DNA from: an uncultured Acidobacteriota bacterium
GTDB lineage: Bacteria; Acidobacteriota; Blastocatellia; Pyrinomonadales; Pyrinomonadaceae
Reading direction: 5' to 3'
Assembly: GCA_902826795.1 (NCBI GenBank)
Contig: CADEGD010000005.1
Location: 1 to 64,000, forward strand
DNA length: 64,000 nucleotides
Shown: positions 1 to 64,000 of the stretch, piece by piece
Numbering within the stretch: the stretch's first letter is position 1
Layout of the letters: every line of letters starts with the position of its first letter
Made by a program: the position numbers and the translations under genes
The notes under the pieces: generated by a model
The model's input: the letters and a program-made list of their open reading frames with translations, nothing else
Databases searched by the model: none
What the model was told of the DNA's origin: nothing

Positions 1-1151
1 CGCTGACCTATTGGCGTACCGGCGAGCTTGCCGAGGCCAGAACGTGGCTGGAGGCGGCTCAAGGCCGCGAACTTGACACAAGAAACTTACACCGGCTTGC
101 GTCGATCGCTTACGAGATGTTGGTCAACGTAAGCGAACAAAAATACGGCGAGAACATTGGCCTTTACGACGCTCATGAAACGGCCTTCAGGAAATGGGCT
201 GACGACTGGATCGCGGCCAGCTTCTACATCAATGCCGCTGTCGGTTTTATGGAAAGCGACCGCACTCGGGACGCGATCGCTTGTCTCGAAGTCGCGGATT
301 TCCGTGCGGAAAGATCTTCCATGCATCTTCAGCACGCTTTCGTACAAAACGAGCTTGCTCTTGTTTACAGGTCGGAAGGCCGATATGAAAAAGCCCAGTT
401 CTACGTCGATCGGGGCATCGAGATATTTCGTCGTATCGGGGACCAAACCCGCGAGGGTATGTTGTGGGATACAAAAGCCTCGATCTCGCTGGCGCAAGGC
501 GATCTCGACGCCGCCGCTAAAACGATTAAGAAAGCGATCGACACATTAAAGGACGGCGAGAACAATGCATATCTTGCTGAAGCTTACACGACCGAGGCGA
601 AGATCTTTGTTTGGCAAGATGATTTCGCAAGCGGAGTCTTATCGCTTTTTGAGGCATCAAAGATCGCGGAAACGTATGCCGGACGCGAATTTGCTAAAAA
701 GCTGATCTCTCAGTTCGAAGCGGAATTGGACAAAAAGAATGCCGGCCAGAAAACTGCCGAGCGGCGATCGAACGGCTTGGAGGAAAATGCTCTAGAGTTG
801 ATCTTGCCGCCGAGCCTTGCCTCTCACAGCCGGTATCAGGCGATCCGGATCAATAACGATCACTTGCGTTGTGTTGGCATTGAGAACGGTTCACTCGTTA
901 TCTCAGTCGAATCGGCGGAGATCGGTCGTGGAGATCTTCTAGCGGTTTCCGAAAATGCTTCGGGAGAGATCAGTTGCGGATTTTACGATTTGGATTTCGG
1001 TGTGCTCTGTGTCGAAACCTGCAATTCGGACCCTCGACTATTCGACCCCAGCGATGTGACGATAGTAGGAAAAATCGTCGGGATTGTCAGTGAGCCAGAT
1101 CAGAACGGCCTTCGAAACGTAACGCCTATACCTGCCCGGTCTACTTTCTAA
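1..1151 (+). CDS. TPR protein with degenerate S24/LexA-like C-terminal domain (5' partial)
   Basis: The reading frame is open from base 3 upstream of the first internal ATG (117), so the gene begins outside the window. The visible 382 residues hold helical TPR-like repeats typical of protein-protein interaction scaffolds. Roughly the last 90 residues resemble the S24/LexA peptidase fold: alternating strands, a GIENG motif where LexA has GILDG, a RGDLLAV strand, and a closing VGKIVGIV strand. At the position of the S24 catalytic G-D-S-M the sequence reads N-D-H-L, and the catalytic lysine strand reads EISCGFYD, so the Ser-Lys dyad looks lost. I infer a regulator or sensor with a non-proteolytic S24-like tail. 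The N-terminal domain, possibly DNA-binding, is not visible. It converges on and slightly overlaps the next gene. Confidence 0.8.
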   Translation, partial: LTYWRTGELAEARTWLEAAQGRELDTRNLHRLASIAYEMLVNVSEQKYGENIGLYDAHETAFRKWADDWIAASFYINAAVGFMESDRTRDAIACLEVADFRAERSSMHLQHAFVQNELALVYRSEGRYEKAQFYVDRGIEIFRRIGDQTREGMLWDTKASISLAQGDLDAAAKTIKKAIDTLKDGENNAYLAEAYTTEAKIFVWQDDFASGVLSLFEASKIAETYAGREFAKKLISQFEAELDKKNAGQKTAERRSNGLEENALELILPPSLASHSRYQAIRINNDHLRCVGIENGSLVISVESAEIGRGDLLAVSENASGEISCGFYDLDFGVLCVETCNSDPRLFDPSDVTIVGKIVGIVSEPDQNGLRNVTPIPARSTF

Positions 1152-1953
1152 AGTCCTTGATATCCATTCCGAACTCGTCTTTTACATATTCTTCCTGAGC
1201 GGCGTTCACGCTCTTTAGATTCTCCAGCCGCCGGCGAGCTTTGATGATGTGCGTCTTTGTGCGTTCGGCCATTTGCTTCAGCAAGTCTCTACCCTCGGCC
1301 ATCTCGGCTTTCACCTTCATTCGCAGTTCGTGAAGTTCCGACGCCTCGGCCTCGGCTTTTTCTATGTCGATCTCTGCAAACCGCTTCCTGATCTGATAGA
1401 TCTGTCTCACCGCTCGGACCCAATCGTCACCGATCGATTCGCCTTTGACTGAATCGGGACTATTCTTCAGATCCTCGATCATCTTGTCGAGCTTCTTCTG
1501 ATCACCCGATGAATAGGCGACGTTAAGCTCGGCCATAAGTCCGTGACGCCGTTCTTTTTCGTTTTCGTCGAGCGCGAGGTCGGGGTGAATCGCCCTGGCG
1601 AGATTATGGTAAGCCTTCTTCGCCTCAACCGTCGGGACGTACTCCTCCGCGTCATGAGCCGCATCGGCCCGGGCGGCTGATTCCTCGGCACGTCTTCTCA
1701 GTTCCTCGACCCGCTTCTTGATCTCTTCATCGTCAGGTACGAGCTTGAGTTCCTCCTCGGCGATCTCGGCTTCGATCTCGTCGAAATCCGCATAGAGTCT
1801 CGCAACGTCCATTGAATATCGCGCCTCAAACTGCTCCAACTCGGCGCGGAGGTCGGCCATCTCCTCTTCCCGATCGGCAAGCTTATCCTTCAGCCGTTCG
1901 AGAATGCGGCGCTTCTTGTTCAGTTCAATTTCTTCGGGGGCGAGGTCGATCAT
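1141..1953 (-). CDS. J-domain-like coiled-coil protein
   Basis: This 270-residue, highly charged protein has long Glu/Arg/Lys-rich heptad stretches at both ends (about residues 8-100 and 195-250) flanking a short J-domain-like core. The core at about residues 114-160 carries HPD at 123-125, the triad that stimulates Hsp70 ATPase activity in DnaJ-family proteins, followed by an R-x-x-x-x-x-L-N-x-A-Y helix. There is no Gly/Phe region and no zinc-finger domain, so it is not a canonical DnaJ; a specialised co-chaperone or scaffold is likely. Its ATG overlaps the stop of the upstream deacetylase gene by four bases, implying translational coupling. Its 3' end overlaps the convergent TPR gene by 11 bases. 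Confidence 0.75.
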   Translation of the reverse strand: MIDLAPEEIELNKKRRILERLKDKLADREEEMADLRAELEQFEARYSMDVARLYADFDEIEAEIAEEELKLVPDDEEIKKRVEELRRRAEESAARADAAHDAEEYVPTVEAKKAYHNLARAIHPDLALDENEKERRHGLMAELNVAYSSGDQKKLDKMIEDLKNSPDSVKGESIGDDWVRAVRQIYQIRKRFAEIDIEKAEAEASELHELRMKVKAEMAEGRDLLKQMAERTKTHIIKARRRLENLKSVNAAQEEYVKDEFGMDIKDFRK

Positions 1954-2681
1954 GAATAGAGGTTCATCGGCAGTGTAAGCAGTTCGATAGGGTCGTAAAC
2001 ATTCAAAGCTTCGCGGACGAAAAAGGGTTCGCCGGCCTCGACGCCTATAAGCGATCCGAAATATCGCGAACGGTTTTCGAGTTCTTCTAGAAAGCGTTTG
2101 TCCGTAAGGCGCGTTTCCGGCTCGGTCGATTCGGGATTGTGAAACTGTGAAGCATGAGCACGAATCGCGGCCATCTTTTCTTCCAAGAACTCAGAAATAT
2201 CAACGACGAACGAAGGCTCAACGCGACGTGAGAAGATGTTGTGCGCGACCTTCGGAACGGGAATCACATCGTCCCCAGAGTTGGGATCGTAATTTCGCAT
2301 ACTCGACAGCCGCGCGGCCTCGCGAACGAGCCGCGCAATATGGTCGTGATCTGGATGCGGATCGTCGATCTGATGTGTGAGTATGACTTTCGGTTTAAAT
2401 CGGCGAAACGCCTGAACCATCGCCGTCCGAGATGCGTCATCGACAAACACATGTCCGTCGGCAAGGCCCAGGTTTTCGCGGATATCAAGTTTGAGTATTT
2501 TCGCCGCAGCCTCCGCCTCTTTCGCTCGGCCTTCGACCGTTCCACGCGTGCCCATCTCACCGCGGGTCACATCTAGCCCGCCGGTCTTGTAACCAAGGCT
2601 CTTCATCCGCAGCATGGTTCCGCCGACCGTAAGTTCGAGGTCGTCTGGGTGCGCGAAAACGGCGAGTATATCCACTTCCAT
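1950..2681 (-). CDS. bshB1: PIG-L family deacetylase, BshB1-like
   Basis: This 243-residue LmbE/PIG-L enzyme shows the zinc-binding motif AHPDD near the N-terminus, then D-x-T-x-G-E-x-G-T-R-G and an R-x-x-E-A-x-x-A-A-x-x-L segment, then NLGLADG, the arrangement of BshB1. It also has the downstream HPDHDHIARL histidine cluster. BshB1 enzymes hydrolyse N-acetylglucosaminyl-malate to glucosaminyl-malate in bacillithiol synthesis; other PIG-L members act on related sugar amides, so the exact substrate is inferred. The gene is first in a two-gene operon with the J-domain gene (ATGA overlap). Its promoter region lies close to a long inverted repeat. Confidence 0.8.
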   Translation of the reverse strand: MEVDILAVFAHPDDLELTVGGTMLRMKSLGYKTGGLDVTRGEMGTRGTVEGRAKEAEAAAKILKLDIRENLGLADGHVFVDDASRTAMVQAFRRFKPKVILTHQIDDPHPDHDHIARLVREAARLSSMRNYDPNSGDDVIPVPKVAHNIFSRRVEPSFVVDISEFLEEKMAAIRAHASQFHNPESTEPETRLTDKRFLEELENRSRYFGSLIGVEAGEPFFVREALNVYDPIELLTLPMNLYS

Positions 2682-2700
2682 TGATTTGGATTTTCGGGGA

Positions 2701-2780
2701 ATTCTAACAGGATGTACAGGATAAACAGGATGATTGTTCGGTTTCTGGCATCCTGCATATCCTGTTCATCCTGTTAGAAT
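2701..2780. repeat. Long imperfect inverted repeat made of ACAGGAT units
   Basis: Two 32-base arms (2701-2732 and 2749-2780) are reverse complements with three mismatches, around a 16-base loop. Each arm contains three spaced copies of ACAGGAT or its complement. It sits between the divergent deacetylase and MBL genes, ends six bases before the MBL start codon, and would form a strong hairpin or cruciform. It looks like a dispersed palindromic intergenic element. The same CCTGTTCATC core recurs in a second inverted repeat at 26229-26294. Confidence 0.85.
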
Positions 2781-2786
2781 CATGAT

Positions 2787-3539
2787 ATGAAACTCATCGT
2801 TCTCGGCTCGGGATCATCAGTCCCGCATCCGACGCGGTCGAGTTCGGGCTACTGGCTGGACACCGCAGGCGGAAGCATTCTGCTAGATTGCTCGGCTTCG
2901 GCGATCCATCGGATAGCTCAGGAAGAATGCGACTGGGCGAATCTGGACGCGATCTGGATCTCGCATTTTCACCTCGATCATTGCGGTGGCCTCGCGCCGT
3001 TTCTGTTCGGAACGAAGTACGCTCCGACTACTCGATCTAGAACAAAGCCGATGCGGATCTTCGGCCCGTCGGGCTTGAAGAACTTGATCGCTGCGTTCGA
3101 TTCGGCCTACGATTACGGCCTGCTCGAACAGCCTTTTCCATGTGAGGTTATCGAGGTCGAGCCGGGGAAAGAATTCAATCTATCCGAAGGCGTAACGGCA
3201 AAAACATTTTCGACTCCACACACCGACGAAAGCTGTGCGATCCGCATCGATGACGTATCAGGCTCGATCGTGTTCTCCGCCGATACGGGCTATTCAACTA
3301 ACCTCGGCGCCTTCGCCCGCGGTGTCGACCTGCTGCTGATCGAGTGTTCGTTTTTCGCAGATAAGCCGGTCGAGATCCATTTGAACCTTGCCGACATAGA
3401 GCAGATCGCCCGCTTTGCGAAGCCAAAGAAGATCGTCCTAACACACCTTTACCCCGAATGGGATGCCCGTCGACCGCCTACCGAGATGGGCGGGATTGAG
3501 GCGGCTCTGGCCTTCGACGGTATGGTACTTTCAACTTAG
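2787..3539 (+). CDS. MBL-fold metallo-hydrolase (RNase Z-like)
   Basis: The 250-residue protein opens with a beta-strand and VLGSGSSVPHP, typical of RNase Z/ElaC-like metallo-beta-lactamases, and has the zinc motif HFHLDH at residues 60-65. Further probable metal ligands lie in STPHTDES, FSADTGYS and LTHLYP. It is shorter than true tRNase Z (about 300 residues) and I see no flexible exosite arm, so it may be an RNase Z-like phosphodiesterase rather than the tRNA 3' processing enzyme. No clear Shine-Dalgarno precedes the ATG, because the leader is occupied by the inverted repeat ending at 2780. Confidence 0.85.
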   Translation: MKLIVLGSGSSVPHPTRSSSGYWLDTAGGSILLDCSASAIHRIAQEECDWANLDAIWISHFHLDHCGGLAPFLFGTKYAPTTRSRTKPMRIFGPSGLKNLIAAFDSAYDYGLLEQPFPCEVIEVEPGKEFNLSEGVTAKTFSTPHTDESCAIRIDDVSGSIVFSADTGYSTNLGAFARGVDLLLIECSFFADKPVEIHLNLADIEQIARFAKPKKIVLTHLYPEWDARRPPTEMGGIEAALAFDGMVLST

Positions 3540-3580
3540 TTGTGAGTACATTGCCTTTGCTGCCGCGGCGTTACCGTCTC

Positions 3581-3604
3581 GGCCCGCTGGCACACACGCG
3601 GGCT
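3581..3604. repeat. GC-rich palindrome in intergenic region
   Basis: GCCCGC (3582-3587) pairs with GCGGGC (3598-3603) around a ten-base loop just after the MBL gene. It has no T-tract, so it is not an obvious intrinsic terminator; it may be a REP-like palindrome. Confidence 0.5.
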
Positions 3605-3644
3605 AACGCAACCGGTCAAACCGCTTGGGCCCGATAGAAAATTC

Positions 3645-3674
3645 TTGACACGTTTGTTGTATTTGTGGGATTCT
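3645..3674 (+). promoter_or_regulatory. Probable sigma-70 promoter of the 3.7-4.0 kb non-coding region
   Basis: A perfect TTGACA lies at 3645-3650, with a weak -10 match GATTCT at 3669-3674 (18-base spacing) in an A/T-richer stretch. No coding region follows on this strand before 4006. The next notable element is a boxA-like TCTTTGACAA at 3701-3710. Confidence 0.5.
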
Positions 3675-3698
3675 AGGTTACGGCGAGTTTCCCTCGCT

Positions 3699-3990
3699 GG
3701 TCTTTGACAATTGAAGGATCTTATTAACCGGTAAAGTCCGGCGTCTTAGATCACGTAGTGAACGATTACTTAATGTGGGACATGAGACTGAAACCCTTAA
3801 ATCTTAGATCGTGTTCCAAATGGAACAAAAGTACAGGGGTAAAATGGAACGGAACAAGTCGCTTAAGCTGTCTCGTAAGCACCGTCCATAAGTTGTAGAT
3901 CGTGATTCAAATGAATCAGATCCTGTGTCTTATGCAAATGAAACAGGGCCTGACTTTCAGACTATACGCCCGACAAGTGGAGATGGCCGG
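3699..3990 (+). ncRNA. Candidate structured non-coding RNA / rRNA-type leader
   Basis: The stretch between the MBL gene and the convergent gene at 4007 has no convincing coding frame. It begins with GGTCTTTGACAATTGAA, resembling the boxA antitermination element of rRNA leaders. It then carries three modules in which TAGATC (3747, 3805, 3896) is followed by a small hairpin: TCAC-gta-GTGA, GTTCCA-aa-TGGAAC (3813-3826) and GATTCA-aa-TGAATC (3904-3917). The last two share loop and flank but differ in the stem with both sides changed. No 16S or 23S sequence follows, so it is either an independent RNA or a displaced rRNA leader. The call rests on structure alone. Confidence 0.35.
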
Positions 3991-4006
3991 ACTTACGCTC
4001 AATAGG

Positions 4007-4432
4007 TTAGGAGGTCACGTTTCGCTTCGCCATCGCCATGAGTTCCTCAGGCATCCATTTAGAGAGATTCTTTTCTTCGGCTTCGGCGATGGATTTGCCG
4101 CGGTTTCGCCATTCTTTGGTAGGGTCATCTTCGCGGCCGGATTCTTTCGGATAGTTCTCGACCTGTTCGAGGCTGATGATAATGCCGTGGATCACGTCGT
4201 TCCAATCTTCATTCTGAATGCCGCGGAGCGTGACCGGCAGGCCGGCCGTCCAATCCTCTTCGGGAACGACGTTGTCGTATTCTGGAATCGTCAGATACGC
4301 GGTCTCGGGAAACGGCCTGCCGCTAAACTCACTCAATAGTTGCGGCTTGATCGAATCGACCGGTCCGCTCGGACTCGTTGAACGCAATTCCATTGCGCGC
4401 TTGAAGATATCGGTAACTGTCGGGCTGCTCAT
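4007..4432 (-). CDS. Hypothetical protein
   Basis: I do not recognise this 141-residue protein. It is acidic and probably soluble, has no signal peptide or membrane segment, and is rich in Pro, Glu and Trp, with segments such as EDWTAGLPVTLRG and EDWNDVIHGIIISLEQ followed by a charged C-terminal helix. This frame was preferred over the overlapping plus-strand frame because its composition is that of a normal soluble protein, while the other is Phe/Arg-rich and lacks organisation. Neighbouring genes give no functional hint. Confidence 0.6.
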   Translation of the reverse strand: MSSPTVTDIFKRAMELRSTSPSGPVDSIKPQLLSEFSGRPFPETAYLTIPEYDNVVPEEDWTAGLPVTLRGIQNEDWNDVIHGIIISLEQVENYPKESGREDDPTKEWRNRGKSIAEAEEKNLSKWMPEELMAMAKRNVTS

Positions 4433-4512
4433 GATGACGTTAGACGAAAGGTTAGCATAATTTTCACTTTTCTACAGTGGATAGTGACAAGTTGATAGTA
4501 GATAGTTTCGTT

Positions 4513-5010
4513 ATGAACCGATTTCTTTATCAAACACACTTGATACTTGGTGCGGTCGTTTCTATACCGCTGCTGGCATGGGCATTAAGCGGATTTCTTT
4601 ACGCTCTGCCGAATACGGTCGAGGGCGGAACGGTCGAGAAGATCGATGCGATGCGAGTTAAGGTGACTCCGGCGGAGGCGATGGCGAGGGCTAATGAGCT
4701 CACCGGAAAAACGCTGCCGACAACCGCGCTGACGCTGTTGATGAAAGACGGACGGCCGCAATATCAGTCGATCGGCGGGCTCGGGGCGGATTCGATCTTT
4801 ATCGATGCCGAAACAGGCGAGGCGGCATTCTCAAAACCGCCCACTTTGAAAACACAATTCTTTCGCGAAGCTCACTTTTACTTTTTTGCGGGCGGCTGGC
4901 AAGTAACGCTGCTGCTGATCTTCTCGGCCCTCGCGACCTTGTCGGCACTTACCGGAATCTATCTCAACATCGTTCATTGGGGACGGATTCTGCGAAAGCG
5001 GTCTGAATGA
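4513..5010 (+). CDS. PepSY-domain membrane protein
   Basis: A 165-residue protein starting at the ATG at 4513; an in-frame ATG at 4477 would add 12 hydrophilic residues before the membrane segment and is less likely. It has an N-terminal transmembrane helix (about 5-30), a periplasmic PepSY-like segment with the characteristic FIDAETGEA, and a C-terminal hydrophobic helix before HWGRILRKRSE. It resembles one half of the larger PepSY-associated TM proteins linked to iron or redox systems. The next gene, a thioredoxin-like protein, overlaps or closely follows, suggesting a shared redox or envelope role. Confidence 0.7.
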   Translation: MNRFLYQTHLILGAVVSIPLLAWALSGFLYALPNTVEGGTVEKIDAMRVKVTPAEAMARANELTGKTLPTTALTLLMKDGRPQYQSIGGLGADSIFIDAETGEAAFSKPPTLKTQFFREAHFYFFAGGWQVTLLLIFSALATLSALTGIYLNIVHWGRILRKRSE

Positions 5011-5063
5011 GCAACGAACTTTTTCCTTGTCATTGCCCATCTCAACACTTAACCTTTAAATCG

Positions 5064-5714
5064 ATGAGATATATTTTCGCATTCATTCTCACGCTCTCTC
5101 TCACGTGCGTCGTTCTTGCCCAGACCGAGCAGGCTCCGATCACCGAAAAGGCGCTTGTTTACAAAGACTGGACGCTCAAGAACGTCAAGGGCGGCGGCGA
5201 GACGAATCTTCGCTCGTTCGCGAAGGGCAAAAAGCTTGTGATGGTGGTCTATTGGGCCCCGTGGTGCCCGAACTGGCGTCACGACCTTGCCTTTGTTCAA
5301 AGCCTTCACGACAAATATGCAGCATCGGGATTGGCGGTGATCGGCGTCGGCGAATACGATCCGGTCGATAAGATGAAGGCGCACATCGAGCAGTACAAGC
5401 TGACGTTTCCAATGGTTTACGAATCTGATAACCAGTCGGCTCGATTGACGTCGAATCACTACATGCTACGCACCGAGGCCGGGGACAAGCGAAAGTGGGG
5501 AACGCCGTGGTATGTGCTGCTCGACCCTTCGACGCTGACACGTTCCGGAGACGTGCTGACCGAGAAAACTACGTTGGTGAATGGCGAGTTGATCAGGCCT
5601 GACGCGGAAAAGTACATCCGCGAAAAGCTGGGATTAGCCGCGAGTGCTGCCGCGATCGGAACTTCGTCAAAACCGATCGAGAATGCGATCCTACCAAAAA
5701 GGTTGCGAACCTGA
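5064..5714 (+). CDS. Exported thioredoxin-like (TlpA-type) protein with a CPNW site
   Basis: Start chosen at 5064 because it opens directly with a signal peptide (MRYIFAFILTLSLTCVVLAQ); an upstream in-frame ATG at 5007 would bury it behind 19 residues. The mature protein has a thioredoxin fold: VVYWAPWCPNW around residues 61-71, then a VIGVGEYD strand, and a cis-Pro-like GTPWYVLLD segment. The usual C-x-x-C is C-P-N-W, leaving one active-site cysteine, so it is unlikely to be an ordinary dithiol reductase; a peroxidase-like, binding or monothiol role is possible. It follows the PepSY gene closely. Confidence 0.75.
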   Translation: MRYIFAFILTLSLTCVVLAQTEQAPITEKALVYKDWTLKNVKGGGETNLRSFAKGKKLVMVVYWAPWCPNWRHDLAFVQSLHDKYAASGLAVIGVGEYDPVDKMKAHIEQYKLTFPMVYESDNQSARLTSNHYMLRTEAGDKRKWGTPWYVLLDPSTLTRSGDVLTEKTTLVNGELIRPDAEKYIREKLGLAASAAAIGTSSKPIENAILPKRLRT

Positions 5715-5721
5715 CTAAGCC

Positions 5722-6561
5722 CTAACGCAGGATCTGCGTAACCTTTCCGTTGTAAAAATAGATCGTGCCCTTACCCGTGTAGGTCCAAACTTCGGTCGTT
5801 CCGTTTACAGATGTCGAGGATCTCTTATTTGAAGGAGCTCCCCACGAACTCTGCGCAACCTCCGCCGGCGTCATCCCCACTGCCGGATCGCGATTGCCGG
5901 CCGACGTCGAGGCCGGGCGATTGGGGGTAGTGGTCGTCGACGTATTAGATATCGTCCGTGTAGGAACTGTCGTGGCCGCTGTCGTCGTGGAAGCGGCCCG
6001 GACCGGAGCGGGGCGTCCGCCGATCATCGGCCCCGGCAAAACCGCCAGCGTGTCGTTCAATTTCAACGCAACCTCACGCAGCGGATCTTTCGCGGCGACG
6101 AACTTTCCCGCGATCGCGCTGTCTTCAGCTTCGGCCGCCAGCGTGCTGATACCCTGGATCTTTGACAAATACTGAGCCAATTGCGGTTTCGTCCGGAAAT
6201 CGGATTCGAGAGTGACGAGGGCGGTCCTTAACGCAGCGAAAGCAGAAATGACATTTTTTCTGTTTTTTTCGTGTTCGGCGAGTTTCTGGCCCGTCAAACG
6301 CCGAGACGCCGCGTCGCGATCCATCGCCTCTAGCGTAACGGCGATCGGTCCGATCTTGTCTACGAATACATTCACGTTGTGAAGCTGATTCGAAACCTGC
6401 TGCTTTGCGGCTGAAACAACGGCATTGGTAGGAGTATTTCTTACCGGAGTCGGCTTGGGGGTAGCCTTTGGCGTGGGCCTTCGCGTTCTCTGCGCTTCGG
6501 TCGTAACTGCAAACATCGAGAGAGCAAGAACAGAAAGTGCTGTTATTCGAATGATTCTCAT
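5722..6561 (-). CDS. Exported protein with Thr/Pro-rich linkers and a BamE/SmpA-like C-terminus
   Basis: A 279-residue protein with a signal peptide (about 1-23), a Pro/Thr/Arg-rich linker, a helical middle, a Thr/Ser/Ala-rich low-complexity stretch (about 185-225), and a final 50 residues reading VGMTPAEVAQSSWGAP...EVWTYTGKGTIYFYNGKV. That tail matches the small alpha/beta repeat of SmpA/OmlA (BamE-like) domains, which contain a G-M-T-x-x-E-V helix and a W-x-Y-x-x-x-x-x-Y-F strand pair. It is probably periplasmic. The specific role is unknown. It is divergent from lipB. Confidence 0.65.
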   Translation of the reverse strand: MRIIRITALSVLALSMFAVTTEAQRTRRPTPKATPKPTPVRNTPTNAVVSAAKQQVSNQLHNVNVFVDKIGPIAVTLEAMDRDAASRRLTGQKLAEHEKNRKNVISAFAALRTALVTLESDFRTKPQLAQYLSKIQGISTLAAEAEDSAIAGKFVAAKDPLREVALKLNDTLAVLPGPMIGGRPAPVRAASTTTAATTVPTRTISNTSTTTTPNRPASTSAGNRDPAVGMTPAEVAQSSWGAPSNKRSSTSVNGTTEVWTYTGKGTIYFYNGKVTQILR

Positions 6562-6613
6562 AGATCTTGGCCTGATTTTTATAAGCTGTTCGGAAATTCT
6601 ATCATATCTATAG

Positions 6614-7297
6614 ATGCAAAAAAGGGAGTTAGAAGTTCGACGCCTCGGACGGGTAGCTTACGCCGACGCTCTCTTCCTGCAGAAAGAGCTTGAGGCCGAG
6701 GTGATCGAAAATCGGACGGAAGACTATCTTTTGCTGCTCGAACATCCGCACACGTTCACTATCGGGCGACGCTCGAAAGAAACGGGAGTTCTCGCTACTG
6801 CCGAAGTTCTAAAGAACCTCGGCATCGAAGTTTTCGAGACGAACCGCGGCGGCAAGGTGACCTATCACGGTCTCGGACAACTAGTTGGATACCCGATCTA
6901 CTCGCTTTCGCCCGACCGGGAAGACGTTCACAAATACGTACGCGATCTCGAGGAAGTCTTGATTTTAACGCTCGCAGATTTCGGGATCGACGCCTTCCGG
7001 ATTGAAGGACTGACCGGTGTACACACTACCGAAGGAAAGGTTGCCGCGATCGGCGTCCATATCAAGCGTTGGGTTACGACGCATGGTTTTGCCTTGAACG
7101 TAAACACCGATCTGAGCTACTACAACTGGATAATCGCTTGTGAAGGTGAGCCGGTTACTTCGATGGAAAAACTTTTGGGCCGGGAAATTGCTTTATCTGA
7201 TGTCGAAGATCGGATCGTCAAGAACTTTGAAACCGTATTCGCGACGACCCGTAAGTTAGCTGAGGTCGCGACTATCTATTCTTGGGGGGAAACATGA
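6614..7297 (+). CDS. lipB: Octanoyl-[acyl-carrier-protein]:protein octanoyltransferase LipB
   Basis: The 227-residue enzyme transfers octanoate from ACP to lipoyl domains in de novo lipoate synthesis. It shows the signature R-G-G-K-V-T-Y-H-G-x-G-Q-L-V-G-Y-P (78-94), the catalytic lysine in GKVAAIGVHI (K142), THGFALNV, and the acyl-thioester cysteine C176 in IIACEG (the family usually has PCG). Length is normal. Its stop overlaps the start of the next lipoprotein gene (ATGA), so the two are probably co-translated. No lipA is visible nearby. Confidence 0.93.
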   Translation: MQKRELEVRRLGRVAYADALFLQKELEAEVIENRTEDYLLLLEHPHTFTIGRRSKETGVLATAEVLKNLGIEVFETNRGGKVTYHGLGQLVGYPIYSLSPDREDVHKYVRDLEEVLILTLADFGIDAFRIEGLTGVHTTEGKVAAIGVHIKRWVTTHGFALNVNTDLSYYNWIIACEGEPVTSMEKLLGREIALSDVEDRIVKNFETVFATTRKLAEVATIYSWGET

Positions 7298-8316
7298 AGA
7301 AATTTGCACTTATATTTACCGGGATCGCGGTTGCGGTCGGAGCTGCGTGCGGTCCGGCGGTCGAGAATCTGCCGAATGCGAACCATGCGAATCACAACGC
7401 CGCGAATTCTAATACGAACGTCGCTCCTAGCGGCCCGCTGAATCTGACGACGGTCGACACGCCGCAGCGTATCAAGGATATGATGGCGGCTCGCGGCGAG
7501 CAGGATGCTGCTTCGCCGACTCTAAAGATCGTTTCCCCGGCCTCGGGAGCAACGATCAACAGTTCCACCGTTTCCGTGAAGCTCGATCTTTCAGGCGAGT
7601 TGAAAGGCTATAAGCCGGGAATGGATCCCGCGACAAAGATGGGGAATCATATCCACGTCATCCTTGATAATCAGCCCTACGAGGCCTATTACAACATTGA
7701 CGGTTCGGCCTTCGAGCTTCGTAACGTCAGCGACGGCGAGCATACACTTCGCGTGTTTGCGTCGCGGCCGTGGCATGAATCTTACAAGAATAATGGCTCG
7801 TTCCAGATGGCGAAGTTTACGGTGAAGAACGGTAACGCCAACGTGAACCAACCGGCTACGACTAATAGCGGACAGCAGATGTCCAACGCGCCGAAATCGT
7901 TCAACGCTCCTCCACCCAATTCGTCTGCGAACTCAACACCTGCACCTCCTCCGCCACCCCCGACACCCGAAGGCAAAGCAATGCAGGCTTCGACTGGCGG
8001 CGCTGTCGACGGGACAAGGCCATTGCTAACCTACAGCCGTCCGAAGGGTGAATACAAGGAAGCGGACGCAGATCCGATCATGATCGATTTTTGGCTGGCT
8101 AACGCAAAGCTAGTTGGCGATGGCGGGGAATATCGAGTCCGCTATTCGGTAAATGGCGGCGAACCGAAGTTCGTCGAGAAGTGGGCTCCGCTATGGCTGC
8201 AAGGCTGGACGGCTGGTAAGCACATGATCAAGCTCGAACTCATCGACAAGGACGGCAACGTCGTCGACAACGGAGGCTATAACTCGACGACGCGAGAGAT
8301 CACGGTCGTGAAGTAA
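7294..8316 (+). CDS. Lipoprotein with Ala/Asn-rich and proline-rich linkers
   Basis: Start at 7294, preceded by a strong GGGGGA ribosome-binding site; an upstream ATG at 7282 is less well placed. The N-terminus is a lipoprotein signal (MKKFALIFTGIAVAVGAAC, Cys in a GAAC lipobox), then an Asn/Ala/His-rich linker. Two beta-rich domains follow, at about 70-185 (LKIVSPASGATI, GNHIHVILDN, DGEHTLRVFASRPW) and about 240-340 (YRVRYSVNGGEP, GKHMIKLELIDKDG), joined by a Pro-rich APPPPPPTP spacer. Both resemble Ig-like envelope domains. It is likely attached to a membrane. No enzyme motif was found. Four-base overlap with lipB. Confidence 0.8.
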   Translation: MKKFALIFTGIAVAVGAACGPAVENLPNANHANHNAANSNTNVAPSGPLNLTTVDTPQRIKDMMAARGEQDAASPTLKIVSPASGATINSSTVSVKLDLSGELKGYKPGMDPATKMGNHIHVILDNQPYEAYYNIDGSAFELRNVSDGEHTLRVFASRPWHESYKNNGSFQMAKFTVKNGNANVNQPATTNSGQQMSNAPKSFNAPPPNSSANSTPAPPPPPPTPEGKAMQASTGGAVDGTRPLLTYSRPKGEYKEADADPIMIDFWLANAKLVGDGGEYRVRYSVNGGEPKFVEKWAPLWLQGWTAGKHMIKLELIDKDGNVVDNGGYNSTTREITVVK

Positions 8317-8318
8317 CC

Positions 8319-8366
8319 GGAACGCGGACTTTAGTCCGCACGTAGGCGAACTAAAGTTCGCGTTCC
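8319..8366. repeat. Double palindrome abutting the gdx/sugE start codon
   Basis: GGAACGCGGACTTTAG (8319-8334) and CTAAAGTTCGCGTTCC (8351-8366) can pair over 16 positions with one wobble. Each half alone also forms a six-base stem: GCGGAC-TTTA-GTCCGC and GCGAAC-TAAA-GTTCGC. The two foldings are mutually exclusive. The element ends two bases before the ATG at 8369, leaving no normal Shine-Dalgarno. It looks like a dispersed REP-type element; the loops lack the ACGR of the guanidine-II (mini-ykkC) riboswitch. Confidence 0.8.
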
Positions 8367-8368
8367 TT

Positions 8369-8689
8369 ATGAATTGGATCTATCTTGCTATCGCTGGCCT
8401 GCTGGAGATTGCTTGGGCGATCGGGCTGAAATATACGGAAGGTTGGTCGAAACTTGTGCCGAGCCTCGTAACCGGCGTGTTAATGGTCGCGAGTTTCTAC
8501 TTTCTGTCGCTCGCCGTAAAGACGCTTCCGATCGGTACGGCCTACGCGGTCTGGACCGGCATCGGTACGGTGGGAGCGGCGATACTCGGGATGTTCCTGT
8601 TCGACGAGCCCCGCGACATCGTCAGGGTTCTGTGTATTCTGCTGATAATAGCCGGCATCGCCGGACTTAAGATCACATCAGCCACCTAG
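8369..8689 (+). CDS. sugE: SMR-family guanidinium exporter Gdx (SugE)
   Basis: A 106-residue protein with four hydrophobic helices. It matches the SugE/Gdx branch of small multidrug resistance transporters almost throughout: AGLLEIAWAIGLKYTEG in helix 1 with the essential Glu, LPIGTAYAVWTGIGTVGAA in helix 3, and GIAGLKI at the end. Gdx proteins exchange guanidinium for protons as antiparallel dimers; SugE was first described as a quaternary-ammonium resistance protein. Single gene, directly behind the palindrome at 8319-8366, which may control its translation. Confidence 0.9.
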   Translation: MNWIYLAIAGLLEIAWAIGLKYTEGWSKLVPSLVTGVLMVASFYFLSLAVKTLPIGTAYAVWTGIGTVGAAILGMFLFDEPRDIVRVLCILLIIAGIAGLKITSAT

Positions 8690-8791
8690 TTTGTGGGACT
8701 TGCGATGCTGCCGCAATTCAAATAATCTCAATGTTTCCAAGTATTCTGGAGATTCAGGGGCCGCAGCAGACGATGCGGACATATCAAATCT

Positions 8792-9529
8792 ATGCGACGT
8801 GACATAACTTCCTGGTACAGCTCGAACCTCAACATGGAAATGCCGCTGGTGGCATACGGCCACGCAGGATATCCGCTGCTGATGTTCCCGACGGCGGCGG
8901 CGGACTATCTCGAATATGAGCGGTTTCACCTTATCGATTCGATAAAATATTTTATTGAGAATGGGCTTATCCGGGCATACTCGATCAACTCGGTAAACAA
9001 GTACAGCCTGCTCAACCGTGAATCTCATCCGGGCTGGAAGGTCGAGATGCTGACACGGTATGACCGCTACATCATGGAGGAGGTTCTGCCGCTGATCCGC
9101 AACGAATGCGGACAGGATGCAAGGCCTCTGACGACCGGCGCAAGCTTGGGTGCATTTCTAGCTGCGAATACTTACTTCAAGCATTCCGATAACTTCCGCG
9201 GGACGATCGCGATGAGCGGAAGCTACGACATTTACAATTACCTCGACAAGGGTTATTACGACGACAACGTCTACTTCAACAATCCCGACATGTATCTTCG
9301 TCGCTTAGACGACGACTATCACTTGCCGCGTCTGCAAAATGCGGATTCGATCGTGATCGTCTCGGGACAGGGCAACTACGAAGCCCCCGACCGCAGCCGC
9401 GACCTGTCAAACATCCTCCATTCCAAAGGCATCCCGCACCTTCTCGATCTCTGGGGATACGACGTCGGCCACGATTGGCCTTGGTGGCGAAAGATGCTGC
9501 CGCATTATTTGGGTAAGTTTACTTCGTAA
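8792..9529 (+). CDS. Alpha/beta-hydrolase fold esterase-like protein
   Basis: This 245-residue protein looks like a putative esterase of the esterase-D-like group. It has a strand-rich N-terminus with YGHAGYPLLMFPT, the nucleophile elbow G-A-S-L-G-A, an Asp-containing strand (IVIVSGQG), and a late His in YDVGHDWPWW that would complete a Ser-His-Asp triad. No signal peptide is seen, so it is probably cytoplasmic. Substrate unknown. It is a single gene ending at a bidirectional terminator shared with the convergent PBP1A gene. Confidence 0.8.
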   Translation: MRRDITSWYSSNLNMEMPLVAYGHAGYPLLMFPTAAADYLEYERFHLIDSIKYFIENGLIRAYSINSVNKYSLLNRESHPGWKVEMLTRYDRYIMEEVLPLIRNECGQDARPLTTGASLGAFLAANTYFKHSDNFRGTIAMSGSYDIYNYLDKGYYDDNVYFNNPDMYLRRLDDDYHLPRLQNADSIVIVSGQGNYEAPDRSRDLSNILHSKGIPHLLDLWGYDVGHDWPWWRKMLPHYLGKFTS

Positions 9530-9532
9530 AGA

Positions 9533-9570
9533 AAAGGACAGGCGATCGACCTGTCCTTTCCTTTCTTCTT
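9533..9570. terminator. Bidirectional intrinsic terminator
   Basis: AAAGGACAGG (9533-9542) pairs perfectly with CCTGTCCTTT (9550-9559) around a seven-base loop, with pyrimidine-rich tails on both strands. It lies between the convergent esterase and PBP1A genes and should end both transcripts. Confidence 0.85.
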
Positions 9571-12118
9571 AATTGTCTCCCTTTTTACCTTTCCGTCTCG
9601 AGCCTTCGGGCTGTTCTTGCTTGGGCGGATCGGGGTCGCGAACCGGGGGTCTCGTAACCGGCCGACTTACGACGGGAGGTACCTCAGTTGTGACAGGCTT
9701 GGTTTCAGTTGCCGTCGGACTTGCGCCCGTTTCTGTAGTTGTTGGCGCTGCAGCTGCATTGTCGGTATTTGCCGGCGTTGTCGAGGCACCGGACCGGACC
9801 GCTGCCTGGTCGGCCTTCTCAAGCTTCTCAAGCTCTTCGCGTTTGTTGCGTTCCATCAACGTGCGCATCTCTGCCGGGATCGGCGGAATTCCTGGGAACG
9901 ATTCACGCGGCTTATCCTTCATGAAGGGTACCATGAACGCGTTAAAGTATGGCACCGCTCCGTGGCCGCCTGTCATCCCGGCCCCAAGTGATTCCTTGCG
10001 GAGCGGATTGCCCATCCAGACGCCGGTTACGTAGCTTGGAGTATAGCCGATGAACCATACATCCGTCTCGTTGTTCACTGTGCCCGTCTTGCCGGCCAGC
10101 GGTTGCCCGCCCGCACTCGCACCCGTAGCGGTACCGCCGCCCTGAACGACTCCGCGCATCATGTCGACCATCGTCAGGGCAACGTACTCGCTCGTCACCC
10201 GCGAGCTCGTGCCTTCAAACTTTTCGAGCAGGCTGCCGTCGCGACTGTAAACCTCGCGGATCAAATGCGGCTGAACGCGAACCCCCTTATTCGGAAATGC
10301 ACTATAAGCCGCAGTCATCTCAAGCAGTGAAGCCTCGCTTGCGCCTAAAGCCGACGGAAGGCTCGGCGCCATCGGATTCGAGATGCCAAACCGGCGCACC
10401 ATTTGAGCACCAGCCTGAATGCCGACCTGTTCAAGTAAATGCACGGCCGCCAAATTGTAAGACTTTGCCAACGCGATCCTCATCGGCACGTTGGGATGGC
10501 TTGGCGCTCCGCCATAATTGGTAGGCTGCCAGCCGCCCCGCTTGATCGGGGCACCGCTTACGAGCATGTCAGGCGTCATGCCGTCTTCAACTGCTGCCGT
10601 GTAAATAAAAGGTTTGTAGGCCGACCCTGTCTGCCTGAGGCCCTGCGTTGCGTTGTTAAACTTACTTGTCTGAAAATCGTATCCGCCGACCATCGTCACG
10701 ATCTCGCCATTCTTGGCATTGACACACACGATAGACGCCTGAACTTCAGGTACTTGGGACAACTCAACTTCTAACGTCTGCTTTTCGTTGTCGACTTTTT
10801 TGACCACGAATTCAGCCAGAAATCCGGGCTTCAGCTCGTCCTTCGGACGCTTGCCGCTTCGGCCCATATTGCCGGCACGTACAACCGCCTTGTATCGGCC
10901 GAATCTCACGCCGACTTCATCTGCAGAGGGATTCTGCGTAACGACAAGGCCCTTGATGTACTCACCCTCTTCATATTCATCGCCGTACCAATCCGCGTGT
11001 TTGAAGGCGTTCAGCGCTTTCGTTATGTCTTTTTCTTCGGTCAACGGCTGGCCGTCGTTATCTACCAAGATGTTCTGGTAATCCGATCGCCATTTGCGGC
11101 CGCGGTCGTATGAACGGAGTCGTTCTCTGATCGCCTTCGTCGCAAGCTTCTGCCCCTCGACGTTGATCGTCGAATAGACTTTGAGTCCGCCTTGAGCAAC
11201 GCGCGTCGTGTACTTCTCTTCAAGATGCTTGCGGATCTCTTCAACCGGGTAATCCCAAGCGGTCGATTTCGGCAACGACTGATAGTAGGCTGTATCTGCT
11301 AGCTTGACCGGCTTGGCCTTGGCCGCTGTGGCCTCGGCGGTCGTAATATATCCGTACTTGGCCATCTGATCGAGAACGACATTGCGGCGAGCTTCGGCTT
11401 TCTGCAGATTTCGCGTCGGGGAATACTCTGGCGATTTAGGAATCGCGGCAAGCAAGGCAGCTTCTTCAAGACTCAGGTCTTTGAGCGACTTGCCGAAATA
11501 CGTCCTTGCTCCCGCCTCGAAGCCATAGGCTCCTGCGCCGAGGAAGACGTAGTTCATATACATCTCAAGTATCTGCCGCTTCGTGTAAAAGCGTTCGATC
11601 TGGAGAGCGACCATCCACTCGTTGACCTTTCGAGTGTAGGTTTGGTCTTTGTACAAAAACAGATTTTTCGCAAGCTGTTGCGTGATCGTCGAAGCACCTT
11701 CGGACGTGCCGGTCGTAACATTCTTGAAGACGGCTCCAGCTATGCGATATGGGTCGATTCCGGGATGGCTGTAGTATCGATAGTCCTCGATGGCGAGAAG
11801 GGCATTCTCAACCGTCTTTGGAATGTCCTGCTCCTTGATGGGGATGCGCTTCTCGATAGCGAACTCAGCCAGCACCGTCTCGCCGTCATCAGCGTATATA
11901 GTCGTGACCTGCGGGGGACGATACGTTGCAAGGGCCGAGACCTCGACGGAGTAACGGGAATTGTTCAGATAGTAAGACGCGAGTACACCCGTCAACGCGC
12001 CGGCCGCTACGGCAAGCAGCACTGCGCTGAGCATCCAAACCAAGCTCGATCCGAACCGGCCTTTGTCGGCACCTACCGATCGAACCTCTTTCTCGACTAT
12101 TCTTCTTTCCCTAGCCAT
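9569..12118 (-). CDS. Bifunctional penicillin-binding protein 1A-type (GT51 + transpeptidase)
   Basis: 849 residues. One membrane anchor (about 27-50) is followed by a GT51 glycosyltransferase with the catalytic Glu in IEDYRYYSHPG (E111) and GASTITQQLAKNLFL. The transpeptidase domain has the SxxK motif SAYK at 499-502, an SxN motif in KSYNLA, and GKTGTVNNETDVWF. It polymerises lipid II glycan strands and cross-links peptides in the periplasm. The last 110 residues are a disordered Thr/Pro/Ala tail ending in basic residues. It is the last gene of the cell-shape cluster, 48 bases after rodA, which fits a role in sidewall elongation. Confidence 0.93.
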   Translation of the reverse strand: MARERRIVEKEVRSVGADKGRFGSSLVWMLSAVLLAVAAGALTGVLASYYLNNSRYSVEVSALATYRPPQVTTIYADDGETVLAEFAIEKRIPIKEQDIPKTVENALLAIEDYRYYSHPGIDPYRIAGAVFKNVTTGTSEGASTITQQLAKNLFLYKDQTYTRKVNEWMVALQIERFYTKRQILEMYMNYVFLGAGAYGFEAGARTYFGKSLKDLSLEEAALLAAIPKSPEYSPTRNLQKAEARRNVVLDQMAKYGYITTAEATAAKAKPVKLADTAYYQSLPKSTAWDYPVEEIRKHLEEKYTTRVAQGGLKVYSTINVEGQKLATKAIRERLRSYDRGRKWRSDYQNILVDNDGQPLTEEKDITKALNAFKHADWYGDEYEEGEYIKGLVVTQNPSADEVGVRFGRYKAVVRAGNMGRSGKRPKDELKPGFLAEFVVKKVDNEKQTLEVELSQVPEVQASIVCVNAKNGEIVTMVGGYDFQTSKFNNATQGLRQTGSAYKPFIYTAAVEDGMTPDMLVSGAPIKRGGWQPTNYGGAPSHPNVPMRIALAKSYNLAAVHLLEQVGIQAGAQMVRRFGISNPMAPSLPSALGASEASLLEMTAAYSAFPNKGVRVQPHLIREVYSRDGSLLEKFEGTSSRVTSEYVALTMVDMMRGVVQGGGTATGASAGGQPLAGKTGTVNNETDVWFIGYTPSYVTGVWMGNPLRKESLGAGMTGGHGAVPYFNAFMVPFMKDKPRESFPGIPPIPAEMRTLMERNKREELEKLEKADQAAVRSGASTTPANTDNAAAAPTTTETGASPTATETKPVTTEVPPVVSRPVTRPPVRDPDPPKQEQPEGSRRKGKKGDN

Positions 12119-12166
12119 ACAACAAGTTCTCCATCGAAGGACAAGCTAAAAGCTTTGAACTCTGCA

Positions 12167-13285
12167 CTAGTTAACAAAGCGTCGCATCCGGATGCTTATA
12201 ACGAATCCGATTGCACAAAACGTTGTAAGCAAAGCCGACAATCCGGCGCTCATGAGAGGAAGCGGGACGCCGATAACCGGCAGCACACCGAGAGCCATTC
12301 CCATATTCATAAAGATCTGGAAAGCGAGCGCAGTCGCGATAGACATTATAACGAGCATCGCGGGCCTTTCGTTCGCTTCGCGTGCACCGGCAATCATTCT
12401 TGAAAGCAGCAAGGCGTAAGCAAGCAGCAGCGAGATGCAGCCAACAAACCCCGTGTTCTCCGCAGTTACGGCAAAAATAAAGTCGGTTTGCGGCTCGGGC
12501 AGGAATTTCAACACGCTTTGAGAAGTTTGCGAGTCACCCTGGATTCCGGCGATACCGCCCTTTCCGACAGTGATAACGGACTGAACCGTGTGGTAACCAT
12601 ATCCACGCGGATCAACGCTCTCAGGATCGAGAATGGCGTTGATGCGTTCCTGCTGGTAACGCTTGATCACGCCCGTTTGAACACCGACGTAATAGGCAGT
12701 CGGGATCATGATCGCGGCCAAGACGAGTCCGCCGATGACGTATCGTACCTTGATGCCGGAAAGAAAAAGTACGGCCGCGAGAAGCGGGAAATATGTGATC
12801 GCCTGGCCCGCATCCGGCTCAAGCATGATCAGGCCGACCGGCCCGGCAAGGATCGCCACACCCACCAGTGTTTCCCGGATCGTGAGCGCTCCGCCCTTTT
12901 TTTGGCCGAAATATCTGGCGAGCATCAAAACGGTCGGGATCTTTGCAAACTCCGACGGCTGAAATTGGCCGATAACTGGCAGTTTGACCCAAGCTTGCTG
13001 GCCGTTTACCTCGACGCCAAGCGGCGTGAGCACAAGTGCGAGCAACAGCAATCCGAAACCGTAGAAGAATGGAGCGAGGTCGATGATCCGGCGATAGTCG
13101 CTGAAGACGATTACAAAAAACGCAAATAGGGCGATTCCGATCCCAACGATCTGTTTTGACCAGTAACTCTCATTCGGCAGCGCATTGTGGATCTGCCAAA
13201 CACCAAATGCTGCAATAGCTATCGCCAGCAATGTTGTCAGCCAGTCAAAATCCCGTAGATCACGTTTTTCGATTATCGCAACCAT
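12167..13285 (-). CDS. rodA: Rod shape-determining SEDS protein RodA
   Basis: A 372-residue polytopic membrane protein of the SEDS family (RodA/FtsW/SpoVE), which polymerises glycan strands together with PBP2. Visible family features include GVEVNGQQAWVKLP, FQPSEFAKI, LEPDAGQA, YQQERINAILDPE, the periplasmic ENTGFVG, and the C-terminal GVPLPLMSAGLSALLT. Its ATG overlaps the mrdA stop by one base, as expected for the RodA-PBP2 pair. Length is typical. Confidence 0.95.
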   Translation of the reverse strand: MVAIIEKRDLRDFDWLTTLLAIAIAAFGVWQIHNALPNESYWSKQIVGIGIALFAFFVIVFSDYRRIIDLAPFFYGFGLLLLALVLTPLGVEVNGQQAWVKLPVIGQFQPSEFAKIPTVLMLARYFGQKKGGALTIRETLVGVAILAGPVGLIMLEPDAGQAITYFPLLAAVLFLSGIKVRYVIGGLVLAAIMIPTAYYVGVQTGVIKRYQQERINAILDPESVDPRGYGYHTVQSVITVGKGGIAGIQGDSQTSQSVLKFLPEPQTDFIFAVTAENTGFVGCISLLLAYALLLSRMIAGAREANERPAMLVIMSIATALAFQIFMNMGMALGVLPVIGVPLPLMSAGLSALLTTFCAIGFVISIRMRRFVN

Positions 13286-15189
13286 TATCTTTTCGCGACC
13301 AGCCTGGGTTCGACCGAAGCATCCGCTGGCGGAACACCGCCATGCCGCGTCGCGATAAAGGTCTCGTAAACACCTTTAACCGCAGGGGCAGCATGCGTAC
13401 CGCCAAATCCGACATTCTCTATCAAACCGATGACCGCGATCTCAGGTTTGAAAGCGGGGGCAAAAGAAACGAACCACGCGTGATCCTTCGCGCCATTCGA
13501 GCCTAGAGACGAGTTCTGAGCAGTCCCGGTTTTACCAGCGATATCGAATCCGGGGATGCGAATACCTGCGCCGGTTCCGCCTCCCTGCACTACACCCCAC
13601 ATGCCCTTCACCACTACGTCGTACTGCTCGTCCGTCATGGGAATCAATTTAGGCTCCGGACGATCAAAACCGAATCCGGGACGGGCGGCAAAGTAATCCG
13701 ACGAGCCCTCCTCTCCCATCGCCCCTATCGGCTTAAACTCTTTCATCAGGTGTGGCACGTACATTTTGCCGTGCATACCGATGCTCGCGACCGCACGGAG
13801 AAGAGATATCGGCGTAACAACAACCGTATCCTGCCCGATCGAGGCGTAAACCGTACGGATGTCACTCCAGCGCCCTTCCCGTTTTTCGACGAGCGGCTTC
13901 CACGATTTTGGCGTCTCGCTAACTTTTTCATTCGGAATATCGATTCCCGAACGCTTGTCAAAATCAAAGGTCTCGATCATCTGGATCAATCCTTCGATCT
14001 TCATTTTCAATGCGAGTCGGTAATAATAACCGTCGCAGGAATGAGTAATCGCGTAAGAAAGCGGCGGAGATCCATGGCTTCCCATGCATCGGGTAAATTT
14101 ATTGCCGATCGTGATGCCGCCGCCGCAGGTCATATTCGAGTTCTGGACGGTAATAGCACCCTGCTGTAGAGCTCCCATTGATTCGGGTATTTTCCATGTC
14201 GACCCCGGCGGATATTTTCCCTGAATAGCTCGGTTGTAGAGTGGGCGGTCTTTGTCCTGCCAGTATGCGGCGATCTGCCGGCGGCCCTCGGGAGTTTTGC
14301 TTCCCTGCGTGAAAACGTTCGGGTCAAACGACGGCGCCGAAGCTAAAGCGAGGATCTCGCCGTTGTTCGGATCCATGGCTATCAGCACGCCACGCTTTGT
14401 AACTGACGCGGCAAGCTGCTGCTCTGCAGTTGTCTGCAGGTCAAGGTCGATAGTCGATAGCAGATCTTGCCCGGCCTGCGGCTGAACTACTTCGATCTCG
14501 CTTTGCACACGTCCGCGGCTGTCGACCAGCACTTTCCGATAGCCGGGACGCCCGCGAAGAAATTGGTCGTAAGATTGTTCGAGTCCGCCTTTGCCAATAA
14601 TGTCACCCGGGCGAAGGCCACGCGACTTGTATTCGTCCTGTTCAAGCTGTTTTGGGCTGATCTCGCCGACGTAGCCCAGCACATGTGCCAGCATCGTACC
14701 GTGCGGATAGAACCGCTGTGGCTGAAGCTCAATGCGAAGTTCGGGAAACTCGAGTCCGTGAGATTCGACCCACGCTATGTCCTGCATCGTAGCGCTCTCT
14801 TTAAGCACCATCGCCTCGAATTCATTCTGCTTTTTGATGAGGTTGAGCCGCTCAGTAACAAAATCCGGTTCGAGGTTCAGGCCGCGGGCATACTCGGGAA
14901 CGCGTTCGGAAACATCTATGGTTTTCAGCGGTTCGTTAGAAAGAACGACGTTGTAGGTCGGCCGTGAATCTACTAGGATCTTGCCGTTACGATCAAGGAT
15001 CGCTCCGCGGGGTGCAGGGATCGGTATCAGCCGGACGCGCTGATTTTCCGCCCGGCCAGACCAGTAATCGCCGTGAACGATCTGCAGGTAATAGAGACGG
15101 ACGCCGAGAAGCGTAAGAAGAACAAAGGCGACGACCTGGATCACGATCATTCGCATTCCAACGTTCTGTGTGTAATCGTTCAGCTTCAT
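13285..15189 (-). CDS. mrdA: Penicillin-binding protein 2 (class B transpeptidase)
   Basis: A 634-residue class B PBP with an N-terminal membrane anchor (about 14-35). The pedestal/dimerisation region includes APRGAILDRNGKILV. The transpeptidase domain has SxxK as PPGSTWKIP, a second motif S-C-D in ITHSCDGYYY, and AGKTGTAQN. It cross-links peptidoglycan in the elongasome with RodA. It lies two bases after mreD and overlaps rodA, which is strong evidence for one transcript. Confidence 0.95.
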   Translation of the reverse strand: MKLNDYTQNVGMRMIVIQVVAFVLLTLLGVRLYYLQIVHGDYWSGRAENQRVRLIPIPAPRGAILDRNGKILVDSRPTYNVVLSNEPLKTIDVSERVPEYARGLNLEPDFVTERLNLIKKQNEFEAMVLKESATMQDIAWVESHGLEFPELRIELQPQRFYPHGTMLAHVLGYVGEISPKQLEQDEYKSRGLRPGDIIGKGGLEQSYDQFLRGRPGYRKVLVDSRGRVQSEIEVVQPQAGQDLLSTIDLDLQTTAEQQLAASVTKRGVLIAMDPNNGEILALASAPSFDPNVFTQGSKTPEGRRQIAAYWQDKDRPLYNRAIQGKYPPGSTWKIPESMGALQQGAITVQNSNMTCGGGITIGNKFTRCMGSHGSPPLSYAITHSCDGYYYRLALKMKIEGLIQMIETFDFDKRSGIDIPNEKVSETPKSWKPLVEKREGRWSDIRTVYASIGQDTVVVTPISLLRAVASIGMHGKMYVPHLMKEFKPIGAMGEEGSSDYFAARPGFGFDRPEPKLIPMTDEQYDVVVKGMWGVVQGGGTGAGIRIPGFDIAGKTGTAQNSSLGSNGAKDHAWFVSFAPAFKPEIAVIGLIENVGFGGTHAAPAVKGVYETFIATRHGGVPPADASVEPRLVAKR

Positions 15190-15191
15190 TG

Positions 15192-15746
15192 CTACTTACC
15201 TAGCCTGATCGGATTTCGCCGTCGTGATTGGCGGCGAGACGATAGATTCTCGCGACGACGATTGCCGCCCCCGCCGGTGCGTTCCGTCAAAAACTGATCG
15301 AGCATCAGATAGATAGCGGTTCCGGCGATCGTCGTGCCGATCAAAGAGTATGAGATCGTCAGCACAGCCTGGCCGGACGGCTCCTGTCCCAAGAGTCTGT
15401 GAAGCCCAAAATAGATAAGATCGTCCACGAGGCAAGCTCCAGCTATGACGGGAATGCGGAGCAATAAGTTGTCTAAATAGACCCGGCGAGCGAGTTCGGA
15501 GACGGCGTACGCGATGAGTGTTTTTGAGAATCCGTTAGCACCGAGAAGACCCCCGCTGAGCGCGTCGATCGCCAGGCCGGAAAATGCTCCAAACAGAATT
15601 GCCTTGACCGCGTCGCGTTGGAGCGCCGCGTAAACGACGATGATCAGAGGAAAGTCGATGTAAGCAAACGGCTCCGCGACGTTGCGCAGCGTCCACTGCA
15701 ACAGAACCGCGATAATGAGTGCTATGGTGACCTTTAGCTGATCCAT
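15192..15746 (-). CDS. mreD: Rod shape-determining protein MreD
   Basis: A 184-residue protein with about five hydrophobic helices and the short charged loops typical of MreD, including PLIIVVYAAL and FGAFSGLAIDALSG. MreD is an inner-membrane partner of MreC in the elongasome. The identification rests largely on position between mreC (16 bases upstream) and mrdA (2 bases downstream), plus size and hydropathy. The C-terminus is basic (RRRENLSSRRQSRRR) and presumably cytoplasmic. Confidence 0.88.
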   Translation of the reverse strand: MDQLKVTIALIIAVLLQWTLRNVAEPFAYIDFPLIIVVYAALQRDAVKAILFGAFSGLAIDALSGGLLGANGFSKTLIAYAVSELARRVYLDNLLLRIPVIAGACLVDDLIYFGLHRLLGQEPSGQAVLTISYSLIGTTIAGTAIYLMLDQFLTERTGGGGNRRRENLSSRRQSRRRNPIRLGK

Positions 15747-15762
15747 TCTTACTTGGCCTTTA

Positions 15763-16653
15763 TTATTTGGCCTTTGCCGGCTTGGCTACCTGTTTCTCAA
15801 ACTCTTCCTTGGCCGGAGGTTCGTACAATAGAATGCCAACCTCTTGCATCGACCCGATGCCCGCACTGGGACGAATGACGATACGATGCGGCGTGGTTGC
15901 CGAGCCGGACTCAAGCTCCACTATCTCGCCTACCTTTAAACCGGCAGGATAAATACCATCTTGACCGGTTGTGTAGACCGACTGGCCAAGCTGAACCTCT
16001 ATCGACCCGGGCACGTAACGCATTTCGATCAAATCGCGCTTACTCGACCCCATCACGACGCCGAGGGCATTTGACCCCGCGATCTCGCCGACGACCGCAC
16101 CTACTCCGGATTTGTCTCGCGTAATCAGATCGACCTGCGATGTAAGCGGGCCGACGGCGGTAACGCGGCCAAGCAATCCTCCGTTAGTAACCACAGGCAT
16201 GTTCAGTTTCACGCCGTCTAAACTGCCGCGGTTGACTATCGAAGAATCGAACCACACGGATGGATCGCGGCCGATGATGCGAGCATTCACGACCTTGTAC
16301 TGCGATTTCTGCTGCAGATTGAGAAGCTGATTGAGGCGCTGATTCTCAGTCGCTAAGTCTTCTTTCGCCTTTAGCTCGATCTCGAGTTCCTGAACGCGCT
16401 GCTTTAGCGCGTCGTTCTCGCTTTGAGCAGTGCGAAGGTTCGCGATCGAGCCGAAGTAGCCGGAAACGGACGAAGTGACCGTTGTGACGGGAGACTGAAC
16501 GAAGTCGGCCGCCGTTTGAGCCCAAACGCGAATGACGCGCTGGCCGCCGTCAGATCGCGCGTCAAACGCCATCAAGACGAAATTTGCGACGCATAGAACG
16601 ATGGCCAGCCACGGCGTCAATCTCCAAACATCCTGTTGACTTCGCTCAACCAT
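15763..16653 (-). CDS. mreC: Rod shape-determining protein MreC
   Basis: 296 residues: a short cytoplasmic N-terminus, one transmembrane helix (about 14-30), a coiled coil (about 75-115, ENDALKQRVQELEIELKAKE), and the MreC beta-barrel core with ARIIGRDPSVWF, NMPVVTNGGLLGRV, LITRDKSGVGAVV and a GIYPAGLKVGEI strand. MreC forms periplasmic filaments that activate PBP2-RodA. The C-terminal tail is Lys/Ala-rich. It follows mreB by 64 bases in the same operon. Confidence 0.93.
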   Translation of the reverse strand: MVERSQQDVWRLTPWLAIVLCVANFVLMAFDARSDGGQRVIRVWAQTAADFVQSPVTTVTSSVSGYFGSIANLRTAQSENDALKQRVQELEIELKAKEDLATENQRLNQLLNLQQKSQYKVVNARIIGRDPSVWFDSSIVNRGSLDGVKLNMPVVTNGGLLGRVTAVGPLTSQVDLITRDKSGVGAVVGEIAGSNALGVVMGSSKRDLIEMRYVPGSIEVQLGQSVYTTGQDGIYPAGLKVGEIVELESGSATTPHRIVIRPSAGIGSMQEVGILLYEPPAKEEFEKQVAKPAKAK

Positions 16654-16717
16654 TTAGGTTCTTGGTTTCGTGTTTCAGTTTTCAGGTTGCAGACCTAAAA
16701 CCTGACGGTACCCGAAA

Positions 16718-17764
16718 CTAACTTCCAGTCATTAATGAGTTGTCCCACTTTACGCGCTTGAGGAGCTCGATGTCGGAAAGCATCTTCCCGGTGCCGAGCA
16801 CGACCGAAGATAGCGGATCGTCCGCGATCACGACCGGGAGTCCGGTTTCGATCGTGAGCCGCTTGTCGAGATTTTTTAGCAGAGCGCCACCGCCGGTGAG
16901 GACGATGCCGCGTTCGACGATGTCGGCGGAAAGCTCGGGAGGCGTACGTTCAAGGGCGACGCGGACGGCGTTGATGATGGTCGAGATCGCATCGGAGAGA
17001 GCTTCGCGGATCTCTTCGTCCGTCATCGTGATCGTCTTCGGAATTCCCTCGATCAGGTTGCGGCCGCGAACTTCCATCGAGAGCGGCTCGTCAAGCGGAA
17101 ACGCGCTTCCGAGAGCGATCTTGATCGCTTCGGCAGTTCGCTCACCGATCAGAAGGTTGTACTTTCGCTTGATGTACTGCGTGATAGCGTCGTCCATCTC
17201 GTTACCCGCAACGCGGACGGCACGCGAATAAACGATGCCGGAAAGCGAGATGACGGCGATATCCGTGGTGCCGCCGCCGATATCGACAACCATGTTGCCA
17301 TGCGGTTCGGTGATCGGAAGTCCGGCGCCGATCGCGGCCGCCATCGCTTCCTCGACGAGGTAAACTTCCGACGCCTTCGCACGATACGCACTGTCTTCGA
17401 CAGCCCGACGTTCCACCTGAGTGATTTCGGACGGAATGCCGATGACAACTCGAGGGCGAACCCACGTCTTGCCATTGTGAGCCTTGCGGATGAAGTGTTG
17501 CAGCATCTTCTCCGTCACCTCAAAGTTGGCGATAACGCCGTCCTTCATCGGGCGGATCGCAACGATGTTGCCGGGCGTGCGACCGAGCATCTCTTTCGCA
17601 TCTCGGCCGACCGCCTCGACCTGATTCGTAACCTTGTTGATCGCGACGATCGACGGCTCACTGACGACGATTCCCCGGCCCTTCGCGTAAACAAGCGTGT
17701 TGGCCGTGCCCAGATCGATCGCAAGATCGCTGGAAAATAAACTAAACAAAGATTTTAATGCCAT
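16718..17764 (-). CDS. mreB: Actin-like cell-shape protein MreB
   Basis: 348 residues, standard MreB length. The actin-fold motifs are clear: phosphate-1 [10 protein letters not shown], phosphate-2 [14 protein letters not shown], the adenosine motif [15 protein letters not shown], plus SEPSIVAI and [12 protein letters not shown]. MreB polymerises on the inner membrane and positions the elongation machinery, implying a rod-shaped cell. It is the first gene of the cluster mreB-mreC-mreD-mrdA-rodA-PBP1A on the minus strand; the operon promoter should lie within 17765-17950. Confidence 0.97.
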
Positions 17765-17959
17765 TTTCTAAGAGTTCTATCTACCCTATTTTTACTTAGA
17801 GATCGAGTCGAACAGCAGTAAGCCTGAACCTGGAAGCGAGCTTATATCAAGGTCGAGACAGGGCAGCCGTCGGCCAAAACGTCTAACCTGCTATGTTACA
17901 ACTATTGGCTTTTGTTTTTCTACTGGAAATGCGTGCTTTCGCGCATTTGAGAAAGTTTT

Positions 17960-17989
17960 TTGAAGCCGTCCGCTTGTGAACGGCTTCAA
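17960..17989. repeat. Perfect inverted repeat between mreB and the S8 protease
   Basis: TTGAAGCCGT (17960-17969) and ACGGCTTCAA (17980-17989) form a ten-base-pair stem with a ten-base loop. The T-run lies on the plus-strand 5' side, so on the protease transcript there is no U-tract after the hairpin; factor-independent termination is doubtful. A smaller hairpin, AAATGCG/CGCATTT, lies just to the left. The rest of the 235-base gap shows no other definable element. Confidence 0.7.
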
Positions 17990-18000
17990 CCCTGCAGAAG

Positions 18001-21000
18001 CTAGCGTCGAGGGGTGATGACGAGGTCGCTGACATCGTCCGAAACGCTGATCAGCCTATCCTCGAACGAGTGTCCCCTGACCAACGTGTTCAGCACGATC
18101 GTTTGACCGACCGGAACGTTCTCGATGCGGAAATATCCGAAAGAATTAGACGTTGCACGAAAGATGCGGCCAGTAGAATCCGAGGCCGTCAAGATCGCTC
18201 CGCGGATCGCCCGGCCTTCTCGCGTCATCACGCGGCCCGATATGGTCGCATCGGCCGCAGTCAGTACGCAGGCTCCCGATCCCGGCGAACAAACGGCCGC
18301 CGGCTTCGTCGCACTAAGCATCTGGCCGGACGAAAGCGACGGCGTGTTGAAAGAATAAGAAGTGAATGCCGTGCCCGTGGTCGCCGACTGTATCCCGACC
18401 GTCGCCGAAGAACCTGAGACGAAGGCTCCGGCTCCGCCCGTCAGCGCGTAAACGTACTCAAAGCTGCTCGAATTTTCGTGAAAATAGACGGCAAACTGTA
18501 CGTTCGGCCCCGCCAGAGTTTGTCCCGCTACGTAGTTACGCGCACGCCACTCGATCTTGAGGGTTTGCGAGCCCGGACTTCCAGTTACTTCGGTGAATAT
18601 ACCGCCACCGGTCGTCGTGGTCGTCCTTAGATCGAGATCGTCCCAATAAGGAAGCAACACGGGCAACGATGCCGGAAACGGATTTCCAGTTCCACCCGCG
18701 GAGGGCAACGCGGCGTTGGTGACGGCCGACCCAGCGGCACCGGCCGATTCAATACGGATCTGCCCGTTCGTGCTCAGCCGGATAGTCGAGCCTGAAGCGA
18801 CCGCTGTGTTATAGACCGAGAAGGCAAAAGGCGACGCAAAGTTCAACACGGCGTCATCGGCCGAGCTGCCGGGAACCAGCGTTCCGCCCGCCGAGATCGT
18901 CGCTCCGGTTGAAGATGCGAATGCGTAATTCACTCCCGCCGGCGTTCCGACCGGGAGCGTATAGTTGAAAACCGCTGGTGCGGGCATGCCCGCGTAGCTG
19001 ACCGTCAACGTTACCTGAACGTTGCTGGCGCACGAAACGCTGTTTGACGTTGACAGCTGAAACGCGGTCGAATTGTTTGCCGTGCTACCGGGGGCGATGT
19101 CCGGGTAGTTGGCGTTCGCTACTGTAACGGCAACTCCGGGAGTGGACGTTGACAGCATGGCGGAAACTCCCGTCATCGCTGAGCCGCCGAGATTTGTAAT
19201 GGGAACGTTAACGAAGTTGCATTCACTCGGTTCGATAACGTTGTTTCCCGTAGGAACGATAGGCTGGCCACCCTCAGGGCTCGCGGCGCCAGAAACCGCG
19301 ACACTGCCGTTGTATACCACGAGAGCGAAATGTTGATCGGTAGTGTCAGCGTTGCCGAGAATACCATCGCCATTGAGCGTTTTGGAGATCACGCGGATCG
19401 TAACAGCTCCAGTGACGCCCGCGGGAAGAAACACGTTCTCGACGTTGTTGCGAACATCCGCTGAACCACCTGACACGGAGGAACCGGAAGAGAAGACGTT
19501 TCCGCGATACTTGTTTCCGCCGATCGACACCTCAAGGTCGAGATCGTTAACAAGCGCCGGGTCAGCCGCGGCGGGCGGATCAGTCCAAACAAGCGAAACG
19601 CGAACCGGACGCGCGCCGTCGGGTATCGTACCGACGAAGTTTCTCACCTCTCCGACCGTACTGAGCGGTTGCGTTTGGTCGATGTGCGTCATTGCAGCGC
19701 CGGTGCTCAACACGTTCTTAAGATTTATGCGACCCCAACCTTCCGCACCGTTCGGACGCGACAATGACGCACCTGTTCCGGTCACCTCGACCGCACCGTT
19801 GATCAGCGCAGCTTTCACCATCGCCGGGCTCGGGTTCGCTCCGCCATTCTCGGCTTTCCACGCTTGCGTGAACAATGCGGCCGCCCCGGCTACTTGAGGA
19901 GCCGCGTGCGACGTTCCGCTGCTTACTCGGTGAAACGTGTCAACATTACCGAACAGAACATCAGGCCCGGAGCGGCCGCCTGTGATCGCATCGCCAGGAG
20001 CCGAAATATCCGGCTTGATCCTGCTGTCCGCTGCAGGACCGCGACTCGAAAAATCCGGCAGTTGCTCAATATTGTCGGCGACTCCCGTCGACCCACCCGA
20101 ACTGTTCAACGTCGGACGGATGTTCTCTGTCGCACCGACCGAGATCACGTTCTTTGCGACCTTTGGCCGAGTCAGACCTGCGGAACCCTGATTGCCGGCG
20201 GAGAAAACAAGCAGTAGAGGATCGATCGAAGTCGCGGCAGATGCATCGCGGACGAACCCGTCGAATTGGGCCGCGGAAGAATCGTAAACATTTCCGTTCG
20301 TCGTAAGTCCCCAACTGTTGTTGCTAATGTTCGCAATTACGCCGTTCGGCCCGGCGGTCGTCACCGCATCGTCGACGGTAGCAGCTTCGTTGCCAGTGTA
20401 TCCGGTTCGCAGCAACGGGATGTTGACAATATGCGCTTTGGGAGCAATGCCGAGGCCGTAGTTGTAACCGTTCGGGTCAAGAATGGAGTACGGCGCGTCG
20501 CCTGCGATAATGGACGCCTGAAGATGTCCGTGTCCGTCGGCACCCGCAGTGGCACCACGCAAAAGAGCATTGGTGGTATTCCCGCCGGTGACATAAAAAC
20601 CGCCGTCACCGGGAATCCCGACTCCGTCGTCGACGACGGCGACGGTAACGCCTTGCCCGTCAACGCCGAACTGCGTGAGCGGATTGTAGCCAGGTGTGTT
20701 CACAACGTTACCGATATAGTTGCCGGCTACGATGTGCGCAGCTATCTCGTCTTCCTTTCTCGGCCGACCCCACGACTCGATCGAGAAAACGGCCTCGACC
20801 TTCGAGGCTTCCTGAACACGGCCTAAATCTGCTTCTACGCGAACTAAATTGAAGAAGTTGTTCGGTAGTTTAATCGTATCAATGATCTTCCCGCCTGTTA
20901 GCGATGCTATCTCTTGAGCGGCAAGCCCGAGGTCTGAATTAGCAAAGACCGCGATATCAAATACCGCCTCGTTCTTCGCGGTTAGTTCTAACGGTGAGAA

Positions 21001-21675
21001 CCCGCTATCCTTCGTCTGTCTGATCCTCCCCGACATTGCGATCTGATCGGCCAGCACCTTCGACGTCTTGTATTCAGGAAGATAGCGTCCAGTCCATCTC
21101 ACCCGTGAATGAGCGGCGGCTTTTTGGATCGCATCGCCGCTGCCGTAGACGATGAACGCCTGATGCGGCACGTATTGAATTATCTCTGTCCCCGCATCAC
21201 GAAGGCTATCGAGCAGTTCATCGGTCGCGGCGGTGCCGAACTGCACAATGTAGTATCCGCTCTCATATTTGAAGCCGTCTTCCGCCCTGACTGTCATGCC
21301 CTTCAGCGGATCAAACGACCGCCCTGGAAGATTGATGGATGTTTCGATAAGACCCGCATCGTCCGGTAGGGTCGGAGGCAAATGATCCATTGCAACCAAC
21401 ACGAAGCTCTCATGATCGGCGACGATCGAACCTAATTCAGACGCAATTTTGCGGTCCGCCGTGCTTTCAGTGCGCACCCACAACGGCGACCTTTGCGGAT
21501 CGCGTATAAACGTTGTGATGTTATCCGGCGTCGCGAACTGTGCGTAAGACGCCGAAGATTGTTTTTCGCTGGCCAAAGCGTTCGGGCTCTTCCATAGCAG
21601 ACCGGCTATCGTGACGAATGTGAGGATCGACGCGAACAGGATAACTGCCCTGAGGTTAGTTCGGGGAAATTTCAT
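18001..21675 (-). CDS. Large exported subtilisin-like (S8) serine protease
   Basis: 1224 residues. An N-terminal hydrophobic export segment (about 8-35) precedes a prodomain-like region of about 250 residues. The peptidase S8 domain has catalytic Asp in VAVVDDGVG, His in GADGHGHLQAS, and Ser in SSGTSHAAPQVAG, plus the oxyanion Asn region NNSWG. A P-domain-like beta region follows (SLVWTDPPAAADPALVNDLDLEV), then long Ser/Thr/Gly-rich beta domains. The last 80 residues are a carboxypeptidase-regulatory-like Ig fold (TISGRVMTREGRAI..., NSFGYFRIENVPVG). It is a cell-surface or secreted protease. The same C-terminal domain is found in the protein at 42939-44138. Confidence 0.9.
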   Translation of the reverse strand: MKFPRTNLRAVILFASILTFVTIAGLLWKSPNALASEKQSSASYAQFATPDNITTFIRDPQRSPLWVRTESTADRKIASELGSIVADHESFVLVAMDHLPPTLPDDAGLIETSINLPGRSFDPLKGMTVRAEDGFKYESGYYIVQFGTAATDELLDSLRDAGTEIIQYVPHQAFIVYGSGDAIQKAAAHSRVRWTGRYLPEYKTSKVLADQIAMSGRIRQTKDSGFSPLELTAKNEAVFDIAVFANSDLGLAAQEIASLTGGKIIDTIKLPNNFFNLVRVEADLGRVQEASKVEAVFSIESWGRPRKEDEIAAHIVAGNYIGNVVNTPGYNPLTQFGVDGQGVTVAVVDDGVGIPGDGGFYVTGGNTTNALLRGATAGADGHGHLQASIIAGDAPYSILDPNGYNYGLGIAPKAHIVNIPLLRTGYTGNEAATVDDAVTTAGPNGVIANISNNSWGLTTNGNVYDSSAAQFDGFVRDASAATSIDPLLLVFSAGNQGSAGLTRPKVAKNVISVGATENIRPTLNSSGGSTGVADNIEQLPDFSSRGPAADSRIKPDISAPGDAITGGRSGPDVLFGNVDTFHRVSSGTSHAAPQVAGAAALFTQAWKAENGGANPSPAMVKAALINGAVEVTGTGASLSRPNGAEGWGRINLKNVLSTGAAMTHIDQTQPLSTVGEVRNFVGTIPDGARPVRVSLVWTDPPAAADPALVNDLDLEVSIGGNKYRGNVFSSGSSVSGGSADVRNNVENVFLPAGVTGAVTIRVISKTLNGDGILGNADTTDQHFALVVYNGSVAVSGAASPEGGQPIVPTGNNVIEPSECNFVNVPITNLGGSAMTGVSAMLSTSTPGVAVTVANANYPDIAPGSTANNSTAFQLSTSNSVSCASNVQVTLTVSYAGMPAPAVFNYTLPVGTPAGVNYAFASSTGATISAGGTLVPGSSADDAVLNFASPFAFSVYNTAVASGSTIRLSTNGQIRIESAGAAGSAVTNAALPSAGGTGNPFPASLPVLLPYWDDLDLRTTTTTGGGIFTEVTGSPGSQTLKIEWRARNYVAGQTLAGPNVQFAVYFHENSSSFEYVYALTGGAGAFVSGSSATVGIQSATTGTAFTSYSFNTPSLSSGQMLSATKPAAVCSPGSGACVLTAADATISGRVMTREGRAIRGAILTASDSTGRIFRATSNSFGYFRIENVPVGQTIVLNTLVRGHSFEDRLISVSDDVSDLVITPRR

Positions 21676-21728
21676 TTGTTTGTGAGACGTTCTGAGAGTG
21701 AACCCGGATATGTTATCACCCCTGCCTC

Positions 21729-21761
21729 AAAACAAAAGAACCCGCCGATGATGACGGGTCC
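21729..21761 (-). terminator. Intrinsic terminator of the lon operon
   Basis: On the minus strand GGACCCG pairs with CGGGTTC (plus-strand positions 21755-21761 and 21738-21744, one G-T pair), followed by TTTTGTTTT (21729-21737). It lies 24-56 bases after the lon stop codon, in the expected orientation. Confidence 0.8.
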
Positions 21762-21784
21762 AAAGTTGTTTGAATGTAATACAG

Positions 21785-24247
21785 CTAGTCGGCCTCTTTG
21801 GCGATCAGCCTATCTGCGGTACCGTCGGTCGATGGCTCAGCCACAGGGAGATATCCGTTCGAAAGTGGCTGCGTAATTTCTTTTTCGAGGGCCGCGTTCA
21901 ACACCTCGCTGACAAGCTTTGCCGGAATGATCTCCAGTTCAGCTCGCACGTCGGCCGGAATATCTTCCGTATCAGGCTCGTTCTGCGCGGGAAGAATGAT
22001 GCGCCTGATCCCTGCCCGATGAGCGGCCAGCACCTTTTCTTTGATGCCGCCGACCGGAAACACCTGGCCCGATAGCGTGATCTCACCCGTCATCGACGTA
22101 TCGCTTCTAACTTTTCGTCCCGTGTAGAGTGAGGCCAATGCAGACGCCATCGTCACGCCCGCGCTCGGGCCGTCTTTGGGTATCGCACCTGCTGGCACGT
22201 GAAGGTGAACGCCGTTCTGCTTGATCAGGTCAGGATCGATGCCGAAATCCACCGCGTGCGACCACAGGTAACTTCGTGCTGCCTGAGCCGATTCCTTCAT
22301 CACTTCGCCAAGCTGACCGGTAAGCGTAAGGCCGCTGCTTCCCGGCAAAAGCGTCGCTTCAATGAACAGAACCTCGCCGCCCATCTCCGTCCACGCCATT
22401 CCAGTCGCCACGCCAGCGGGCAATTCCTTGCGTGCCTCTTCCGGATGAAACCGCGGCGAGCCGAGATACTCTTTAACATCACCTGCATCGATCACAACCT
22501 TGTCGGTCGAGCCTTGGGCGACCTTTAGCGCGACTTTTCGAGCCAGGTTTCCGATCGTTCTTTCGAGCTGGCGGACGCCCGCCTCGCGTGTATATCTCGA
22601 TGTGAGCAGATTGATCGCGGCGTCGGTGATCGAAAGTTGATCTTCGTTGAGGCCGTTCTCTTTGATCTGCCGCGCTACAAGATACTGCTTCGCGATGTTG
22701 AGTTTTTCACGGTCACTGTAACCCGCGAGCTGGATTATCTCCATGCGGTCGCGAAGCGGCATCGGGATCGGGCCGAGCGAGTTTGCGGTCGCTATAAAGA
22801 AAACCTTCGACAGGTCGAACGGCAGATCGAGATAGTTGTCGCGAAACGTGTTGTTCTGAGCCGGATCGAGAATCTCGAGCAATGCCGACGCCGGATCGCC
22901 CCGAAAGTCGTTTCCGAGCTTGTCGATCTCGTCGAGCATCATCACCGGATTGTTAACGCCGACTCGACGCAGTGCCTGGATGATTCGGCCAGGCATCGCA
23001 CCGATGTACGTGCGGCGATGTCCGCGGAGTTCGGCTTCGTCACGCATTCCGCCTAGAGAAAGCCGTTCGAACTCACGCCCAAGCGCCCGAGCGATCGACC
23101 GTCCAAGCGAAGTTTTACCAACTCCTGGCGGGCCGACGAAAAGAATGATCGGGCTCTTTGAATCCGGCCGCAGCTTCACGACGGCAAGCGACTCGAGAAT
23201 GCGTTCCTTGATGTCTTCGAGTCCGTAATGATCCTCGTCAAGGATCTTTCGGGCTTCGTTCAAATCGAGCTTTTCTTCGCTCGCCTTCTTCCACGGAAGA
23301 TCGAGTACGTATTCGAGATAGGTTCGGATCACATGGAAATCCGGTGCCGATTGCGGCAACGCTTCCATTCGCTTTAGTTCACGCTCCGCTTCTTTCTTAA
23401 CGTCTTCAGGAAGATCCGCAGTCTCCAGCCGTTCACGCAACTGCGACGCCTCAGCACGCTCGCCCGATTCATCTTCTCCGAGCTCTTTCTGGATCGCCTT
23501 CATCTGCTGGCGAAGGACGTAATCGCGTTGCGACTTGTCCATTTCGGTCTGGGCTTCGGTCGCGATCTTCGAGCGGATCTGCATGATCTCCAGCTCGCGG
23601 GAAAGGGCTGCGTGTGTGAGGGACAGCAGGCCGTCTACCGTGCTCGATTCCAGCATCTTCTGCTCGGTATCGACGCCGAGGTCGAGCACACTCGCGAGAA
23701 AGTATGAGATCTGTACCGGATCTGTCTGCGTCATTACCGCCATTCGGATCTCCGGCGGCACGTTCGGCAGCAATGCGAGTGCTTGCTGGATCAGATTCTG
23801 AATGTTGCGCTTGAGTGCCTCGATCTCTTCTTCATCGACGCGGCGAAGGGCAGGCAGCACTTGGACCTTTGCCTTGATGAAGGGCTGCTCCTCGATCCAT
23901 TCGACGATCTCGAAGCGGTCCATTCCCTGAACGATTAGCTGCATGACTCCGTCGTTACGCATCATGCGCTTGATGTTTACGATCGTGCCGATCTTGTAAA
24001 GATCTTCGAACTTCGCCTCGTCGCCGGTCACGTTCTCGGTCTTGGTCGTGATACACCCGATCAGCTTTTCTTCGGTGCTCAAAGCCGATTCGACCGCCCG
24101 CACCGAACGCTCTTTACCGACAGCCAGAGGAACGATCGTCTCTGGAAACAGCGTCGTATTCTGTAGCGGAAGTATCGCTATCTCAAACGGCTCTGTAAGC
24201 ACGGGAGCCATGTCCCTCGTTTGATCTTTTAGTTGTTCGTCAGCCAT
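21785..24247 (-). CDS. lon: ATP-dependent protease Lon (LonA type)
   Basis: 820 residues with the full LonA order: N-terminal substrate-binding LAN domain (FEIAILPLQNTTLFPETIVPL), coiled-coil linker (RDYVLRQQMKAIQKELGE), AAA+ module with Walker A GPPGVGKTSLG and Walker B MMLDEIDKL, and C-terminal peptidase with the catalytic Ser in PKDGPSAGVTMASAL and Lys in PVGGIKEKVLAAHRAG. It degrades damaged and regulatory proteins. It is the last gene of a four-gene minus-strand run (CBS, Hsp20, unknown exported protein, Lon), consistent with stress-induced co-expression. Confidence 0.97.
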   Translation of the reverse strand: MADEQLKDQTRDMAPVLTEPFEIAILPLQNTTLFPETIVPLAVGKERSVRAVESALSTEEKLIGCITTKTENVTGDEAKFEDLYKIGTIVNIKRMMRNDGVMQLIVQGMDRFEIVEWIEEQPFIKAKVQVLPALRRVDEEEIEALKRNIQNLIQQALALLPNVPPEIRMAVMTQTDPVQISYFLASVLDLGVDTEQKMLESSTVDGLLSLTHAALSRELEIMQIRSKIATEAQTEMDKSQRDYVLRQQMKAIQKELGEDESGERAEASQLRERLETADLPEDVKKEAERELKRMEALPQSAPDFHVIRTYLEYVLDLPWKKASEEKLDLNEARKILDEDHYGLEDIKERILESLAVVKLRPDSKSPIILFVGPPGVGKTSLGRSIARALGREFERLSLGGMRDEAELRGHRRTYIGAMPGRIIQALRRVGVNNPVMMLDEIDKLGNDFRGDPASALLEILDPAQNNTFRDNYLDLPFDLSKVFFIATANSLGPIPMPLRDRMEIIQLAGYSDREKLNIAKQYLVARQIKENGLNEDQLSITDAAINLLTSRYTREAGVRQLERTIGNLARKVALKVAQGSTDKVVIDAGDVKEYLGSPRFHPEEARKELPAGVATGMAWTEMGGEVLFIEATLLPGSSGLTLTGQLGEVMKESAQAARSYLWSHAVDFGIDPDLIKQNGVHLHVPAGAIPKDGPSAGVTMASALASLYTGRKVRSDTSMTGEITLSGQVFPVGGIKEKVLAAHRAGIRRIILPAQNEPDTEDIPADVRAELEIIPAKLVSEVLNAALEKEITQPLSNGYLPVAEPSTDGTADRLIAKEAD

Positions 24248-24253
24248 ATGCCT

Positions 24254-24928
24254 TTAGGGTTTGAAACCTTTGATGTCTTTTTCCCGCTCTTCGTCTTCCG
24301 CTTTTCTTCGTCGCTCTTGAGTGATCTCGTTCACCGGCGCCGAAATCTGGAATGAGGAACGGATTTCATCGTTAAAGCTTTGTGTAAACCCGACCGAATA
24401 AGTCCCACACTGAAATCTATCGAGGGAACGGCCGTCAAAACTGCTCTTCGGAACGCGCAAGTTGAGAACCTCCGAAACGCGTTGTATAAATTGTTCCTGA
24501 TCCTTCCACTTCGGCTTGAGATAATTCACGCGCAAGAACGATAGTTTCTTATCCAGAAACCCCAAGTCGTAGTGTGCGATACCTTCAAATCTGGTCTTGT
24601 CCTTAGGCGCAAGAGACACCACTGAGTACCCGAAATTGCGGGCGGCCATTGACTGCAAGCCGGCAAGGACCGCCTGTGCCTGATCTTCGAAGTATGTATA
24701 CCGTGTACGCCCCTGTTCTTGGAGATACTCGCCACGAACCCCCGTCAAACCGCCGTTCTCGGAAAATTGACGGATCACCTCCTCCTGATCCATTCCGAAA
24801 CGAATGCCGCGCGACGAGATCCGCTTCACGTCCTGCTCGGAGCAGGTAGAAGATTTGTCGACCGTGTTCTGGCCGATGATCGTGGAGAACAACATTGTCA
24901 CTGCCGCTAAGATGAAGAAGATTTTCAT
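24254..24928 (-). CDS. Exported protein of unknown function in the lon-hsp20 operon
   Basis: A 224-residue protein with a signal peptide (MKIFFILAAVTMLFSTIIGQ). The mature part contains two cysteines that could form a disulfide (SSTCSEQD and FQCGTYSV), a segment RGIRFGMDQEEVIRQF similar in shape to the repeats that open BamE/SmpA domains, and a charged C-terminal helix. I do not recognise a family. It lies six bases from both neighbours in tight linkage with hsp20 and lon, so a link to envelope stress is plausible but inferred. Confidence 0.7.
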   Translation of the reverse strand: MKIFFILAAVTMLFSTIIGQNTVDKSSTCSEQDVKRISSRGIRFGMDQEEVIRQFSENGGLTGVRGEYLQEQGRTRYTYFEDQAQAVLAGLQSMAARNFGYSVVSLAPKDKTRFEGIAHYDLGFLDKKLSFLRVNYLKPKWKDQEQFIQRVSEVLNLRVPKSSFDGRSLDRFQCGTYSVGFTQSFNDEIRSSFQISAPVNEITQERRRKAEDEEREKDIKGFKP

Positions 24929-24934
24929 GATCCC

Positions 24935-25294
24935 CTAACCCGCCTTCTTCAAATGGATGATCAGCAGCCCGTTTTCAAAATTGTGCTCAATCATCGCGCC
25001 CTCTATCGACGCGGGGAAATTCAGCGTTTTTTCAAACCGGCTGTACGTTATCTCCATCTGGTGATATGACACTCCGACCGCACACGACTTGTCCTTACGG
25101 GCACCGGCGATGTAGAGAACATTCCCTTGTATATCGATCTCGATATCTTCGGCGGAGACGCCCGCGAGCTCCACCTTCACAAGCCAGCCGCCCTCGGTCG
25201 AATAAACATCCGCCGCCGGATACCACAACCGGCCAGACTGCACGTTCTTTGACGAGCCGAGAAACTGAAAGTGGCGGTTTATAGATTTAGCCAT
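24935..25294 (-). CDS. Small heat-shock protein (Hsp20/alpha-crystallin family)
   Basis: A 119-residue alpha-crystallin domain protein: PAADVYSTEGGWLVKVELAGVSAEDIEIDIQGNVL-type strands, then the signature turn FEKTLNFPASIEG and ENGLLIIHLKK. Such proteins hold unfolding clients as oligomers without ATP. The N-terminal arm is short, and there is no C-terminal I-x-I anchoring motif, so the oligomer may be small or atypical. Its start is directly next to the stop of the CBS gene, and it sits upstream of lon. Confidence 0.88.
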   Translation of the reverse strand: MAKSINRHFQFLGSSKNVQSGRLWYPAADVYSTEGGWLVKVELAGVSAEDIEIDIQGNVLYIAGARKDKSCAVGVSYHQMEITYSRFEKTLNFPASIEGAMIEHNFENGLLIIHLKKAG

Positions 25295-25762
25295 TTACTT
25301 TTTTGCCCAAAATCCGGCGCCGCTTGAGATCTCTTCGAGGGCTTCGGCAATCTCGCGTTGGTCTTCTATCTCGAGAGCGATGTCGGCCATCGAGATTATG
25401 CCAGCAAGTTCGCCTGACTCTGTAACGACCGGAATGCGGCGGATCTGTTTATCGCCCATTAAGCGGATGGCCTCAAAGACGAAATCGTCGGCTCGAACGG
25501 AGAATACTTCGGAGGTCATCGCTTCCGAGATAGGAGTAAATGCGTCCTTACCTTCAGCAACCGCACGCACGACGATGTCGCGGTCGGTGACGATGCCGAC
25601 AAGCTTTCCATCATCTACGACTGGAACGGCGCCCATATCCCCCTCACGCATCATCGCACCAACATCGCGGAGCGACATTTCCGGTGACGCCGTTCTCACG
25701 TCACGCGTCATTATCTCGCTGCAACGCAGCCGCGCCCGTGCTTCTCCCTGCGATTCGGCCAT
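25295..25762 (-). CDS. CBS-domain pair protein
   Basis: 155 residues made almost entirely of two CBS motifs: SEIMTRDVRTASPEMSLRDV... with VPVVDDGKLVGIVTDRDIVV, and EAMTSEVFSVRADDFVFEAI... with IPVVTESGELAGIISMADI. Paired CBS motifs (a Bateman module) bind adenosyl nucleotides such as AMP, ATP or SAM and act as energy or redox sensors. There is no attached enzyme domain. It is the first gene of the hsp20-lon run, which suggests a regulatory role in stress, but its partner is unknown. Confidence 0.88.
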   Translation of the reverse strand: MAESQGEARARLRCSEIMTRDVRTASPEMSLRDVGAMMREGDMGAVPVVDDGKLVGIVTDRDIVVRAVAEGKDAFTPISEAMTSEVFSVRADDFVFEAIRLMGDKQIRRIPVVTESGELAGIISMADIALEIEDQREIAEALEEISSGAGFWAKK

Positions 25763-25856
25763 GTTTTTATTTTCGGCGAGTTAGCCTCGGAAAGCAAGCA
25801 ATTCAGATTTGCCATCGCCTAACGGAATGGCACACTAGAGGTGGAACCAGTATTGA

Positions 25857-26204
25857 ATGGGAAAACATAGAGAGAATAAGCGAAAGCCGGTACGCACCGG
25901 TGAGACGATCACCGTGGGAAAGGCTGAGTCGGTTCCGCCGGGTCGCGGAGCGACGGTAAAACTGAAGGACGGAACTGAACTCGCACTCTTCAACATCGGC
26001 GGCTCATTCCACGCCATCGAAAACTTCTGCCCGCACAAGGGCTATCCGCTCGCCGATTCGCGCCTGTACGGAAGCATCGTCGAATGCGACCTGCACGGCT
26101 GGCGCTTCGACGTCCGCTCGGGCGAATGCTTTACCGCGAAGAAGTGTTCGATCGAGAGTTATGAGGTGAAGATCGACGACGGTTTTATAAAGATCGTCGT
26201 ATGA
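25857..26204 (+). CDS. Rieske-type [2Fe-2S] ferredoxin
   Basis: A 115-residue soluble Rieske protein with both cluster-binding boxes: CPHKG (C-x-H) and CDLHGWRFD (C-x-x-H), separated by 16 residues as in NirD and dioxygenase ferredoxins. The basic N-terminus lacks a signal peptide, so it is likely cytoplasmic and transfers electrons to an oxygenase or reductase not visible here. It is a single gene divergent from the CBS operon. Its 3' side has an inverted repeat that probably separates it from the convergent gene. Confidence 0.88.
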   Translation: MGKHRENKRKPVRTGETITVGKAESVPPGRGATVKLKDGTELALFNIGGSFHAIENFCPHKGYPLADSRLYGSIVECDLHGWRFDVRSGECFTAKKCSIESYEVKIDDGFIKIVV

Positions 26205-26228
26205 TCGAAAGTTAACTTCCTCATGCGT

Positions 26229-26294
26229 TCCTTCCTGTTCATCTTTTCTGGGTTTTCGCAGGATTTAACCACTGAATAAGATGAACAGGAAGGA
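26229..26294. repeat. Inverted repeat sharing the CCTGTTCATC core
   Basis: Perfect 17-base arms at 26229-26245 and 26278-26294 enclose an internal GGTT/AACC pair. The element lies between the convergent Rieske and YbaY-domain genes and could act as a transcription barrier. Its core CCTGTTCATC/GATGAACAGG is shared with the inverted repeat at 2701-2780, suggesting one family of dispersed palindromes. Confidence 0.8.
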
Positions 26295-26307
26295 GTAAAG
26301 TGTGAGT

Positions 26308-27900
26308 CTAAAACCTAACGCTCACGTTCTGGCCATCAAGCACCAAGTTCGTTGCCGAGACCGAGCGCAGATTTCGTCCGCTATACGTGATCTGGATCTC
26401 GCCGCTTGCGTCGGCATTACCCGAAGCGTCGACTGCGATCCTTAATGTAGTATCGTCTGCAAAGATCAGCTTGCCGCTGAACGGAGTGGAACCGCCGAAT
26501 CGATTGAACGAAACCGTTGCCTCACCCGTCGTGGCGACTCTGACATTCACGCCGATCAAGATGCTCGAGTTTCGTCCTTCTATCTGAAGTGACCCCGGCC
26601 CAAACGCCGCCAAGTTTAACGTTTTGCCTGTCACCGGCTCAGGAGTCTCGGATGCAGGCACAACTACGATCTCGACGTTCTGATCTTGATTACCGCGAAG
26701 GGTTACCGGTACACCCGATTCCGATCTGAAGCGCAGCTCGCCGCCCCAACGGATCTCGGCCCGCACCTCATAGGTCCGCTGCCGATTTATGTTTCGCATC
26801 TCGTAAGGCAATTCGAATGAGATCGGCACCTGTCGGTTTCCGGTATTGACGGTGGTCTCGGCGACTGGCGTGCCGTCCGGCGTTGCGGTATCGACCAGCC
26901 TTATTCGCACTTCCGAATTCGCCACCATGGCCGCACGTTGCCGATATGTCACGGTTCCGCGAACAACATTGTCTCGCTGTCCGCCGCCTCCTCCGCCGAC
27001 CGGGACGAGATTGATCTCGACGTTTCGCGGATTACCCTGAGTGATCACCGGATAGCTCGTATCCGTCGTGAAAAGCAACCTGTCGCCGTCCTGTATCTCG
27101 GCACGAACCGCATATCGATTTCGTTCGACTATCCTGCTTCTGTCGTATGCAAGGTCAAATGAGATCGGCACCTGTTTGCCAGCGGTTGGAATTCGCTGTT
27201 CGGCGATTACCGATGCCGCAGAGTCGGCTCGCGACACATCAAGTATGCGAACGGTCAGCGTCGCATTCGGCGGCAAGGCGCTTCGCTGGCGGTAATTGAC
27301 CGTTCCCGAAACTACGTTGTCCATCGTGCCCACCTCGCCGTCGCCCTCGGGACACTGTCGAACCGTGTCAACGTCGGATGCTCTTACGACAGGCGAAAGC
27401 GAATAGGTCACTAGGCTTCTCTGCGACGGGCAGCACAGGGCGTCGCTATCCGAGTATCGCGAAAATTCTGCCGAAAGCTCAGTCGAACTGGTAAGGTCAT
27501 ACTCCCCGAGTGAACCGTCGGATCGTGCTCCCATTGGAGAAGGTGCCAGCGTCCCGATGAAGCGGTCGCTCACGAATACGAAAGCGTTATATTCATTTGG
27601 CCGGCACATACCGTCGGCACTTGCCATCGCCATGATGACTGTCGTAGCTCCGTACGTTTGTGTCGCGCCGAAAAGCGTCCAACCTGCCCGCGTCATTGCC
27701 CTGTCGGAAACCGACACCGGGTTGCGTGCCATCTGCCGGCACATCGCTTCGAGCGGGGCCGCGTTCCGCGGCGGTGCGGGTATCGTCGCTCCCGCACGAT
27801 TCCAATTGTTTAAAGGCCTATCAAGCCACGAAGTCTGGCCGAAAGCAGCCGACGCAAATATGACGCTAAAAATCAATGACGCAAAAACTCTGAGACTCAT
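26308..27900 (-). CDS. Exported protein with two tandem YbaY/pilotin-like domains
   Basis: 530 residues with a signal peptide (MSLRVFASLIFSVIFASAAFGQ). After a Cys-containing N-terminal domain (about 30-190), two similar domains of about 100 residues follow: each begins with V-x-G-T-V-x-Y-R-Q-R, contains a V-P-I-S-F-(D/E)-L strand and a Y-x-V-R-A-E-I strand, and is joined by a GGGGG linker. This pattern matches the YbaY / T3SS-pilotin (YscW) beta-sandwich family, usually a single-domain lipoprotein. The C-terminal 110 residues form a further beta domain (SGKLIFADDTTLRIAVDASG). It is probably a periplasmic or surface protein; function unknown. Confidence 0.75.
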   Translation of the reverse strand: MSLRVFASLIFSVIFASAAFGQTSWLDRPLNNWNRAGATIPAPPRNAAPLEAMCRQMARNPVSVSDRAMTRAGWTLFGATQTYGATTVIMAMASADGMCRPNEYNAFVFVSDRFIGTLAPSPMGARSDGSLGEYDLTSSTELSAEFSRYSDSDALCCPSQRSLVTYSLSPVVRASDVDTVRQCPEGDGEVGTMDNVVSGTVNYRQRSALPPNATLTVRILDVSRADSAASVIAEQRIPTAGKQVPISFDLAYDRSRIVERNRYAVRAEIQDGDRLLFTTDTSYPVITQGNPRNVEINLVPVGGGGGGQRDNVVRGTVTYRQRAAMVANSEVRIRLVDTATPDGTPVAETTVNTGNRQVPISFELPYEMRNINRQRTYEVRAEIRWGGELRFRSESGVPVTLRGNQDQNVEIVVVPASETPEPVTGKTLNLAAFGPGSLQIEGRNSSILIGVNVRVATTGEATVSFNRFGGSTPFSGKLIFADDTTLRIAVDASGNADASGEIQITYSGRNLRSVSATNLVLDGQNVSVRF

Positions 27901-28051
27901 AAAATGTTCCTCCCGAATTCACGTAAGTCGTTTTGATCAAATAACTTGGGAAAGCGTGTTCACCGCAAGAAGATGCGGCAGAAGCCCCAAAGTTTGCAGG
28001 TAATCTTGTGGACAGAAAAACTCGCGGACATTCTATCACCGAGCGAACTTA

Positions 28052-28969
28052 TCACTGATCGCGGGCCATATCTTTTTTAATTTGAACAATGAATGACTGA
28101 ACAGCTTCTGCCTCGACGCTGTCTGGGAAGGTTTTCAGAAAATCTTCGTACAGAGCTATCGCTTCTTTATAGCGTTTCTGCTGCTCATAGATCATTCCAA
28201 CGAGTTGGTAGATAACCGCAGCATCAGGCGCTCCGGAGAGCTGCTTAACCGCCACCATGAGATTCTTTGCGGCATCATTGTACGTAGCGGTCTGGAGCCC
28301 TTCATTTTCTGCGAGGGCTTCGGCCTTGTCTTTAAGAAGCAGGCCGAGCCCGGCGTAAGCTTCGGGTTGATATCCGCCGCCCTCGGTTACGGCACGCTTG
28401 AAAGCAGCGATCGCCTTTGCCTCTTCGCCTTGCTCTTTGTAGATGCGGCCCTCGATGGCGGTCGCTTCGGAGTTTCGTGGGCTCAACTTTCGAAGTTCTT
28501 TCAACGCAACGAGAGCCTTGTCATAAGACCGGCCTTCAGCTAGATTTCTGAGCAAACCGAGGTGAGCAGAAACGAGTTTTGGATTTGCGGTGATGGCTTT
28601 TCGATAGGCGGCCTCAGCCTTTGCACGGTCAAGCGTCGATTCACGTTCGCCCTCCTGAAACGCCAATTCGGCTTCGTTATTCGTCGTGCTAAGCGGGATC
28701 TTTATCTCGCCCTTTTGCGTCGGCAAAAGCGGCTTGTTCACTTCCGCAAAACTCGGTGCAACTATGCGTATCACCCGACGGCCCGGATACACACTTCTTA
28801 TCACGAGCCTGCCGCTTTCGTCGGTCGTTCCGTAAAGCACTCCGCTGATCCAGACGCGGGCGTTCGGCTCTGTAACGATGGTAATACTGCGAGGTGCTTG
28901 CGCAAGGGTCACCGCCGACAGAAAGATCAGCCACACAAACGCTAAAAAACCGTGATACAACTTCGTCAA
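28052..28969 (-). CDS. Exported PEGA-like / TPR protein
   Basis: A 305-residue protein with a signal peptide (about 1-23, ending LAQA), a PEGA-like beta domain (ITIVTEPNARVWISGVLYGTTDESG, about 29-95), and then about five TPR repeats (105-300), for example AEAAYRKAITANPKLVSAHLGLL and YKEAIALYEDFLKTFPDS. It is likely a periplasmic scaffold. Its ATG overlaps the stop of the upstream antiporter gene by four bases (28966-28969), so the two are probably translated together. Confidence 0.8.
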   Translation of the reverse strand: MTKLYHGFLAFVWLIFLSAVTLAQAPRSITIVTEPNARVWISGVLYGTTDESGRLVIRSVYPGRRVIRIVAPSFAEVNKPLLPTQKGEIKIPLSTTNNEAELAFQEGERESTLDRAKAEAAYRKAITANPKLVSAHLGLLRNLAEGRSYDKALVALKELRKLSPRNSEATAIEGRIYKEQGEEAKAIAAFKRAVTEGGGYQPEAYAGLGLLLKDKAEALAENEGLQTATYNDAAKNLMVAVKQLSGAPDAAVIYQLVGMIYEQQKRYKEAIALYEDFLKTFPDSVEAEAVQSFIVQIKKDMARDQ

Positions 28970-30207
28970 CCTATCCTCGAATACTCTTCCGATACATCGC
29001 GCTCTTCAAATTCATCCATGATACCGTCATTGTCCTTGTCCTCGGCAAAAAATATCTTGATAAGCGGCGGAGCGATTAGCGTGGTCGCCACGGCCATGAA
29101 AAGCACGGACGCGAAAAACTGTTGGCTGATCACAGCCATGCCAAGCCCGATCTGAGCGACGACTATGCCGACCTCGCCACGCGGTATCATTCCGACGCCG
29201 ACCTGTGCGATCTCACGTTTCGACATACCAAGAACGCCGAGCCCACCGCCGATGAACTTAGTAGTTACTGCCGCGACCGTAATAATAATCGCCAGGACCA
29301 CGACATCCGCATCTTTAAAAACTGAAAGATTCAACTGCATTCCGATGTTGACCAGGAAAAACGGCACGAGAAATTCGGTCACGCCGCTCGTTAGTTGGTG
29401 AACCTTATGATTTCCTTCGGTCGTTTCGGCCAGAGCCATCCCCGCGAGAAAGGCTCCGATGATCGCCGCAACGCCGAAATACATCGACAACACCGAAAGG
29501 CCGAGACATAAGATCAAGCCGAACGTGAAGAGCGAATTTCCGGACTTTAAGTTCTCGATTCTCGGCCCAAGTCGATTGAACAGTCGAGATCCGAGAAGAC
29601 CGACCACAACCGTGAACGTTATCGCAAGCCCCGCCGTTTTGGCGACCGCCGTCAGGTCGACACCGCCGCGGCCAATACCCGAAACTACCGAAAGAATGAT
29701 TAGGCCGAGGACGTCGTCAATGACCGCCGCACCCAGAATGATCCGCGAAGTTTCTCGATCCAGCAGCCCGAGCGAGCCAAGTACTCGGGCAGTGATTCCG
29801 ACCGACGTCGCGACCAGTGCGGCACCGATAAACATCGCCTCGACGAAGGACCCATCCCACCACATCGCGATTCCGTAGCCCGCAATAAATGGAAAGATCA
29901 CTCCAAGCGTCCCGACAAGAAAAGCCCGCTTTCCGACGCGAAGAATATCCTGCGGCTTAGTCTCAAGCCCGACCATGAACAGTAAGAAAATAACGCCGAC
30001 CTCGGCGATTATCCCGATAAGCTCGGTTGGCTCGACCCAGCCGAGCAGGCTCGGCCCGATGATCACGCCCGCCAGGATCTCACCGACAACCGCCGGCTGC
30101 TTAAGCCGCTCAAAGATCTCCGCCATGATCTTGGCGGCCGCAAGAATGATAAAAAGTGACAGCAGTATCGTCGAATAATCGACCGCCGCAGCTAACATCA
30201 CTGGCAT
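28966..30207 (-). CDS. Monovalent cation:proton antiporter (CPA2 / NapA-like)
   Basis: 413 residues with about twelve hydrophobic helices. The helices follow the Na+/H+ exchanger fold, with QPAVVGEILAGVIIGPSLLG near the N-terminus, GAAVIDDVLGLIILSVV holding the paired Asp residues of the ion-binding site, and GAFLAGMALAET. The C-terminal tail is acidic (DEFEERDVSEEYS) and no TrkA-N domain is attached, unlike full KefB/KefC. It likely exchanges Na+ or K+ for H+. It heads a two-gene unit with the TPR protein. Confidence 0.88.
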   Translation of the reverse strand: MPVMLAAAVDYSTILLSLFIILAAAKIMAEIFERLKQPAVVGEILAGVIIGPSLLGWVEPTELIGIIAEVGVIFLLFMVGLETKPQDILRVGKRAFLVGTLGVIFPFIAGYGIAMWWDGSFVEAMFIGAALVATSVGITARVLGSLGLLDRETSRIILGAAVIDDVLGLIILSVVSGIGRGGVDLTAVAKTAGLAITFTVVVGLLGSRLFNRLGPRIENLKSGNSLFTFGLILCLGLSVLSMYFGVAAIIGAFLAGMALAETTEGNHKVHQLTSGVTEFLVPFFLVNIGMQLNLSVFKDADVVVLAIIITVAAVTTKFIGGGLGVLGMSKREIAQVGVGMIPRGEVGIVVAQIGLGMAVISQQFFASVLFMAVATTLIAPPLIKIFFAEDKDNDGIMDEFEERDVSEEYSRIG

Positions 30208-30291
30208 ATATAAAACTTGATTCCGAGGCTTTGAATGTCGAGTTTACCAATCGATCTAACGCCTGCCAAAGCGTATGACAAGGCAAAAGAC

Positions 30292-30319
30292 TTGATTTTT
30301 GCTTCCCGCAACCTATAAT
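30292..30319 (+). promoter_or_regulatory. Promoter of tRNA-Met
   Basis: TTGATT (30292-30297) and a consensus TATAAT (30314-30319) are separated by 16 bases, ending 11 bases before the tRNA 5' end. Confidence 0.75.
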
Positions 30320-30330
30320 TAAGCGTTCGT

Positions 30331-30407
30331 GGCTGGGTAGCTCAGATGGTTAGAGCGTGGGATTCATAACCCCAAGGTCGGGAGTTCGATCCTCCCCCCC
30401 GCCACCA
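30331..30407 (+). tRNA. tRNA-Met (anticodon CAT)
   Basis: A 77-base cloverleaf with encoded CCA. Acceptor GGCTGGG/CCCCGCC, D-arm GCTC/GAGC, anticodon loop TTCATAA with CAT, variable loop AGGTC, T-arm GGGAG-TTCGATC-CTCCC. Two base pairs are non-canonical: T4-C69 in the acceptor and A31-C39 closing the anticodon loop. The 5' base pairs with C72, so it looks like elongator Met (or a lysidine-modified tRNA-Ile2) rather than initiator. It has its own promoter and terminator. Confidence 0.88.
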
Positions 30408-30417
30408 CTGACTTGAT

Positions 30418-30448
30418 AAAGGGCAGGCTGATTCGGCCAGCCCTTTTT
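30418..30448 (+). terminator. Intrinsic terminator after tRNA-Met
   Basis: GGGCAGGCT (30421-30429) pairs with GGCCAGCCC (30435-30443) with one internal mismatch, followed by TTTTT (30444-30448). Confidence 0.8.
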
Positions 30449-30510
30449 CTGTTTAGTGTTTTCCGCGTTATCCTGCCGTTTGGCGAAACTTCTTTAAAAC
30501 GAGAGCTCAA

Positions 30511-31920
30511 ATGACAGATCAAATATCGCGACGCGAGTTGCTGCGAACGGCGGCGCTCGGCAGCATCGGCCTTGGCCTCGCCGGATCGGCAAATGCTCTA
30601 ACTCTGAAAGAAAGCGAGGCGACGCTTGAGCAGTTGATCGTCGGCCCGCCGCAGAAGGCAAAGTCGATGATCGGCGTGCCTTTCGAGAGGCGTGAGACGG
30701 TTCGGCTCGGGTTCATCGGCACCGGATTGCGAGGGCGCAGTTTGCTCGGCGAGTTCGTGAATGTGCCGGGCGTGAAGGTAGCCGCGCTTTGCGACGTCGT
30801 TAGCGAAAAGGCCGAGCTTGCCAAAGCGATCGTCGAAAAGGCCGGACAACCGGCACCCGCGATCCACGTCGATGGCAATGAGGGATATCATGCTCTGCTA
30901 GAACGCGACGACATCGATCTTGTAGTGATCGCAACTCCGTGGGAGTGGCACGTTCCGCAAGCGCTGGCCGCGATGAAAGCCGGTAAGCACGCAGCTACCG
31001 AAGTGCCGGCCGGTTACACGCTGCCCCATCTCTGGAAACTCGTCGATACATCGGAAGCGACGCGGAAGCATTGTATGATGATCGAGAACTGCTGCTACGG
31101 CTGGGGCGAGTTGTTCGCTCTCAACCTTGTGAAGGCGGGTGTGCTCGGGACGATCGTCCACGGTGAAGGAGCCTACAACCACGACCTCCGCTCGATCCTT
31201 TTCGAGACAAAGGACGAAGGCCTGTGGCGCCGAAAGCATCACACGCAGCGCAACAGCAATCTCTATCCGACCCACGGCCTCGGGCCGGTCGCCAACTATA
31301 TGGACATCAATCGCGGAGACAAGTTCGACTACATGGTGGCGATGAGTTCGGGGTCGCCGGGACTGAATGAGTATCGAGATGAAAAACTCGCGAAGGACGA
31401 CCCGCGAAACAGCGAAAAGTACGTCACCGGCGATTACAACACGAACCTGATCAAGACCGCGAAAGGCCGCTCGATCATGGTTCAGCACAACGTCACTAAC
31501 CCGCGCCCCTACGATCGAATAAATCTCGTCCAGGGAACAAAAGGAATCTATCGCGACTATCCGGCACGCGTATATTTAGAAGCCACAAAAGCAAACCATC
31601 AGTGGCAGGACATCGACCAGTACAAGGCTAAGTACGAACACTATCTTTGGAAGGAAATGGGCGACACCGCGCGACGGCTCGGCGGCCACGGCGGCATGGA
31701 TTACATAATGTGCTATCGGCTGATCCAGTGCATCCGCGAAGGACTCGTACCCGACATGGACGTCTACGACGCCGCGGCCTGGAGCGCTCCCGGCCCGATC
31801 AGCGAGATCTCCGTCGCGAAAGGCTCGGCTCCGGTTAGATTTCCTGACTTCACCCGAGGCGGCTGGCAAAAGTCTCGCGAGTCTATTCCGGTTGCAAAGA
31901 AATCGATGGCTGCTGGCTAG
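30511..31920 (+). CDS. Tat-exported Gfo/Idh/MocA oxidoreductase, GH109-like glycosidase
   Basis: A 469-residue protein with a twin-arginine signal (ISRRELLRTAALGS), then a Rossmann NAD-binding motif GFIGTGLRGRSLL and the Gfo/Idh segment ATPWEWHVPQALAAMKAGKHAATEVP. The C-terminal half carries GGHGGMDYIMCYRLIQ, DVYDAAAWSAPGPIS and SAPVRFPDFTRGGW, the pattern of GH109 NAD+-dependent alpha-N-acetylgalactosaminidases. Such enzymes hydrolyse glycosides by a transient redox mechanism with tightly bound NAD+. Substrate specificity is inferred from family only. It stands alone after the tRNA, and the next gene starts 13 bases downstream. Confidence 0.88.
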   Translation: MTDQISRRELLRTAALGSIGLGLAGSANALTLKESEATLEQLIVGPPQKAKSMIGVPFERRETVRLGFIGTGLRGRSLLGEFVNVPGVKVAALCDVVSEKAELAKAIVEKAGQPAPAIHVDGNEGYHALLERDDIDLVVIATPWEWHVPQALAAMKAGKHAATEVPAGYTLPHLWKLVDTSEATRKHCMMIENCCYGWGELFALNLVKAGVLGTIVHGEGAYNHDLRSILFETKDEGLWRRKHHTQRNSNLYPTHGLGPVANYMDINRGDKFDYMVAMSSGSPGLNEYRDEKLAKDDPRNSEKYVTGDYNTNLIKTAKGRSIMVQHNVTNPRPYDRINLVQGTKGIYRDYPARVYLEATKANHQWQDIDQYKAKYEHYLWKEMGDTARRLGGHGGMDYIMCYRLIQCIREGLVPDMDVYDAAAWSAPGPISEISVAKGSAPVRFPDFTRGGWQKSRESIPVAKKSMAAG

Positions 31921-31933
31921 CCAGAATAAATAT

Positions 31934-32617
31934 ATGACCTTCCCCATGTTGGGTCCTCAAGCTCTTACGTTTCTCACCTCACTAATCCTCCTATTGAGTT
32001 CGTGTGCCCGCCACAAGCAGGAAGCATCTGACGTACCGAACGTCAATCCGCAACCGACTGCGACCCTGTTCGCGAATACGGATGAGTTGGAGCTCAGCGA
32101 GATCCGGCTTATCTGCGCGGACAACTCTCTTCGCCCGATCTGGATTGATCTGCTGAAAGAACCCAAGTTGACGGGCGTTCTATTCCAAAGTCGACTTCAG
32201 CCGATTTACGACTGCACCCAACTTCTGAAAACGCGCCAGGTCGATCTGAATAACGATGGCGCGATGGAAACCGTTGTTCGCGTAGAATCCGGATTAGTTT
32301 GCAGTCCGACTGGTAATTGTCCGATGGCAATTTATGGTTTTTTTGATGACCGAATATTCAACACGTCGGCAGGACCTTATGATTTTCGTATTCGCCGACT
32401 GTTCTTCACTTTAGGAGCGATATCACTTGAGCGAGATGAGGGTAGGTTGAACGGCTTTCATGACCTGATCGTTCGTCTTAACGGAAGCAGCTATCCGGAC
32501 TCACTCGAACTGTTCCAATTCGACGGTAGTTCGTACGAAAGAAAGCAATGCTTTAAGGAAGACAAGCTCACAGGAAAGCGTTCAACGAAGGAGTGCACCA
32601 TAGAAGAATTGCCGTAA
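31934..32617 (+). CDS. Putative lipoprotein of unknown function
   Basis: Start placed at 31934 because it opens with a lipoprotein-type signal (TFLTSLILLLSSC, lipobox LSSC); an upstream in-frame ATG at 31892 lies inside the previous gene. The mature 200 residues contain four further cysteines, a segment RQVDLNNDGAMETVVRVES with a Ca-binding-like DLNNDG loop, and no known domain. It follows the GH109-like gene by 13 bases, so the two may be co-transcribed, but a shared function is not shown. Confidence 0.65.
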   Translation: MTFPMLGPQALTFLTSLILLLSSCARHKQEASDVPNVNPQPTATLFANTDELELSEIRLICADNSLRPIWIDLLKEPKLTGVLFQSRLQPIYDCTQLLKTRQVDLNNDGAMETVVRVESGLVCSPTGNCPMAIYGFFDDRIFNTSAGPYDFRIRRLFFTLGAISLERDEGRLNGFHDLIVRLNGSSYPDSLELFQFDGSSYERKQCFKEDKLTGKRSTKECTIEELP

Positions 32618-32659
32618 ATGGGTGACTCTCGGGACTCGCTGGTCAGCGGATACACAGAT

Positions 32660-33316
32660 TTAGAGGCTCTCGATATCGAGGATGTCTCCGATCCGTTCGA
32701 CGGTGATGTCCGCCGCTGGAAATTTTGATACTAATTTTTGATCGAGAGCATAGTGGCCCTGTCGCGGGAAGACCGTAGTGACGCGGTCGCCCCAGATTTG
32801 CTTGATAGCAGTGAGGATCCTTATCTTGTCGTCTACAAGAACGTACCTCTCGGCCGGATATCGCCGCTCAACGTCGATCAGCTCTTCTTCCTTATGTATG
32901 TAGATCAGAATATTTCCGCCAGCCGCGTCAAACAGCCCTGAACGCTCTATCTTGCGAGGCTGGAACACTACGTCGCCGTCAGTCAAGATCACGACCGTTC
33001 CAAGTTGCGAACACTTTTCGATCACGTCGAGCGAATTAGGAAACAACCGATTCGCGAATGGATAGTTGATCAGATAAGTTGAAGCCGCAAGCAAATGCGA
33101 ATCATATGGACAGCGGAGTCGATATCTCTGCAAGGCTCCGAGGTAGTCGGCGTAACCCAGTTCGGCTCTCAGCTCCTCGAAGATCTCCCAATAGTTCGCA
33201 CTCCGCTCGATCCCGACCTCGCCGTCTAGAAATCTGCGCAGATCGGCAGTAACGCGGTCGTTGTCAAGCAGCGTGTTATCGACGTCAAAGAGAAAAACGG
33301 TTTCGGCTGCATTCAT
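32660..33316 (-). CDS. HAD-superfamily hydrolase
   Basis: 218 residues with HAD motif I FLFDVDNTLLDND (nucleophile and acid/base Asp), motif II in VVILTDGD, and motif III/IV around YVLVDDKIRILTAIK. The helical cap between motifs I and II is about 85 residues. Probably a phosphatase of a small metabolite; the substrate cannot be told. It lies four bases downstream of the large VWA gene, so they form a minus-strand unit. Confidence 0.85.
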   Translation of the reverse strand: MNAAETVFLFDVDNTLLDNDRVTADLRRFLDGEVGIERSANYWEIFEELRAELGYADYLGALQRYRLRCPYDSHLLAASTYLINYPFANRLFPNSLDVIEKCSQLGTVVILTDGDVVFQPRKIERSGLFDAAGGNILIYIHKEEELIDVERRYPAERYVLVDDKIRILTAIKQIWGDRVTTVFPRQGHYALDQKLVSKFPAADITVERIGDILDIESL

Positions 33317-33320
33317 AATC

Positions 33321-36300
33321 TTAACTAGTCAGTCTTCGATAAATGCTCGGCATCCGCTCCGGCAGTGATAAGACATCGTCAATGATCGTATAGCCGACAT
33401 CGCCGTACAGATCGCGCAGTTCCGCCTCGGACTCGCGGTCGATGGTGATGCAGAATGGCGTGACACCGCGAGTTTTCGCTTCGATGAGAGCCTCGCGGAC
33501 GTCCTCGCGTGCGTAGCGGGCGTCGCCGTAATCATGATCGTACGGTCGGCCGTCAGTGAGGATGATGAGCAGTTTGGTTCGCGATTCCTGCTTGAGAAGT
33601 TTGTTCGCTGCATGACGGATCGCGGCTCCCAATCGCGTGTTGTTTTGAAAAGTGATGCCGCCGATCCGTTTCTCAGTTTCATCCGAATACTTCTCGTGAA
33701 AATCTTTCACGACGTAAAACTTCACGTTGCGGCGGCCTTCGCTCGTAAAGCCGTTGATCGCATAAACATCGCCAACCGCCTCGAGCGCTTCGCTCATTAG
33801 GACTAAGCCTTCTTTCTCGATCTCGATGATTCGCCGGCCCGGATACGTGTACGGCTGCAGCGGATTTCGCATGATCGTCCGCGCCGTCGATGACGATTGA
33901 TCGAGTAGCAGCGAGACTGCTACGTCACGCTGTTTTCGCAGCCGCTTCGTATAGATATTCTCCGACGGCTCACTCGCCGCACGCCGGTCGACCACGAATT
34001 CGACCAATGCATTCAGGTCGTAGTCTTCACCGTCTATCTCGCGGTTCACACGCGTCAGATTCTCCGGCTTCATCAACTGAAACTGATGTCGGATCGATGA
34101 GATCACGCCCTTGTATCGCGAGCGTGCAAGTTCGACGAACGACCGGTCGCCCTGCTTTACGCGTTTCTCGATCACGCGGCTCCATCCGACGCGGTAATCG
34201 TTCAACTCGCGATCCCATTCGTCATACGCGAACGCCTCATCACCCGGTTCGAGTGCCTGTTCGGGCATCTCGTTCTGCGTCCACGCTTCCGAACCCTGCA
34301 GATCGTCCGGTTCGCCATCTTCGTCAAGGCTGTTCCACGCATTGAAAAGATCCTTTACGTCCTCGGGCTGCTTCGGCTGCTGCTCCCGCTGGATCTTGTC
34401 CTCGGTCACGCCCTCGGCAGCGTTTGTATCCTCGTAAACATATTCGTTCTGCTCGTCCTTCTGCTCCGGCTCCGCCGACTCCTGCATCTGCTCCGGCGTG
34501 ATGTTCATGAACAGCGAATAAACCCGGCTCGTCGCCATCAACGAATCGGCTACGGTAGAGGATTTACCATCCTTTTTGTCCTGTACATCGTCTTTGAGAT
34601 AAACCTCTACTATACTTTCGATCTCCGAAACGATCTGGCCATAGAACTGCCGCGAATCGTCCGTCGCACCGCCGCACATCGTGATCTGAAAAAGCAGCTC
34701 AAACGGTACCTGATGGATCGGCACGTCGAAGATGTATGGCCGCTTCTCGGCGAGATATCGCCGCATCAGGTCAAGGTCTTTGCGTAAGCCCTTATAGGAC
34801 TGCCGCAGCCGATTATCGATCCGCGCGTTCTCCATCGTCCCGAAGATCTTCTTCGCGAGTCGCGGCTCCGGGAACACTTTCAACACCTCACGATAATCCG
34901 AACCCTTCGGCAGCTTTGGAACGCGGACATTCTTGTCCGCAACCTCGGCGCTCTCAGCTCTCTGCACATCCCGCAGATACCCTCCGAGCGCAAACATATC
35001 GCGATCGTCCTCGCTCGCTTCATACAACTCTACGAGCGAAGTGAACGCCGCCTTCAACTCCTTCGAATCCTTCTCAAACGTCCCGAATTCGATCTGCCCG
35101 GCGCCGTGAGCAGCGAGCACTTTGTACAATCGAAAGTCGCGTTCGTCGTCATCGAACTCAGCGATCGTCGCTGGCAGATAGATAGTCTTCCCATCACCGA
35201 TCCGCGATTCTTGCGGAATCGCCGTGAGCGGTGCGATCTCGACTTCTTTGCCGATCAAGCCTTCAATGTAAATGCGAATAACGGTCTGGATCTTATCGAG
35301 CGGCAGGCCGGTGCGAGTCTCGCTAAGATGTTCGTGCGATTGTCGCGTCTCAAGCGCGAAATACGATCGACGCGCCTTTGTCGATTCGTCTGCCATCTCG
35401 CGCAAACCCGTCTCGATCCATTCTTGAAACTGCTCCAATGTGACTGAACGCAACGCCGCCGTGCTCGATCTGAATGCCGCCAAGGCGCTCTCGGCGTCCG
35501 TATCCGCGATAGTTCCCGTCAGCTCCAACACCCGGCGGATCTTATCGAGCGATGAAGACTGCTTGTGTTTGAACGTCGCTATCTGCGAAAAGAATTTCGG
35601 CGTCGCTCGCAGGAACGCGATCAGCACGGCGTTTCCGTGCCTGCCTATCTTTTGCAGCACCGCGCACCATTCGTCGAAGATCGGCTCCGCCGTGCGAAAT
35701 ACTTCAGCCCCTGACGAAACAAAATGCAGCGTCACGCTTCCGCCGTGATCCAGAAACTCGACGCCCGCGTCCATCAACCGCTTGGCCGATGCTGCATCGA
35801 GTCCCTTCAACGCCCGCGGTAAATTCGCCCACAAGTCCGCCGTCATTCCGCCCGTACGTGTAGCGAAAACGGCGGCAAGCTTGATCGCCGCAGCGGCAAC
35901 CTCCCGCTTGTCATCTCCAAAACCATCAAGAGCCTTCGCGACTGGCGGCGTTTTCTGTATGAACTCCGCGCTGTGTTTTGCCGAACGGTTTGCGATGTCA
36001 AGCGCGAGTTTCAGCACATCGGTCAACAACTCGTTATCGCCGATATCATCCGCAAGGCCGGAGATCGCGTTATATGTTTCAAGCGCGATCGAGCTCGACA
36101 AAACTAATTGCCGGGTGCAGATCTGAAAAACTAGCGGGTGCGCGGCTTCCGGAACACCGGCAAGGGCGTCGACTCCGTCGGCAAAGAATTTCGAGCCGGC
36201 GTCCGCACTGCCCATCGCCAGCCGACGCCCAAACTCGCCCCACAAACGAATATCTTCGGCCGACAAAACATCGCCCGCCGCCGGAACCGCCGCAACGAAT

Positions 36301-36437
36301 TCGCGACTCGCCTTCAGGCTCACGCCCGCCAGAGCCGCGCTCACCTCGAGCGCCGCCCGGCGTTTCTCTGCTGGCAGCCGGCTCAACCCCGCGGCTATCC
36401 CCGTGAGCGAACTTTTTTGCCCGTTCTGATCTTCCAC
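33321..36437 (-). CDS. Large NorD/CbbO-like VWA-domain protein
   Basis: 1038 residues. The first 370 residues are helical repeat-like (alanine-rich, HEAT-like). A middle region contains a helical core and a strongly acidic low-complexity stretch (about 625-720). The C-terminal von Willebrand A domain has MIDAS DQSSSTA, FTSEGR and [13 protein letters not shown], and a closing [23 protein letters not shown] typical of NorD/CbbO proteins. Those act with a MoxR-type AAA+ ATPase (NorQ/CbbQ) to activate metalloenzymes. No such ATPase, NO reductase or Rubisco gene is visible here. A palindrome-derived segment is translated near residue 500. Confidence 0.8.
34918..34940. repeat. REP-like hairpin inside the NorD-like gene
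   Basis: GGAACGCGGAC (34918-34928) with GCGGAC-ATTCTT-GTCCGC resembles one half of the double palindrome at 8319-8366 (GGAACGCGGAC...GTCCGC). Here it lies in the coding sequence and is translated on the minus strand as ADKNVRVPK. Confidence 0.55.
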
Positions 36438-36597
36438 TTGTCTAAAGTCTAAAAACTGCGATGGCGATTGTCCAAAACGGTAAGAGTGACGGCTTCAGCC
36501 GTTGGAAGTAGAACCCAATAACCTTCAAACTACGAATCGGCTTATTGGGAATGTTGAGCATTATCGGCAGGCTACGGTATGTTGAACTTAGGTAAGA

Positions 36598-37665
36598 ATG
36601 AGTGATCGCGTAATCTTTATCACCGGATTTCCGGGGTTCATCGCGGGGCGGCTCGTGGAGCGTCTTGCGACGGCTCGCACCGAGTTTTATCTACTCGTGC
36701 AGCCTGCCTTCGTCGAGACGGCCAAGCGCTCGATTGAGAAGATCGCGCAAACCTCGGGTTCTGACTTGGGTAATTTCACCATCGTTGCGGGCGATATCAC
36801 TAAGCCTGACTTGGGGATCGAGCTCGACGACCTCGCGATAATTAGTGAAGACACGACGGACGTCTTTCATCTAGCCGCAGCCTACGACCTTGCGGTCGCA
36901 AAAGACGTAGCATACGCGGTTAATATGGACGGCACGAAGAACGTGAATGAATTCGTTCGCTCGTTGCCAAATCTTCGCCGCTATAACTACATCTCGACGT
37001 GTTATGTAGCGGGAAAGCGTACGGGCCACATCCTCGAGTCCGAGCTCGAACACGATGCGGGTTTTCGAAACTACTATGAGGAAACGAAATATCTCGCTGA
37101 ACGTTCGGTCGAAAACCTGAAAAGCGAGCTTCCGGTAACGATCTTCCGCCCGTCGGTCGTCGTCGGCGATTCTCTGACGGGCGAAACCGCGAAGTACGAT
37201 GGCATCTATTACTTGATCCAATACCTGCGAATGGCGCCGAATCTCCTGCGGTTTCTCAACGTCGGCAACAAACAGGTAAGGCTTAACCTGGTGCCGGTCG
37301 ATTTCGTAGTCGCGGGAATCGCGGCGCTGTCGAACGAAGAGGCCGCGGCTGGAAAAACCATCGCCCTTGCTGACCCGCATCCGCTTGCTAGTGCCGATCT
37401 CTTCGACGCTATCTCGCGTAAACTTAGCGGCAAGAACAGCGTAGTTTCATTGCCGACGCGGCTGACCTACGCGATGCTCATGCTCCCTGTTTCGCCTCCT
37501 TTGACTGGGTTGCCCCATTCGGCGGTGCCTTACTTTTTCGTGCCGCAAACTTACGACACGAAGGTAGCAAGCGAGCTTCTTGCGAAGTACAACATCGAGT
37601 GTCCGCGCTTTGAAGATTATCTTCCAAATCTTTTGGACTTCCTCAAACGTCATCCAAAACTATGA
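36598..37665 (+). CDS. Extended short-chain dehydrogenase/reductase (thioester-reductase/epimerase-like)
   Basis: A 355-residue extended SDR. It has the cofactor motif GFPGFIAG (10-17), a variant of GxxGxxG; NMDGTKNVNEFV; the active-site pair in YYEETKYLAE (Tyr-x-x-x-Lys); and FRPSVVVGDSLTGE. The N-terminus VIFITGFPGFIAGRLVERL resembles fatty-acyl and thioester reductases of the SDR superfamily. Likely NADP(H)-dependent; the substrate is unknown. Its stop overlaps the next start by ATGA, which suggests coupling to the VWA protein. Confidence 0.82.
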   Translation: MSDRVIFITGFPGFIAGRLVERLATARTEFYLLVQPAFVETAKRSIEKIAQTSGSDLGNFTIVAGDITKPDLGIELDDLAIISEDTTDVFHLAAAYDLAVAKDVAYAVNMDGTKNVNEFVRSLPNLRRYNYISTCYVAGKRTGHILESELEHDAGFRNYYEETKYLAERSVENLKSELPVTIFRPSVVVGDSLTGETAKYDGIYYLIQYLRMAPNLLRFLNVGNKQVRLNLVPVDFVVAGIAALSNEEAAAGKTIALADPHPLASADLFDAISRKLSGKNSVVSLPTRLTYAMLMLPVSPPLTGLPHSAVPYFFVPQTYDTKVASELLAKYNIECPRFEDYLPNLLDFLKRHPKL

Positions 37666-38813
37666 ATAGCGAAGCAAATCACGGACGTTCCCAAGCATCA
37701 TACCTCAACAGTATGATGTCGAAGTACGCTTTTATCTTGGCTCTCATCTTCTCCGCTTTTAGCGTTGCGCAGGCGCAGAGCGGCCGTCAGAAACCGACGC
37801 CCACGCCCACGCCGGACGAAGTAAAGATCGCCACGGAAGAGATAAAGCTGAACGTGCTCGCGTTCGACGAGGACGGTAAATTTTTCAAAGACGTGACAGC
37901 AAACGATCTCGTCATCGCCGAAGACAACATCCTTCACCAGCCGACGAGCGTCCGTCGCATTCCGGCAAACGTCCTGATCGTGCTCGACACCGGCGGCGAG
38001 ATGCGTGCTGTAAAAAGCCTCGACCAAACACGAAAAACTGCGAGCGGCATTGTCGAGTCGCTCCGCGATGGAGATTCATTTGCCGTTCTGCAGTATTCGG
38101 ATAAGGTCGATTTTCTTACCGAGTGGACGGACGATAAGGCTCAGGCTCTGGCCGCCATTAAGCGCGCAAAGTTCGGCCGCCGATCTGCCTTCGTCGAGGC
38201 GATAACACAAGCTACCGACTTCATGCAGAAGAGCGGCGTCGATAACAAGCATATGGTTCTGATCACCGACGGTACGGATAGTTGGGGCAGAACGTCAGCG
38301 CGTTTCGACGCCTTTCAAAAGCTGCTCGGAACTGACGTCAGCGTCCACGTGATCAGTTATACAAAACTCGAATCCGTCGATATCGAACCGCGGACAAAGA
38401 GCATCACGAATACTCCTCCGCCTGCCGCAATGCCGCCCGAGGTCGTCGCTCAACTTCCAAATGGCGTCCGCGACCGGGCTCAAGCTCCCAAGATCGGCCC
38501 GACGATCATCACCGACCGTAAACACCTCAAGAACATGCGCGACCGCAAGGCGGACCTTGAGAATGCCGAAATACAGCTCGGCAAGCTTGCCGAAAATACT
38601 AACGGCGAGATCATGCTGCCGACCTCGCTCGAAGAGATGATCGAACGTACGGCCGTCGTTGCAAGGCTGATCGACGCCTCTTACGTCGTAACCTACATCC
38701 CGAAAGTCTCGTTTGAAGACAGTCCAAAGGATCGCAACATCGACGTTACCTCAAAACGGCCGGGACTCATCGTCCAGGCTCGCCGCAAGCTCGTCGTTCC
38801 CAAAGAACGCTAA
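37662..38813 (+). CDS. Secreted VWFA-related protein with atypical MIDAS
   Basis: Up to 383 residues. The ATG at 37662 overlaps the upstream stop; ATGs at 37713 and 37716 sit directly before the signal peptide (SKYAFILALIFSAFSVAQA) and are alternatives. After a Pro/Thr linker comes a VWA domain of the kind common in Acidobacteria. The first MIDAS motif reads LDTGGEM instead of D-x-S-x-S, while LITDGTDSWG keeps the TDG region, so metal-dependent adhesion may be weakened. A Pro/Ala insertion (NTPPPAAMPPE) and a basic C-terminus follow. Likely periplasmic or outer-surface. Confidence 0.78.
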   Translation: MNSEANHGRSQASYLNSMMSKYAFILALIFSAFSVAQAQSGRQKPTPTPTPDEVKIATEEIKLNVLAFDEDGKFFKDVTANDLVIAEDNILHQPTSVRRIPANVLIVLDTGGEMRAVKSLDQTRKTASGIVESLRDGDSFAVLQYSDKVDFLTEWTDDKAQALAAIKRAKFGRRSAFVEAITQATDFMQKSGVDNKHMVLITDGTDSWGRTSARFDAFQKLLGTDVSVHVISYTKLESVDIEPRTKSITNTPPPAAMPPEVVAQLPNGVRDRAQAPKIGPTIITDRKHLKNMRDRKADLENAEIQLGKLAENTNGEIMLPTSLEEMIERTAVVARLIDASYVVTYIPKVSFEDSPKDRNIDVTSKRPGLIVQARRKLVVPKER

Positions 38814-38945
38814 CTGCGAAAACATTTCACTCCGCTTCCGCGTAAAGCCCCATACTTATCGCGATTCGCGAAATCTTTGTGTAACCGTGATCCGGCATCC
38901 GCCGTCTGTTTATTCGGACGCCCCGAGATCACTTCGAAGCGAGGA

Positions 38946-39593
38946 ATGAGCAGCATAGGAAAAGCCTTTCAGCGTGACGGCATTTTGAGCTACGCCGACG
39001 ATAAGGTTGTCAGCGGTTCCGTATGCGCCGTAAGGACAGATTCTCAATTGATCGAACTCGTGATCGCGGGCGATGAGACGGCCTTCGAGCAGTTATTTGA
39101 TCGCCACAAGCGTCTAGTTGCCCGCACCGCCGCTCGATACTTTCAACGCCCCGAGCAAATAGAAGAGATCATTCAGATCGCCTTCTCAAAGGCCTTTGTC
39201 GAACTGCCGAAGTTCCGAGGCGAACACAAGTTGTCACTGCCAAGCTGGCTCGGCAGGATCGCTGCGAACGCGTGTCTCGACTCCCTCAGATCGCAAAAAA
39301 GAAAGCCTGAAGATCTGCAGTGCGAACTAACGTCGGATGAATCGGAGTCGATCCTCGATCTCGTCGCCGCTTCCGGTGCCACGTCCGAAGAAACCCTTAT
39401 AAGCCGCGACCTTTCACAAAAGCTGCTCGCACACCTGCCCGAAGACGACCGGGCTTTGCTGCATATGCTCTACGTTGATGAAATGAGCGTCGCGCAGATC
39501 GGCGAGCTGCTTGGCTGGTCATCGTCAAAGGTAAAGATCCGTGCCTGGCGTGCTCGACACAGCCTTCGAAAGGTGTTGAAAAAGTATATGTAA
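38946..39593 (+). CDS. ECF-type RNA polymerase sigma factor
   Basis: 215 residues from the ATG at 38946, preceded by GAGGA; an earlier ATG at 38877 would add 23 unlikely residues. Region 2 is seen in ETAFEQLFDRHKRLVARTAARYF and EEIIQIAFSKAF, with the core-binding and -10 recognition helices. Region 4 is seen in LPEDDRALLHMLYVDEMSVAQIGELLGWSSSKVKIRAWRARHSLRKVL, an HTH for -35 recognition. It heads a cluster with a putative membrane anti-sigma factor (39623) and an exported protein (40342). Confidence 0.92.
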   Translation: MSSIGKAFQRDGILSYADDKVVSGSVCAVRTDSQLIELVIAGDETAFEQLFDRHKRLVARTAARYFQRPEQIEEIIQIAFSKAFVELPKFRGEHKLSLPSWLGRIAANACLDSLRSQKRKPEDLQCELTSDESESILDLVAASGATSEETLISRDLSQKLLAHLPEDDRALLHMLYVDEMSVAQIGELLGWSSSKVKIRAWRARHSLRKVLKKYM

Positions 39594-39598
39594 CCAAA

Positions 39599-39621
39599 AC
39601 GCACGAAGGTGCGTCCTTTTT
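39599..39621 (+). terminator. Intrinsic terminator/attenuator between sigma and anti-sigma genes
   Basis: ACGCAC-GAAG-GTGCGT (39599-39614), then CC and TTTTT (39617-39621), one base before the next ATG at 39623. It would terminate or attenuate the sigma-factor transcript and leaves no room for a normal ribosome-binding site. Confidence 0.7.
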
Positions 39622-39622
39622 A

Positions 39623-40324
39623 ATGGCTGTGCGGAAACACAAACTCAATGATCAGGAACTTGACGCGATCGGTAAACGGTTGTTCGGCGCCTCGCGTTTG
39701 ACGGAAAGCGAGATCGACCAGATCGCTGCCCGTGATGGTTCTTTTGAAGGAGTGTTAAGCCGCATACGCAAATCGGAATCGACCGTCGAGCAACGACGGG
39801 GAATCGACGGATTCTTTCTCGCACATCGGCCGGCCGTCGTTACGTCGTTTGCCGCGATTGTATGCATTTCGGCCTTCGCAATTATTTTGCAACTAGATCG
39901 GGCCAGCCTCGTTTCTAATAACATTCATACTCCGGTTAAAAAGCCGGACGAGGCACGGCCCAGTTTCACTCCTCAGGTGAATTTCGTAAAGGGGTTTACG
40001 TCGGGCCGTGCCGATCTCTCCATGGACATGCCCGAATCTCCGGCGGTGGTAAACGCCGTTCAGCGTGAAGCTAGACGGCCCGAGCCGCGGTTTGAGCAGG
40101 CTGGCTATTCCAAAAACAACGAAAATCAATTCGTGGCAGTCACCTACATGGGCGACGGCGGCGAATCGGCCCGCGGCGGACGCGTGGTTCGCGTTGATGT
40201 TCCGCGTTCGACACTGTTCGCGATGGGCTTCGACGTTTCGTTGGAGAACGAGTCACCGACCGTAAAGGCCGATCTTCTTATCGGGCCGGACGGCGTGACG
40301 AGGGCGGTAAGGCTGGTGGAATAA
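39623..40324 (+). CDS. Putative single-pass membrane anti-sigma factor
   Basis: A 233-residue protein with a helical N-terminal domain (about 1-60, charged), one hydrophobic helix (about 71-92, AVVTSFAAIVCISAFAIIL), and a C-terminal extracytoplasmic domain ending in VKADLLIGPDGVTRAVRLVE. This topology and its place directly after an ECF sigma gene suggest an anti-sigma factor, but no zinc-binding HxxxCxxC motif is present, so the assignment is by context. A terminator hairpin sits against its start codon. The next gene follows in 17 bases. Confidence 0.65.
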   Translation: MAVRKHKLNDQELDAIGKRLFGASRLTESEIDQIAARDGSFEGVLSRIRKSESTVEQRRGIDGFFLAHRPAVVTSFAAIVCISAFAIILQLDRASLVSNNIHTPVKKPDEARPSFTPQVNFVKGFTSGRADLSMDMPESPAVVNAVQREARRPEPRFEQAGYSKNNENQFVAVTYMGDGGESARGGRVVRVDVPRSTLFAMGFDVSLENESPTVKADLLIGPDGVTRAVRLVE

Positions 40325-40341
40325 TTTTTGAGGTGTAATAA

Positions 40342-41358
40342 ATGAAAGTCGTATCAGGTTTAGTGTTATTCATTCTCGCCGGTGTCAGCATCTATGCACA
40401 GCAGGATGCGAGGGTTATCGCCGAGATTGCCGCTAGCAACGAGCGGACTATCAAGAATGCTCCCTTCTCGGCTGAAGCCGTCAGTGAGAGCATACAGGTT
40501 CTCGCCGATGGCAACAGGATCGTCCGCAATTCGACCACCAAGCTTTATCGCAACAGCGAAGGCCGGTTTCGCCGCGAAATGTCTGGCGGGGCTGGCGGCG
40601 TACTCGGGACAACGTTCAGTCTGGGCCATGGCACCACAATCCTCGATCCTGTTATTGGGCATCGCGTTTTGCTCGACACCCTAAACGGAACAGCGCGCGT
40701 CGCAACACTTGGCGGCGGACAGAATATAACCATCGTTCGTGGCGGTGTCGGAGCCCCGCTCAGCGAAGCGCAACGAGTTGAGATGGAGCGCAAACTTTCT
40801 ACAGCTAAAACACTTACCGATGCCCAGCGGGCCGAGTATGCGGCGAAAGCGAAAGAATACATGGAGCGTGCTCAAGAGCTTCGTGCCGTTAGTCCGGCAG
40901 TTGCGGTTGCAGGTTCCGGACAATCTATCGCAACTTTCGGCGGCGAGGGCGGATTTGCTTTCTCGACCGGCTCTGCCGCAAATTACGATACGAAAACGGA
41001 AGAACTTGGCACGCGAGACTTTGAAGGTGTCTCGGCGGAAGGCACGCGCCGAGTTACGACGATCCCGGAAGGAGCGATAGGCAATGAACGCCCGATCGAG
41101 ATCGTCTACGAACGCTGGTATTCGAAGGATCTCGGCCTGGTCGTTTATTCAAAACACAGCGATCCGCGGTTTGGCGAACAGACCTATCGCGTGACCAACA
41201 TCGTGCGTGCGGAACCGGACCCGTCGCTCTTCACCGTTCCTCAAGGCTATAAGGTATTGGTTGAACCCGCGAGCGTTTACAAGCTCAGCACTAAGCCGGC
41301 TGCCGTTACCGTTGCGAAACCCGCCCAGACGCTAAACGTGAAAGCCACGAAACCCTAA
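40342..41358 (+). CDS. Exported protein downstream of the sigma/anti-sigma pair
   Basis: A 338-residue protein with a signal peptide (MKVVSGLVLFILAGVSIYAQ). The mature part has strands such as LYRNSEGRFRREMSGG and EIVYERWYSKDLGLVVYSKHSDPRFGEQTYRVTNIVRAEPDPSLFTVPQGY, a pattern seen in periplasmic lipoprotein-localisation/RseB-like folds in which a ligand-binding half-barrel ends with a F-x-V-P-x-G-Y segment. It is probably the third gene of the ECF operon and could sense envelope state, but this is inferred from position and fold impression. Confidence 0.65.
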   Translation: MKVVSGLVLFILAGVSIYAQQDARVIAEIAASNERTIKNAPFSAEAVSESIQVLADGNRIVRNSTTKLYRNSEGRFRREMSGGAGGVLGTTFSLGHGTTILDPVIGHRVLLDTLNGTARVATLGGGQNITIVRGGVGAPLSEAQRVEMERKLSTAKTLTDAQRAEYAAKAKEYMERAQELRAVSPAVAVAGSGQSIATFGGEGGFAFSTGSAANYDTKTEELGTRDFEGVSAEGTRRVTTIPEGAIGNERPIEIVYERWYSKDLGLVVYSKHSDPRFGEQTYRVTNIVRAEPDPSLFTVPQGYKVLVEPASVYKLSTKPAAVTVAKPAQTLNVKATKP

Positions 41359-41396
41359 TTCTTAACAATGTCTCGACATGTGATCATGTCCTCCTT

Positions 41397-41432
41397 AAGC
41401 GGGCCGCGAAGAGTGGCCCGCTTCTTTTTTTT
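41397..41432 (+). terminator. Strong intrinsic terminator of the ECF operon
   Basis: AAGCGGGCC (41397-41405) pairs perfectly with GGCCCGCTT (41415-41423), followed by C and eight or nine T residues. A second palindrome GACATG-TGAT-CATGTC lies just upstream (41375-41390). The remaining gap to 41619 shows only a ribosome-binding site (GGGAGT) near the next gene. Confidence 0.92.
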
Positions 41433-41619
41433 GCATAAGGAGGGGTCATAAAATTCGAGCTCCCGAACGATGTTCGAAAATCCCGCTAAATATCTGTAAA
41501 TAAGATAGTTAGACCTCTCTTTCCTGAAACATTTCGTCCCTACGCGGTGTTTATCTTCATGGCAAATCAGATCTGCCGCGGCCGTTTGGCCGGAAATTTA
41601 TACACCGGGAGTAATAGCT

Positions 41620-42564
41620 ATGAAAAGGTCGGCAATTATTATCGCAATCGTTGTTCTTACATCCACGATCTTCCCGCAGGCCCGTCGCGGGGCCGCTGAA
41701 ATAGCTGATGAAGGCGTCAGGTATTATGAGTCCGGAAATCTTCAGCTTGCCCTTGATTCGCTTACAAAAGCTATCGAGCTGAGTTCGAAACCGAAGATAT
41801 CGAAGGCTGCTAAACGAACCGCGCTGTTCGCAGCAGCGTCAGACGAAGAGCAGCTTCGCGAGCGTATCACGTTCCACGACCCGATCACGGCCCTCGCTTA
41901 TCTGAATCGCGGCCACGTACACTTTGCCCGAGCAAACATGGACCTGGCGATCGCAGACTACTCGATGTCTATCAAGCTGAAGCCATCAAACGCCAACGCG
42001 TTGAGCCATCGAAGTACGGCGTATCTGGTTTCGCGTCAGCTTTCAAAAGCAATCGACGACGCTCGAAAGGCCATCAAGATCGAGCCCACTTACATCCGCG
42101 GACACCTTTCGCTTGCAATGGCTTTCCTCGAATCAAACCGAATTAAAGACGCATGGGAGGCTTTGAACAAAGCCGTTCAGATCGAGCCCAACAATGCGGA
42201 GGTGCACTTCCGTCGCGGAGATCTCAATCGGCTTTCAGGCTACGCCGATCAGGCAATTGCCGATTACGACGCGGCTACTAAACTCGACCCCGAGTTACCT
42301 AGCCCATACAGTGGCCGCGGGGCTATCAGGTTTGATCAGGGCCGATACGAAGAGGCAATCGAGCAATTCTCGCTGGCGATCAAGCTTGATCCGAGATCGC
42401 TTCAAGCTTTCCGCCTTCGTGGATACGCATATTTTGCCGCGGGCAGGGATGCCGAAGCGGAGCGCGACTTTGCAAAGGTCCTGTCCATCGCTCCTCATTT
42501 TCGCGAAGAGATCGAAGCGGGAAAGGCCGGCATTATTAGGCGACGCAGTTCGCTGCCGAAGTAG
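41620..42564 (+). CDS. Exported TPR protein
   Basis: 314 residues with a signal peptide (KRSAIIIAIVVLTSTIFPQA) and about seven TPR repeats from residue 28 to the end. Repeats such as AYLNRGHVHFARANMDLAIADYSMSI, VHFRRGDLNRLSGYADQAIADYDAA and AIEQFSLAIKLDPRSLQAFRLRG follow the 34-residue W/L/G/Y/A/F/A/P pattern. It is likely a periplasmic scaffold. It is preceded by its own ribosome-binding site (GGGAGTAATAGCT) and a 190-base leader, and followed by a truncated acetyltransferase gene. Confidence 0.82.
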   Translation: MKRSAIIIAIVVLTSTIFPQARRGAAEIADEGVRYYESGNLQLALDSLTKAIELSSKPKISKAAKRTALFAAASDEEQLRERITFHDPITALAYLNRGHVHFARANMDLAIADYSMSIKLKPSNANALSHRSTAYLVSRQLSKAIDDARKAIKIEPTYIRGHLSLAMAFLESNRIKDAWEALNKAVQIEPNNAEVHFRRGDLNRLSGYADQAIADYDAATKLDPELPSPYSGRGAIRFDQGRYEEAIEQFSLAIKLDPRSLQAFRLRGYAYFAAGRDAEAERDFAKVLSIAPHFREEIEAGKAGIIRRRSSLPK

Positions 42565-42604
42565 GTCTGCGCGGCTCCTCGAGATTTCATAGTAAGATCG
42601 GTGT

Positions 42605-42802
42605 ATGGAGATCAAGCACGTTGAGAAGGCCGGTCGCGGCGGCTTCGTCATTCGCGATGAAGCCGGAAAGCGGTTGGCCGAGATGACCTACACCGTCGCC
42701 GGCACGACAGCCATCATAATCGACCACACCGGAGTGGACGACAGCCTTCGCGGCCAGCACGTCGGCGAGGGGAGTATTCCGACGTATTTTCTGGCTAAAT
42801 GA
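42605..42802 (+). pseudogene. Truncated GNAT-family (YjdJ-like) acetyltransferase
   Basis: The 65 visible residues match the N-terminal two thirds of the small YjdJ-type GNAT proteins of about 90 residues: a GGFVIRDEAGKRLAEMTYTV strand pair, IIIDHTGVDDSLRGQHVGEG covering the acetyl-CoA pyrophosphate-binding loop (usually RGQGVG). After that the sequence becomes SIPTYFLAK and stops; the expected C-terminal helix and P-x-C-x-F-x-K motif are missing. The break lies just before a 21-base tandem duplication, which suggests a rearrangement. Probably inactive, though a short product may still be made. Confidence 0.7.
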
Positions 42803-42818
42803 ACGATTAGGCTACTTA

Positions 42819-42860
42819 TGTATTGACCTGTCCATCGTTTGTATTGACCTGTCCATCGTT
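42819..42860 (+). repeat. 21-bp perfect tandem duplication
   Basis: TGTATTGACCTGTCCATCGTT occurs twice head to tail (42819-42839 and 42840-42860). Each copy carries a TTGACC box. It lies between the truncated acetyltransferase and the exported protein gene at 42939. Confidence 0.95.
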
Positions 42861-42872
42861 CCCGGAAATAAT
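42844..42872 (+). promoter_or_regulatory. Promoter whose -35 box lies in the second repeat copy
   Basis: TTGACC (42844-42849) and AATAAT (42867-42872) are separated by 17 bases and precede the ATG at 42939 by 66 bases. Only the second repeat copy has a matching -10 at this distance. Confidence 0.6.
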
Positions 42873-42938
42873 ATATTCACCCACCTCGAAAGGCCCCTTT
42901 ACATCGAGACTCCCAAGGTTTCGAACTATGGAGGGAAA

Positions 42939-44138
42939 ATGTCCTACTGCGGTAAGTTCGTTCGATTCATTTATATTTGCTCTGCGATAGTTTTCGTATC
43001 TGCATTCACTTACGGACAGACATGTGCGACCGGCTCTGAAGTTACGGCTCCTGCCGGCGGCTCGGTGACCGTAACCACCAATTTGAATTTCTATAACAGC
43101 ACTGAGGCGGGACCGGACAGCGCCCTCGCTCGGACAGCGGTGGACCTTCAAGACGATGCCTGGAGAACGGCCGTCCTTGCTTCTTTTCCGACTTCAATCT
43201 TTAACACCTGGGTCGACACAACGACCGCCCAAGGCAACGTCGCGGTTCCAGTGAGCAACGCGTTCCTGATCTCAGGTGTCAATGTAAGCTACGATTACCG
43301 CGACTTTCCAACGGACTTTCGAACTGTCGCGGCACCTTGCATTGGCTCTCAAATCGCGACAGTCGGCGAGCGGCTGGCTTTCCTGGCAAAGACCAATCCG
43401 ATACAAGGTACGGAAAACGCTCCGCGGCCGGCGAGCCTTTATAACACCGCGAACCAGCCGCTGATCTATGATGAGATCGCCTTTGCGTCTCAACCAAATA
43501 GAAATACCACTATTAACGCCGCCCAATTCACATTCTCGACAGCCATCCGAGCGTTCGGCGTTTGGTTTGGCGATACCGAATCGAGAACAGACGGCGGCGG
43601 AGATCCGATGGTCGTAAGAATGCTCGACGCAGCCGGCAACCGCATCGGCAGCGACGTCTTGATCCAACCCCTTGTCGGGGTTCAGACCGCTTGCGGCGCC
43701 GGAATAGCTGGTTGCGGCAATCAGACGACACGGTGGATAGGCTTTCGCGACACGGCGACTCCGGCCCGCGTACGGCAGATGGTCGTGATCATCGGTTCCC
43801 AGAGTACGGCAGCGGGAGTTGGTGGACAGCGAGTTGCTTTTATCGGGCCAACCATCCCGATCTCGCCGACGGCGGCCTCGGCCACCATCTCGGGCAGGAT
43901 AACATCGGCAGCCGGAAGGTCGATCAGCGATGCTCTCATAACTCTTGAGAGTGCCGATCAGTCAACCAGACGCGTCGTGCGGCCCAATACATTCGGCTAC
44001 TACAATTTCACGGACGTTGCGGTCGGGGCTTCATACGTCATCAGCATTTCGTCTCGGCGCCACCGTTTCGAGCCGTCAAGCCGAGTGATCTCTCTGGTGG
44101 ACGAACTGAACGGAGTCGACTTCGTCTCGCTTCCTTAG
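42939..44138 (+). CDS. Secreted protein with C-terminal carboxypeptidase-regulatory-like domain
   Basis: 399 residues, preceded by a GGAGGG ribosome-binding site. A signal peptide (about 1-29, ending FTYGQ) leads into a beta-rich domain of about 280 residues containing FSTAIRAFGVWFGDTESR and RMLDAAGNRIGSDVLI, a jelly-roll-like pattern seen in PEP-CTERM-type surface proteins. The last 85 residues are an Ig-fold domain (ATISGRITSAAGRSI, NTFGYYNFTDVAVG) closely similar to the C-terminus of the protease at 18001-21675. Likely exported to the cell surface. Function unknown. Confidence 0.8.
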   Translation: MSYCGKFVRFIYICSAIVFVSAFTYGQTCATGSEVTAPAGGSVTVTTNLNFYNSTEAGPDSALARTAVDLQDDAWRTAVLASFPTSIFNTWVDTTTAQGNVAVPVSNAFLISGVNVSYDYRDFPTDFRTVAAPCIGSQIATVGERLAFLAKTNPIQGTENAPRPASLYNTANQPLIYDEIAFASQPNRNTTINAAQFTFSTAIRAFGVWFGDTESRTDGGGDPMVVRMLDAAGNRIGSDVLIQPLVGVQTACGAGIAGCGNQTTRWIGFRDTATPARVRQMVVIIGSQSTAAGVGGQRVAFIGPTIPISPTAASATISGRITSAAGRSISDALITLESADQSTRRVVRPNTFGYYNFTDVAVGASYVISISSRRHRFEPSSRVISLVDELNGVDFVSLP

Positions 44139-44228
44139 TTTGGATTAGCGTGATCTAGTAGCCGGGCTGAGCAGACATCGCCGGTCTGTTTAGCACGGTT
44201 CGCACTGGATGCTATACAATTCGAAGTC

Positions 44229-45044
44229 ATGGTTTGGGCGGTTCCGCGACTTTCTGCATCCAGCTATTCCAACACTGCTCCGCTCACCTGGAGCTTTCTA
44301 TACGGCTCGAATCAGGGCAAGGTCGAGCTGATACTCGACAACGCGCCCGCCCGCTCCGCCGAACTGCTGATGCAGGATCGCGTAGATGCGGCGCTCGTCC
44401 CAGTGATCGCTTCTCAGTTCATCGACGGCGTTCGGCTCATTCCGGACGTTTGCGTCGGAACCAGAGACAGCGTTCGCAGCGTTGTACTCGTCACTCGCGG
44501 AGCGGACCTTGCGGATGTCCGCTCGGTCTCGCTCGACACATCGTCTCGTACTTCAGTTGTCTTAACAAAAATTATTTTTCGCGAGTTTCTCGGATTCGAG
44601 CCCGCTTGGCGTGATGCCTCACCTAATGTTGATGCGATGCTCGCCGAGTCTGATGCTGCGCTGCTTATCGGCGATCCGGCGCTTGATCTGTCAAAACCGG
44701 GAGGGTTATCGACTGGGCATTCGCTAAGAACCTTCGACCTTGCGGGTCTTTGGCACGAGCACACTGGACTCGGCTTCGTTTTCGCGATGTGGATGACGCG
44801 GCGGGATCGCGTCGATATCGATTTTGTCGCGGCCCGTGAAGAAGGCATCAGTCACATCGAACAAATATCTGCCAACTACGCTTCGGACACTGGGCTTACG
44901 AAAGTCGAAATGGCCGACTATCTGATGAACAATATTTCTTATGCTGTGGATGATTCGATGCGGTCAGGGCTCGAACTCTATATCAACCTTGCCGAGAAAA
45001 ATGGGTTTATAGAAAGAGCAAAACAGCTCGATTTCTACGACTAA
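44229..45044 (+). CDS. mqnA: Chorismate dehydratase MqnA (futalosine menaquinone pathway)
   Basis: A 271-residue protein of the MqnA/MqnD periplasmic-binding-protein fold. It contains SASSYSNTAPLTW near the N-terminus (usual N-x-x-P in the active-site strand), DAALVPVIAS, a Ser/Thr-rich SLDTSSRTSVVL motif, and LIGDPALDL, all characteristic of MqnA. MqnA dehydrates chorismate to 3-enolpyruvylbenzoate, the first step of futalosine-dependent menaquinone synthesis. mqnC lies 770 bases downstream on the same strand, supporting the assignment. mqnB, mqnD and mqnE are not in the window. Confidence 0.88.
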   Translation: MVWAVPRLSASSYSNTAPLTWSFLYGSNQGKVELILDNAPARSAELLMQDRVDAALVPVIASQFIDGVRLIPDVCVGTRDSVRSVVLVTRGADLADVRSVSLDTSSRTSVVLTKIIFREFLGFEPAWRDASPNVDAMLAESDAALLIGDPALDLSKPGGLSTGHSLRTFDLAGLWHEHTGLGFVFAMWMTRRDRVDIDFVAAREEGISHIEQISANYASDTGLTKVEMADYLMNNISYAVDDSMRSGLELYINLAEKNGFIERAKQLDFYD

Positions 45045-45142
45045 AAGATCCCGGATTGAGAGACGATAACCCACGCCGTAACTATCACAAACGTGAGCAA
45101 GCCGAGATCGGTCGTTCCAAATTGTTCTTGTTCCCGTTCCAT
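45041..45142 (-). CDS. Candidate 33-residue single-pass membrane micropeptide
   Basis: On the minus strand an ATG at 45142 opens a 33-codon frame ending in TAG at 45041. It reads a polar head MEREQEQFGTTD followed by LGLLTFVIVTAWVIVSQSGIF, a near-ideal single transmembrane helix. The charge-then-helix layout is unlike a random shadow frame, and it lies in the otherwise gene-free gap between mqnA and the YdeI-like gene. There is no good ribosome-binding site, so this is only a candidate. It overlaps the mqnA stop codon in antisense. Confidence 0.4.
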   Translation of the reverse strand: MEREQEQFGTTDLGLLTFVIVTAWVIVSQSGIF

Positions 45143-45259
45143 CGCTATGCAGTGAGGCAATCATCGTGCCCCACCTATTCCGCGGAAAAACGTTGAATTG
45201 CGTATCACCGCCGGTCAAAATCGGTCACGCGAGCGAATTGGATACGGTCATTTTGAAGA

Positions 45260-45778
45260 TCAGAACATTGGCCTTTTCATCTCTTCCATCAGCTTTTCAC
45301 CGATCACCTTGCCGTCGTTGTCTTTGAGATGTTCGAGGATCGTCAGTGCCGTGTGGATACGCCTGTCAACACCCTTGGCACCGGCTGTGACGTAGATCAA
45401 ACTTCGCTGCTTTCCGGGCGTCAGGGCATGAAAAAGCTTACTACCTTCTTTGTCCTGTCTCAGGACTTCCGCGAGCTCTTCCGGCATCGGAAGGCCGTAT
45501 TTGCTGGTGTCGGCGACGAGCTCGACGTTGACCTTGTCGCCATCTTCGATGCCCAATTTTTCGCGGATCGCCTTGTTGATCGAGATCACGAATTCGCCTT
45601 TGTTGGGCATCAAAGCGCATTGGAACGTGTGCGTTCCATTCAGTGTGCAGACGACGCGGCGAGTTTTTGGGTCGGTCTCGAACCGTTTGCCGATCTTAGC
45701 CGGAATATCGAGAAAATACCAGCCTCCTTCGTATCGTCTCAACGGAGCTTTGAGCTTTGTTCTTCCTTTCGGCGGCAT
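45260..45778 (-). CDS. DUF1905 / YdeI-like protein
   Basis: 172 residues in two parts. The N-terminal DUF1905 beta-barrel (about 10-95) has GGWYFLDIPAKIGKRF, VVCTLNGTHTFQCALMPNKGEFVISINKAIREKLGIEDGD. The C-terminal YdeI/OmpD-associated helical part has ELAEVLRQDKEGSKLFHALTPGKQRSLIYVTAGAKGVDRRIHTALTILEHL. Proteins of this group are annotated as bacteriocin-protection or antimicrobial-peptide-resistance related; the biochemical function is not settled. It lies between and opposite to mqnA and mqnC. Its start is 37 bases from the divergent mqnC start. Confidence 0.85.
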   Translation of the reverse strand: MPPKGRTKLKAPLRRYEGGWYFLDIPAKIGKRFETDPKTRRVVCTLNGTHTFQCALMPNKGEFVISINKAIREKLGIEDGDKVNVELVADTSKYGLPMPEELAEVLRQDKEGSKLFHALTPGKQRSLIYVTAGAKGVDRRIHTALTILEHLKDNDGKVIGEKLMEEMKRPMF

Positions 45779-45814
45779 CGCAGTAAACTGATTTTAGCGA
45801 CGAGCTTTGTTAAA

Positions 45815-46999
45815 ATGAAGTCGATGGACAGCGATATACAGCCGATTCTAGATAAGGCACTCGACGGCGAAAGGCTCACGACAGCGGACTGCACCGCACT
45901 GCTCGAATCGAACGATTTCGTCCGCATCGGTCTCGCGGCGGATGAGATTCGTCAGCGAAAAAACGATCCGAGCGTGGTCACGTACATAATCGATCGCAAC
46001 ATCAATTACACGAACGTTTGCAACGTCGTCTGCACATTCTGTGCGTTCTATCGCCGGCCCGGGAAACCCGATACTTACGTCCATTCCATCGATGAGATCT
46101 GCTCGCGCATCGACGAGACGATCGCTCTCGGTGGGACCGGCGTTCTAATGCAGGGCGGGCTGCATCCGGATTTCAATATCGAATGGTATGAAGATCTGCT
46201 ATCGACACTTCACGCAAAGTATCCGAACTTTCAGCTTCACTGCTTCTCACCGCCCGAGATCCACAACATCTCGCTGATCTCGAAACTCGATTACGAAACG
46301 ATCCTTCGACGTTTGAAAGCCGCGGGCCTGAATTCAATGCCCGGCGGCGGCGGCGAGATCCTGGACGACGAGGTTCGCAAACGCGTCTCGACCAAGTGCA
46401 ACACCCAGGAATGGCTCGACGTGATGCGTGCCGTACACAAGGTCGGGCTAATATCGACCGCGACCATGATGTTCGGGATCGGTGATAAGATCCAACACCG
46501 CGTCCGCCATCTCGACCGCATCCGCCAAGTACAGGACGAAGCTCTCGCGGCAAAGGCGGCTGATCCGAGCTACGGCGAGTTCACCGCGTTCATCCCGTGG
46601 ACGTTCCAACGCGAGAACACCGCCCTCGGCCGCAAGATCACCGAAGAACCTACCGGCATCGATTACCTCAAGATGCTCGCCGTATCTCGTCTCTTCCTCG
46701 ACAACGTCCAGCACATCCAAGCCTCATGGCTCACCCAGGGCATCCGCCTAGGCCAGACATCCCTGCGCTTCGGTGCCGACGACATGGGCTCGATCATGAT
46801 CGAAGAAAACGTAGTCTCCGCCGCCGGCGCCAACAACGAAGCCAACGAACGCGATCTCCGCTACCAAATATCAGAAGCCGGCTTCCGCCCCCAACAACGC
46901 GACATCCTATACAACTACATCAGCCGCGAAGACTCAACCGACCTCGACAAGCGCGGCTCGATGCCGCTGAGGCAGCTGAGTGTCGCCTTTGCGGACTAA
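45815..46999 (+). CDS. mqnC: Cyclic dehypoxanthine futalosine synthase MqnC (radical SAM)
   Basis: 394 residues from the ATG at 45815 (45824 is an alternative). The radical SAM cluster ligands are in C-x-x-x-C-x-x-C (residues 69, 73, 76; NVCNVVCTFCAFYRRPG), the MqnC-type signature. Further family motifs are GVLMQGGLHPDFNIEWYEDLL, HCFSPPEIHNIS, NSMPGGGGEILDDEVRK and SIMIEENVVSAAGA. MqnC cyclises dehypoxanthine futalosine in menaquinone synthesis. It belongs with mqnA upstream; an inserted opposite-strand gene separates them. Confidence 0.95.
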   Translation: MKSMDSDIQPILDKALDGERLTTADCTALLESNDFVRIGLAADEIRQRKNDPSVVTYIIDRNINYTNVCNVVCTFCAFYRRPGKPDTYVHSIDEICSRIDETIALGGTGVLMQGGLHPDFNIEWYEDLLSTLHAKYPNFQLHCFSPPEIHNISLISKLDYETILRRLKAAGLNSMPGGGGEILDDEVRKRVSTKCNTQEWLDVMRAVHKVGLISTATMMFGIGDKIQHRVRHLDRIRQVQDEALAAKAADPSYGEFTAFIPWTFQRENTALGRKITEEPTGIDYLKMLAVSRLFLDNVQHIQASWLTQGIRLGQTSLRFGADDMGSIMIEENVVSAAGANNEANERDLRYQISEAGFRPQQRDILYNYISREDSTDLDKRGSMPLRQLSVAFAD

Positions 47000-47013
47000 T
47001 TGCAATTTCGATT

Positions 47014-47688
47014 ATGGACTCGGCCCAAAAGCTTCCAAAATGCCCTGACAGCATCCCCAAAATGGCGGCCTTATTCCGGCAATTGGGAGAATTTTGGGCG
47101 CAATGTTCAGAACGCCCAAGAATTAGAGACGAAGTCGTCAGGCACTGGGATGGGATAGTGAGAGAATGGGCCGACAATCCCTCGATGGTGTTGGCGGTTC
47201 GCAAATCTACTAGCGTGAGAGGTTTGGCAGTCGAGCATAAACAATCGCGCGGGCAATTGGTCGTCGCGGACAACTCGCCTGCTCAATGGGTGTTCTCCCA
47301 AGCTTACATGAATCGGACGCCCAAATTGGACGAAATTAAGCGTATGCTCCGGGACGACTGTATTCCGTTTACCTACGCGACCAAATCAATCGAGAAACCT
47401 CAAATGACATACAAGAGAACGTTGGCCATTTGCGATAACGTTAATAAAAGCGAATGGAAGTTGTGTCACATGAGTCCAGTAGGTTTGTCGACTCGTATCC
47501 ACCTCACTGACATTCCAATAGAAAGGTTGAAGGAACATTTTATCTCACTGATGTCTCCGTCAAACCTCTTCCTTGTGCCGAAACGATGGGCTGGACTTGG
47601 CGAGATTCCGGAGTTTATTCAAGAAATCAATCAACCATTTAGAGAGGAATTTGACACAAATGAAACGTCTAACCGCCCTACAGTTTGA
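47014..47688 (+). CDS. Unknown protein upstream of an antitoxin-like gene
   Basis: 224 residues starting at 47014, 14 bases after mqnC. I do not recognise a family with confidence. The middle holds a basic region and the end has WKLCHMSPVGLSTRIHL, IPIERLKEHFISLMSPSNLFLVPKRWAGLGEIPEFI; the C-H pair followed by an M-S-P-S-N helix is reminiscent of HNH-like nucleases found near restriction genes, but the usual His-Asn-His set is not clear. It overlaps the next gene by 29 bases. The stretch is visibly richer in A+T than its neighbours, suggesting transfer. Confidence 0.65.
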   Translation: MDSAQKLPKCPDSIPKMAALFRQLGEFWAQCSERPRIRDEVVRHWDGIVREWADNPSMVLAVRKSTSVRGLAVEHKQSRGQLVVADNSPAQWVFSQAYMNRTPKLDEIKRMLRDDCIPFTYATKSIEKPQMTYKRTLAICDNVNKSEWKLCHMSPVGLSTRIHLTDIPIERLKEHFISLMSPSNLFLVPKRWAGLGEIPEFIQEINQPFREEFDTNETSNRPTV

Positions 47689-47842
47689 AGCGAACCTGTA
47701 TCGTTTGGTTGGAGAGGTTGCCCGGGGTGAATCCATCGTTATAACGGACAACGAAACGGGTGAACCTATTGCGGAGGTTCACCCGATTAATGAAAAGTCC
47801 GATGCTTCACCGGAATTGCGCCACGGAGATTCGAAACATTAG
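47660..47842 (+). CDS. Phd/YefM-like antitoxin (orphan)
   Basis: A 60-residue protein from the ATG at 47660: MKRLTALQFEANLYRLVGEV followed by ARGESIVITDNETGEPIAEVHP. This is the Phd/YefM/RelB-type N-terminal DNA-binding unit, in which a short helix pair is followed by I-x-I-T-x-x-G-x-P-(I/V)-A-x-(V/L). The toxin-neutralising tail is short (INEKSDASPELRHGDSKH). Antitoxins of this kind repress their own promoter and bind a PIN or RelE toxin encoded next door. Only a relic of a PIN toxin follows, so the antitoxin appears orphaned. Confidence 0.7.
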   Translation: MKRLTALQFEANLYRLVGEVARGESIVITDNETGEPIAEVHPINEKSDASPELRHGDSKH

Positions 47843-47997
47843 CTCAATCGAAGCGCGGTCTGATTTCAAATTAATTAGCGAATGTATCTCTCCGTTTGCT
47901 GATCTGGCAGGCGATCTCGCGAAAGCTAACGCTCGTTAGCGGTGATAAAGAATTCGAACGGTTCAAGAAAGACGGTCTCAGTTTACTCTGGAAGTAA
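47790..47997 (+). pseudogene. Degraded PIN-domain (VapC-like) toxin remnant
   Basis: Two overlapping frames together read like the C-terminal third of a PIN domain. The frame starting at 47790 contains SPFADLAGDLAKANAR and stops at 47939. The +1 frame from 47926 continues LTLVSGDKEFERFKKDG...LLWK and stops at 47997. The D-x-x-x-x-x-x-A followed by LTLVSGDKEF matches the PIN D-x-x-I-A-A-x-A ... T-L-V-T-x-D-x-x-F pattern. The N-terminal catalytic LDTH-type strand is absent, so most of the gene is deleted and the rest frameshifted. Position directly after the antitoxin supports the reading. Confidence 0.5.
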
Positions 47998-48079
47998 TTT
48001 GCCAGTCACAAACGTCCTGTCCTGAATATTTCTGTAAATCCGTTAATTCATTAGAGCACCTTGGCTCAGGAGTTGCGGT

Positions 48080-49318
48080 ATGGCATACGACAGGAAGCGG
48101 GCGATTGGGCTGAAGGCGGCGGATGCGAGGGAGTTGCTTCGGAAGTATCTTCCTTACGTGTTAAAGGTGATCACGCCGGCACAGTTGGCGCAGGTTCAGA
48201 AGGTGCTGGACGCCGAGGTTGTGAATCCTGAGATCGCCAAAGGAGCGAACGAAATATACAAGAGGTCGGTACAGGCTCAGAGCGGGAACCTCATGATGCG
48301 CAATCAGAAGATGGTCGACCGGGCGTATCGGATAATGAACACGCAGCTTCAGGTTCGCGAAGCCGATCAGCACATCCGCCTAAACTATCAGCAACTCCTT
48401 ACGCCGGACGCGTTGATGCCTAAAAGCGACAATCCGGACGAGGCCGAGTATCTCTTAAGGGTTCGGGCCACTCTTGAAAACAAAGGTATCTGGCTGCGGT
48501 TCGACAACGCTCTCGTACCGCATCCTGACGGCGGCGGAAAGTGGCATATCGATCCGCGTACCTTCAAGGCGTGGCTTTGCGTCGGCTACGACGGCGATGC
48601 GATCACCACGAACGACGGACTGCTTGATCGTGAAGAGTTGATGAGCGCCGTTCTCTTCGGCGCAGGATATTGGGATGCCGTTCATCGCGGCCCGACGCAG
48701 CGTTCGCTGGATAAACAGATCAACATCCTCACCTACGAGATCAACAGCGGCGTTGACGAACACCTTCGCCTGCTGCGTCGAAAGGCCGAGGCGCCGATCG
48801 TCAGCGGCATCTCCGACCTTCTCGGCGGCGCCGATCTGCCCGATCTCGACATCTGGGACTATCCGCGCAAACTCGTCCGACGTGCTAGCGAACTGAACGT
48901 CGGCGACAACGTGATGAAGTCTCCGCCGTTTCTCGTAGTCGCCGCCATCGCCACGCGCAACAATGCGAATCTGCTTTCGGAATATGCCGACGATTCTGTT
49001 AAAGGCGCTGGCCGTGCGATCACAGCGTTGAAAGTCGCGAAGACCGCAGGCGAAGTCGCTGAGGTCGGACTTGCGGTCACCGGTGTAACCGGAGCGATCC
49101 GCGGTACCGTTCGCATAGCCGGCAAAGGAGCCGCACGCGACGCCGCGGTTGATGCTGCCGCAGAGCGAATGATCGCTAAACACTACGCCCGCGATGCCGA
49201 GATCATGGCGGACCTCCCTAAGGTCAAGTGGGTTCCCGGCCCTAAGGGCAGCGTTGGCGGCCGCGGGATCAAGCCGGGCCAAAGCTCAGGCAACGGTACC
49301 GGCTGGGGCAAGTGGTGA
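48080..49318 (+). CDS. Large protein of unknown function
   Basis: 412 residues, preceded by a CAGGAG ribosome-binding site. I do not recognise it. The N-terminal 130 residues are helical and charged. A central block (about 130-215) is aromatic and compact: NKGIWLRFDNALVPHPDGGGKW, AWLCVGYDG, SAVLFGAGYWDAVHRGP. Residues 310-370 are an Ala/Gly/Val-rich amphipathic stretch (TAGEVAEVGLAVTGVTGAIRG), and the C-terminus is Gly-rich and disordered, ending WGKW. There is no signal peptide. The layout recalls cargo or polymorphic-toxin proteins, but that is only an impression. It sits next to the decayed toxin-antitoxin locus. Confidence 0.7.
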   Translation: MAYDRKRAIGLKAADARELLRKYLPYVLKVITPAQLAQVQKVLDAEVVNPEIAKGANEIYKRSVQAQSGNLMMRNQKMVDRAYRIMNTQLQVREADQHIRLNYQQLLTPDALMPKSDNPDEAEYLLRVRATLENKGIWLRFDNALVPHPDGGGKWHIDPRTFKAWLCVGYDGDAITTNDGLLDREELMSAVLFGAGYWDAVHRGPTQRSLDKQINILTYEINSGVDEHLRLLRRKAEAPIVSGISDLLGGADLPDLDIWDYPRKLVRRASELNVGDNVMKSPPFLVVAAIATRNNANLLSEYADDSVKGAGRAITALKVAKTAGEVAEVGLAVTGVTGAIRGTVRIAGKGAARDAAVDAAAERMIAKHYARDAEIMADLPKVKWVPGPKGSVGGRGIKPGQSSGNGTGWGKW

Positions 49319-49347
49319 TATTTCGTGCGGCGCTCTAGAATTGGGTC

Positions 49348-49704
49348 ATGGACAGGCGAACACCGGCCGACATTGACGATTACATTTCACGGTTCCCCGA
49401 CGATGTGCGGAAGATCTTGACGAAAATTCGCTCAACGGTAAAGAAAGCAGCTCCAAAAGCCGTCGAATCGATCAGCTATCAAATTCCTACATTCAAAGTT
49501 GACGGCAAGGCCCTTGTCTATTTCGCTGCGTACGCCAAACACGTCAGCGTCTATCCCGCACCTCGAAACGAAACAGAGTTTAAGGACGAACTAAAATATT
49601 ACAAAGGCGGAAAGGGCACGGTTCAATTTCCACTTGATTCGCCGATCCCTTACGAGCTTATCTCCCGCATTGTCAAATTCCGCCTGTCCAGACTTCACGA
49701 CTAA
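49348..49704 (+). CDS. DUF1801 / YdhG-like protein
   Basis: A 118-residue protein with the DUF1801 pattern: IDDYISRFPDDVRKILTKIRSTVKKAAPKAVESISYQIPTFK-type helix and strand, then ALVYFAAYAKHVSVYP and ELKYYKGGKGTVQFPLDSPIPYELISRIVKFR. The family has a YjbR/CyaY-like fold; several members are linked to iron handling or to unknown small-molecule binding. Cytoplasmic. It follows the unknown 412-residue gene by 29 bases but likely has an independent role. Confidence 0.85.
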   Translation: MDRRTPADIDDYISRFPDDVRKILTKIRSTVKKAAPKAVESISYQIPTFKVDGKALVYFAAYAKHVSVYPAPRNETEFKDELKYYKGGKGTVQFPLDSPIPYELISRIVKFRLSRLHD

Positions 49705-49789
49705 CTCTTACCCAACTATTACACTGGGCACGCTGACGACCTGTTAGGCTTGCAACTGTCTTTAGTTTTAGCGATCTCAGGGATTCTTG

Positions 49790-50596
49790 ATGCAAAATGT
49801 CTTATCTCTTCCGAGAAAGGGAATAAATTGGCAGAATGCCACTAGCCTTACGGCTGTTCACCTTCTAGCAGTTCCGGCGCTTTTTACCTTCACCTGGGCT
49901 AACCTCGTTTCCTTCCTCGTCGCTTATTGGCTCGTCGGCAGCCTGGGCGTTGGATTGGGTTATCACCGTCTGCTTACCCACCGCAGCTTCAGTTCACCGA
50001 AGTGGCTTGAATACACACTTACAATTCTTGGAACAATGTCGATGCAGGATTCGCCTGACAAATGGGTGGCGACTCACCGTATTCATCATTCGTTTGTCGA
50101 AACCGAAAGAGATCCACACTCGACCCGCTCCGGTTTCTGGTGGGCGCAGATCGGGTGGACGCTGTGGGGAACGGCGCAGAATCATGATCAGAAAACGCTT
50201 AAGCGATACGTACCGGATCTTCTCAAAGATAAAGTGCACGTTCTGATCGCACGATATTATCTTTTACCAAACATCATCCTCGCCGGGATTCTATTCGCGA
50301 TAGGCGGATGGCAGATGGTCGTTTGGGGCGTCTTCGCCCGCACGGTGGTTTGCTGGCATACGACGTGGTTCGTCAATTCGCTGTCACACATCTACGGCTC
50401 TCGGCCGCACACCACTAACGACGATTCCACCAACAATTGGTTCGTCGCAATTCTGACTTTCGGCGAAGGCTGGCACAACAATCACCATGCGTTCCCAACC
50501 TCGGCCAGGCACGGGACCGAGTGGTACCAGTTCGACATGAATTGGATAACCATCCGTATATTCGAACGCCTCGGCTGGGCAACCAAGATCAAATAA
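49790..50596 (+). CDS. Acyl-CoA/acyl-lipid delta-9-type fatty acid desaturase
   Basis: 268 residues from the ATG at 49790 (a TTG at 49787 is in frame). The three histidine boxes of membrane desaturases are complete: HRLLTH (59-64), HRIHH (96-100) and HNNHH near residue 230 in EGWHNNHHAFP. Four hydrophobic helices surround them. It inserts a cis double bond into saturated acyl chains with a di-iron centre and needs an electron donor not seen here. It is a single gene with about 85 bases of leader upstream. Confidence 0.92.
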   Translation: MQNVLSLPRKGINWQNATSLTAVHLLAVPALFTFTWANLVSFLVAYWLVGSLGVGLGYHRLLTHRSFSSPKWLEYTLTILGTMSMQDSPDKWVATHRIHHSFVETERDPHSTRSGFWWAQIGWTLWGTAQNHDQKTLKRYVPDLLKDKVHVLIARYYLLPNIILAGILFAIGGWQMVVWGVFARTVVCWHTTWFVNSLSHIYGSRPHTTNDDSTNNWFVAILTFGEGWHNNHHAFPTSARHGTEWYQFDMNWITIRIFERLGWATKIK

Positions 50597-50746
50597 ATCC
50601 AACACTCGAAGGTGCGGACGCTTGACGCAGACCGCCGTTCCTAATAACCGGTCATATTCCACCTTCGCCGCGGCGGGATGGTTTTGAAACTGGCTTGAAG
50701 TATAATCGGCGTGCCCCTCACCGATCTTTTTCGAAACGAGTTGCCG

Positions 50747-51073
50747 ATGATATCGAACTACGACGACTTTTGGGATTTCTACGTTCGGGAACATAGCAAG
50801 CCACTGACGCGGATTCTGCATTTCATCGGCACGTCGCTTGGACTCGTGCTGCTGGCATGGCTGATATGGCGCGGCACGTGGTATTACTTCCCGCTCTGCT
50901 TCGTCGTAGGATACGCTTTTGCATGGTTCGCACATTTTGTAATTGAAAAAAATCGTCCGGCCACGTTTAAGTATCCGGTTTGGTCGTTCATATCGGATTA
51001 CAAGATGATGTGGTACATGCTTACCGGGCGAATGCGGAAAGAGGTCGAGAGAGTGGAGAGATCAAAGCCATGA
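50747..51073 (+). CDS. DUF962 / Mpo1-like membrane protein
   Basis: 108 residues from the ATG at 50747 (a GTG at 50711 would add 12). It shows the DUF962 signature: ISNYDDFWDFYVREHSKPLTRILHFIG, two to three hydrophobic helices, FAWFAHFVIEKNRPATFKYPVWSFISDYKMM. The conserved H-x-x-G and the FxHFxIExNRPAT block are typical. The yeast homologue Mpo1 is a dioxygenase in fatty-acid alpha-oxidation; the bacterial role is not established. It overlaps the next gene by ATGA. It sits after the desaturase gene, a possible lipid link. Confidence 0.85.
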   Translation: MISNYDDFWDFYVREHSKPLTRILHFIGTSLGLVLLAWLIWRGTWYYFPLCFVVGYAFAWFAHFVIEKNRPATFKYPVWSFISDYKMMWYMLTGRMRKEVERVERSKP

Positions 51074-51432
51074 AAATCGCAGCACTGGTCGCATTTATCG
51101 TCTTGGCATTTGCCTTTGCCTCCTTCGAACCTATAACGTCTGCGCAAAACAAAGACATAACGGTTCGAACGGAAAACTTCCCGCGCCCGCCTTACTCAGG
51201 CGCAACTTATTACATTTACGAGCGCGATGGCGATGTGATCTGTACAAAACTCGAGGTTTGCAACAAGTTCGGCGATTGCGACATCACTTACCGAAAGGGA
51301 ATTTTCAAGGATGAGGTCGACGTCGAGACCGGCGATCCTTACGGCACGACCAAACCGGTTCTGATCCGCAAGGCGAGCCTGCGAAACACGTCTGTCTCAC
51401 CCGCTTCAAACCTCTTCCGTAAAAATAATTGA
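51070..51432 (+). CDS. Small exported protein
   Basis: 120 residues with a signal peptide (MKIAALVAFIVLAFAFASFE...TSAQ). The mature part has a Cys trio in VICTKLEVCNKFGDCDITY, which could form a disulfide, and FPRPPYSGATYYIYERDGD. No family recognised. The start overlaps the preceding DUF962 gene (ATGA), so they are co-translated. Probably periplasmic. Confidence 0.7.
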   Translation: MKIAALVAFIVLAFAFASFEPITSAQNKDITVRTENFPRPPYSGATYYIYERDGDVICTKLEVCNKFGDCDITYRKGIFKDEVDVETGDPYGTTKPVLIRKASLRNTSVSPASNLFRKNN

Positions 51433-51489
51433 TCGCGTCTTTGCCGGATTGGCATATACTCTTTCCCAAAATCAAAGGCGGGTTTTAGT

Positions 51490-52032
51490 ATGTTTCTCGC
51501 ACGAAATTGGTGGGCATTTCTGCTTCGCGGAATACTCGCGCTGATATTTGGTGTCGTTGCTTTGGTTTTTCCGGCTTCGGCGTTCATCTCGCTCGTGCTT
51601 GTCTTCGGAATTTTCTCGCTCGTCGATGGCGCCTTCGCGTTGGCTTCAGCCTTCACATCGAACGCAAAGAGCGAGAATTGGTGGTGGATAATTCTCGGCG
51701 GCATTCTCGGGATCGTGATCGGCGTGCTTACCGTCCTTCAGCCGGCAGCGATGGGAAACGCCTGGCTTTTGCTGATCGCCGTCTGGGCCATCGTCACGGG
51801 CATTTTTGACATCATTACCGCCATCCGCATTCGCAAACAGATCGAAGGAGAACTTTGGATGATCCTCGGTGGGCTTGCGTCCGTCGCGTTCGGTGTTCTT
51901 ATCCTTGTTTACCCTGATTCAGGCGTGTTTGCGGTCGGCTCTTTGATCGGCATCTACGCAATCCTGTTTGGTGTTACGTTTATTGCTCTGGCGTTACGGC
52001 TTCGCAAACACCGTTCGCATGCGGCTGCGTGA
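51490..52032 (+). CDS. HdeD/DUF308 family membrane protein
   Basis: 180 residues forming six hydrophobic helices in three similar hairpins. Signature segments are NWWAFLLRGILALIFGVVALVFP, LVFGIFSLVDGAFALASA, ENWWWIILGGILGIVIGVL and LWMILGGLASVAFGVLILVYP. HdeD proteins are linked to acid resistance in enterobacteria; the role elsewhere is unclear. A single gene with its own leader; a DUF2721 gene follows in 21 bases. Confidence 0.88.
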   Translation: MFLARNWWAFLLRGILALIFGVVALVFPASAFISLVLVFGIFSLVDGAFALASAFTSNAKSENWWWIILGGILGIVIGVLTVLQPAAMGNAWLLLIAVWAIVTGIFDIITAIRIRKQIEGELWMILGGLASVAFGVLILVYPDSGVFAVGSLIGIYAILFGVTFIALALRLRKHRSHAAA

Positions 52033-52053
52033 TGGCTTAAGATATTCGCAGAT

Positions 52054-52656
52054 ATGGCGGCGGATCTTGTTAGCGGCACAACGAACCTTAACAGCGTCAT
52101 CGAGTTTTTGACGGCGATGATCACGCCGGCGTTGTTGATCTCGGCTACGGGTTCGCTCGTGCTTTCTACCTCAACCCGGCTTGGACGCGTTGTCGACCGC
52201 GTGCGTGCTCTCGAGGTCCGCGTCGGCGAGCTGATCTATGCCGAGGATAAGGAATCGATCCCGCTCTACGAAAAACGCGTTGAGGTCGTCGTCGATCTGA
52301 TCGATAAGGTGACCAGCCGTTCGCGGCTGCTTCAAAAAGCGATGACGACGTTCTATTACGGCCTGATGCTCTTCATCTTGACCAGCGTCGCTATCGCCGT
52401 CGCGGGCATATTTAATGTATATCGCTGGCTCCCGATCCCGATCGGCATCGTCGGTATTATGTTCCTCTTTTACGGCAGCCTCTTAATGCTGAAGGAAACG
52501 CGGATGGCAACCGCGACCATCAACGAGGAAATGGACTTCGTCTGGGAACTTGCCCGCAAGGTCGCACCGGAAGATGTCGCCGTAAAGTACGACAAGAAGG
52601 GCCGCATCAAGGGCTACAATGGACCCAAAGTATCTAACACTCTTGGCGGCGAATGA
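52054..52656 (+). CDS. DUF2721-type membrane protein
   Basis: 200 residues. An N-terminal hydrophobic helix (about 15-35, LTAMITPALLISATGSLVLSTS) is followed by STRLGRVVDRVRAL, a helix of about 45 charged residues, and two more hydrophobic helices (about 107-150). The TPALLISATGSLVLS...R-x-x-R-x-x-D-R motif is typical of DUF2721. Inner membrane; function unknown. The radical SAM gene begins 38 bases before its stop, which implies tight translational linkage. Confidence 0.8.
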   Translation: MAADLVSGTTNLNSVIEFLTAMITPALLISATGSLVLSTSTRLGRVVDRVRALEVRVGELIYAEDKESIPLYEKRVEVVVDLIDKVTSRSRLLQKAMTTFYYGLMLFILTSVAIAVAGIFNVYRWLPIPIGIVGIMFLFYGSLLMLKETRMATATINEEMDFVWELARKVAPEDVAVKYDKKGRIKGYNGPKVSNTLGGE

Positions 52657-53629
52657 GTTCGAGGCGCGGGTCGAACGGCTCGAAGCACTGCTCGCCTCTT
52701 GTACCATTTGCCCGAAAGATTGCGGCAACGATCGGCTGAAGGACGAGATCGCCGCGTGCTACTCCGGCCGATTGCCAATAGTGTCAAGCTACACCGCACA
52801 CTTCGGCGAAGAGCCTGTACTAAGCGGCACTAACGGTGCCGGTAATATCTTCTTTGGAAACTGCAATCTCCGCTGCGTCTATTGCCAAAACTATCAGATC
52901 TCTCAGACCTGGAAGCAACAGCGCAAGAACGAAGTAACCCATGAAAGGCTCGCCGAGATGATGCTCGAACTGCAGGACCAAGGCTGTCACAATATCGGCT
53001 TCGTATCGCCCACCCACTTCGCCCCGCAGATGGCACGTGCGATCTTCATCGCGGTACAAAACGGACTCCGACTTCCGATCGTTTACAACACCAACGCATA
53101 CGACTCCGTTGAGGTTCTCAAACTTCTCGACGGTATCGTCGACGTCTATCTCCCCGACATGAAGTACGCCGATTCCGATGCCGGCTTTCAGTATTCAAAG
53201 GTCCGCGACTACGCCCTTCACGCGCGTAATGCGATCAAAGAGATGCACCGCCAGATGGGTCCGACGCTGCAGTTCGACGAAGACGGCCTGCTCAAACGCG
53301 GCCTGCTGATCCGCCTGCTCGTCCTTCCCAACGACATCGCCGGCCTCGAAGACAACCTCCGTTGGATCCGCTCCGAACTTGGCCCGCAAACCGCCGTCTC
53401 CCTTATGGCCCAATACTACGCCACCCATAAAGCCGCCACCGACGACCGCTACATCCTCCTCTCCCGCCGCATCTCCGAACGAGAATGGTCCGACGCCGTA
53501 TCCCTCCTCGAAGACCTCGGCATCGAAGAAGGGTTTATGCAGGAATACGAATCCGCCTCATACTACTACCGCCCGGATTTCACCGACGCCGAGAAACCTT
53601 TCAAGGACATCAGGGATTTTCAAGAATGA
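52619..53629 (+). CDS. Radical SAM protein, PflA-like with N-terminal cysteine cluster
   Basis: 336 residues. The radical SAM motif C-x-x-x-C-x-x-C is at residues 82, 86 and 89 (NCNLRCVYCQNY). An N-terminal cluster at residues 28, 31, 35 and 47 (C-x-x-C-P-x-x-C and a later C) fits the family of PflA-like proteins that open with CRLCPRNC-type motifs. The next segment, FGEEPVLSGTNGAGNIFFG, and VYLPDMKYAD are family features. These proteins are thought to be glycyl-radical or peptide-modifying activases, but no substrate is known. No glycyl-radical enzyme is nearby. It overlaps both neighbours. Confidence 0.88.
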   Translation: MDPKYLTLLAANEFEARVERLEALLASCTICPKDCGNDRLKDEIAACYSGRLPIVSSYTAHFGEEPVLSGTNGAGNIFFGNCNLRCVYCQNYQISQTWKQQRKNEVTHERLAEMMLELQDQGCHNIGFVSPTHFAPQMARAIFIAVQNGLRLPIVYNTNAYDSVEVLKLLDGIVDVYLPDMKYADSDAGFQYSKVRDYALHARNAIKEMHRQMGPTLQFDEDGLLKRGLLIRLLVLPNDIAGLEDNLRWIRSELGPQTAVSLMAQYYATHKAATDDRYILLSRRISEREWSDAVSLLEDLGIEEGFMQEYESASYYYRPDFTDAEKPFKDIRDFQE

Positions 53630-54849
53630 ACACCAAGCTTCTGCAGACCGCTGCCGCTATCTCTCTGGTCTTGATCGTAGCAGCTCCGGCCTTTGCTCAG
53701 CCAAAACGATCTGAGTCGGACGCCCGGGCAACGGTTAGACGAGTGCTAAAAAGCTCGCCTATAATCGACGGACACAATGACCTGTTCGCGTGGTATCACG
53801 GGTGCAACTATAAGAAACTCGCAAAGTGTCCTCAAGACATTTCAGATTATCCCCTTGATAAAATTCAAAAGGGTCATACGGACATTCCACGCTGGCGAAA
53901 AGGCGGTGTTGGAGGTGTTCAACTAAATGTTTACAGCGAAACGCTCTCAACCTTTCTGGACGCATACGACCTGCTCTATCGCCTTGAGAAGCAGTACCCA
54001 AAAGACTTAAAGGTAGTAAGAAGCTCCCTGGAAATGCGCAGAGCGATTGTTTCCGGAAAGATTGCACTGCTTCCAATGCTTGAGGGGTCCGACCGTCTCG
54101 AAGGTAAACCCTGGCTTCTTCGCACCTACTACAAGCTGGGACTTCGCACGGTTACCTTTACCTACACTAGCGGAGAGTTAGCAGATGGAAGCGATGACGC
54201 ACCCAAAAACAACGGCGTATCGACTCTTGGCAAGGCGATGATCAACGAGATGAACGATCTTGGGATCATCATTGATATTTCGCACGCCTCTACCAAGACT
54301 ATGAACGACGTCCTTGATCAAACGTCGGCTCCGGTTATCTTTAGCCATTCCAATGCCCGGACAGTGTGCGATGTTGAACGAAATGTTCCGGACGATGTAC
54401 TGCTCAGGCTCAAGAAAAATGGCGGCCTGATAATGGTCGACATGGCCCCGGAGCATACGTCGAATGCGTTTGTGAAATGGATGAAGGAGGGTGATGATCT
54501 TTATTTCAGCGTGAAAAAGAAAAACCCCGATGATCCGAAACTCCTTGCCAACACAATGAAAGCCTGGGAACTGGCAAACCCACAACCACGCGTGAAGATC
54601 ACAGAGGTCGCCGACCATTTCGATCACGTGAAGAGATTGATCGGAGTTGACCACATCGGGATCAGCGGGGACTATGATGGGATCGAGTACACGACCGACG
54701 GACTCGAGGACGTTTCTAAGTTTCCTGATCTGCTTCTTGAGCTTGCACGACGTGGCTGGAGAGAAACAGAACTTAAGAAGATCACCGGCCAGAACTTCTT
54801 GAGAGTTTTTGAACGTGTGGAGAACAGCCGGAAGGATGGGAGGCCATGA
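53626..54849 (+). CDS. Exported membrane dipeptidase (peptidase M19)
   Basis: 407 residues starting at the ATG at 53626, which overlaps the radical SAM stop by four bases and opens a signal peptide (MNTKLLQTAAAISLVLIVAA). The M19 zinc ligands are seen in IIDGHNDLFAW (His, Asp), MLEGSD (Glu), IIDISHAS (His) and IFSHSNAR (His), with GISGDYDGI near the end. Such enzymes cleave dipeptides, including D-amino-acid ones and beta-lactams in the mammalian renal member. It is likely periplasmic. It overlaps the peroxiredoxin gene by four bases. Confidence 0.9.
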   Translation: MNTKLLQTAAAISLVLIVAAPAFAQPKRSESDARATVRRVLKSSPIIDGHNDLFAWYHGCNYKKLAKCPQDISDYPLDKIQKGHTDIPRWRKGGVGGVQLNVYSETLSTFLDAYDLLYRLEKQYPKDLKVVRSSLEMRRAIVSGKIALLPMLEGSDRLEGKPWLLRTYYKLGLRTVTFTYTSGELADGSDDAPKNNGVSTLGKAMINEMNDLGIIIDISHASTKTMNDVLDQTSAPVIFSHSNARTVCDVERNVPDDVLLRLKKNGGLIMVDMAPEHTSNAFVKWMKEGDDLYFSVKKKNPDDPKLLANTMKAWELANPQPRVKITEVADHFDHVKRLIGVDHIGISGDYDGIEYTTDGLEDVSKFPDLLLELARRGWRETELKKITGQNFLRVFERVENSRKDGRP

Positions 54850-55301
54850 AGGTTAAGAACGACGCACCGGATTTCACACTTAAGGACGGCTACGGGAATG
54901 ATTGGACGTTGAGCGACCATCGCGGGAAGACGGTCGTGCTGCTGTTCTATCCCGGTGACAACACGCCGGTTTGCACGGCGCAGCTTTGTTCGGTGAGGGA
55001 TCACTGGTCGGAGTATCAGGCGACGGGTGCCGAGGTTGTCGGCATCTCGACGGACTCAGTCGAATCGCACAAGGGATTTGCTGAGAAAAACGAGTTGCCG
55101 TTAAGGCTTCTGTCCGATCCCGACAGAAAGGTCTCGACCGCTTACGATATGACCTCGTGGCTGCCCGGCAGAAACGCACGCGGCGTGGTCGTGATCGATC
55201 GCGAAGGCAAGATCGCCTATCACAAAGCACAGCCGATCAGCCTTCTGCGCCCGGCGGATGAGGACGTTCTCGCGGCGATCAAGAGAGCGGAAAACGTCTA
55301 A
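54846..55301 (+). CDS. Peroxiredoxin, AhpC/TSA (BCP/PrxQ type)
   Basis: 151 residues with the BCP/PrxQ layout: APDFTLKDGYGNDWTLSDHRGKTVVLLFYPGDNTPVC-type core, peroxidatic Cys C43 in TPVCTAQLC and a resolving Cys C48 five residues later. It reduces hydroperoxides with thioredoxin. It has no signal peptide, so it is cytoplasmic, although the gene upstream encodes an exported dipeptidase with which it overlaps by four bases. Confidence 0.93.
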   Translation: MKVKNDAPDFTLKDGYGNDWTLSDHRGKTVVLLFYPGDNTPVCTAQLCSVRDHWSEYQATGAEVVGISTDSVESHKGFAEKNELPLRLLSDPDRKVSTAYDMTSWLPGRNARGVVVIDREGKIAYHKAQPISLLRPADEDVLAAIKRAENV

Positions 55302-55345
55302 TCCAACCTCGGTGCCCTCTGTGTTCTCTGTGGTAAAATACTTGC

Positions 55346-55639
55346 ATGGGATTATTTGGAGACAAGTTCAAGTGTGGCCGCTGCGGACTGAAGAACGAAC
55401 CGATCGGCTACGCACCTGTTCCGACTGAACTCGGCGCAAAGATCGGTGAAGAGATGTGTAAGGATTGCTGGGCTGAGTGGCAAAAGAAGCAGATGCAGCT
55501 GATCAATCACTTCGGGCTCGACGTTTCGAAACCGGAATCGCACGAGTTTCTGTTCGACAATATGAAGATCTTTTTCTACGACGACGGCAGCGGCCTCGCG
55601 ACCATCGACACGTCAAAAGAAGGCAGCGTTAACTGGTAG
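55346..55639 (+). CDS. YggX-like Fe(II)-trafficking/oxidative-damage protection protein with zinc-ribbon motif
   Basis: 97 residues. The body matches YggX-type proteins in order: PVPTELGAKIGEEM, WAEWQKKQMQLINHFGLDV, and a C-terminal helix FLFDNMKIFFY. YggX is linked to iron-sulfur repair and resistance to superoxide. Unlike the usual YggX, which has one N-terminal Cys, this protein carries two C-x-x-C pairs (C10/C13 and C38/C41), suggesting a bound zinc or iron. It sits next to a peroxiredoxin gene. Confidence 0.75.
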   Translation: MGLFGDKFKCGRCGLKNEPIGYAPVPTELGAKIGEEMCKDCWAEWQKKQMQLINHFGLDVSKPESHEFLFDNMKIFFYDDGSGLATIDTSKEGSVNW

Positions 55640-55802
55640 TCTTTGGGCCGGCAGCCGTTCGCCGACATCTCTCCGAGCAGTATTTGACCTCATCCCAGAC
55701 GCGCTCCCAACGCTTACGCCATTTCATCGGCCGCCCGCACTGCTTGCAGATCTTTTCGGGAAGATCGATTTTTCTGTAACTCTTCCGGTCGTTTTGTCGC
55801 AT
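55629..55802 (-). CDS. DUF2256 zinc-ribbon protein
   Basis: 57 residues from the ATG at 55802 (a TTG at 55817 is possible). The DUF2256 motif is complete: KICKQCGRPMKWRKRWERVWDEVKYCSERCRR, two C-x-x-C / C-x-x-x-C pairs in a compact basic frame that binds zinc. Function unknown; often found near photolyase or cryptochrome genes in other bacteria, which are not seen here. Its 3' end overlaps the YggX-like gene by 11 bases, and its start is near the divergent ATE-like gene. Confidence 0.8.
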   Translation of the reverse strand: MRQNDRKSYRKIDLPEKICKQCGRPMKWRKRWERVWDEVKYCSERCRRTAAGPKTTS

Positions 55803-55816
55803 AATGTCCGGCAGCA

Positions 55817-56479
55817 ATGCAGCTAGAGAATTTCCGACTCATCAATGAGGAGTTCCACGCAGAGTTCGTTCTGCCAGAGCAGATGGATTCTTTGTGGGCG
55901 AACGGCTGGCGGCATTTCGGCACGCATTTTTTTCGCTACAACGTCGGCTTTCTGATAGACGACCTGCGTTTCGTACTTCCTTTAAGAATACGTCTCGCAG
56001 ATTTCGATTTTTCTAAAAGCCAGCGTCGCGTCCTCCGCAGAAATGAGGACCTCGAAGTGTCCGTCGGCCCGATCAATGTCGACGCCGAGACCGAAATGCT
56101 GTTCAACCGGCACAAAGCCAGATTCGACCACAGTATCCCTGAATCGATCTACAACTTCGTCTCACCGACCACAGCTCCATGTGAAGCAAAGGAGCTCTGC
56201 GTGACAAAACACGGCGAACTGCTTGCCGTTAGCTATTTCGATATTGGAAGCAATTCGACATCCGGCGTTTACGCAATGTTTGAACCCGCATTAGCAACTC
56301 GAAGCCTGGGCATCTTCACGATGCTAAAAGAGATCGAGTATTCGATAGAAACCCGCCGCGAGTTTTACTACCAAGGCTACGCTTATCAAGGCGCTTCTTT
56401 CTACGATTACAAAAAACGCTTCCGCGGCACGGAAGCGTTCGATTGGCAAAATAGTTGGGTTGATAACAAGCGATTTTAG
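55817..56479 (+). CDS. Arginyl/leucyl-tRNA--protein transferase C-terminal-like protein
   Basis: 220 residues covering the GNAT-like ATE-C fold. It has GTHFFRYNVGFLIDDLRFVLPLRIRLADFDFSKSQRRVLRRN, the SKSQRRV-x-R-R-N block being the hallmark of arginyltransferase C-terminal domains, and a later YAYQGASFYDYKKRF. The Cys-rich N-terminal ATE-N domain of full transferases (Bpt/Ate1) is absent. It may transfer amino acids to N-termini for the N-degron pathway or have a diverged role. It is divergent from the DUF2256 gene. Confidence 0.78.
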   Translation: MQLENFRLINEEFHAEFVLPEQMDSLWANGWRHFGTHFFRYNVGFLIDDLRFVLPLRIRLADFDFSKSQRRVLRRNEDLEVSVGPINVDAETEMLFNRHKARFDHSIPESIYNFVSPTTAPCEAKELCVTKHGELLAVSYFDIGSNSTSGVYAMFEPALATRSLGIFTMLKEIEYSIETRREFYYQGYAYQGASFYDYKKRFRGTEAFDWQNSWVDNKRF

Positions 56480-56492
56480 AGAGTTTTGGCAA

Positions 56493-57701
56493 CTATGTTT
56501 GCAAGCTCGCCATTACCTTGCCTATGAAATCGTTGATCTTTCCGTTCTCGATCCAGCGGGCGACGATGACGATATCGTTGTCAGGGTCGATGTAAATGAT
56601 GTTGGTGCCGTTGCCGACGTGAACGAAGGCGGTTGCGGGCGCGTTCGGGTAGAGTTTTTTATCGGTGTTGAGAAACCAATTCATAAAGCCGTACGTCGGC
56701 TCGACAGAGGTAGGAGTTCTCGCCTGGCGAATAAACTCTGAGGAAAGTAGCTGCTTGTTTCCCCATCTGCCGTTGCGAGCGGTAAGCAGTCCGTAGCGGG
56801 CCATGTCATACGCGTTGATAAACATGCCTCCGCCCCAATGCCCTCCGCCGCTGACCGACTGTATGATCTTCCCGTCAATAACGACGAACGAATTTTCATA
56901 GCCGTACCAGCGCCAAGTGTTCGACGCCCCGATCTCGTCCATGATCTGTTCTTTCAAGACCTCAGGCAGCGGTTTCCTCCAAACGTTAAGTGCAGCGAGA
57001 GAAAGAACATTTACGCGAACGTCGTTGTATTCGTACGCAGTGCCCGGCTCTTTGCGGGCGCGAGTGAGCCAAGTCGTATTATCGCGGTCGGGCCGGTCAG
57101 CCCACTCCGGTTTGCCCCAGAGCGTTCCTTCCCAATCGCTGGTCTGACGAAGCAGATGTTCCCAGGTGATCTTTCGATTATGTTCGGTCGCGAACAGATC
57201 GACGAACGGCGAGCGTCCGAAGTTCTCGGGCGCGTCGAACTTCTCGCCGGGTTTATAAGCTTGAGTCGGCGCCGAATAATCCGCAGCTTTATCTTGCAGG
57301 CTGCGAATCAACTTCCGGTCGAACGCGAGGCCGACCGTTGTTGAGAGGAAACTCTTCGTGACGCTGAACGTCATATCGACGCGATTGGGATCACCCCATT
57401 CGGCGACGATATAACCGTTGCGGATGATTAACCCAGTCGCGTCGCCGCGGTCTTTAAATTGGCCGATCGGTTCGCCGTAAGGTTCACGACCAAATGATTG
57501 AAAATGAGCAAGCTGCAGATCTCGCGGAGCTTTTGATTCGCTCGCGACCGCGAAATCAATGGCCTCTTTAAGCTTGACGGCGTTGAGCTTTGATTGCTGC
57601 GGAGTGCGTCGAGCCCAAGATCCGGCGGGTGGGTTGTATTGGGCGAATGCCGCGACGGAAAGGATGCAAATCGATAGACAAAGGCGAAGCGGATTTCTCA
57701 T
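56493..57701 (-). CDS. Serine hydrolase, class C beta-lactamase family
   Basis: 402 residues with a signal peptide (about 1-21, ending AAFAQ). SxxK is present in FSVTKSFLSTTVGLA, the second motif is Y-x-N in AYEYNDVRV, and a HVGNGTNIIYIDP segment takes the place of KTG. Beta-lactamase-family (S12-like) serine hydrolases include esterases, peptidases and true lactamases; nothing here points to lactamase function specifically. Probably periplasmic. It is a single gene convergent with the ATE-like gene. Confidence 0.88.
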   Translation of the reverse strand: MRNPLRLCLSICILSVAAFAQYNPPAGSWARRTPQQSKLNAVKLKEAIDFAVASESKAPRDLQLAHFQSFGREPYGEPIGQFKDRGDATGLIIRNGYIVAEWGDPNRVDMTFSVTKSFLSTTVGLAFDRKLIRSLQDKAADYSAPTQAYKPGEKFDAPENFGRSPFVDLFATEHNRKITWEHLLRQTSDWEGTLWGKPEWADRPDRDNTTWLTRARKEPGTAYEYNDVRVNVLSLAALNVWRKPLPEVLKEQIMDEIGASNTWRWYGYENSFVVIDGKIIQSVSGGGHWGGGMFINAYDMARYGLLTARNGRWGNKQLLSSEFIRQARTPTSVEPTYGFMNWFLNTDKKLYPNAPATAFVHVGNGTNIIYIDPDNDIVIVARWIENGKINDFIGKVMASLQT

Positions 57702-57884
57702 CTTATTCTTCTTGATCTTCTTTTTCTGTGGTTGCTCCTGTTTTTTTAAATAACCACAAAAGGCACAGAAAACACAAAACGAGAATCGCTCGGCCCGGTT
57801 ATCCTTTCGCCTGTTGTCCCCGCCCTGTGGTCAAGCCTTTCTTCCACCACGGAACAAGAGGGACAAGAAGAACAAGAATCAACG

Positions 57885-60305
57885 TCAGCGGGCGGCTCGG
57901 ATGATGTCGGCGAAAACTCCGGCGGCGGTTACGTCTGCTCCGGCTCCGGCTCCTTTGATCACGAGCGGCTGATCTGCATAGCGGTTGGTGTAAAACAATA
58001 CAGCATTGTCCTTTCCGGAAAGATTCGCGAAGTTGTGATCCGAGTCGATCGATTGTAATCCGACGCTTGCCGCGCCGCCGTCGAGAGATGCGATGTACTT
58101 CAGCTTCAGACCTTGTGCGGCCGCATCGTCGAGTAACTTGCGGAAATGTGGCTCCTGTTTTGTCATCTCGGCGTAGAAATCTTCGACTGTTCCGGTGAGG
58201 CAAGATTCGGGGAGGAAACCAGAGTTCGAGATTTCGTCCATCTCCATCGCGTAACCAGCCTCGCGGGCGAGAATCAGGATCTTGCGAGCGACGTCCGTGC
58301 CCGAAAGATCAAGCCGCGGATCCGGCTCGGTATAGCCTTCAGCTTGTGCTTGTCTCACAACGTCCGAAAAATTTCGCGAGCCGTCGTAGTTGTTGAAAAC
58401 GAAGTTGAGCGTACCGCTCAGAACAGCCTCAATACGGTTCACTTTGTCGCCGCTGCGGATGAGATCGTTTAGAGTGTGGATGACGGGAAGTCCCGCTCCG
58501 ACGTTGGTTTCGAAAAAGAAGTTTGAGTTATATTCGCGGGCAAGGTCCTTGAGCCGCTTGTAGTTTTGATACTTGCTGGAAGCGGCGACCTTGTTGCAGG
58601 CAATGACGGAAACACTTTTCTGCAAAAGCTTAGGATAGGTCCCAACGACATCTGCAGAGGCAGTTACGTCGACAAAGATCGAGTTTCTAAGGTTTCTTTC
58701 AATGATAGAGTCGGTGAACGCCGTGACATCTGAAGCTTTGGCGGCAGCAACCAGATCCTTAATGGCGCTAAGCTCGACACCTTCATCGACAAACGCCGCC
58801 TTCTTACTCGTCGCCACACCGACAACACGCAGGTTCAATCTCAACTCGTCCGACACGTGGTCGAACTGCTGCCGGATCTGGTCTAGAAGTCGCGAGCCGA
58901 CGGTTCCAACACCGGCGACGAAGATGTTGATCTGCTTCTTGCCGTCTGAAAAAAACTCTTCGTGAAGCGTGTTAACAGCCTTGCGAACATCCGCCGATTC
59001 GATGACGGCCGAGATATTGCGTTCCGAAGAGCCCTGTGCGATCGCCCGAATGTTGACGCCGTTGTGTCCAAGCGTCGAGAACATCCGGCCGCTGACGCCG
59101 GTGTGAAACCGCATACGGTCGCCGACAAGAGCGAGGATAGAAAGGCCAGTTTCTACGCGAAGCGGGTCGATCTTGCCGACGGCGATCTCATATTCGAACT
59201 CTTGATCGACCGCCGCCTTGGCGCGATCACTCGCCTTCTCTTCAACCGCGACACAGATCGAATGTTCGGAAGAACTTTGCGTGATAAGAATAACGTTGAT
59301 CTGCGAACGCGAGAGCGCGTCGAAAAGGCGTTTTGAAAATCCGGGAACGCCGACCATGCCGCTGCCCTCAAGATTCAGGATGGCGATCTTGTCGATGCTG
59401 GTAATGCCGCGGATCATCTCGGCGTCGGCCGACTCGGCTTCGATAAGCGTGCCGAAATCTCCTGGAGCGAACGTGTTCTTCACCCAAGCGGGAATGCCCT
59501 TCGCCATCACCGGTTGGATCGTTGGCGGATAGATCACCTTGGCGCCGAAATGTGATAACTCCATTGCCTCGCGATAGGTGATTCGCGGAATGTCTCGAAC
59601 GTTCCGAACAAACCTCGGATCCGCCGTCATCATGCCGCTTACGTCCGTCCATATTTCGAGCACGTCAGCATCGAGAGCGGCCGCGAAGATCGCCGCGGTG
59701 TAATCCGATCCGCCACGTCCCAGCGTCGTCGTGTGACCGCTCGCATCGGATGCGACGAATCCTGGAGCTATGGTGAGCTTGGAAAAACGGTGAGCCACGA
59801 TCTGCTCGTTTGTCGTCTTGAAATCGACGGTTGCGTTGCCGAATGCCGAGTCAGTGCGGATCGTATCCCGACTGTCCAGCCATGTATTATCAACGCCGAT
59901 CGATGTAAGGTATGCGGATACGATGCGGGTCGAAAGAAGTTCGCCATAGCTGAGGATCGCGTCAAGCGTGCGAAGGCTGAGCTCGCCGACTAGCGAAACG
60001 CCGCGGCACAAGTTATCGAGCTCGTCGAGTTTTTCACTTACTTCTCTCGTGATCTCGTCGGCGTTCGACGGGATCAACTCAACGATCGTCCGCAGATGAA
60101 GCTCTCGGATCTCGCCTAGCTTCGTTGCATAAGCTTGGTCGCCACGCTCTGCCATTCGTCCGGCGTCGATCAACTTGTCCGTTGTTCCCTGCATCGCTGA
60201 CAGAACGACAACGCCCTCAGCCTCGATGCGGCGAACGATCTCGACTACTTTCTTTATGTTATCGGCGTTTGCAACTGACGACCCGCCGAACTTCAAAACT
60301 TTCAT
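57885..60305 (-). CDS. thrA: Bifunctional aspartokinase/homoserine dehydrogenase
   Basis: 806 residues, close to E. coli ThrA (820). The N-terminal aspartokinase (about 1-290) begins MKVLKFGGSSVANADNI and has RGGSDYTAAIFAAALDAD. Two ACT-like regulatory segments follow (about 310-460, with VEEKASDRAKAAV and VESADVRKAVNTLHEEF-type strands), then the homoserine dehydrogenase domain with NAD-binding GVGTVGSRLLDQI and GAGLPVIHTLNDLIRSGD. It phosphorylates aspartate and reduces aspartate semialdehyde; the ACT region suggests feedback by threonine. Its start overlaps the thrC stop by ATGA. Confidence 0.96.
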   Translation of the reverse strand: MKVLKFGGSSVANADNIKKVVEIVRRIEAEGVVVLSAMQGTTDKLIDAGRMAERGDQAYATKLGEIRELHLRTIVELIPSNADEITREVSEKLDELDNLCRGVSLVGELSLRTLDAILSYGELLSTRIVSAYLTSIGVDNTWLDSRDTIRTDSAFGNATVDFKTTNEQIVAHRFSKLTIAPGFVASDASGHTTTLGRGGSDYTAAIFAAALDADVLEIWTDVSGMMTADPRFVRNVRDIPRITYREAMELSHFGAKVIYPPTIQPVMAKGIPAWVKNTFAPGDFGTLIEAESADAEMIRGITSIDKIAILNLEGSGMVGVPGFSKRLFDALSRSQINVILITQSSSEHSICVAVEEKASDRAKAAVDQEFEYEIAVGKIDPLRVETGLSILALVGDRMRFHTGVSGRMFSTLGHNGVNIRAIAQGSSERNISAVIESADVRKAVNTLHEEFFSDGKKQINIFVAGVGTVGSRLLDQIRQQFDHVSDELRLNLRVVGVATSKKAAFVDEGVELSAIKDLVAAAKASDVTAFTDSIIERNLRNSIFVDVTASADVVGTYPKLLQKSVSVIACNKVAASSKYQNYKRLKDLAREYNSNFFFETNVGAGLPVIHTLNDLIRSGDKVNRIEAVLSGTLNFVFNNYDGSRNFSDVVRQAQAEGYTEPDPRLDLSGTDVARKILILAREAGYAMEMDEISNSGFLPESCLTGTVEDFYAEMTKQEPHFRKLLDDAAAQGLKLKYIASLDGGAASVGLQSIDSDHNFANLSGKDNAVLFYTNRYADQPLVIKGAGAGADVTAAGVFADIIRAAR

Positions 60306-61573
60306 ACCTTACTTAGAATGATCTCTTTGAGCTGCGTACGGTCGATCGGCATCGATATCTTCTCGCTCGGTCGGTCTAACATCGCAGCTACGCTAGCGGG
60401 CATCTCGGGCTCGATGCCGAGTATTTCCCGGACCGAATCGAATTTCACCGGATGTGCGGTCTCGAGAATGATGCCGCTCTTGTTCGAATCTTCTAGAGCT
60501 CGGTAGGCAACCGCTCCGTGCGGATCGAGTACATAACCAAAGTGCTCGTAGACCTCTCGCATGGTGGCAGCGGTTTGTTCGTCGCTAATGCTGACCGCTG
60601 ACAAGCCGCGTTTAACCTGTTCAAACTCTCGGCCAAACAATTCAAGAACGCGGACGAAGTTGCTCGGATTGCCGACGTCCATCGCGTTAGAGATCGTAGC
60701 AATCGACGGTTGCGGATCGTATTCACCAGTCCTTAAAAATTCGGGGACGACCGCGTTTGCATTACACGCCGCGACGAATCCGCCTGCCGGCATTCCCGAT
60801 TCGTGAGCAAGCAGCCCCGCGCAGATATTGCCGAAGTTACCGCTAGGGACGCAAAAGACGGGCGGATCACCTTGCCACTGTTTCAGCGCGACGAAATAGT
60901 AAAACTGCTGCGGTAGCCAGCGGGCGATGTTGATCGAGTTTGCGGAGGTAAGAAAGACCCGTCCTTGTATATCCTGATCGGAAAGGGCAGACTTTGCCAT
61001 CGTCTGGCAATCGTCGAAAACGCCGTCAACCTCGACTGCAGTAACGTTACCGCCGAGCGTTGTGAGCTGCAGTTCCTGAACGCGGCTTACCTTACCTTTC
61101 GGATATAGGATAACGACCTCGATCCCGTCTACTCCATGAAAGCCGGCGGCGACCGCTCCACCTGTATCGCCCGACGTAGCGACAAGCACGACGGTCCTCC
61201 GGTCTGATCCGAAGTAACGAAGGCAGCGGCTCATGAATCGCGCACCGACATCCTTAAAAGCTAGAGTCGGCCCATGAAAGAGTTCTAAAGCTGAAATGCT
61301 GTTGTTGATACTTACTAGAGGAAAATCGAAATCAACAGTCTCGGTGCAGATACGTTGCAGGTTTTCCGCGTCTATCGCGTCGCCCACGTATGGTTTGATC
61401 ACCTCAAACGCGATCTCGGCGTCAGACATTTCCGGGAGCTGGTGCAGAAGGTCGTCACTAACCTGAGGGATGCGTTCCGGAAAATAAAGACCCTTATCAC
61501 CTGGCTGGCCGAGCAGCGTTGCCTCACGGAATCCGACCGTGGGCGAGCTGCGGTTTGTGCTAAAGTATTGCAT
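60302..61573 (-). CDS. thrC: Threonine synthase
   Basis: 423 residues from the ATG at 61573, which gives the usual N-terminus MQYFSTNRSSPTVGFREATL; an ATG at 61618 would add 15 untypical residues. The PLP-binding motif is in ELFHGPTLAFKDVGARFMSR (Lys of FKD). Then VLVATSGDTGGAVAAGFHG, the phosphate-binding glycine loop. It converts O-phosphohomoserine to threonine. It lies upstream of and overlaps thrA; thrB is divergent and 59 bases away, so all three share a control region. Confidence 0.95.
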   Translation of the reverse strand: MQYFSTNRSSPTVGFREATLLGQPGDKGLYFPERIPQVSDDLLHQLPEMSDAEIAFEVIKPYVGDAIDAENLQRICTETVDFDFPLVSINNSISALELFHGPTLAFKDVGARFMSRCLRYFGSDRRTVVLVATSGDTGGAVAAGFHGVDGIEVVILYPKGKVSRVQELQLTTLGGNVTAVEVDGVFDDCQTMAKSALSDQDIQGRVFLTSANSINIARWLPQQFYYFVALKQWQGDPPVFCVPSGNFGNICAGLLAHESGMPAGGFVAACNANAVVPEFLRTGEYDPQPSIATISNAMDVGNPSNFVRVLELFGREFEQVKRGLSAVSISDEQTAATMREVYEHFGYVLDPHGAVAYRALEDSNKSGIILETAHPVKFDSVREILGIEPEMPASVAAMLDRPSEKISMPIDRTQLKEIILSKV

Positions 61574-61632
61574 CCTGCGGGGGCGGATATCGCCTTCGCT
61601 TATGTTATACCGCCGCAAGATTTATAAGAAAT

Positions 61633-62553
61633 ATGGATACCGTACGCGTTCACGCTCCCGCAACTGTTTCAAACGTCGTATGCGGCTTCGACTGCCTCGG
61701 CTTCGCCCTGTCGGAACCCTTCGACGAGATAAATGTTCGCAAGATCGACGAGCCGGTCATCCGCATCGCGCACAAAGATGACTTCGGATTGCCGACCGAA
61801 CCGGAGCAGAATGTAGCTGGTGTCGCGTTGCGAGCGATGCTCGATGCCATGCAAGCAGATTTCGGTTTCGAGGTCGAGATAACCAAGAACATCAAACCCG
61901 GCAGCGGGATCGGCTCGAGCTCGGCGAGCTCGTGCGGAGCGGTTGTCGCAGCGAATCATTTGCTCGGCGGACGGTTCTCAGATCTCGAACTCGCAGAGTT
62001 TGCTATGGAAGGCGAGAAGCTCGCGTCCGGATCGCGTCACGCGGACAACGTCGCACCGTGTATCTTCGGTGGCTTTACGATTGTGCGATCCGCCGATCCG
62101 CTCGACATCGTCTCGATCGAATTCCCGCACCTCTTTGCTACCGTCATTCATCCGCAGATCGAGATCAAAACCGCCGACGCCAGGGCGATCTTGCCGAAGC
62201 AGATCCCGCTGGCCGACGCGGTCAGACAATGGAGCAATCTTGCTTCGCTTGTCGCTTCTCTATATAAGGGAGACCTCGATCTCCTCGCACGCTCGATGGA
62301 CGATTTTATTGTGGAGCCAGTGCGCAAAAGCTTGATCCCGAAGTTTGATGAGGTTAAGGAAGCGTCGCTTGCTTCCGGAGCGATCGGCGGCGGGATCTCC
62401 GGTTCGGGTCCGTCGATGTTTATGCTCAGCGGATCGCTAGCGACGGCAAACTCGGTTGCTGAATCGATTCGCTCTGTCTACACCCAGACGGATATCGACT
62501 TCAACATCTACATATCGCCGATAGGCCGCAGTGGGGTTGCAATCGCATCCTGA
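61633..62553 (+). CDS. thrB: Homoserine kinase
   Basis: 306 residues of the GHMP kinase family. The ATP-binding motif is KPGSGIGSSSASSCGAVVA, with VRVHAPATVSNVVCGFDCLGFAL at the N-terminus and GGGISGSGPSMFMLSG as motif 3. It phosphorylates homoserine ahead of ThrC. It is transcribed opposite to thrC-thrA. A small hairpin GCGCC-TCT-GGCGC (62571-62583) follows the stop but lacks a T-run. Confidence 0.95.
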   Translation: MDTVRVHAPATVSNVVCGFDCLGFALSEPFDEINVRKIDEPVIRIAHKDDFGLPTEPEQNVAGVALRAMLDAMQADFGFEVEITKNIKPGSGIGSSSASSCGAVVAANHLLGGRFSDLELAEFAMEGEKLASGSRHADNVAPCIFGGFTIVRSADPLDIVSIEFPHLFATVIHPQIEIKTADARAILPKQIPLADAVRQWSNLASLVASLYKGDLDLLARSMDDFIVEPVRKSLIPKFDEVKEASLASGAIGGGISGSGPSMFMLSGSLATANSVAESIRSVYTQTDIDFNIYISPIGRSGVAIAS

Positions 62554-62623
62554 TCGTATAAGTCTTGTAAGCGCCTCTGGCGCAGTATTAATATTATCTA
62601 AAGCGTCTACCACGAACAGGATT

Positions 62624-63295
62624 ATGCATCTCACTAGATCTGCCGTCTCCAAATTTTTATTTTTTGCCGCCGTATTCACCTTCACCACGCTGACGGCAAG
62701 CGCGCAGCCGTCCCGAAATTTTGCTGAGGCAGCGAAAGAGGGCCCGAATGCCAGCGCCTTCGTGATCGATAAATGGAAGTTCACTTTAAATGGAACGCCC
62801 TACGAGATCACTAAAGAGGGTAAGATCTCAAAAAATTTTAAATCCGGTCGAAAAAGCGCTCAGCTAAAGATAGGGGCCGACGAAGAACTTTCGCGGATCG
62901 TATATTACGCTCAGCACGAAGCTGACCTGTTAATCCTTACAGAGGTCCAGGCCGGCGGTGACGGAGCGTCGGTCCTCTATCGCGTCGATCCCGGTTCGCT
63001 CAAAACCAAGTGGATCGTTTCTATCCCCGGATTTAACGTGGCGAACGGCTTGATCGAGGGCAATTCCGTCTATCTTGCGGCAATCGGTTTCGTCGCAAAG
63101 GTCGAACTTCGAAATGGGCGCTACGCTTGGAAGCACGACGATCTGTATCGTAAGTACAAAAAAGATGGCGCGTTCAATATTTTTGAGACACCAAAGATTG
63201 AAGAAGATCGCATCGTGTTTAAAGAAGCGGATACTGAAAATCAGATCGTCGTTAGCAAGGTAGATGGAAAGGTACTGAACGTCGTTGTGCGGTGA
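62624..63295 (+). CDS. Exported protein of unknown function
   Basis: 223 residues from the ATG at 62624, chosen because it opens a signal peptide (about 1-28, ending TASAQ). The mature part is beta-strand-rich, with YEITKEGKISKNFKSGRKSAQLKI, LLILTEVQAGGDGASVLYRVDPGSLKTKW and VYLAAIGFVAKVELRNGRYAW, a repeated strand pattern like PQQ/beta-propeller blades. No domain can be named. It lies between thrB and clpA and is probably periplasmic. Confidence 0.7.
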   Translation: MHLTRSAVSKFLFFAAVFTFTTLTASAQPSRNFAEAAKEGPNASAFVIDKWKFTLNGTPYEITKEGKISKNFKSGRKSAQLKIGADEELSRIVYYAQHEADLLILTEVQAGGDGASVLYRVDPGSLKTKWIVSIPGFNVANGLIEGNSVYLAAIGFVAKVELRNGRYAWKHDDLYRKYKKDGAFNIFETPKIEEDRIVFKEADTENQIVVSKVDGKVLNVVVR

Positions 63296-63302
63296 TTAGC
63301 GA

Positions 63303-64000
63303 ATGCTGACAAGAGAGCTGGAAGAAACTTTGAGTTATGCGGTCGATCAGGCCGTTAAGCATAAGCACGAGTATGTAACCCTTGAGCATTTGCTCTTCGC
63401 CCTGCTCGAAGACGGCGCGGCGCGCAATATTCTTTACCATTGCGGAGCGAATCTCGACGAGATCGCGAGAGCGCTCGAAGAGTATTTCCGCAACACACTC
63501 GAGAAGATGCCGCCCGAGGCTAAACACATGCCCGAGCTGACAGCGACTTTTCAGTCAACCATTCAGTACGCTGTGCTTCAAGCGGAGGGAAGCGGACAGC
63601 CTTCCGTTGATGGCGGAAATATCCTGGCGGCTTTCTATCAAGCGGATCAAAGCTTTGCCGTCTATCTGCTGCTGCAGCAAGGCGTTTCGCGGCTCGATAT
63701 TCTCAACTTTATCTCACACGGAATTTCGAAGGTCGATTCTGGCGACTTCGTTCCCGATGAATTTGACGACGATGGAATTCCATTGGGCCAGCCGAGCGCT
63801 CCGAAACAAAAGCCGCTGGAAAGTTTTACGACCGAGTTGGTAGCTCAGGCCGCGGAAGGCCGCATCGATCCGATCGTCGGAAGACACGCGGAGATCGAGC
63901 GGACGATTCAGGTGCTTTGCCGCCGCAAGAAGAACAATCCGCTTTACGTCGGCGAACCCGGCGTCGGTAAAACGGCTTTAGCGGAAGGGCTCGCACTAAA
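63303..64000 (+). CDS. clpA: ATP-dependent Clp protease ATP-binding subunit ClpA (3' partial)
   Basis: The first 232 residues of an AAA+ unfoldase; the gene runs off the window. The Clp N domain (about 1-145) shows [36 protein letters not shown], as in ClpA. Then [61 protein letters not shown] includes the first Walker A. ClpA feeds substrates to ClpP. With Lon, Hsp20 and the J-domain-like protein it is part of the proteostasis genes in the window. Confidence 0.93.

Follow-up and report, generated by a model that had tools for sequence, protein, structure and literature searches.

A dispersed family of intergenic hairpin modules, mostly behind an rRNA-type promoter-hairpin-boxA leader, in an uncultured Acidobacteriota bacterium

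The window analysed here is a 64,000-nt stretch of DNA from an uncultured Acidobacteriota bacterium, whose genome we label G000. Near the start of the window, an intergenic region separates a metallo-beta-lactamase-fold gene, which ends at 3539, from a convergent 141-amino-acid gene on the minus strand (4007–4432) with relatives in 37 of the 60 genomes searched, all taken to belong to the same genus. An open reading frame of 145 amino acids at 3902–4339 lies antisense to this conserved gene and is taken as spurious. Between the two genes, positions 3645–3963 form one locus of a dispersed family of intergenic hairpin modules, and all of its parts are read on the plus strand. At its 5′ end stands a putative sigma70-like promoter (3645–3674), found by pattern match and seen as the same block 5′ of other modules, with TTGACA at 3645–3650 and GATTCT at 3669–3674; the second hexamer is weak, and a scan with a strict, generic promoter consensus did not accept this promoter. 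A 6-bp hairpin (3681–3699) lies directly 5′ of a boxA-like motif, TCTTTGACAATT (3701–3712), and occupies the same place at other loci with different stem sequences. A region that varies between loci (3713–3795) contains the first TAGATC at 3747, GGGAC at 3777–3781 and GAGAC at 3784–3788.

Two modules complete the locus. Module A (3773–3869), which is also similar to other copies by blastn, matches our covariance model R1 with an E-value of 9.1e-13, and the degenerate module B (3864–3963), delimited in addition by reading the sequence, matches with 3.9e-4; these values are not independent, because both copies belong to the training set of the model. In module A, a pentamer that we call X (GTTCC, 3813–3817) is followed by its complement X' (GGAAC, 3822–3826) and by two further copies of GGAAC, X''' (3846–3850) and X'' (3851–3855). 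An outer stem pairs CTTAA (3796–3800) with TTAAG (3863–3867). In module B, X is GATTC (3904–3908) and X' is GAATC (3913–3917), the X''' site reads GAAAC (3940–3944), and there is no good X''.

The original prediction described three TAGATC sites here, each followed by a short hairpin. The sites are present on the plus strand (3747–3752, 3805–3810 and 3896–3901), and the second and third are followed by GTTCCA-AA-TGGAAC (3813–3826) and GATTCA-AA-TGAATC (3904–3917), both preceded by ATCGT as described; the first has only TCAC-GTA-GTGA (3751–3761). TAGATC alone occurs no more often in the window than expected (22 times against 25.2); it is the module that exceeds chance. TAGATC is present in 17 of 38 aligned modules, with TAGAAC, ATGACC and similar sequences in the rest, and is a frequent but not a fixed part of the module. 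The further pentamer copies X''' and X'', the upstream leader and the genome-wide dispersal had been overlooked.

This dispersal is evident from simple searches of the genome. Before any model was built, blastn with window positions 3600–4000 returned 20 places, the query and 19 others, the best at 5.9e-15. The motif GTAAGTTGTTGAAAGTT, drawn from these places and with up to two mismatches allowed, occurs at 26 places in the genome and at none in the reversed control. Model R1, built from 38 modules, gave 54 matches at E ≤1, of which the weakest (E 0.65) was dropped. The remaining 53 modules are spread over 35 loci, of which 18 hold a pair and 17 a single module; several loci touch contig ends, and the true number may therefore differ by a few. 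When matches are grouped by strand, both modules of a locus lie on the same strand at all 18 two-module loci. The loci adjoin unrelated genes. At two of them, L023 and L125 (C18:38743 and C4:151430), related ATPase-like genes with 72–84% DNA identity, one of them shortened, end within or next to a module that has no leader. The gene running into the module at L023, which we take from its domain to be AAA-ATPase-like, had raised the idea of a recombinase, which was dropped.

The modules share a common order of parts: outer stem, X, a 4-nt loop, X', an A-rich sequence, X''' and X''. A typical module A reads GTAAGTTGTTGAAAGTT..TGTAAGTCTTAGATCTT-GTTCC-GAAT-GGAGC-AAAA-(8 to 12 nt)-GAAAT-GGAAC-GGAAC-AAACAACTTAC. 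Each X has three partners, the adjacent X' and then the tandem X''' and X'', which are often identical to one another. X occurs as GTTCC, GTTTC, GAGTC or GATTC, and the partners mostly change along with it. B modules use GAGTC or GATTC as X and mostly GACTC as X'', and at other loci an X of GTTTC has GAAAC partners. A protein-coding module or short ORF was rejected since the frame is not kept, the distance from X to X'' being 37, 38, 39 or 40 nt among copies, and no tRNA was found.

Conservation of base pairing, first proposed from the two hairpins of the window, is supported by a 38-row alignment of modules from this genome. The alignment includes both window copies, module B being kept despite its broken X'' pairing, and leaves out module B of L029 and module A of L022 (contig-end cut). 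X:X' is paired in 97.4% of cells and shows both-sided changes in three of its five pairs, amounting to 34 cells; the 7-bp X:X'' helix is paired in 89.8% and X:X''' in 91.1%. For each pairing the covariation score exceeded those of all 500 shuffles, a significance that the shuffles overstate because the module copies are related. The X:X'' test was run jointly with the outer stem GTAAGT:ACTTAC, only 70.2% of whose cells are paired. A longer outer stem, GTAAGTTGTT:AACAACTTAC, was discarded because its covariation did not go beyond shuffles. From the same alignment RNAalifold predicts the X:X' hairpin only, and the folding of single modules is weak (z −0.03 for window module A, −1.1 for module A and +0.3 for module B of L012); if RNA structure matters, it is therefore probably helped by protein or by pairing in trans.

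The kinds of mismatch in these stems carry information about the strand. When one base of a pair changes, the mismatch is G-T where the strand being read is under constraint and A-C where the constraint is on its complement. X:X' cells comprise 164 Watson-Crick, 21 G-T, 2 A-C and 3 other combinations, X:X''' cells 157, 16, 1 and 16, and X:X'' cells 180, 4, 2 and 4, respectively; the outer stem lacks the asymmetry, with 20 G-T, 14 A-C and 54 others. The excess of G-T over A-C points to the plus strand acting as RNA, or as single-stranded DNA, and few independent changes may underlie the counts. The original prediction had left open an RNA or a protein-binding array, and the RNA is the part that fits better. 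A DNA binding array for a pentamer-recognising protein would suit the one inverted and three direct pentamer copies of each module. It would sit poorly with a pentamer that varies between loci and with wobble pairs that preserve pairing on one strand only, and we consider it highly improbable.

Most loci have, 5′ of the modules, TTGACA followed by a conserved spacer, then a hairpin and TCTTTGA; the distance from the beginning of TTGACA to TCTTTGA is mostly 54–64 nt. This leader pattern was found no more than 340 nt from the first module in 25 of 32 loci examined; the other seven contain no match to the promoter-boxA pattern. The segment between promoter and boxA has a mean folding z of −1.9 across the 25 loci. 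A genome-wide search for TTGACA-N44..60-TCTTTGA gave 24 matches and none in the reversed control, the 24 having been picked from the list of a looser pattern with 71 matches against 61 in its control; the looser match at the window is C5:3645-3707. For 22 of the 24 matches, a module lies on the same strand no more than 300 nt downstream. Of the remaining two, one runs into a contig end inside the start of a module and one has no module. Directly 5′ of TTGACA, a short palindrome like CACGAAATCGTG is found at L012, L013, L015, L018 and L070. In a single case, L009 and L030 are alike from about the expected transcript start onwards, and L030 lacks the promoter.

The leader of the organism's own 16S rRNA has the same order of TTGACA, hairpin and boxA, the last as GATCTTTGAAAA, about 69 nt apart. 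Promoter, hairpin and boxA at the 25 loci resemble this rRNA operon leader in order and motif, and differ from it in that no rRNA lies downstream. The boxA of rRNA binds NusB and NusE (PMC4807359).

A promoter and boxA placed upstream, together with alternative stems that recall an attenuator, could mean that the element is a cis-acting leader or attenuator of the downstream gene. In three genomes (G000, G023 and G006) a leader and array do lie upstream of a gene that we take to be alanine-racemase-like; the other 17 of the 20 loci inspected lack such a leader and array. Against this reading, the gene downstream runs antisense in the window, as it does at many other loci (about 15 of 26 are codirectional by crude ORF calls, two of them corrected by hand), and the downstream genes are unrelated to one another. 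We judge a cis-acting role very unlikely.

Comparison with other genomes shows that loci have been gained or lost. The nearest relative with the family, G028, has 84–87% protein identity at the place of the window, and its corresponding intergenic region is 92 nt long and contains no element. Of the 36 other genomes with the conserved 141-amino-acid gene, 29 were inspected in this region, the longest stretches up to about 960 nt, and none of the 29 showed the module; in one inspected genome no lactamase gene was found near the region. R1 found no module in the inspected genomes except elsewhere in G028, and with stricter filters only two of 60 genomes have modules, G000 itself and G028 (15 modules). 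Six loci are common to the two genomes by their flanks (L022/L071, L030/L075, L018/L076, L020/L077, L011/L079 and L124/L080). Since some loci are shared with G028 and the window copy is not, part of the family is old and part of it is in flux.

One of the shared loci captures a change of pentamer. The alignment of L018 with L076 is nearly base for base, with flanks and spacer alike. In one of the two, X is GTTCC with partners GGAAC, GGAGC and GGAAC, and in the other X is GATTC with GACTC as all three partners. This supports a concerted change of all four copies. GATTC and GACTC pair at only four of five positions, which argues mildly against strict pairing. At both loci the 3′ end of the module overlaps the end of a convergent gene, and the TAA of the element is seemingly used as its stop.

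The three direct copies have changed identically at L018/L076, X being not fully complementary to them. This is what would be expected if matching pentamer sets were maintained by mutation rather than selection, one variant being copied onto the others when templates switch between near-palindromes and when copies undergo gene conversion. The frequent identity of X', X''' and X'' and the weak folding of single modules are compatible with such a process. It leaves unexplained both the wobble asymmetry and a leader hairpin that is conserved with different stems, and long conversion tracts would be expected to carry the flanks as well; we regard it as unlikely.

Gain or loss at the window site, presence in two of 60 genomes and copies beside unrelated genes are features of a selfish, MITE-like miniature repeat. 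Its hairpins would be recognised by a trans-acting enzyme, the promoter and boxA would be passengers, and there would be no host function. The block of modules A and B, which is 93–95% identical at L011, L012 and L032 though the leaders there differ, adds to this possibility. A passenger would not need the tight spacing seen in the leader, some loci are held in common with the sister species, and no transposase was noticed beside copies in the loci read. The only reverse transcriptase of the genome is retron-type (C10:78480-79022, L117), with a long C-terminal part and type XIII and XII as its closest PADLOC models, and no module lies near it. A purely selfish repeat is a real possibility, to which we give clearly less than even weight.

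The same retron bears on a further candidate, that the modules are copies of a retron msr-msd, which was rejected: no module occurs on the contig of the reverse transcriptase or in its 3.5-kb locus, and by eye the modules show no similarity to the local retron region. Nannocystis exedens reportedly has multicopy msDNA-like repeats, and the family resembles these in its many dispersed, structured, RNA-like copies that lack a reverse transcriptase of their own.

Leaders of this type also occur in multiple copies in a few of the 60 genomes: 19 in G003 (control 0), 25 in G013 (control 2), 19 in G017 (control 1) and 15 in G023 (control 7). In most genomes the count is near that of the control. Behind these leaders lie arrays of one pentamer and its complement with flanks unlike those of our genome. 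Many copies in G003 and G013 have two or three GTCCC and two GGGAC, some with GAGAC in place of one; L166 (G003) and L180 (G017) have three GTTCC and two GGAAC, and L165 has one GTCCC and three GGGAC. Fourteen elements of G003, G013 and G017, namely those with one 3′ motif from overlapping sets of 22 and 20 loci, show both-sided changes in four of eight leader-hairpin pairs and two of 17 array pairs, six double-changed pairs in all against 1.5 in shuffles. At a locus common to G003 and G017 (L194/L200), where the flanks are 84–97% identical, the pentamers read by eye are GTCCC with three GGGAC versus GTCCA with three TGGAC; the arrays cannot be aligned base by base. Some leader-like matches occur in G031, and no such array was present in the three loci inspected there. 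A tally of the most frequent 5-mer following boxA in other species proved too crude to be used, as A/T runs dominate it. Near the gene bordering the intergenic region of the window, GTCCC, GTTCC or GTTTC, pentamers of the same class as X, recur every 8–12 nt in two further genomes, six in a row in L093 (G009, minus strand from about 1077) and four in a row in L087 (G019, plus strand from about 1328); none of 100 mononucleotide shuffles gave runs as long.

We could not find a counterpart of the family in Rfam or in the literature searched. Rfam models gave only a chance match (E 4.8) in window positions 3400–4600 and only a tRNA, in L210, among 17 loci from six genomes. No plasmid or phage record is similar to the block of modules A and B. 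Among representatives, one for each GTDB species, the core pattern was found only in a contig corresponding to G028 and in one chance match; its one match in viral contigs, in a 284-kb contig, was unconfirmed by the model, and a match in a Clostridia MAG (L114, E 0.18) was taken as chance.

Two described groups of repeats are alike in some respects. The BOX, RUP and SPRITE repeats of Streptococcus pneumoniae (PMC3049150) are small, interspersed, structured and lineage-restricted, some are transcribed, and they are probably parasitic. The resemblance is in kind only; here most loci have an rRNA-type promoter-hairpin-boxA leader and the stems have changed in matching sets, which sets the family apart from those repeats. 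REPINs, the REP doublets associated with RAYT transposases, are described (PMC3116915) as paired hairpin units, extragenic and dispersed within one genome, properties that the modules share. The modules differ from the inverted doublets described there in being direct at all 18 two-module loci, and no RAYT was noticed beside modules in the loci read.

The features of the family suggest a multi-copy non-coding RNA or a mobile repeat not described so far. We rank an RNA family with an rRNA-type leader as the most likely explanation and the purely selfish repeat second. In the former, which we hold with roughly even confidence, the loci would be lineage-restricted, antiterminated non-coding transcription units that also spread as a repeat. 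Building on the leader layout, the covariation of the stems and the gain or loss of loci, we infer transcription, antitermination, strand exchange and any regulatory role along the following lines. RNA polymerase would initiate at TTGACA, the Nus-type antitermination machinery that serves rRNA would be recruited by boxA and the 5′ hairpin, and one or two modules would be transcribed by read-through. Within the transcript, X would pair first with the adjacent X', which could be exchanged for X''' or X'' to close a larger fold bounded by a stem. Spare pentamer copies would stay free, perhaps for pairing in trans, and the unit or its module block would duplicate into new intergenic sites.

A broader version of this RNA reading, speculative and held only loosely, would extend it to the genus. 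Antiterminated non-coding RNAs would form a genus-wide class with a swappable pentamer code, in which one pentamer (GTTCC, GTTTC, GTCCC, GTCTC, GAGTC, GATTC or GTCCA) and its roughly three partners are rewritten together. The RNA would exchange partners internally or with other family members, and the surrounding sequence would turn over between species.

Dispersed structured repeats are common; one that combines an rRNA-type leader with stems whose bases are replaced in sets at many loci had no parallel in Rfam or the papers searched. If the units are transcribed, a new class of multi-copy RNA would join those known to carry boxA leaders. With dozens of paralogues and different pentamers in several species, the family offers a natural experiment for setting pairing against copy homogenisation and mobility.
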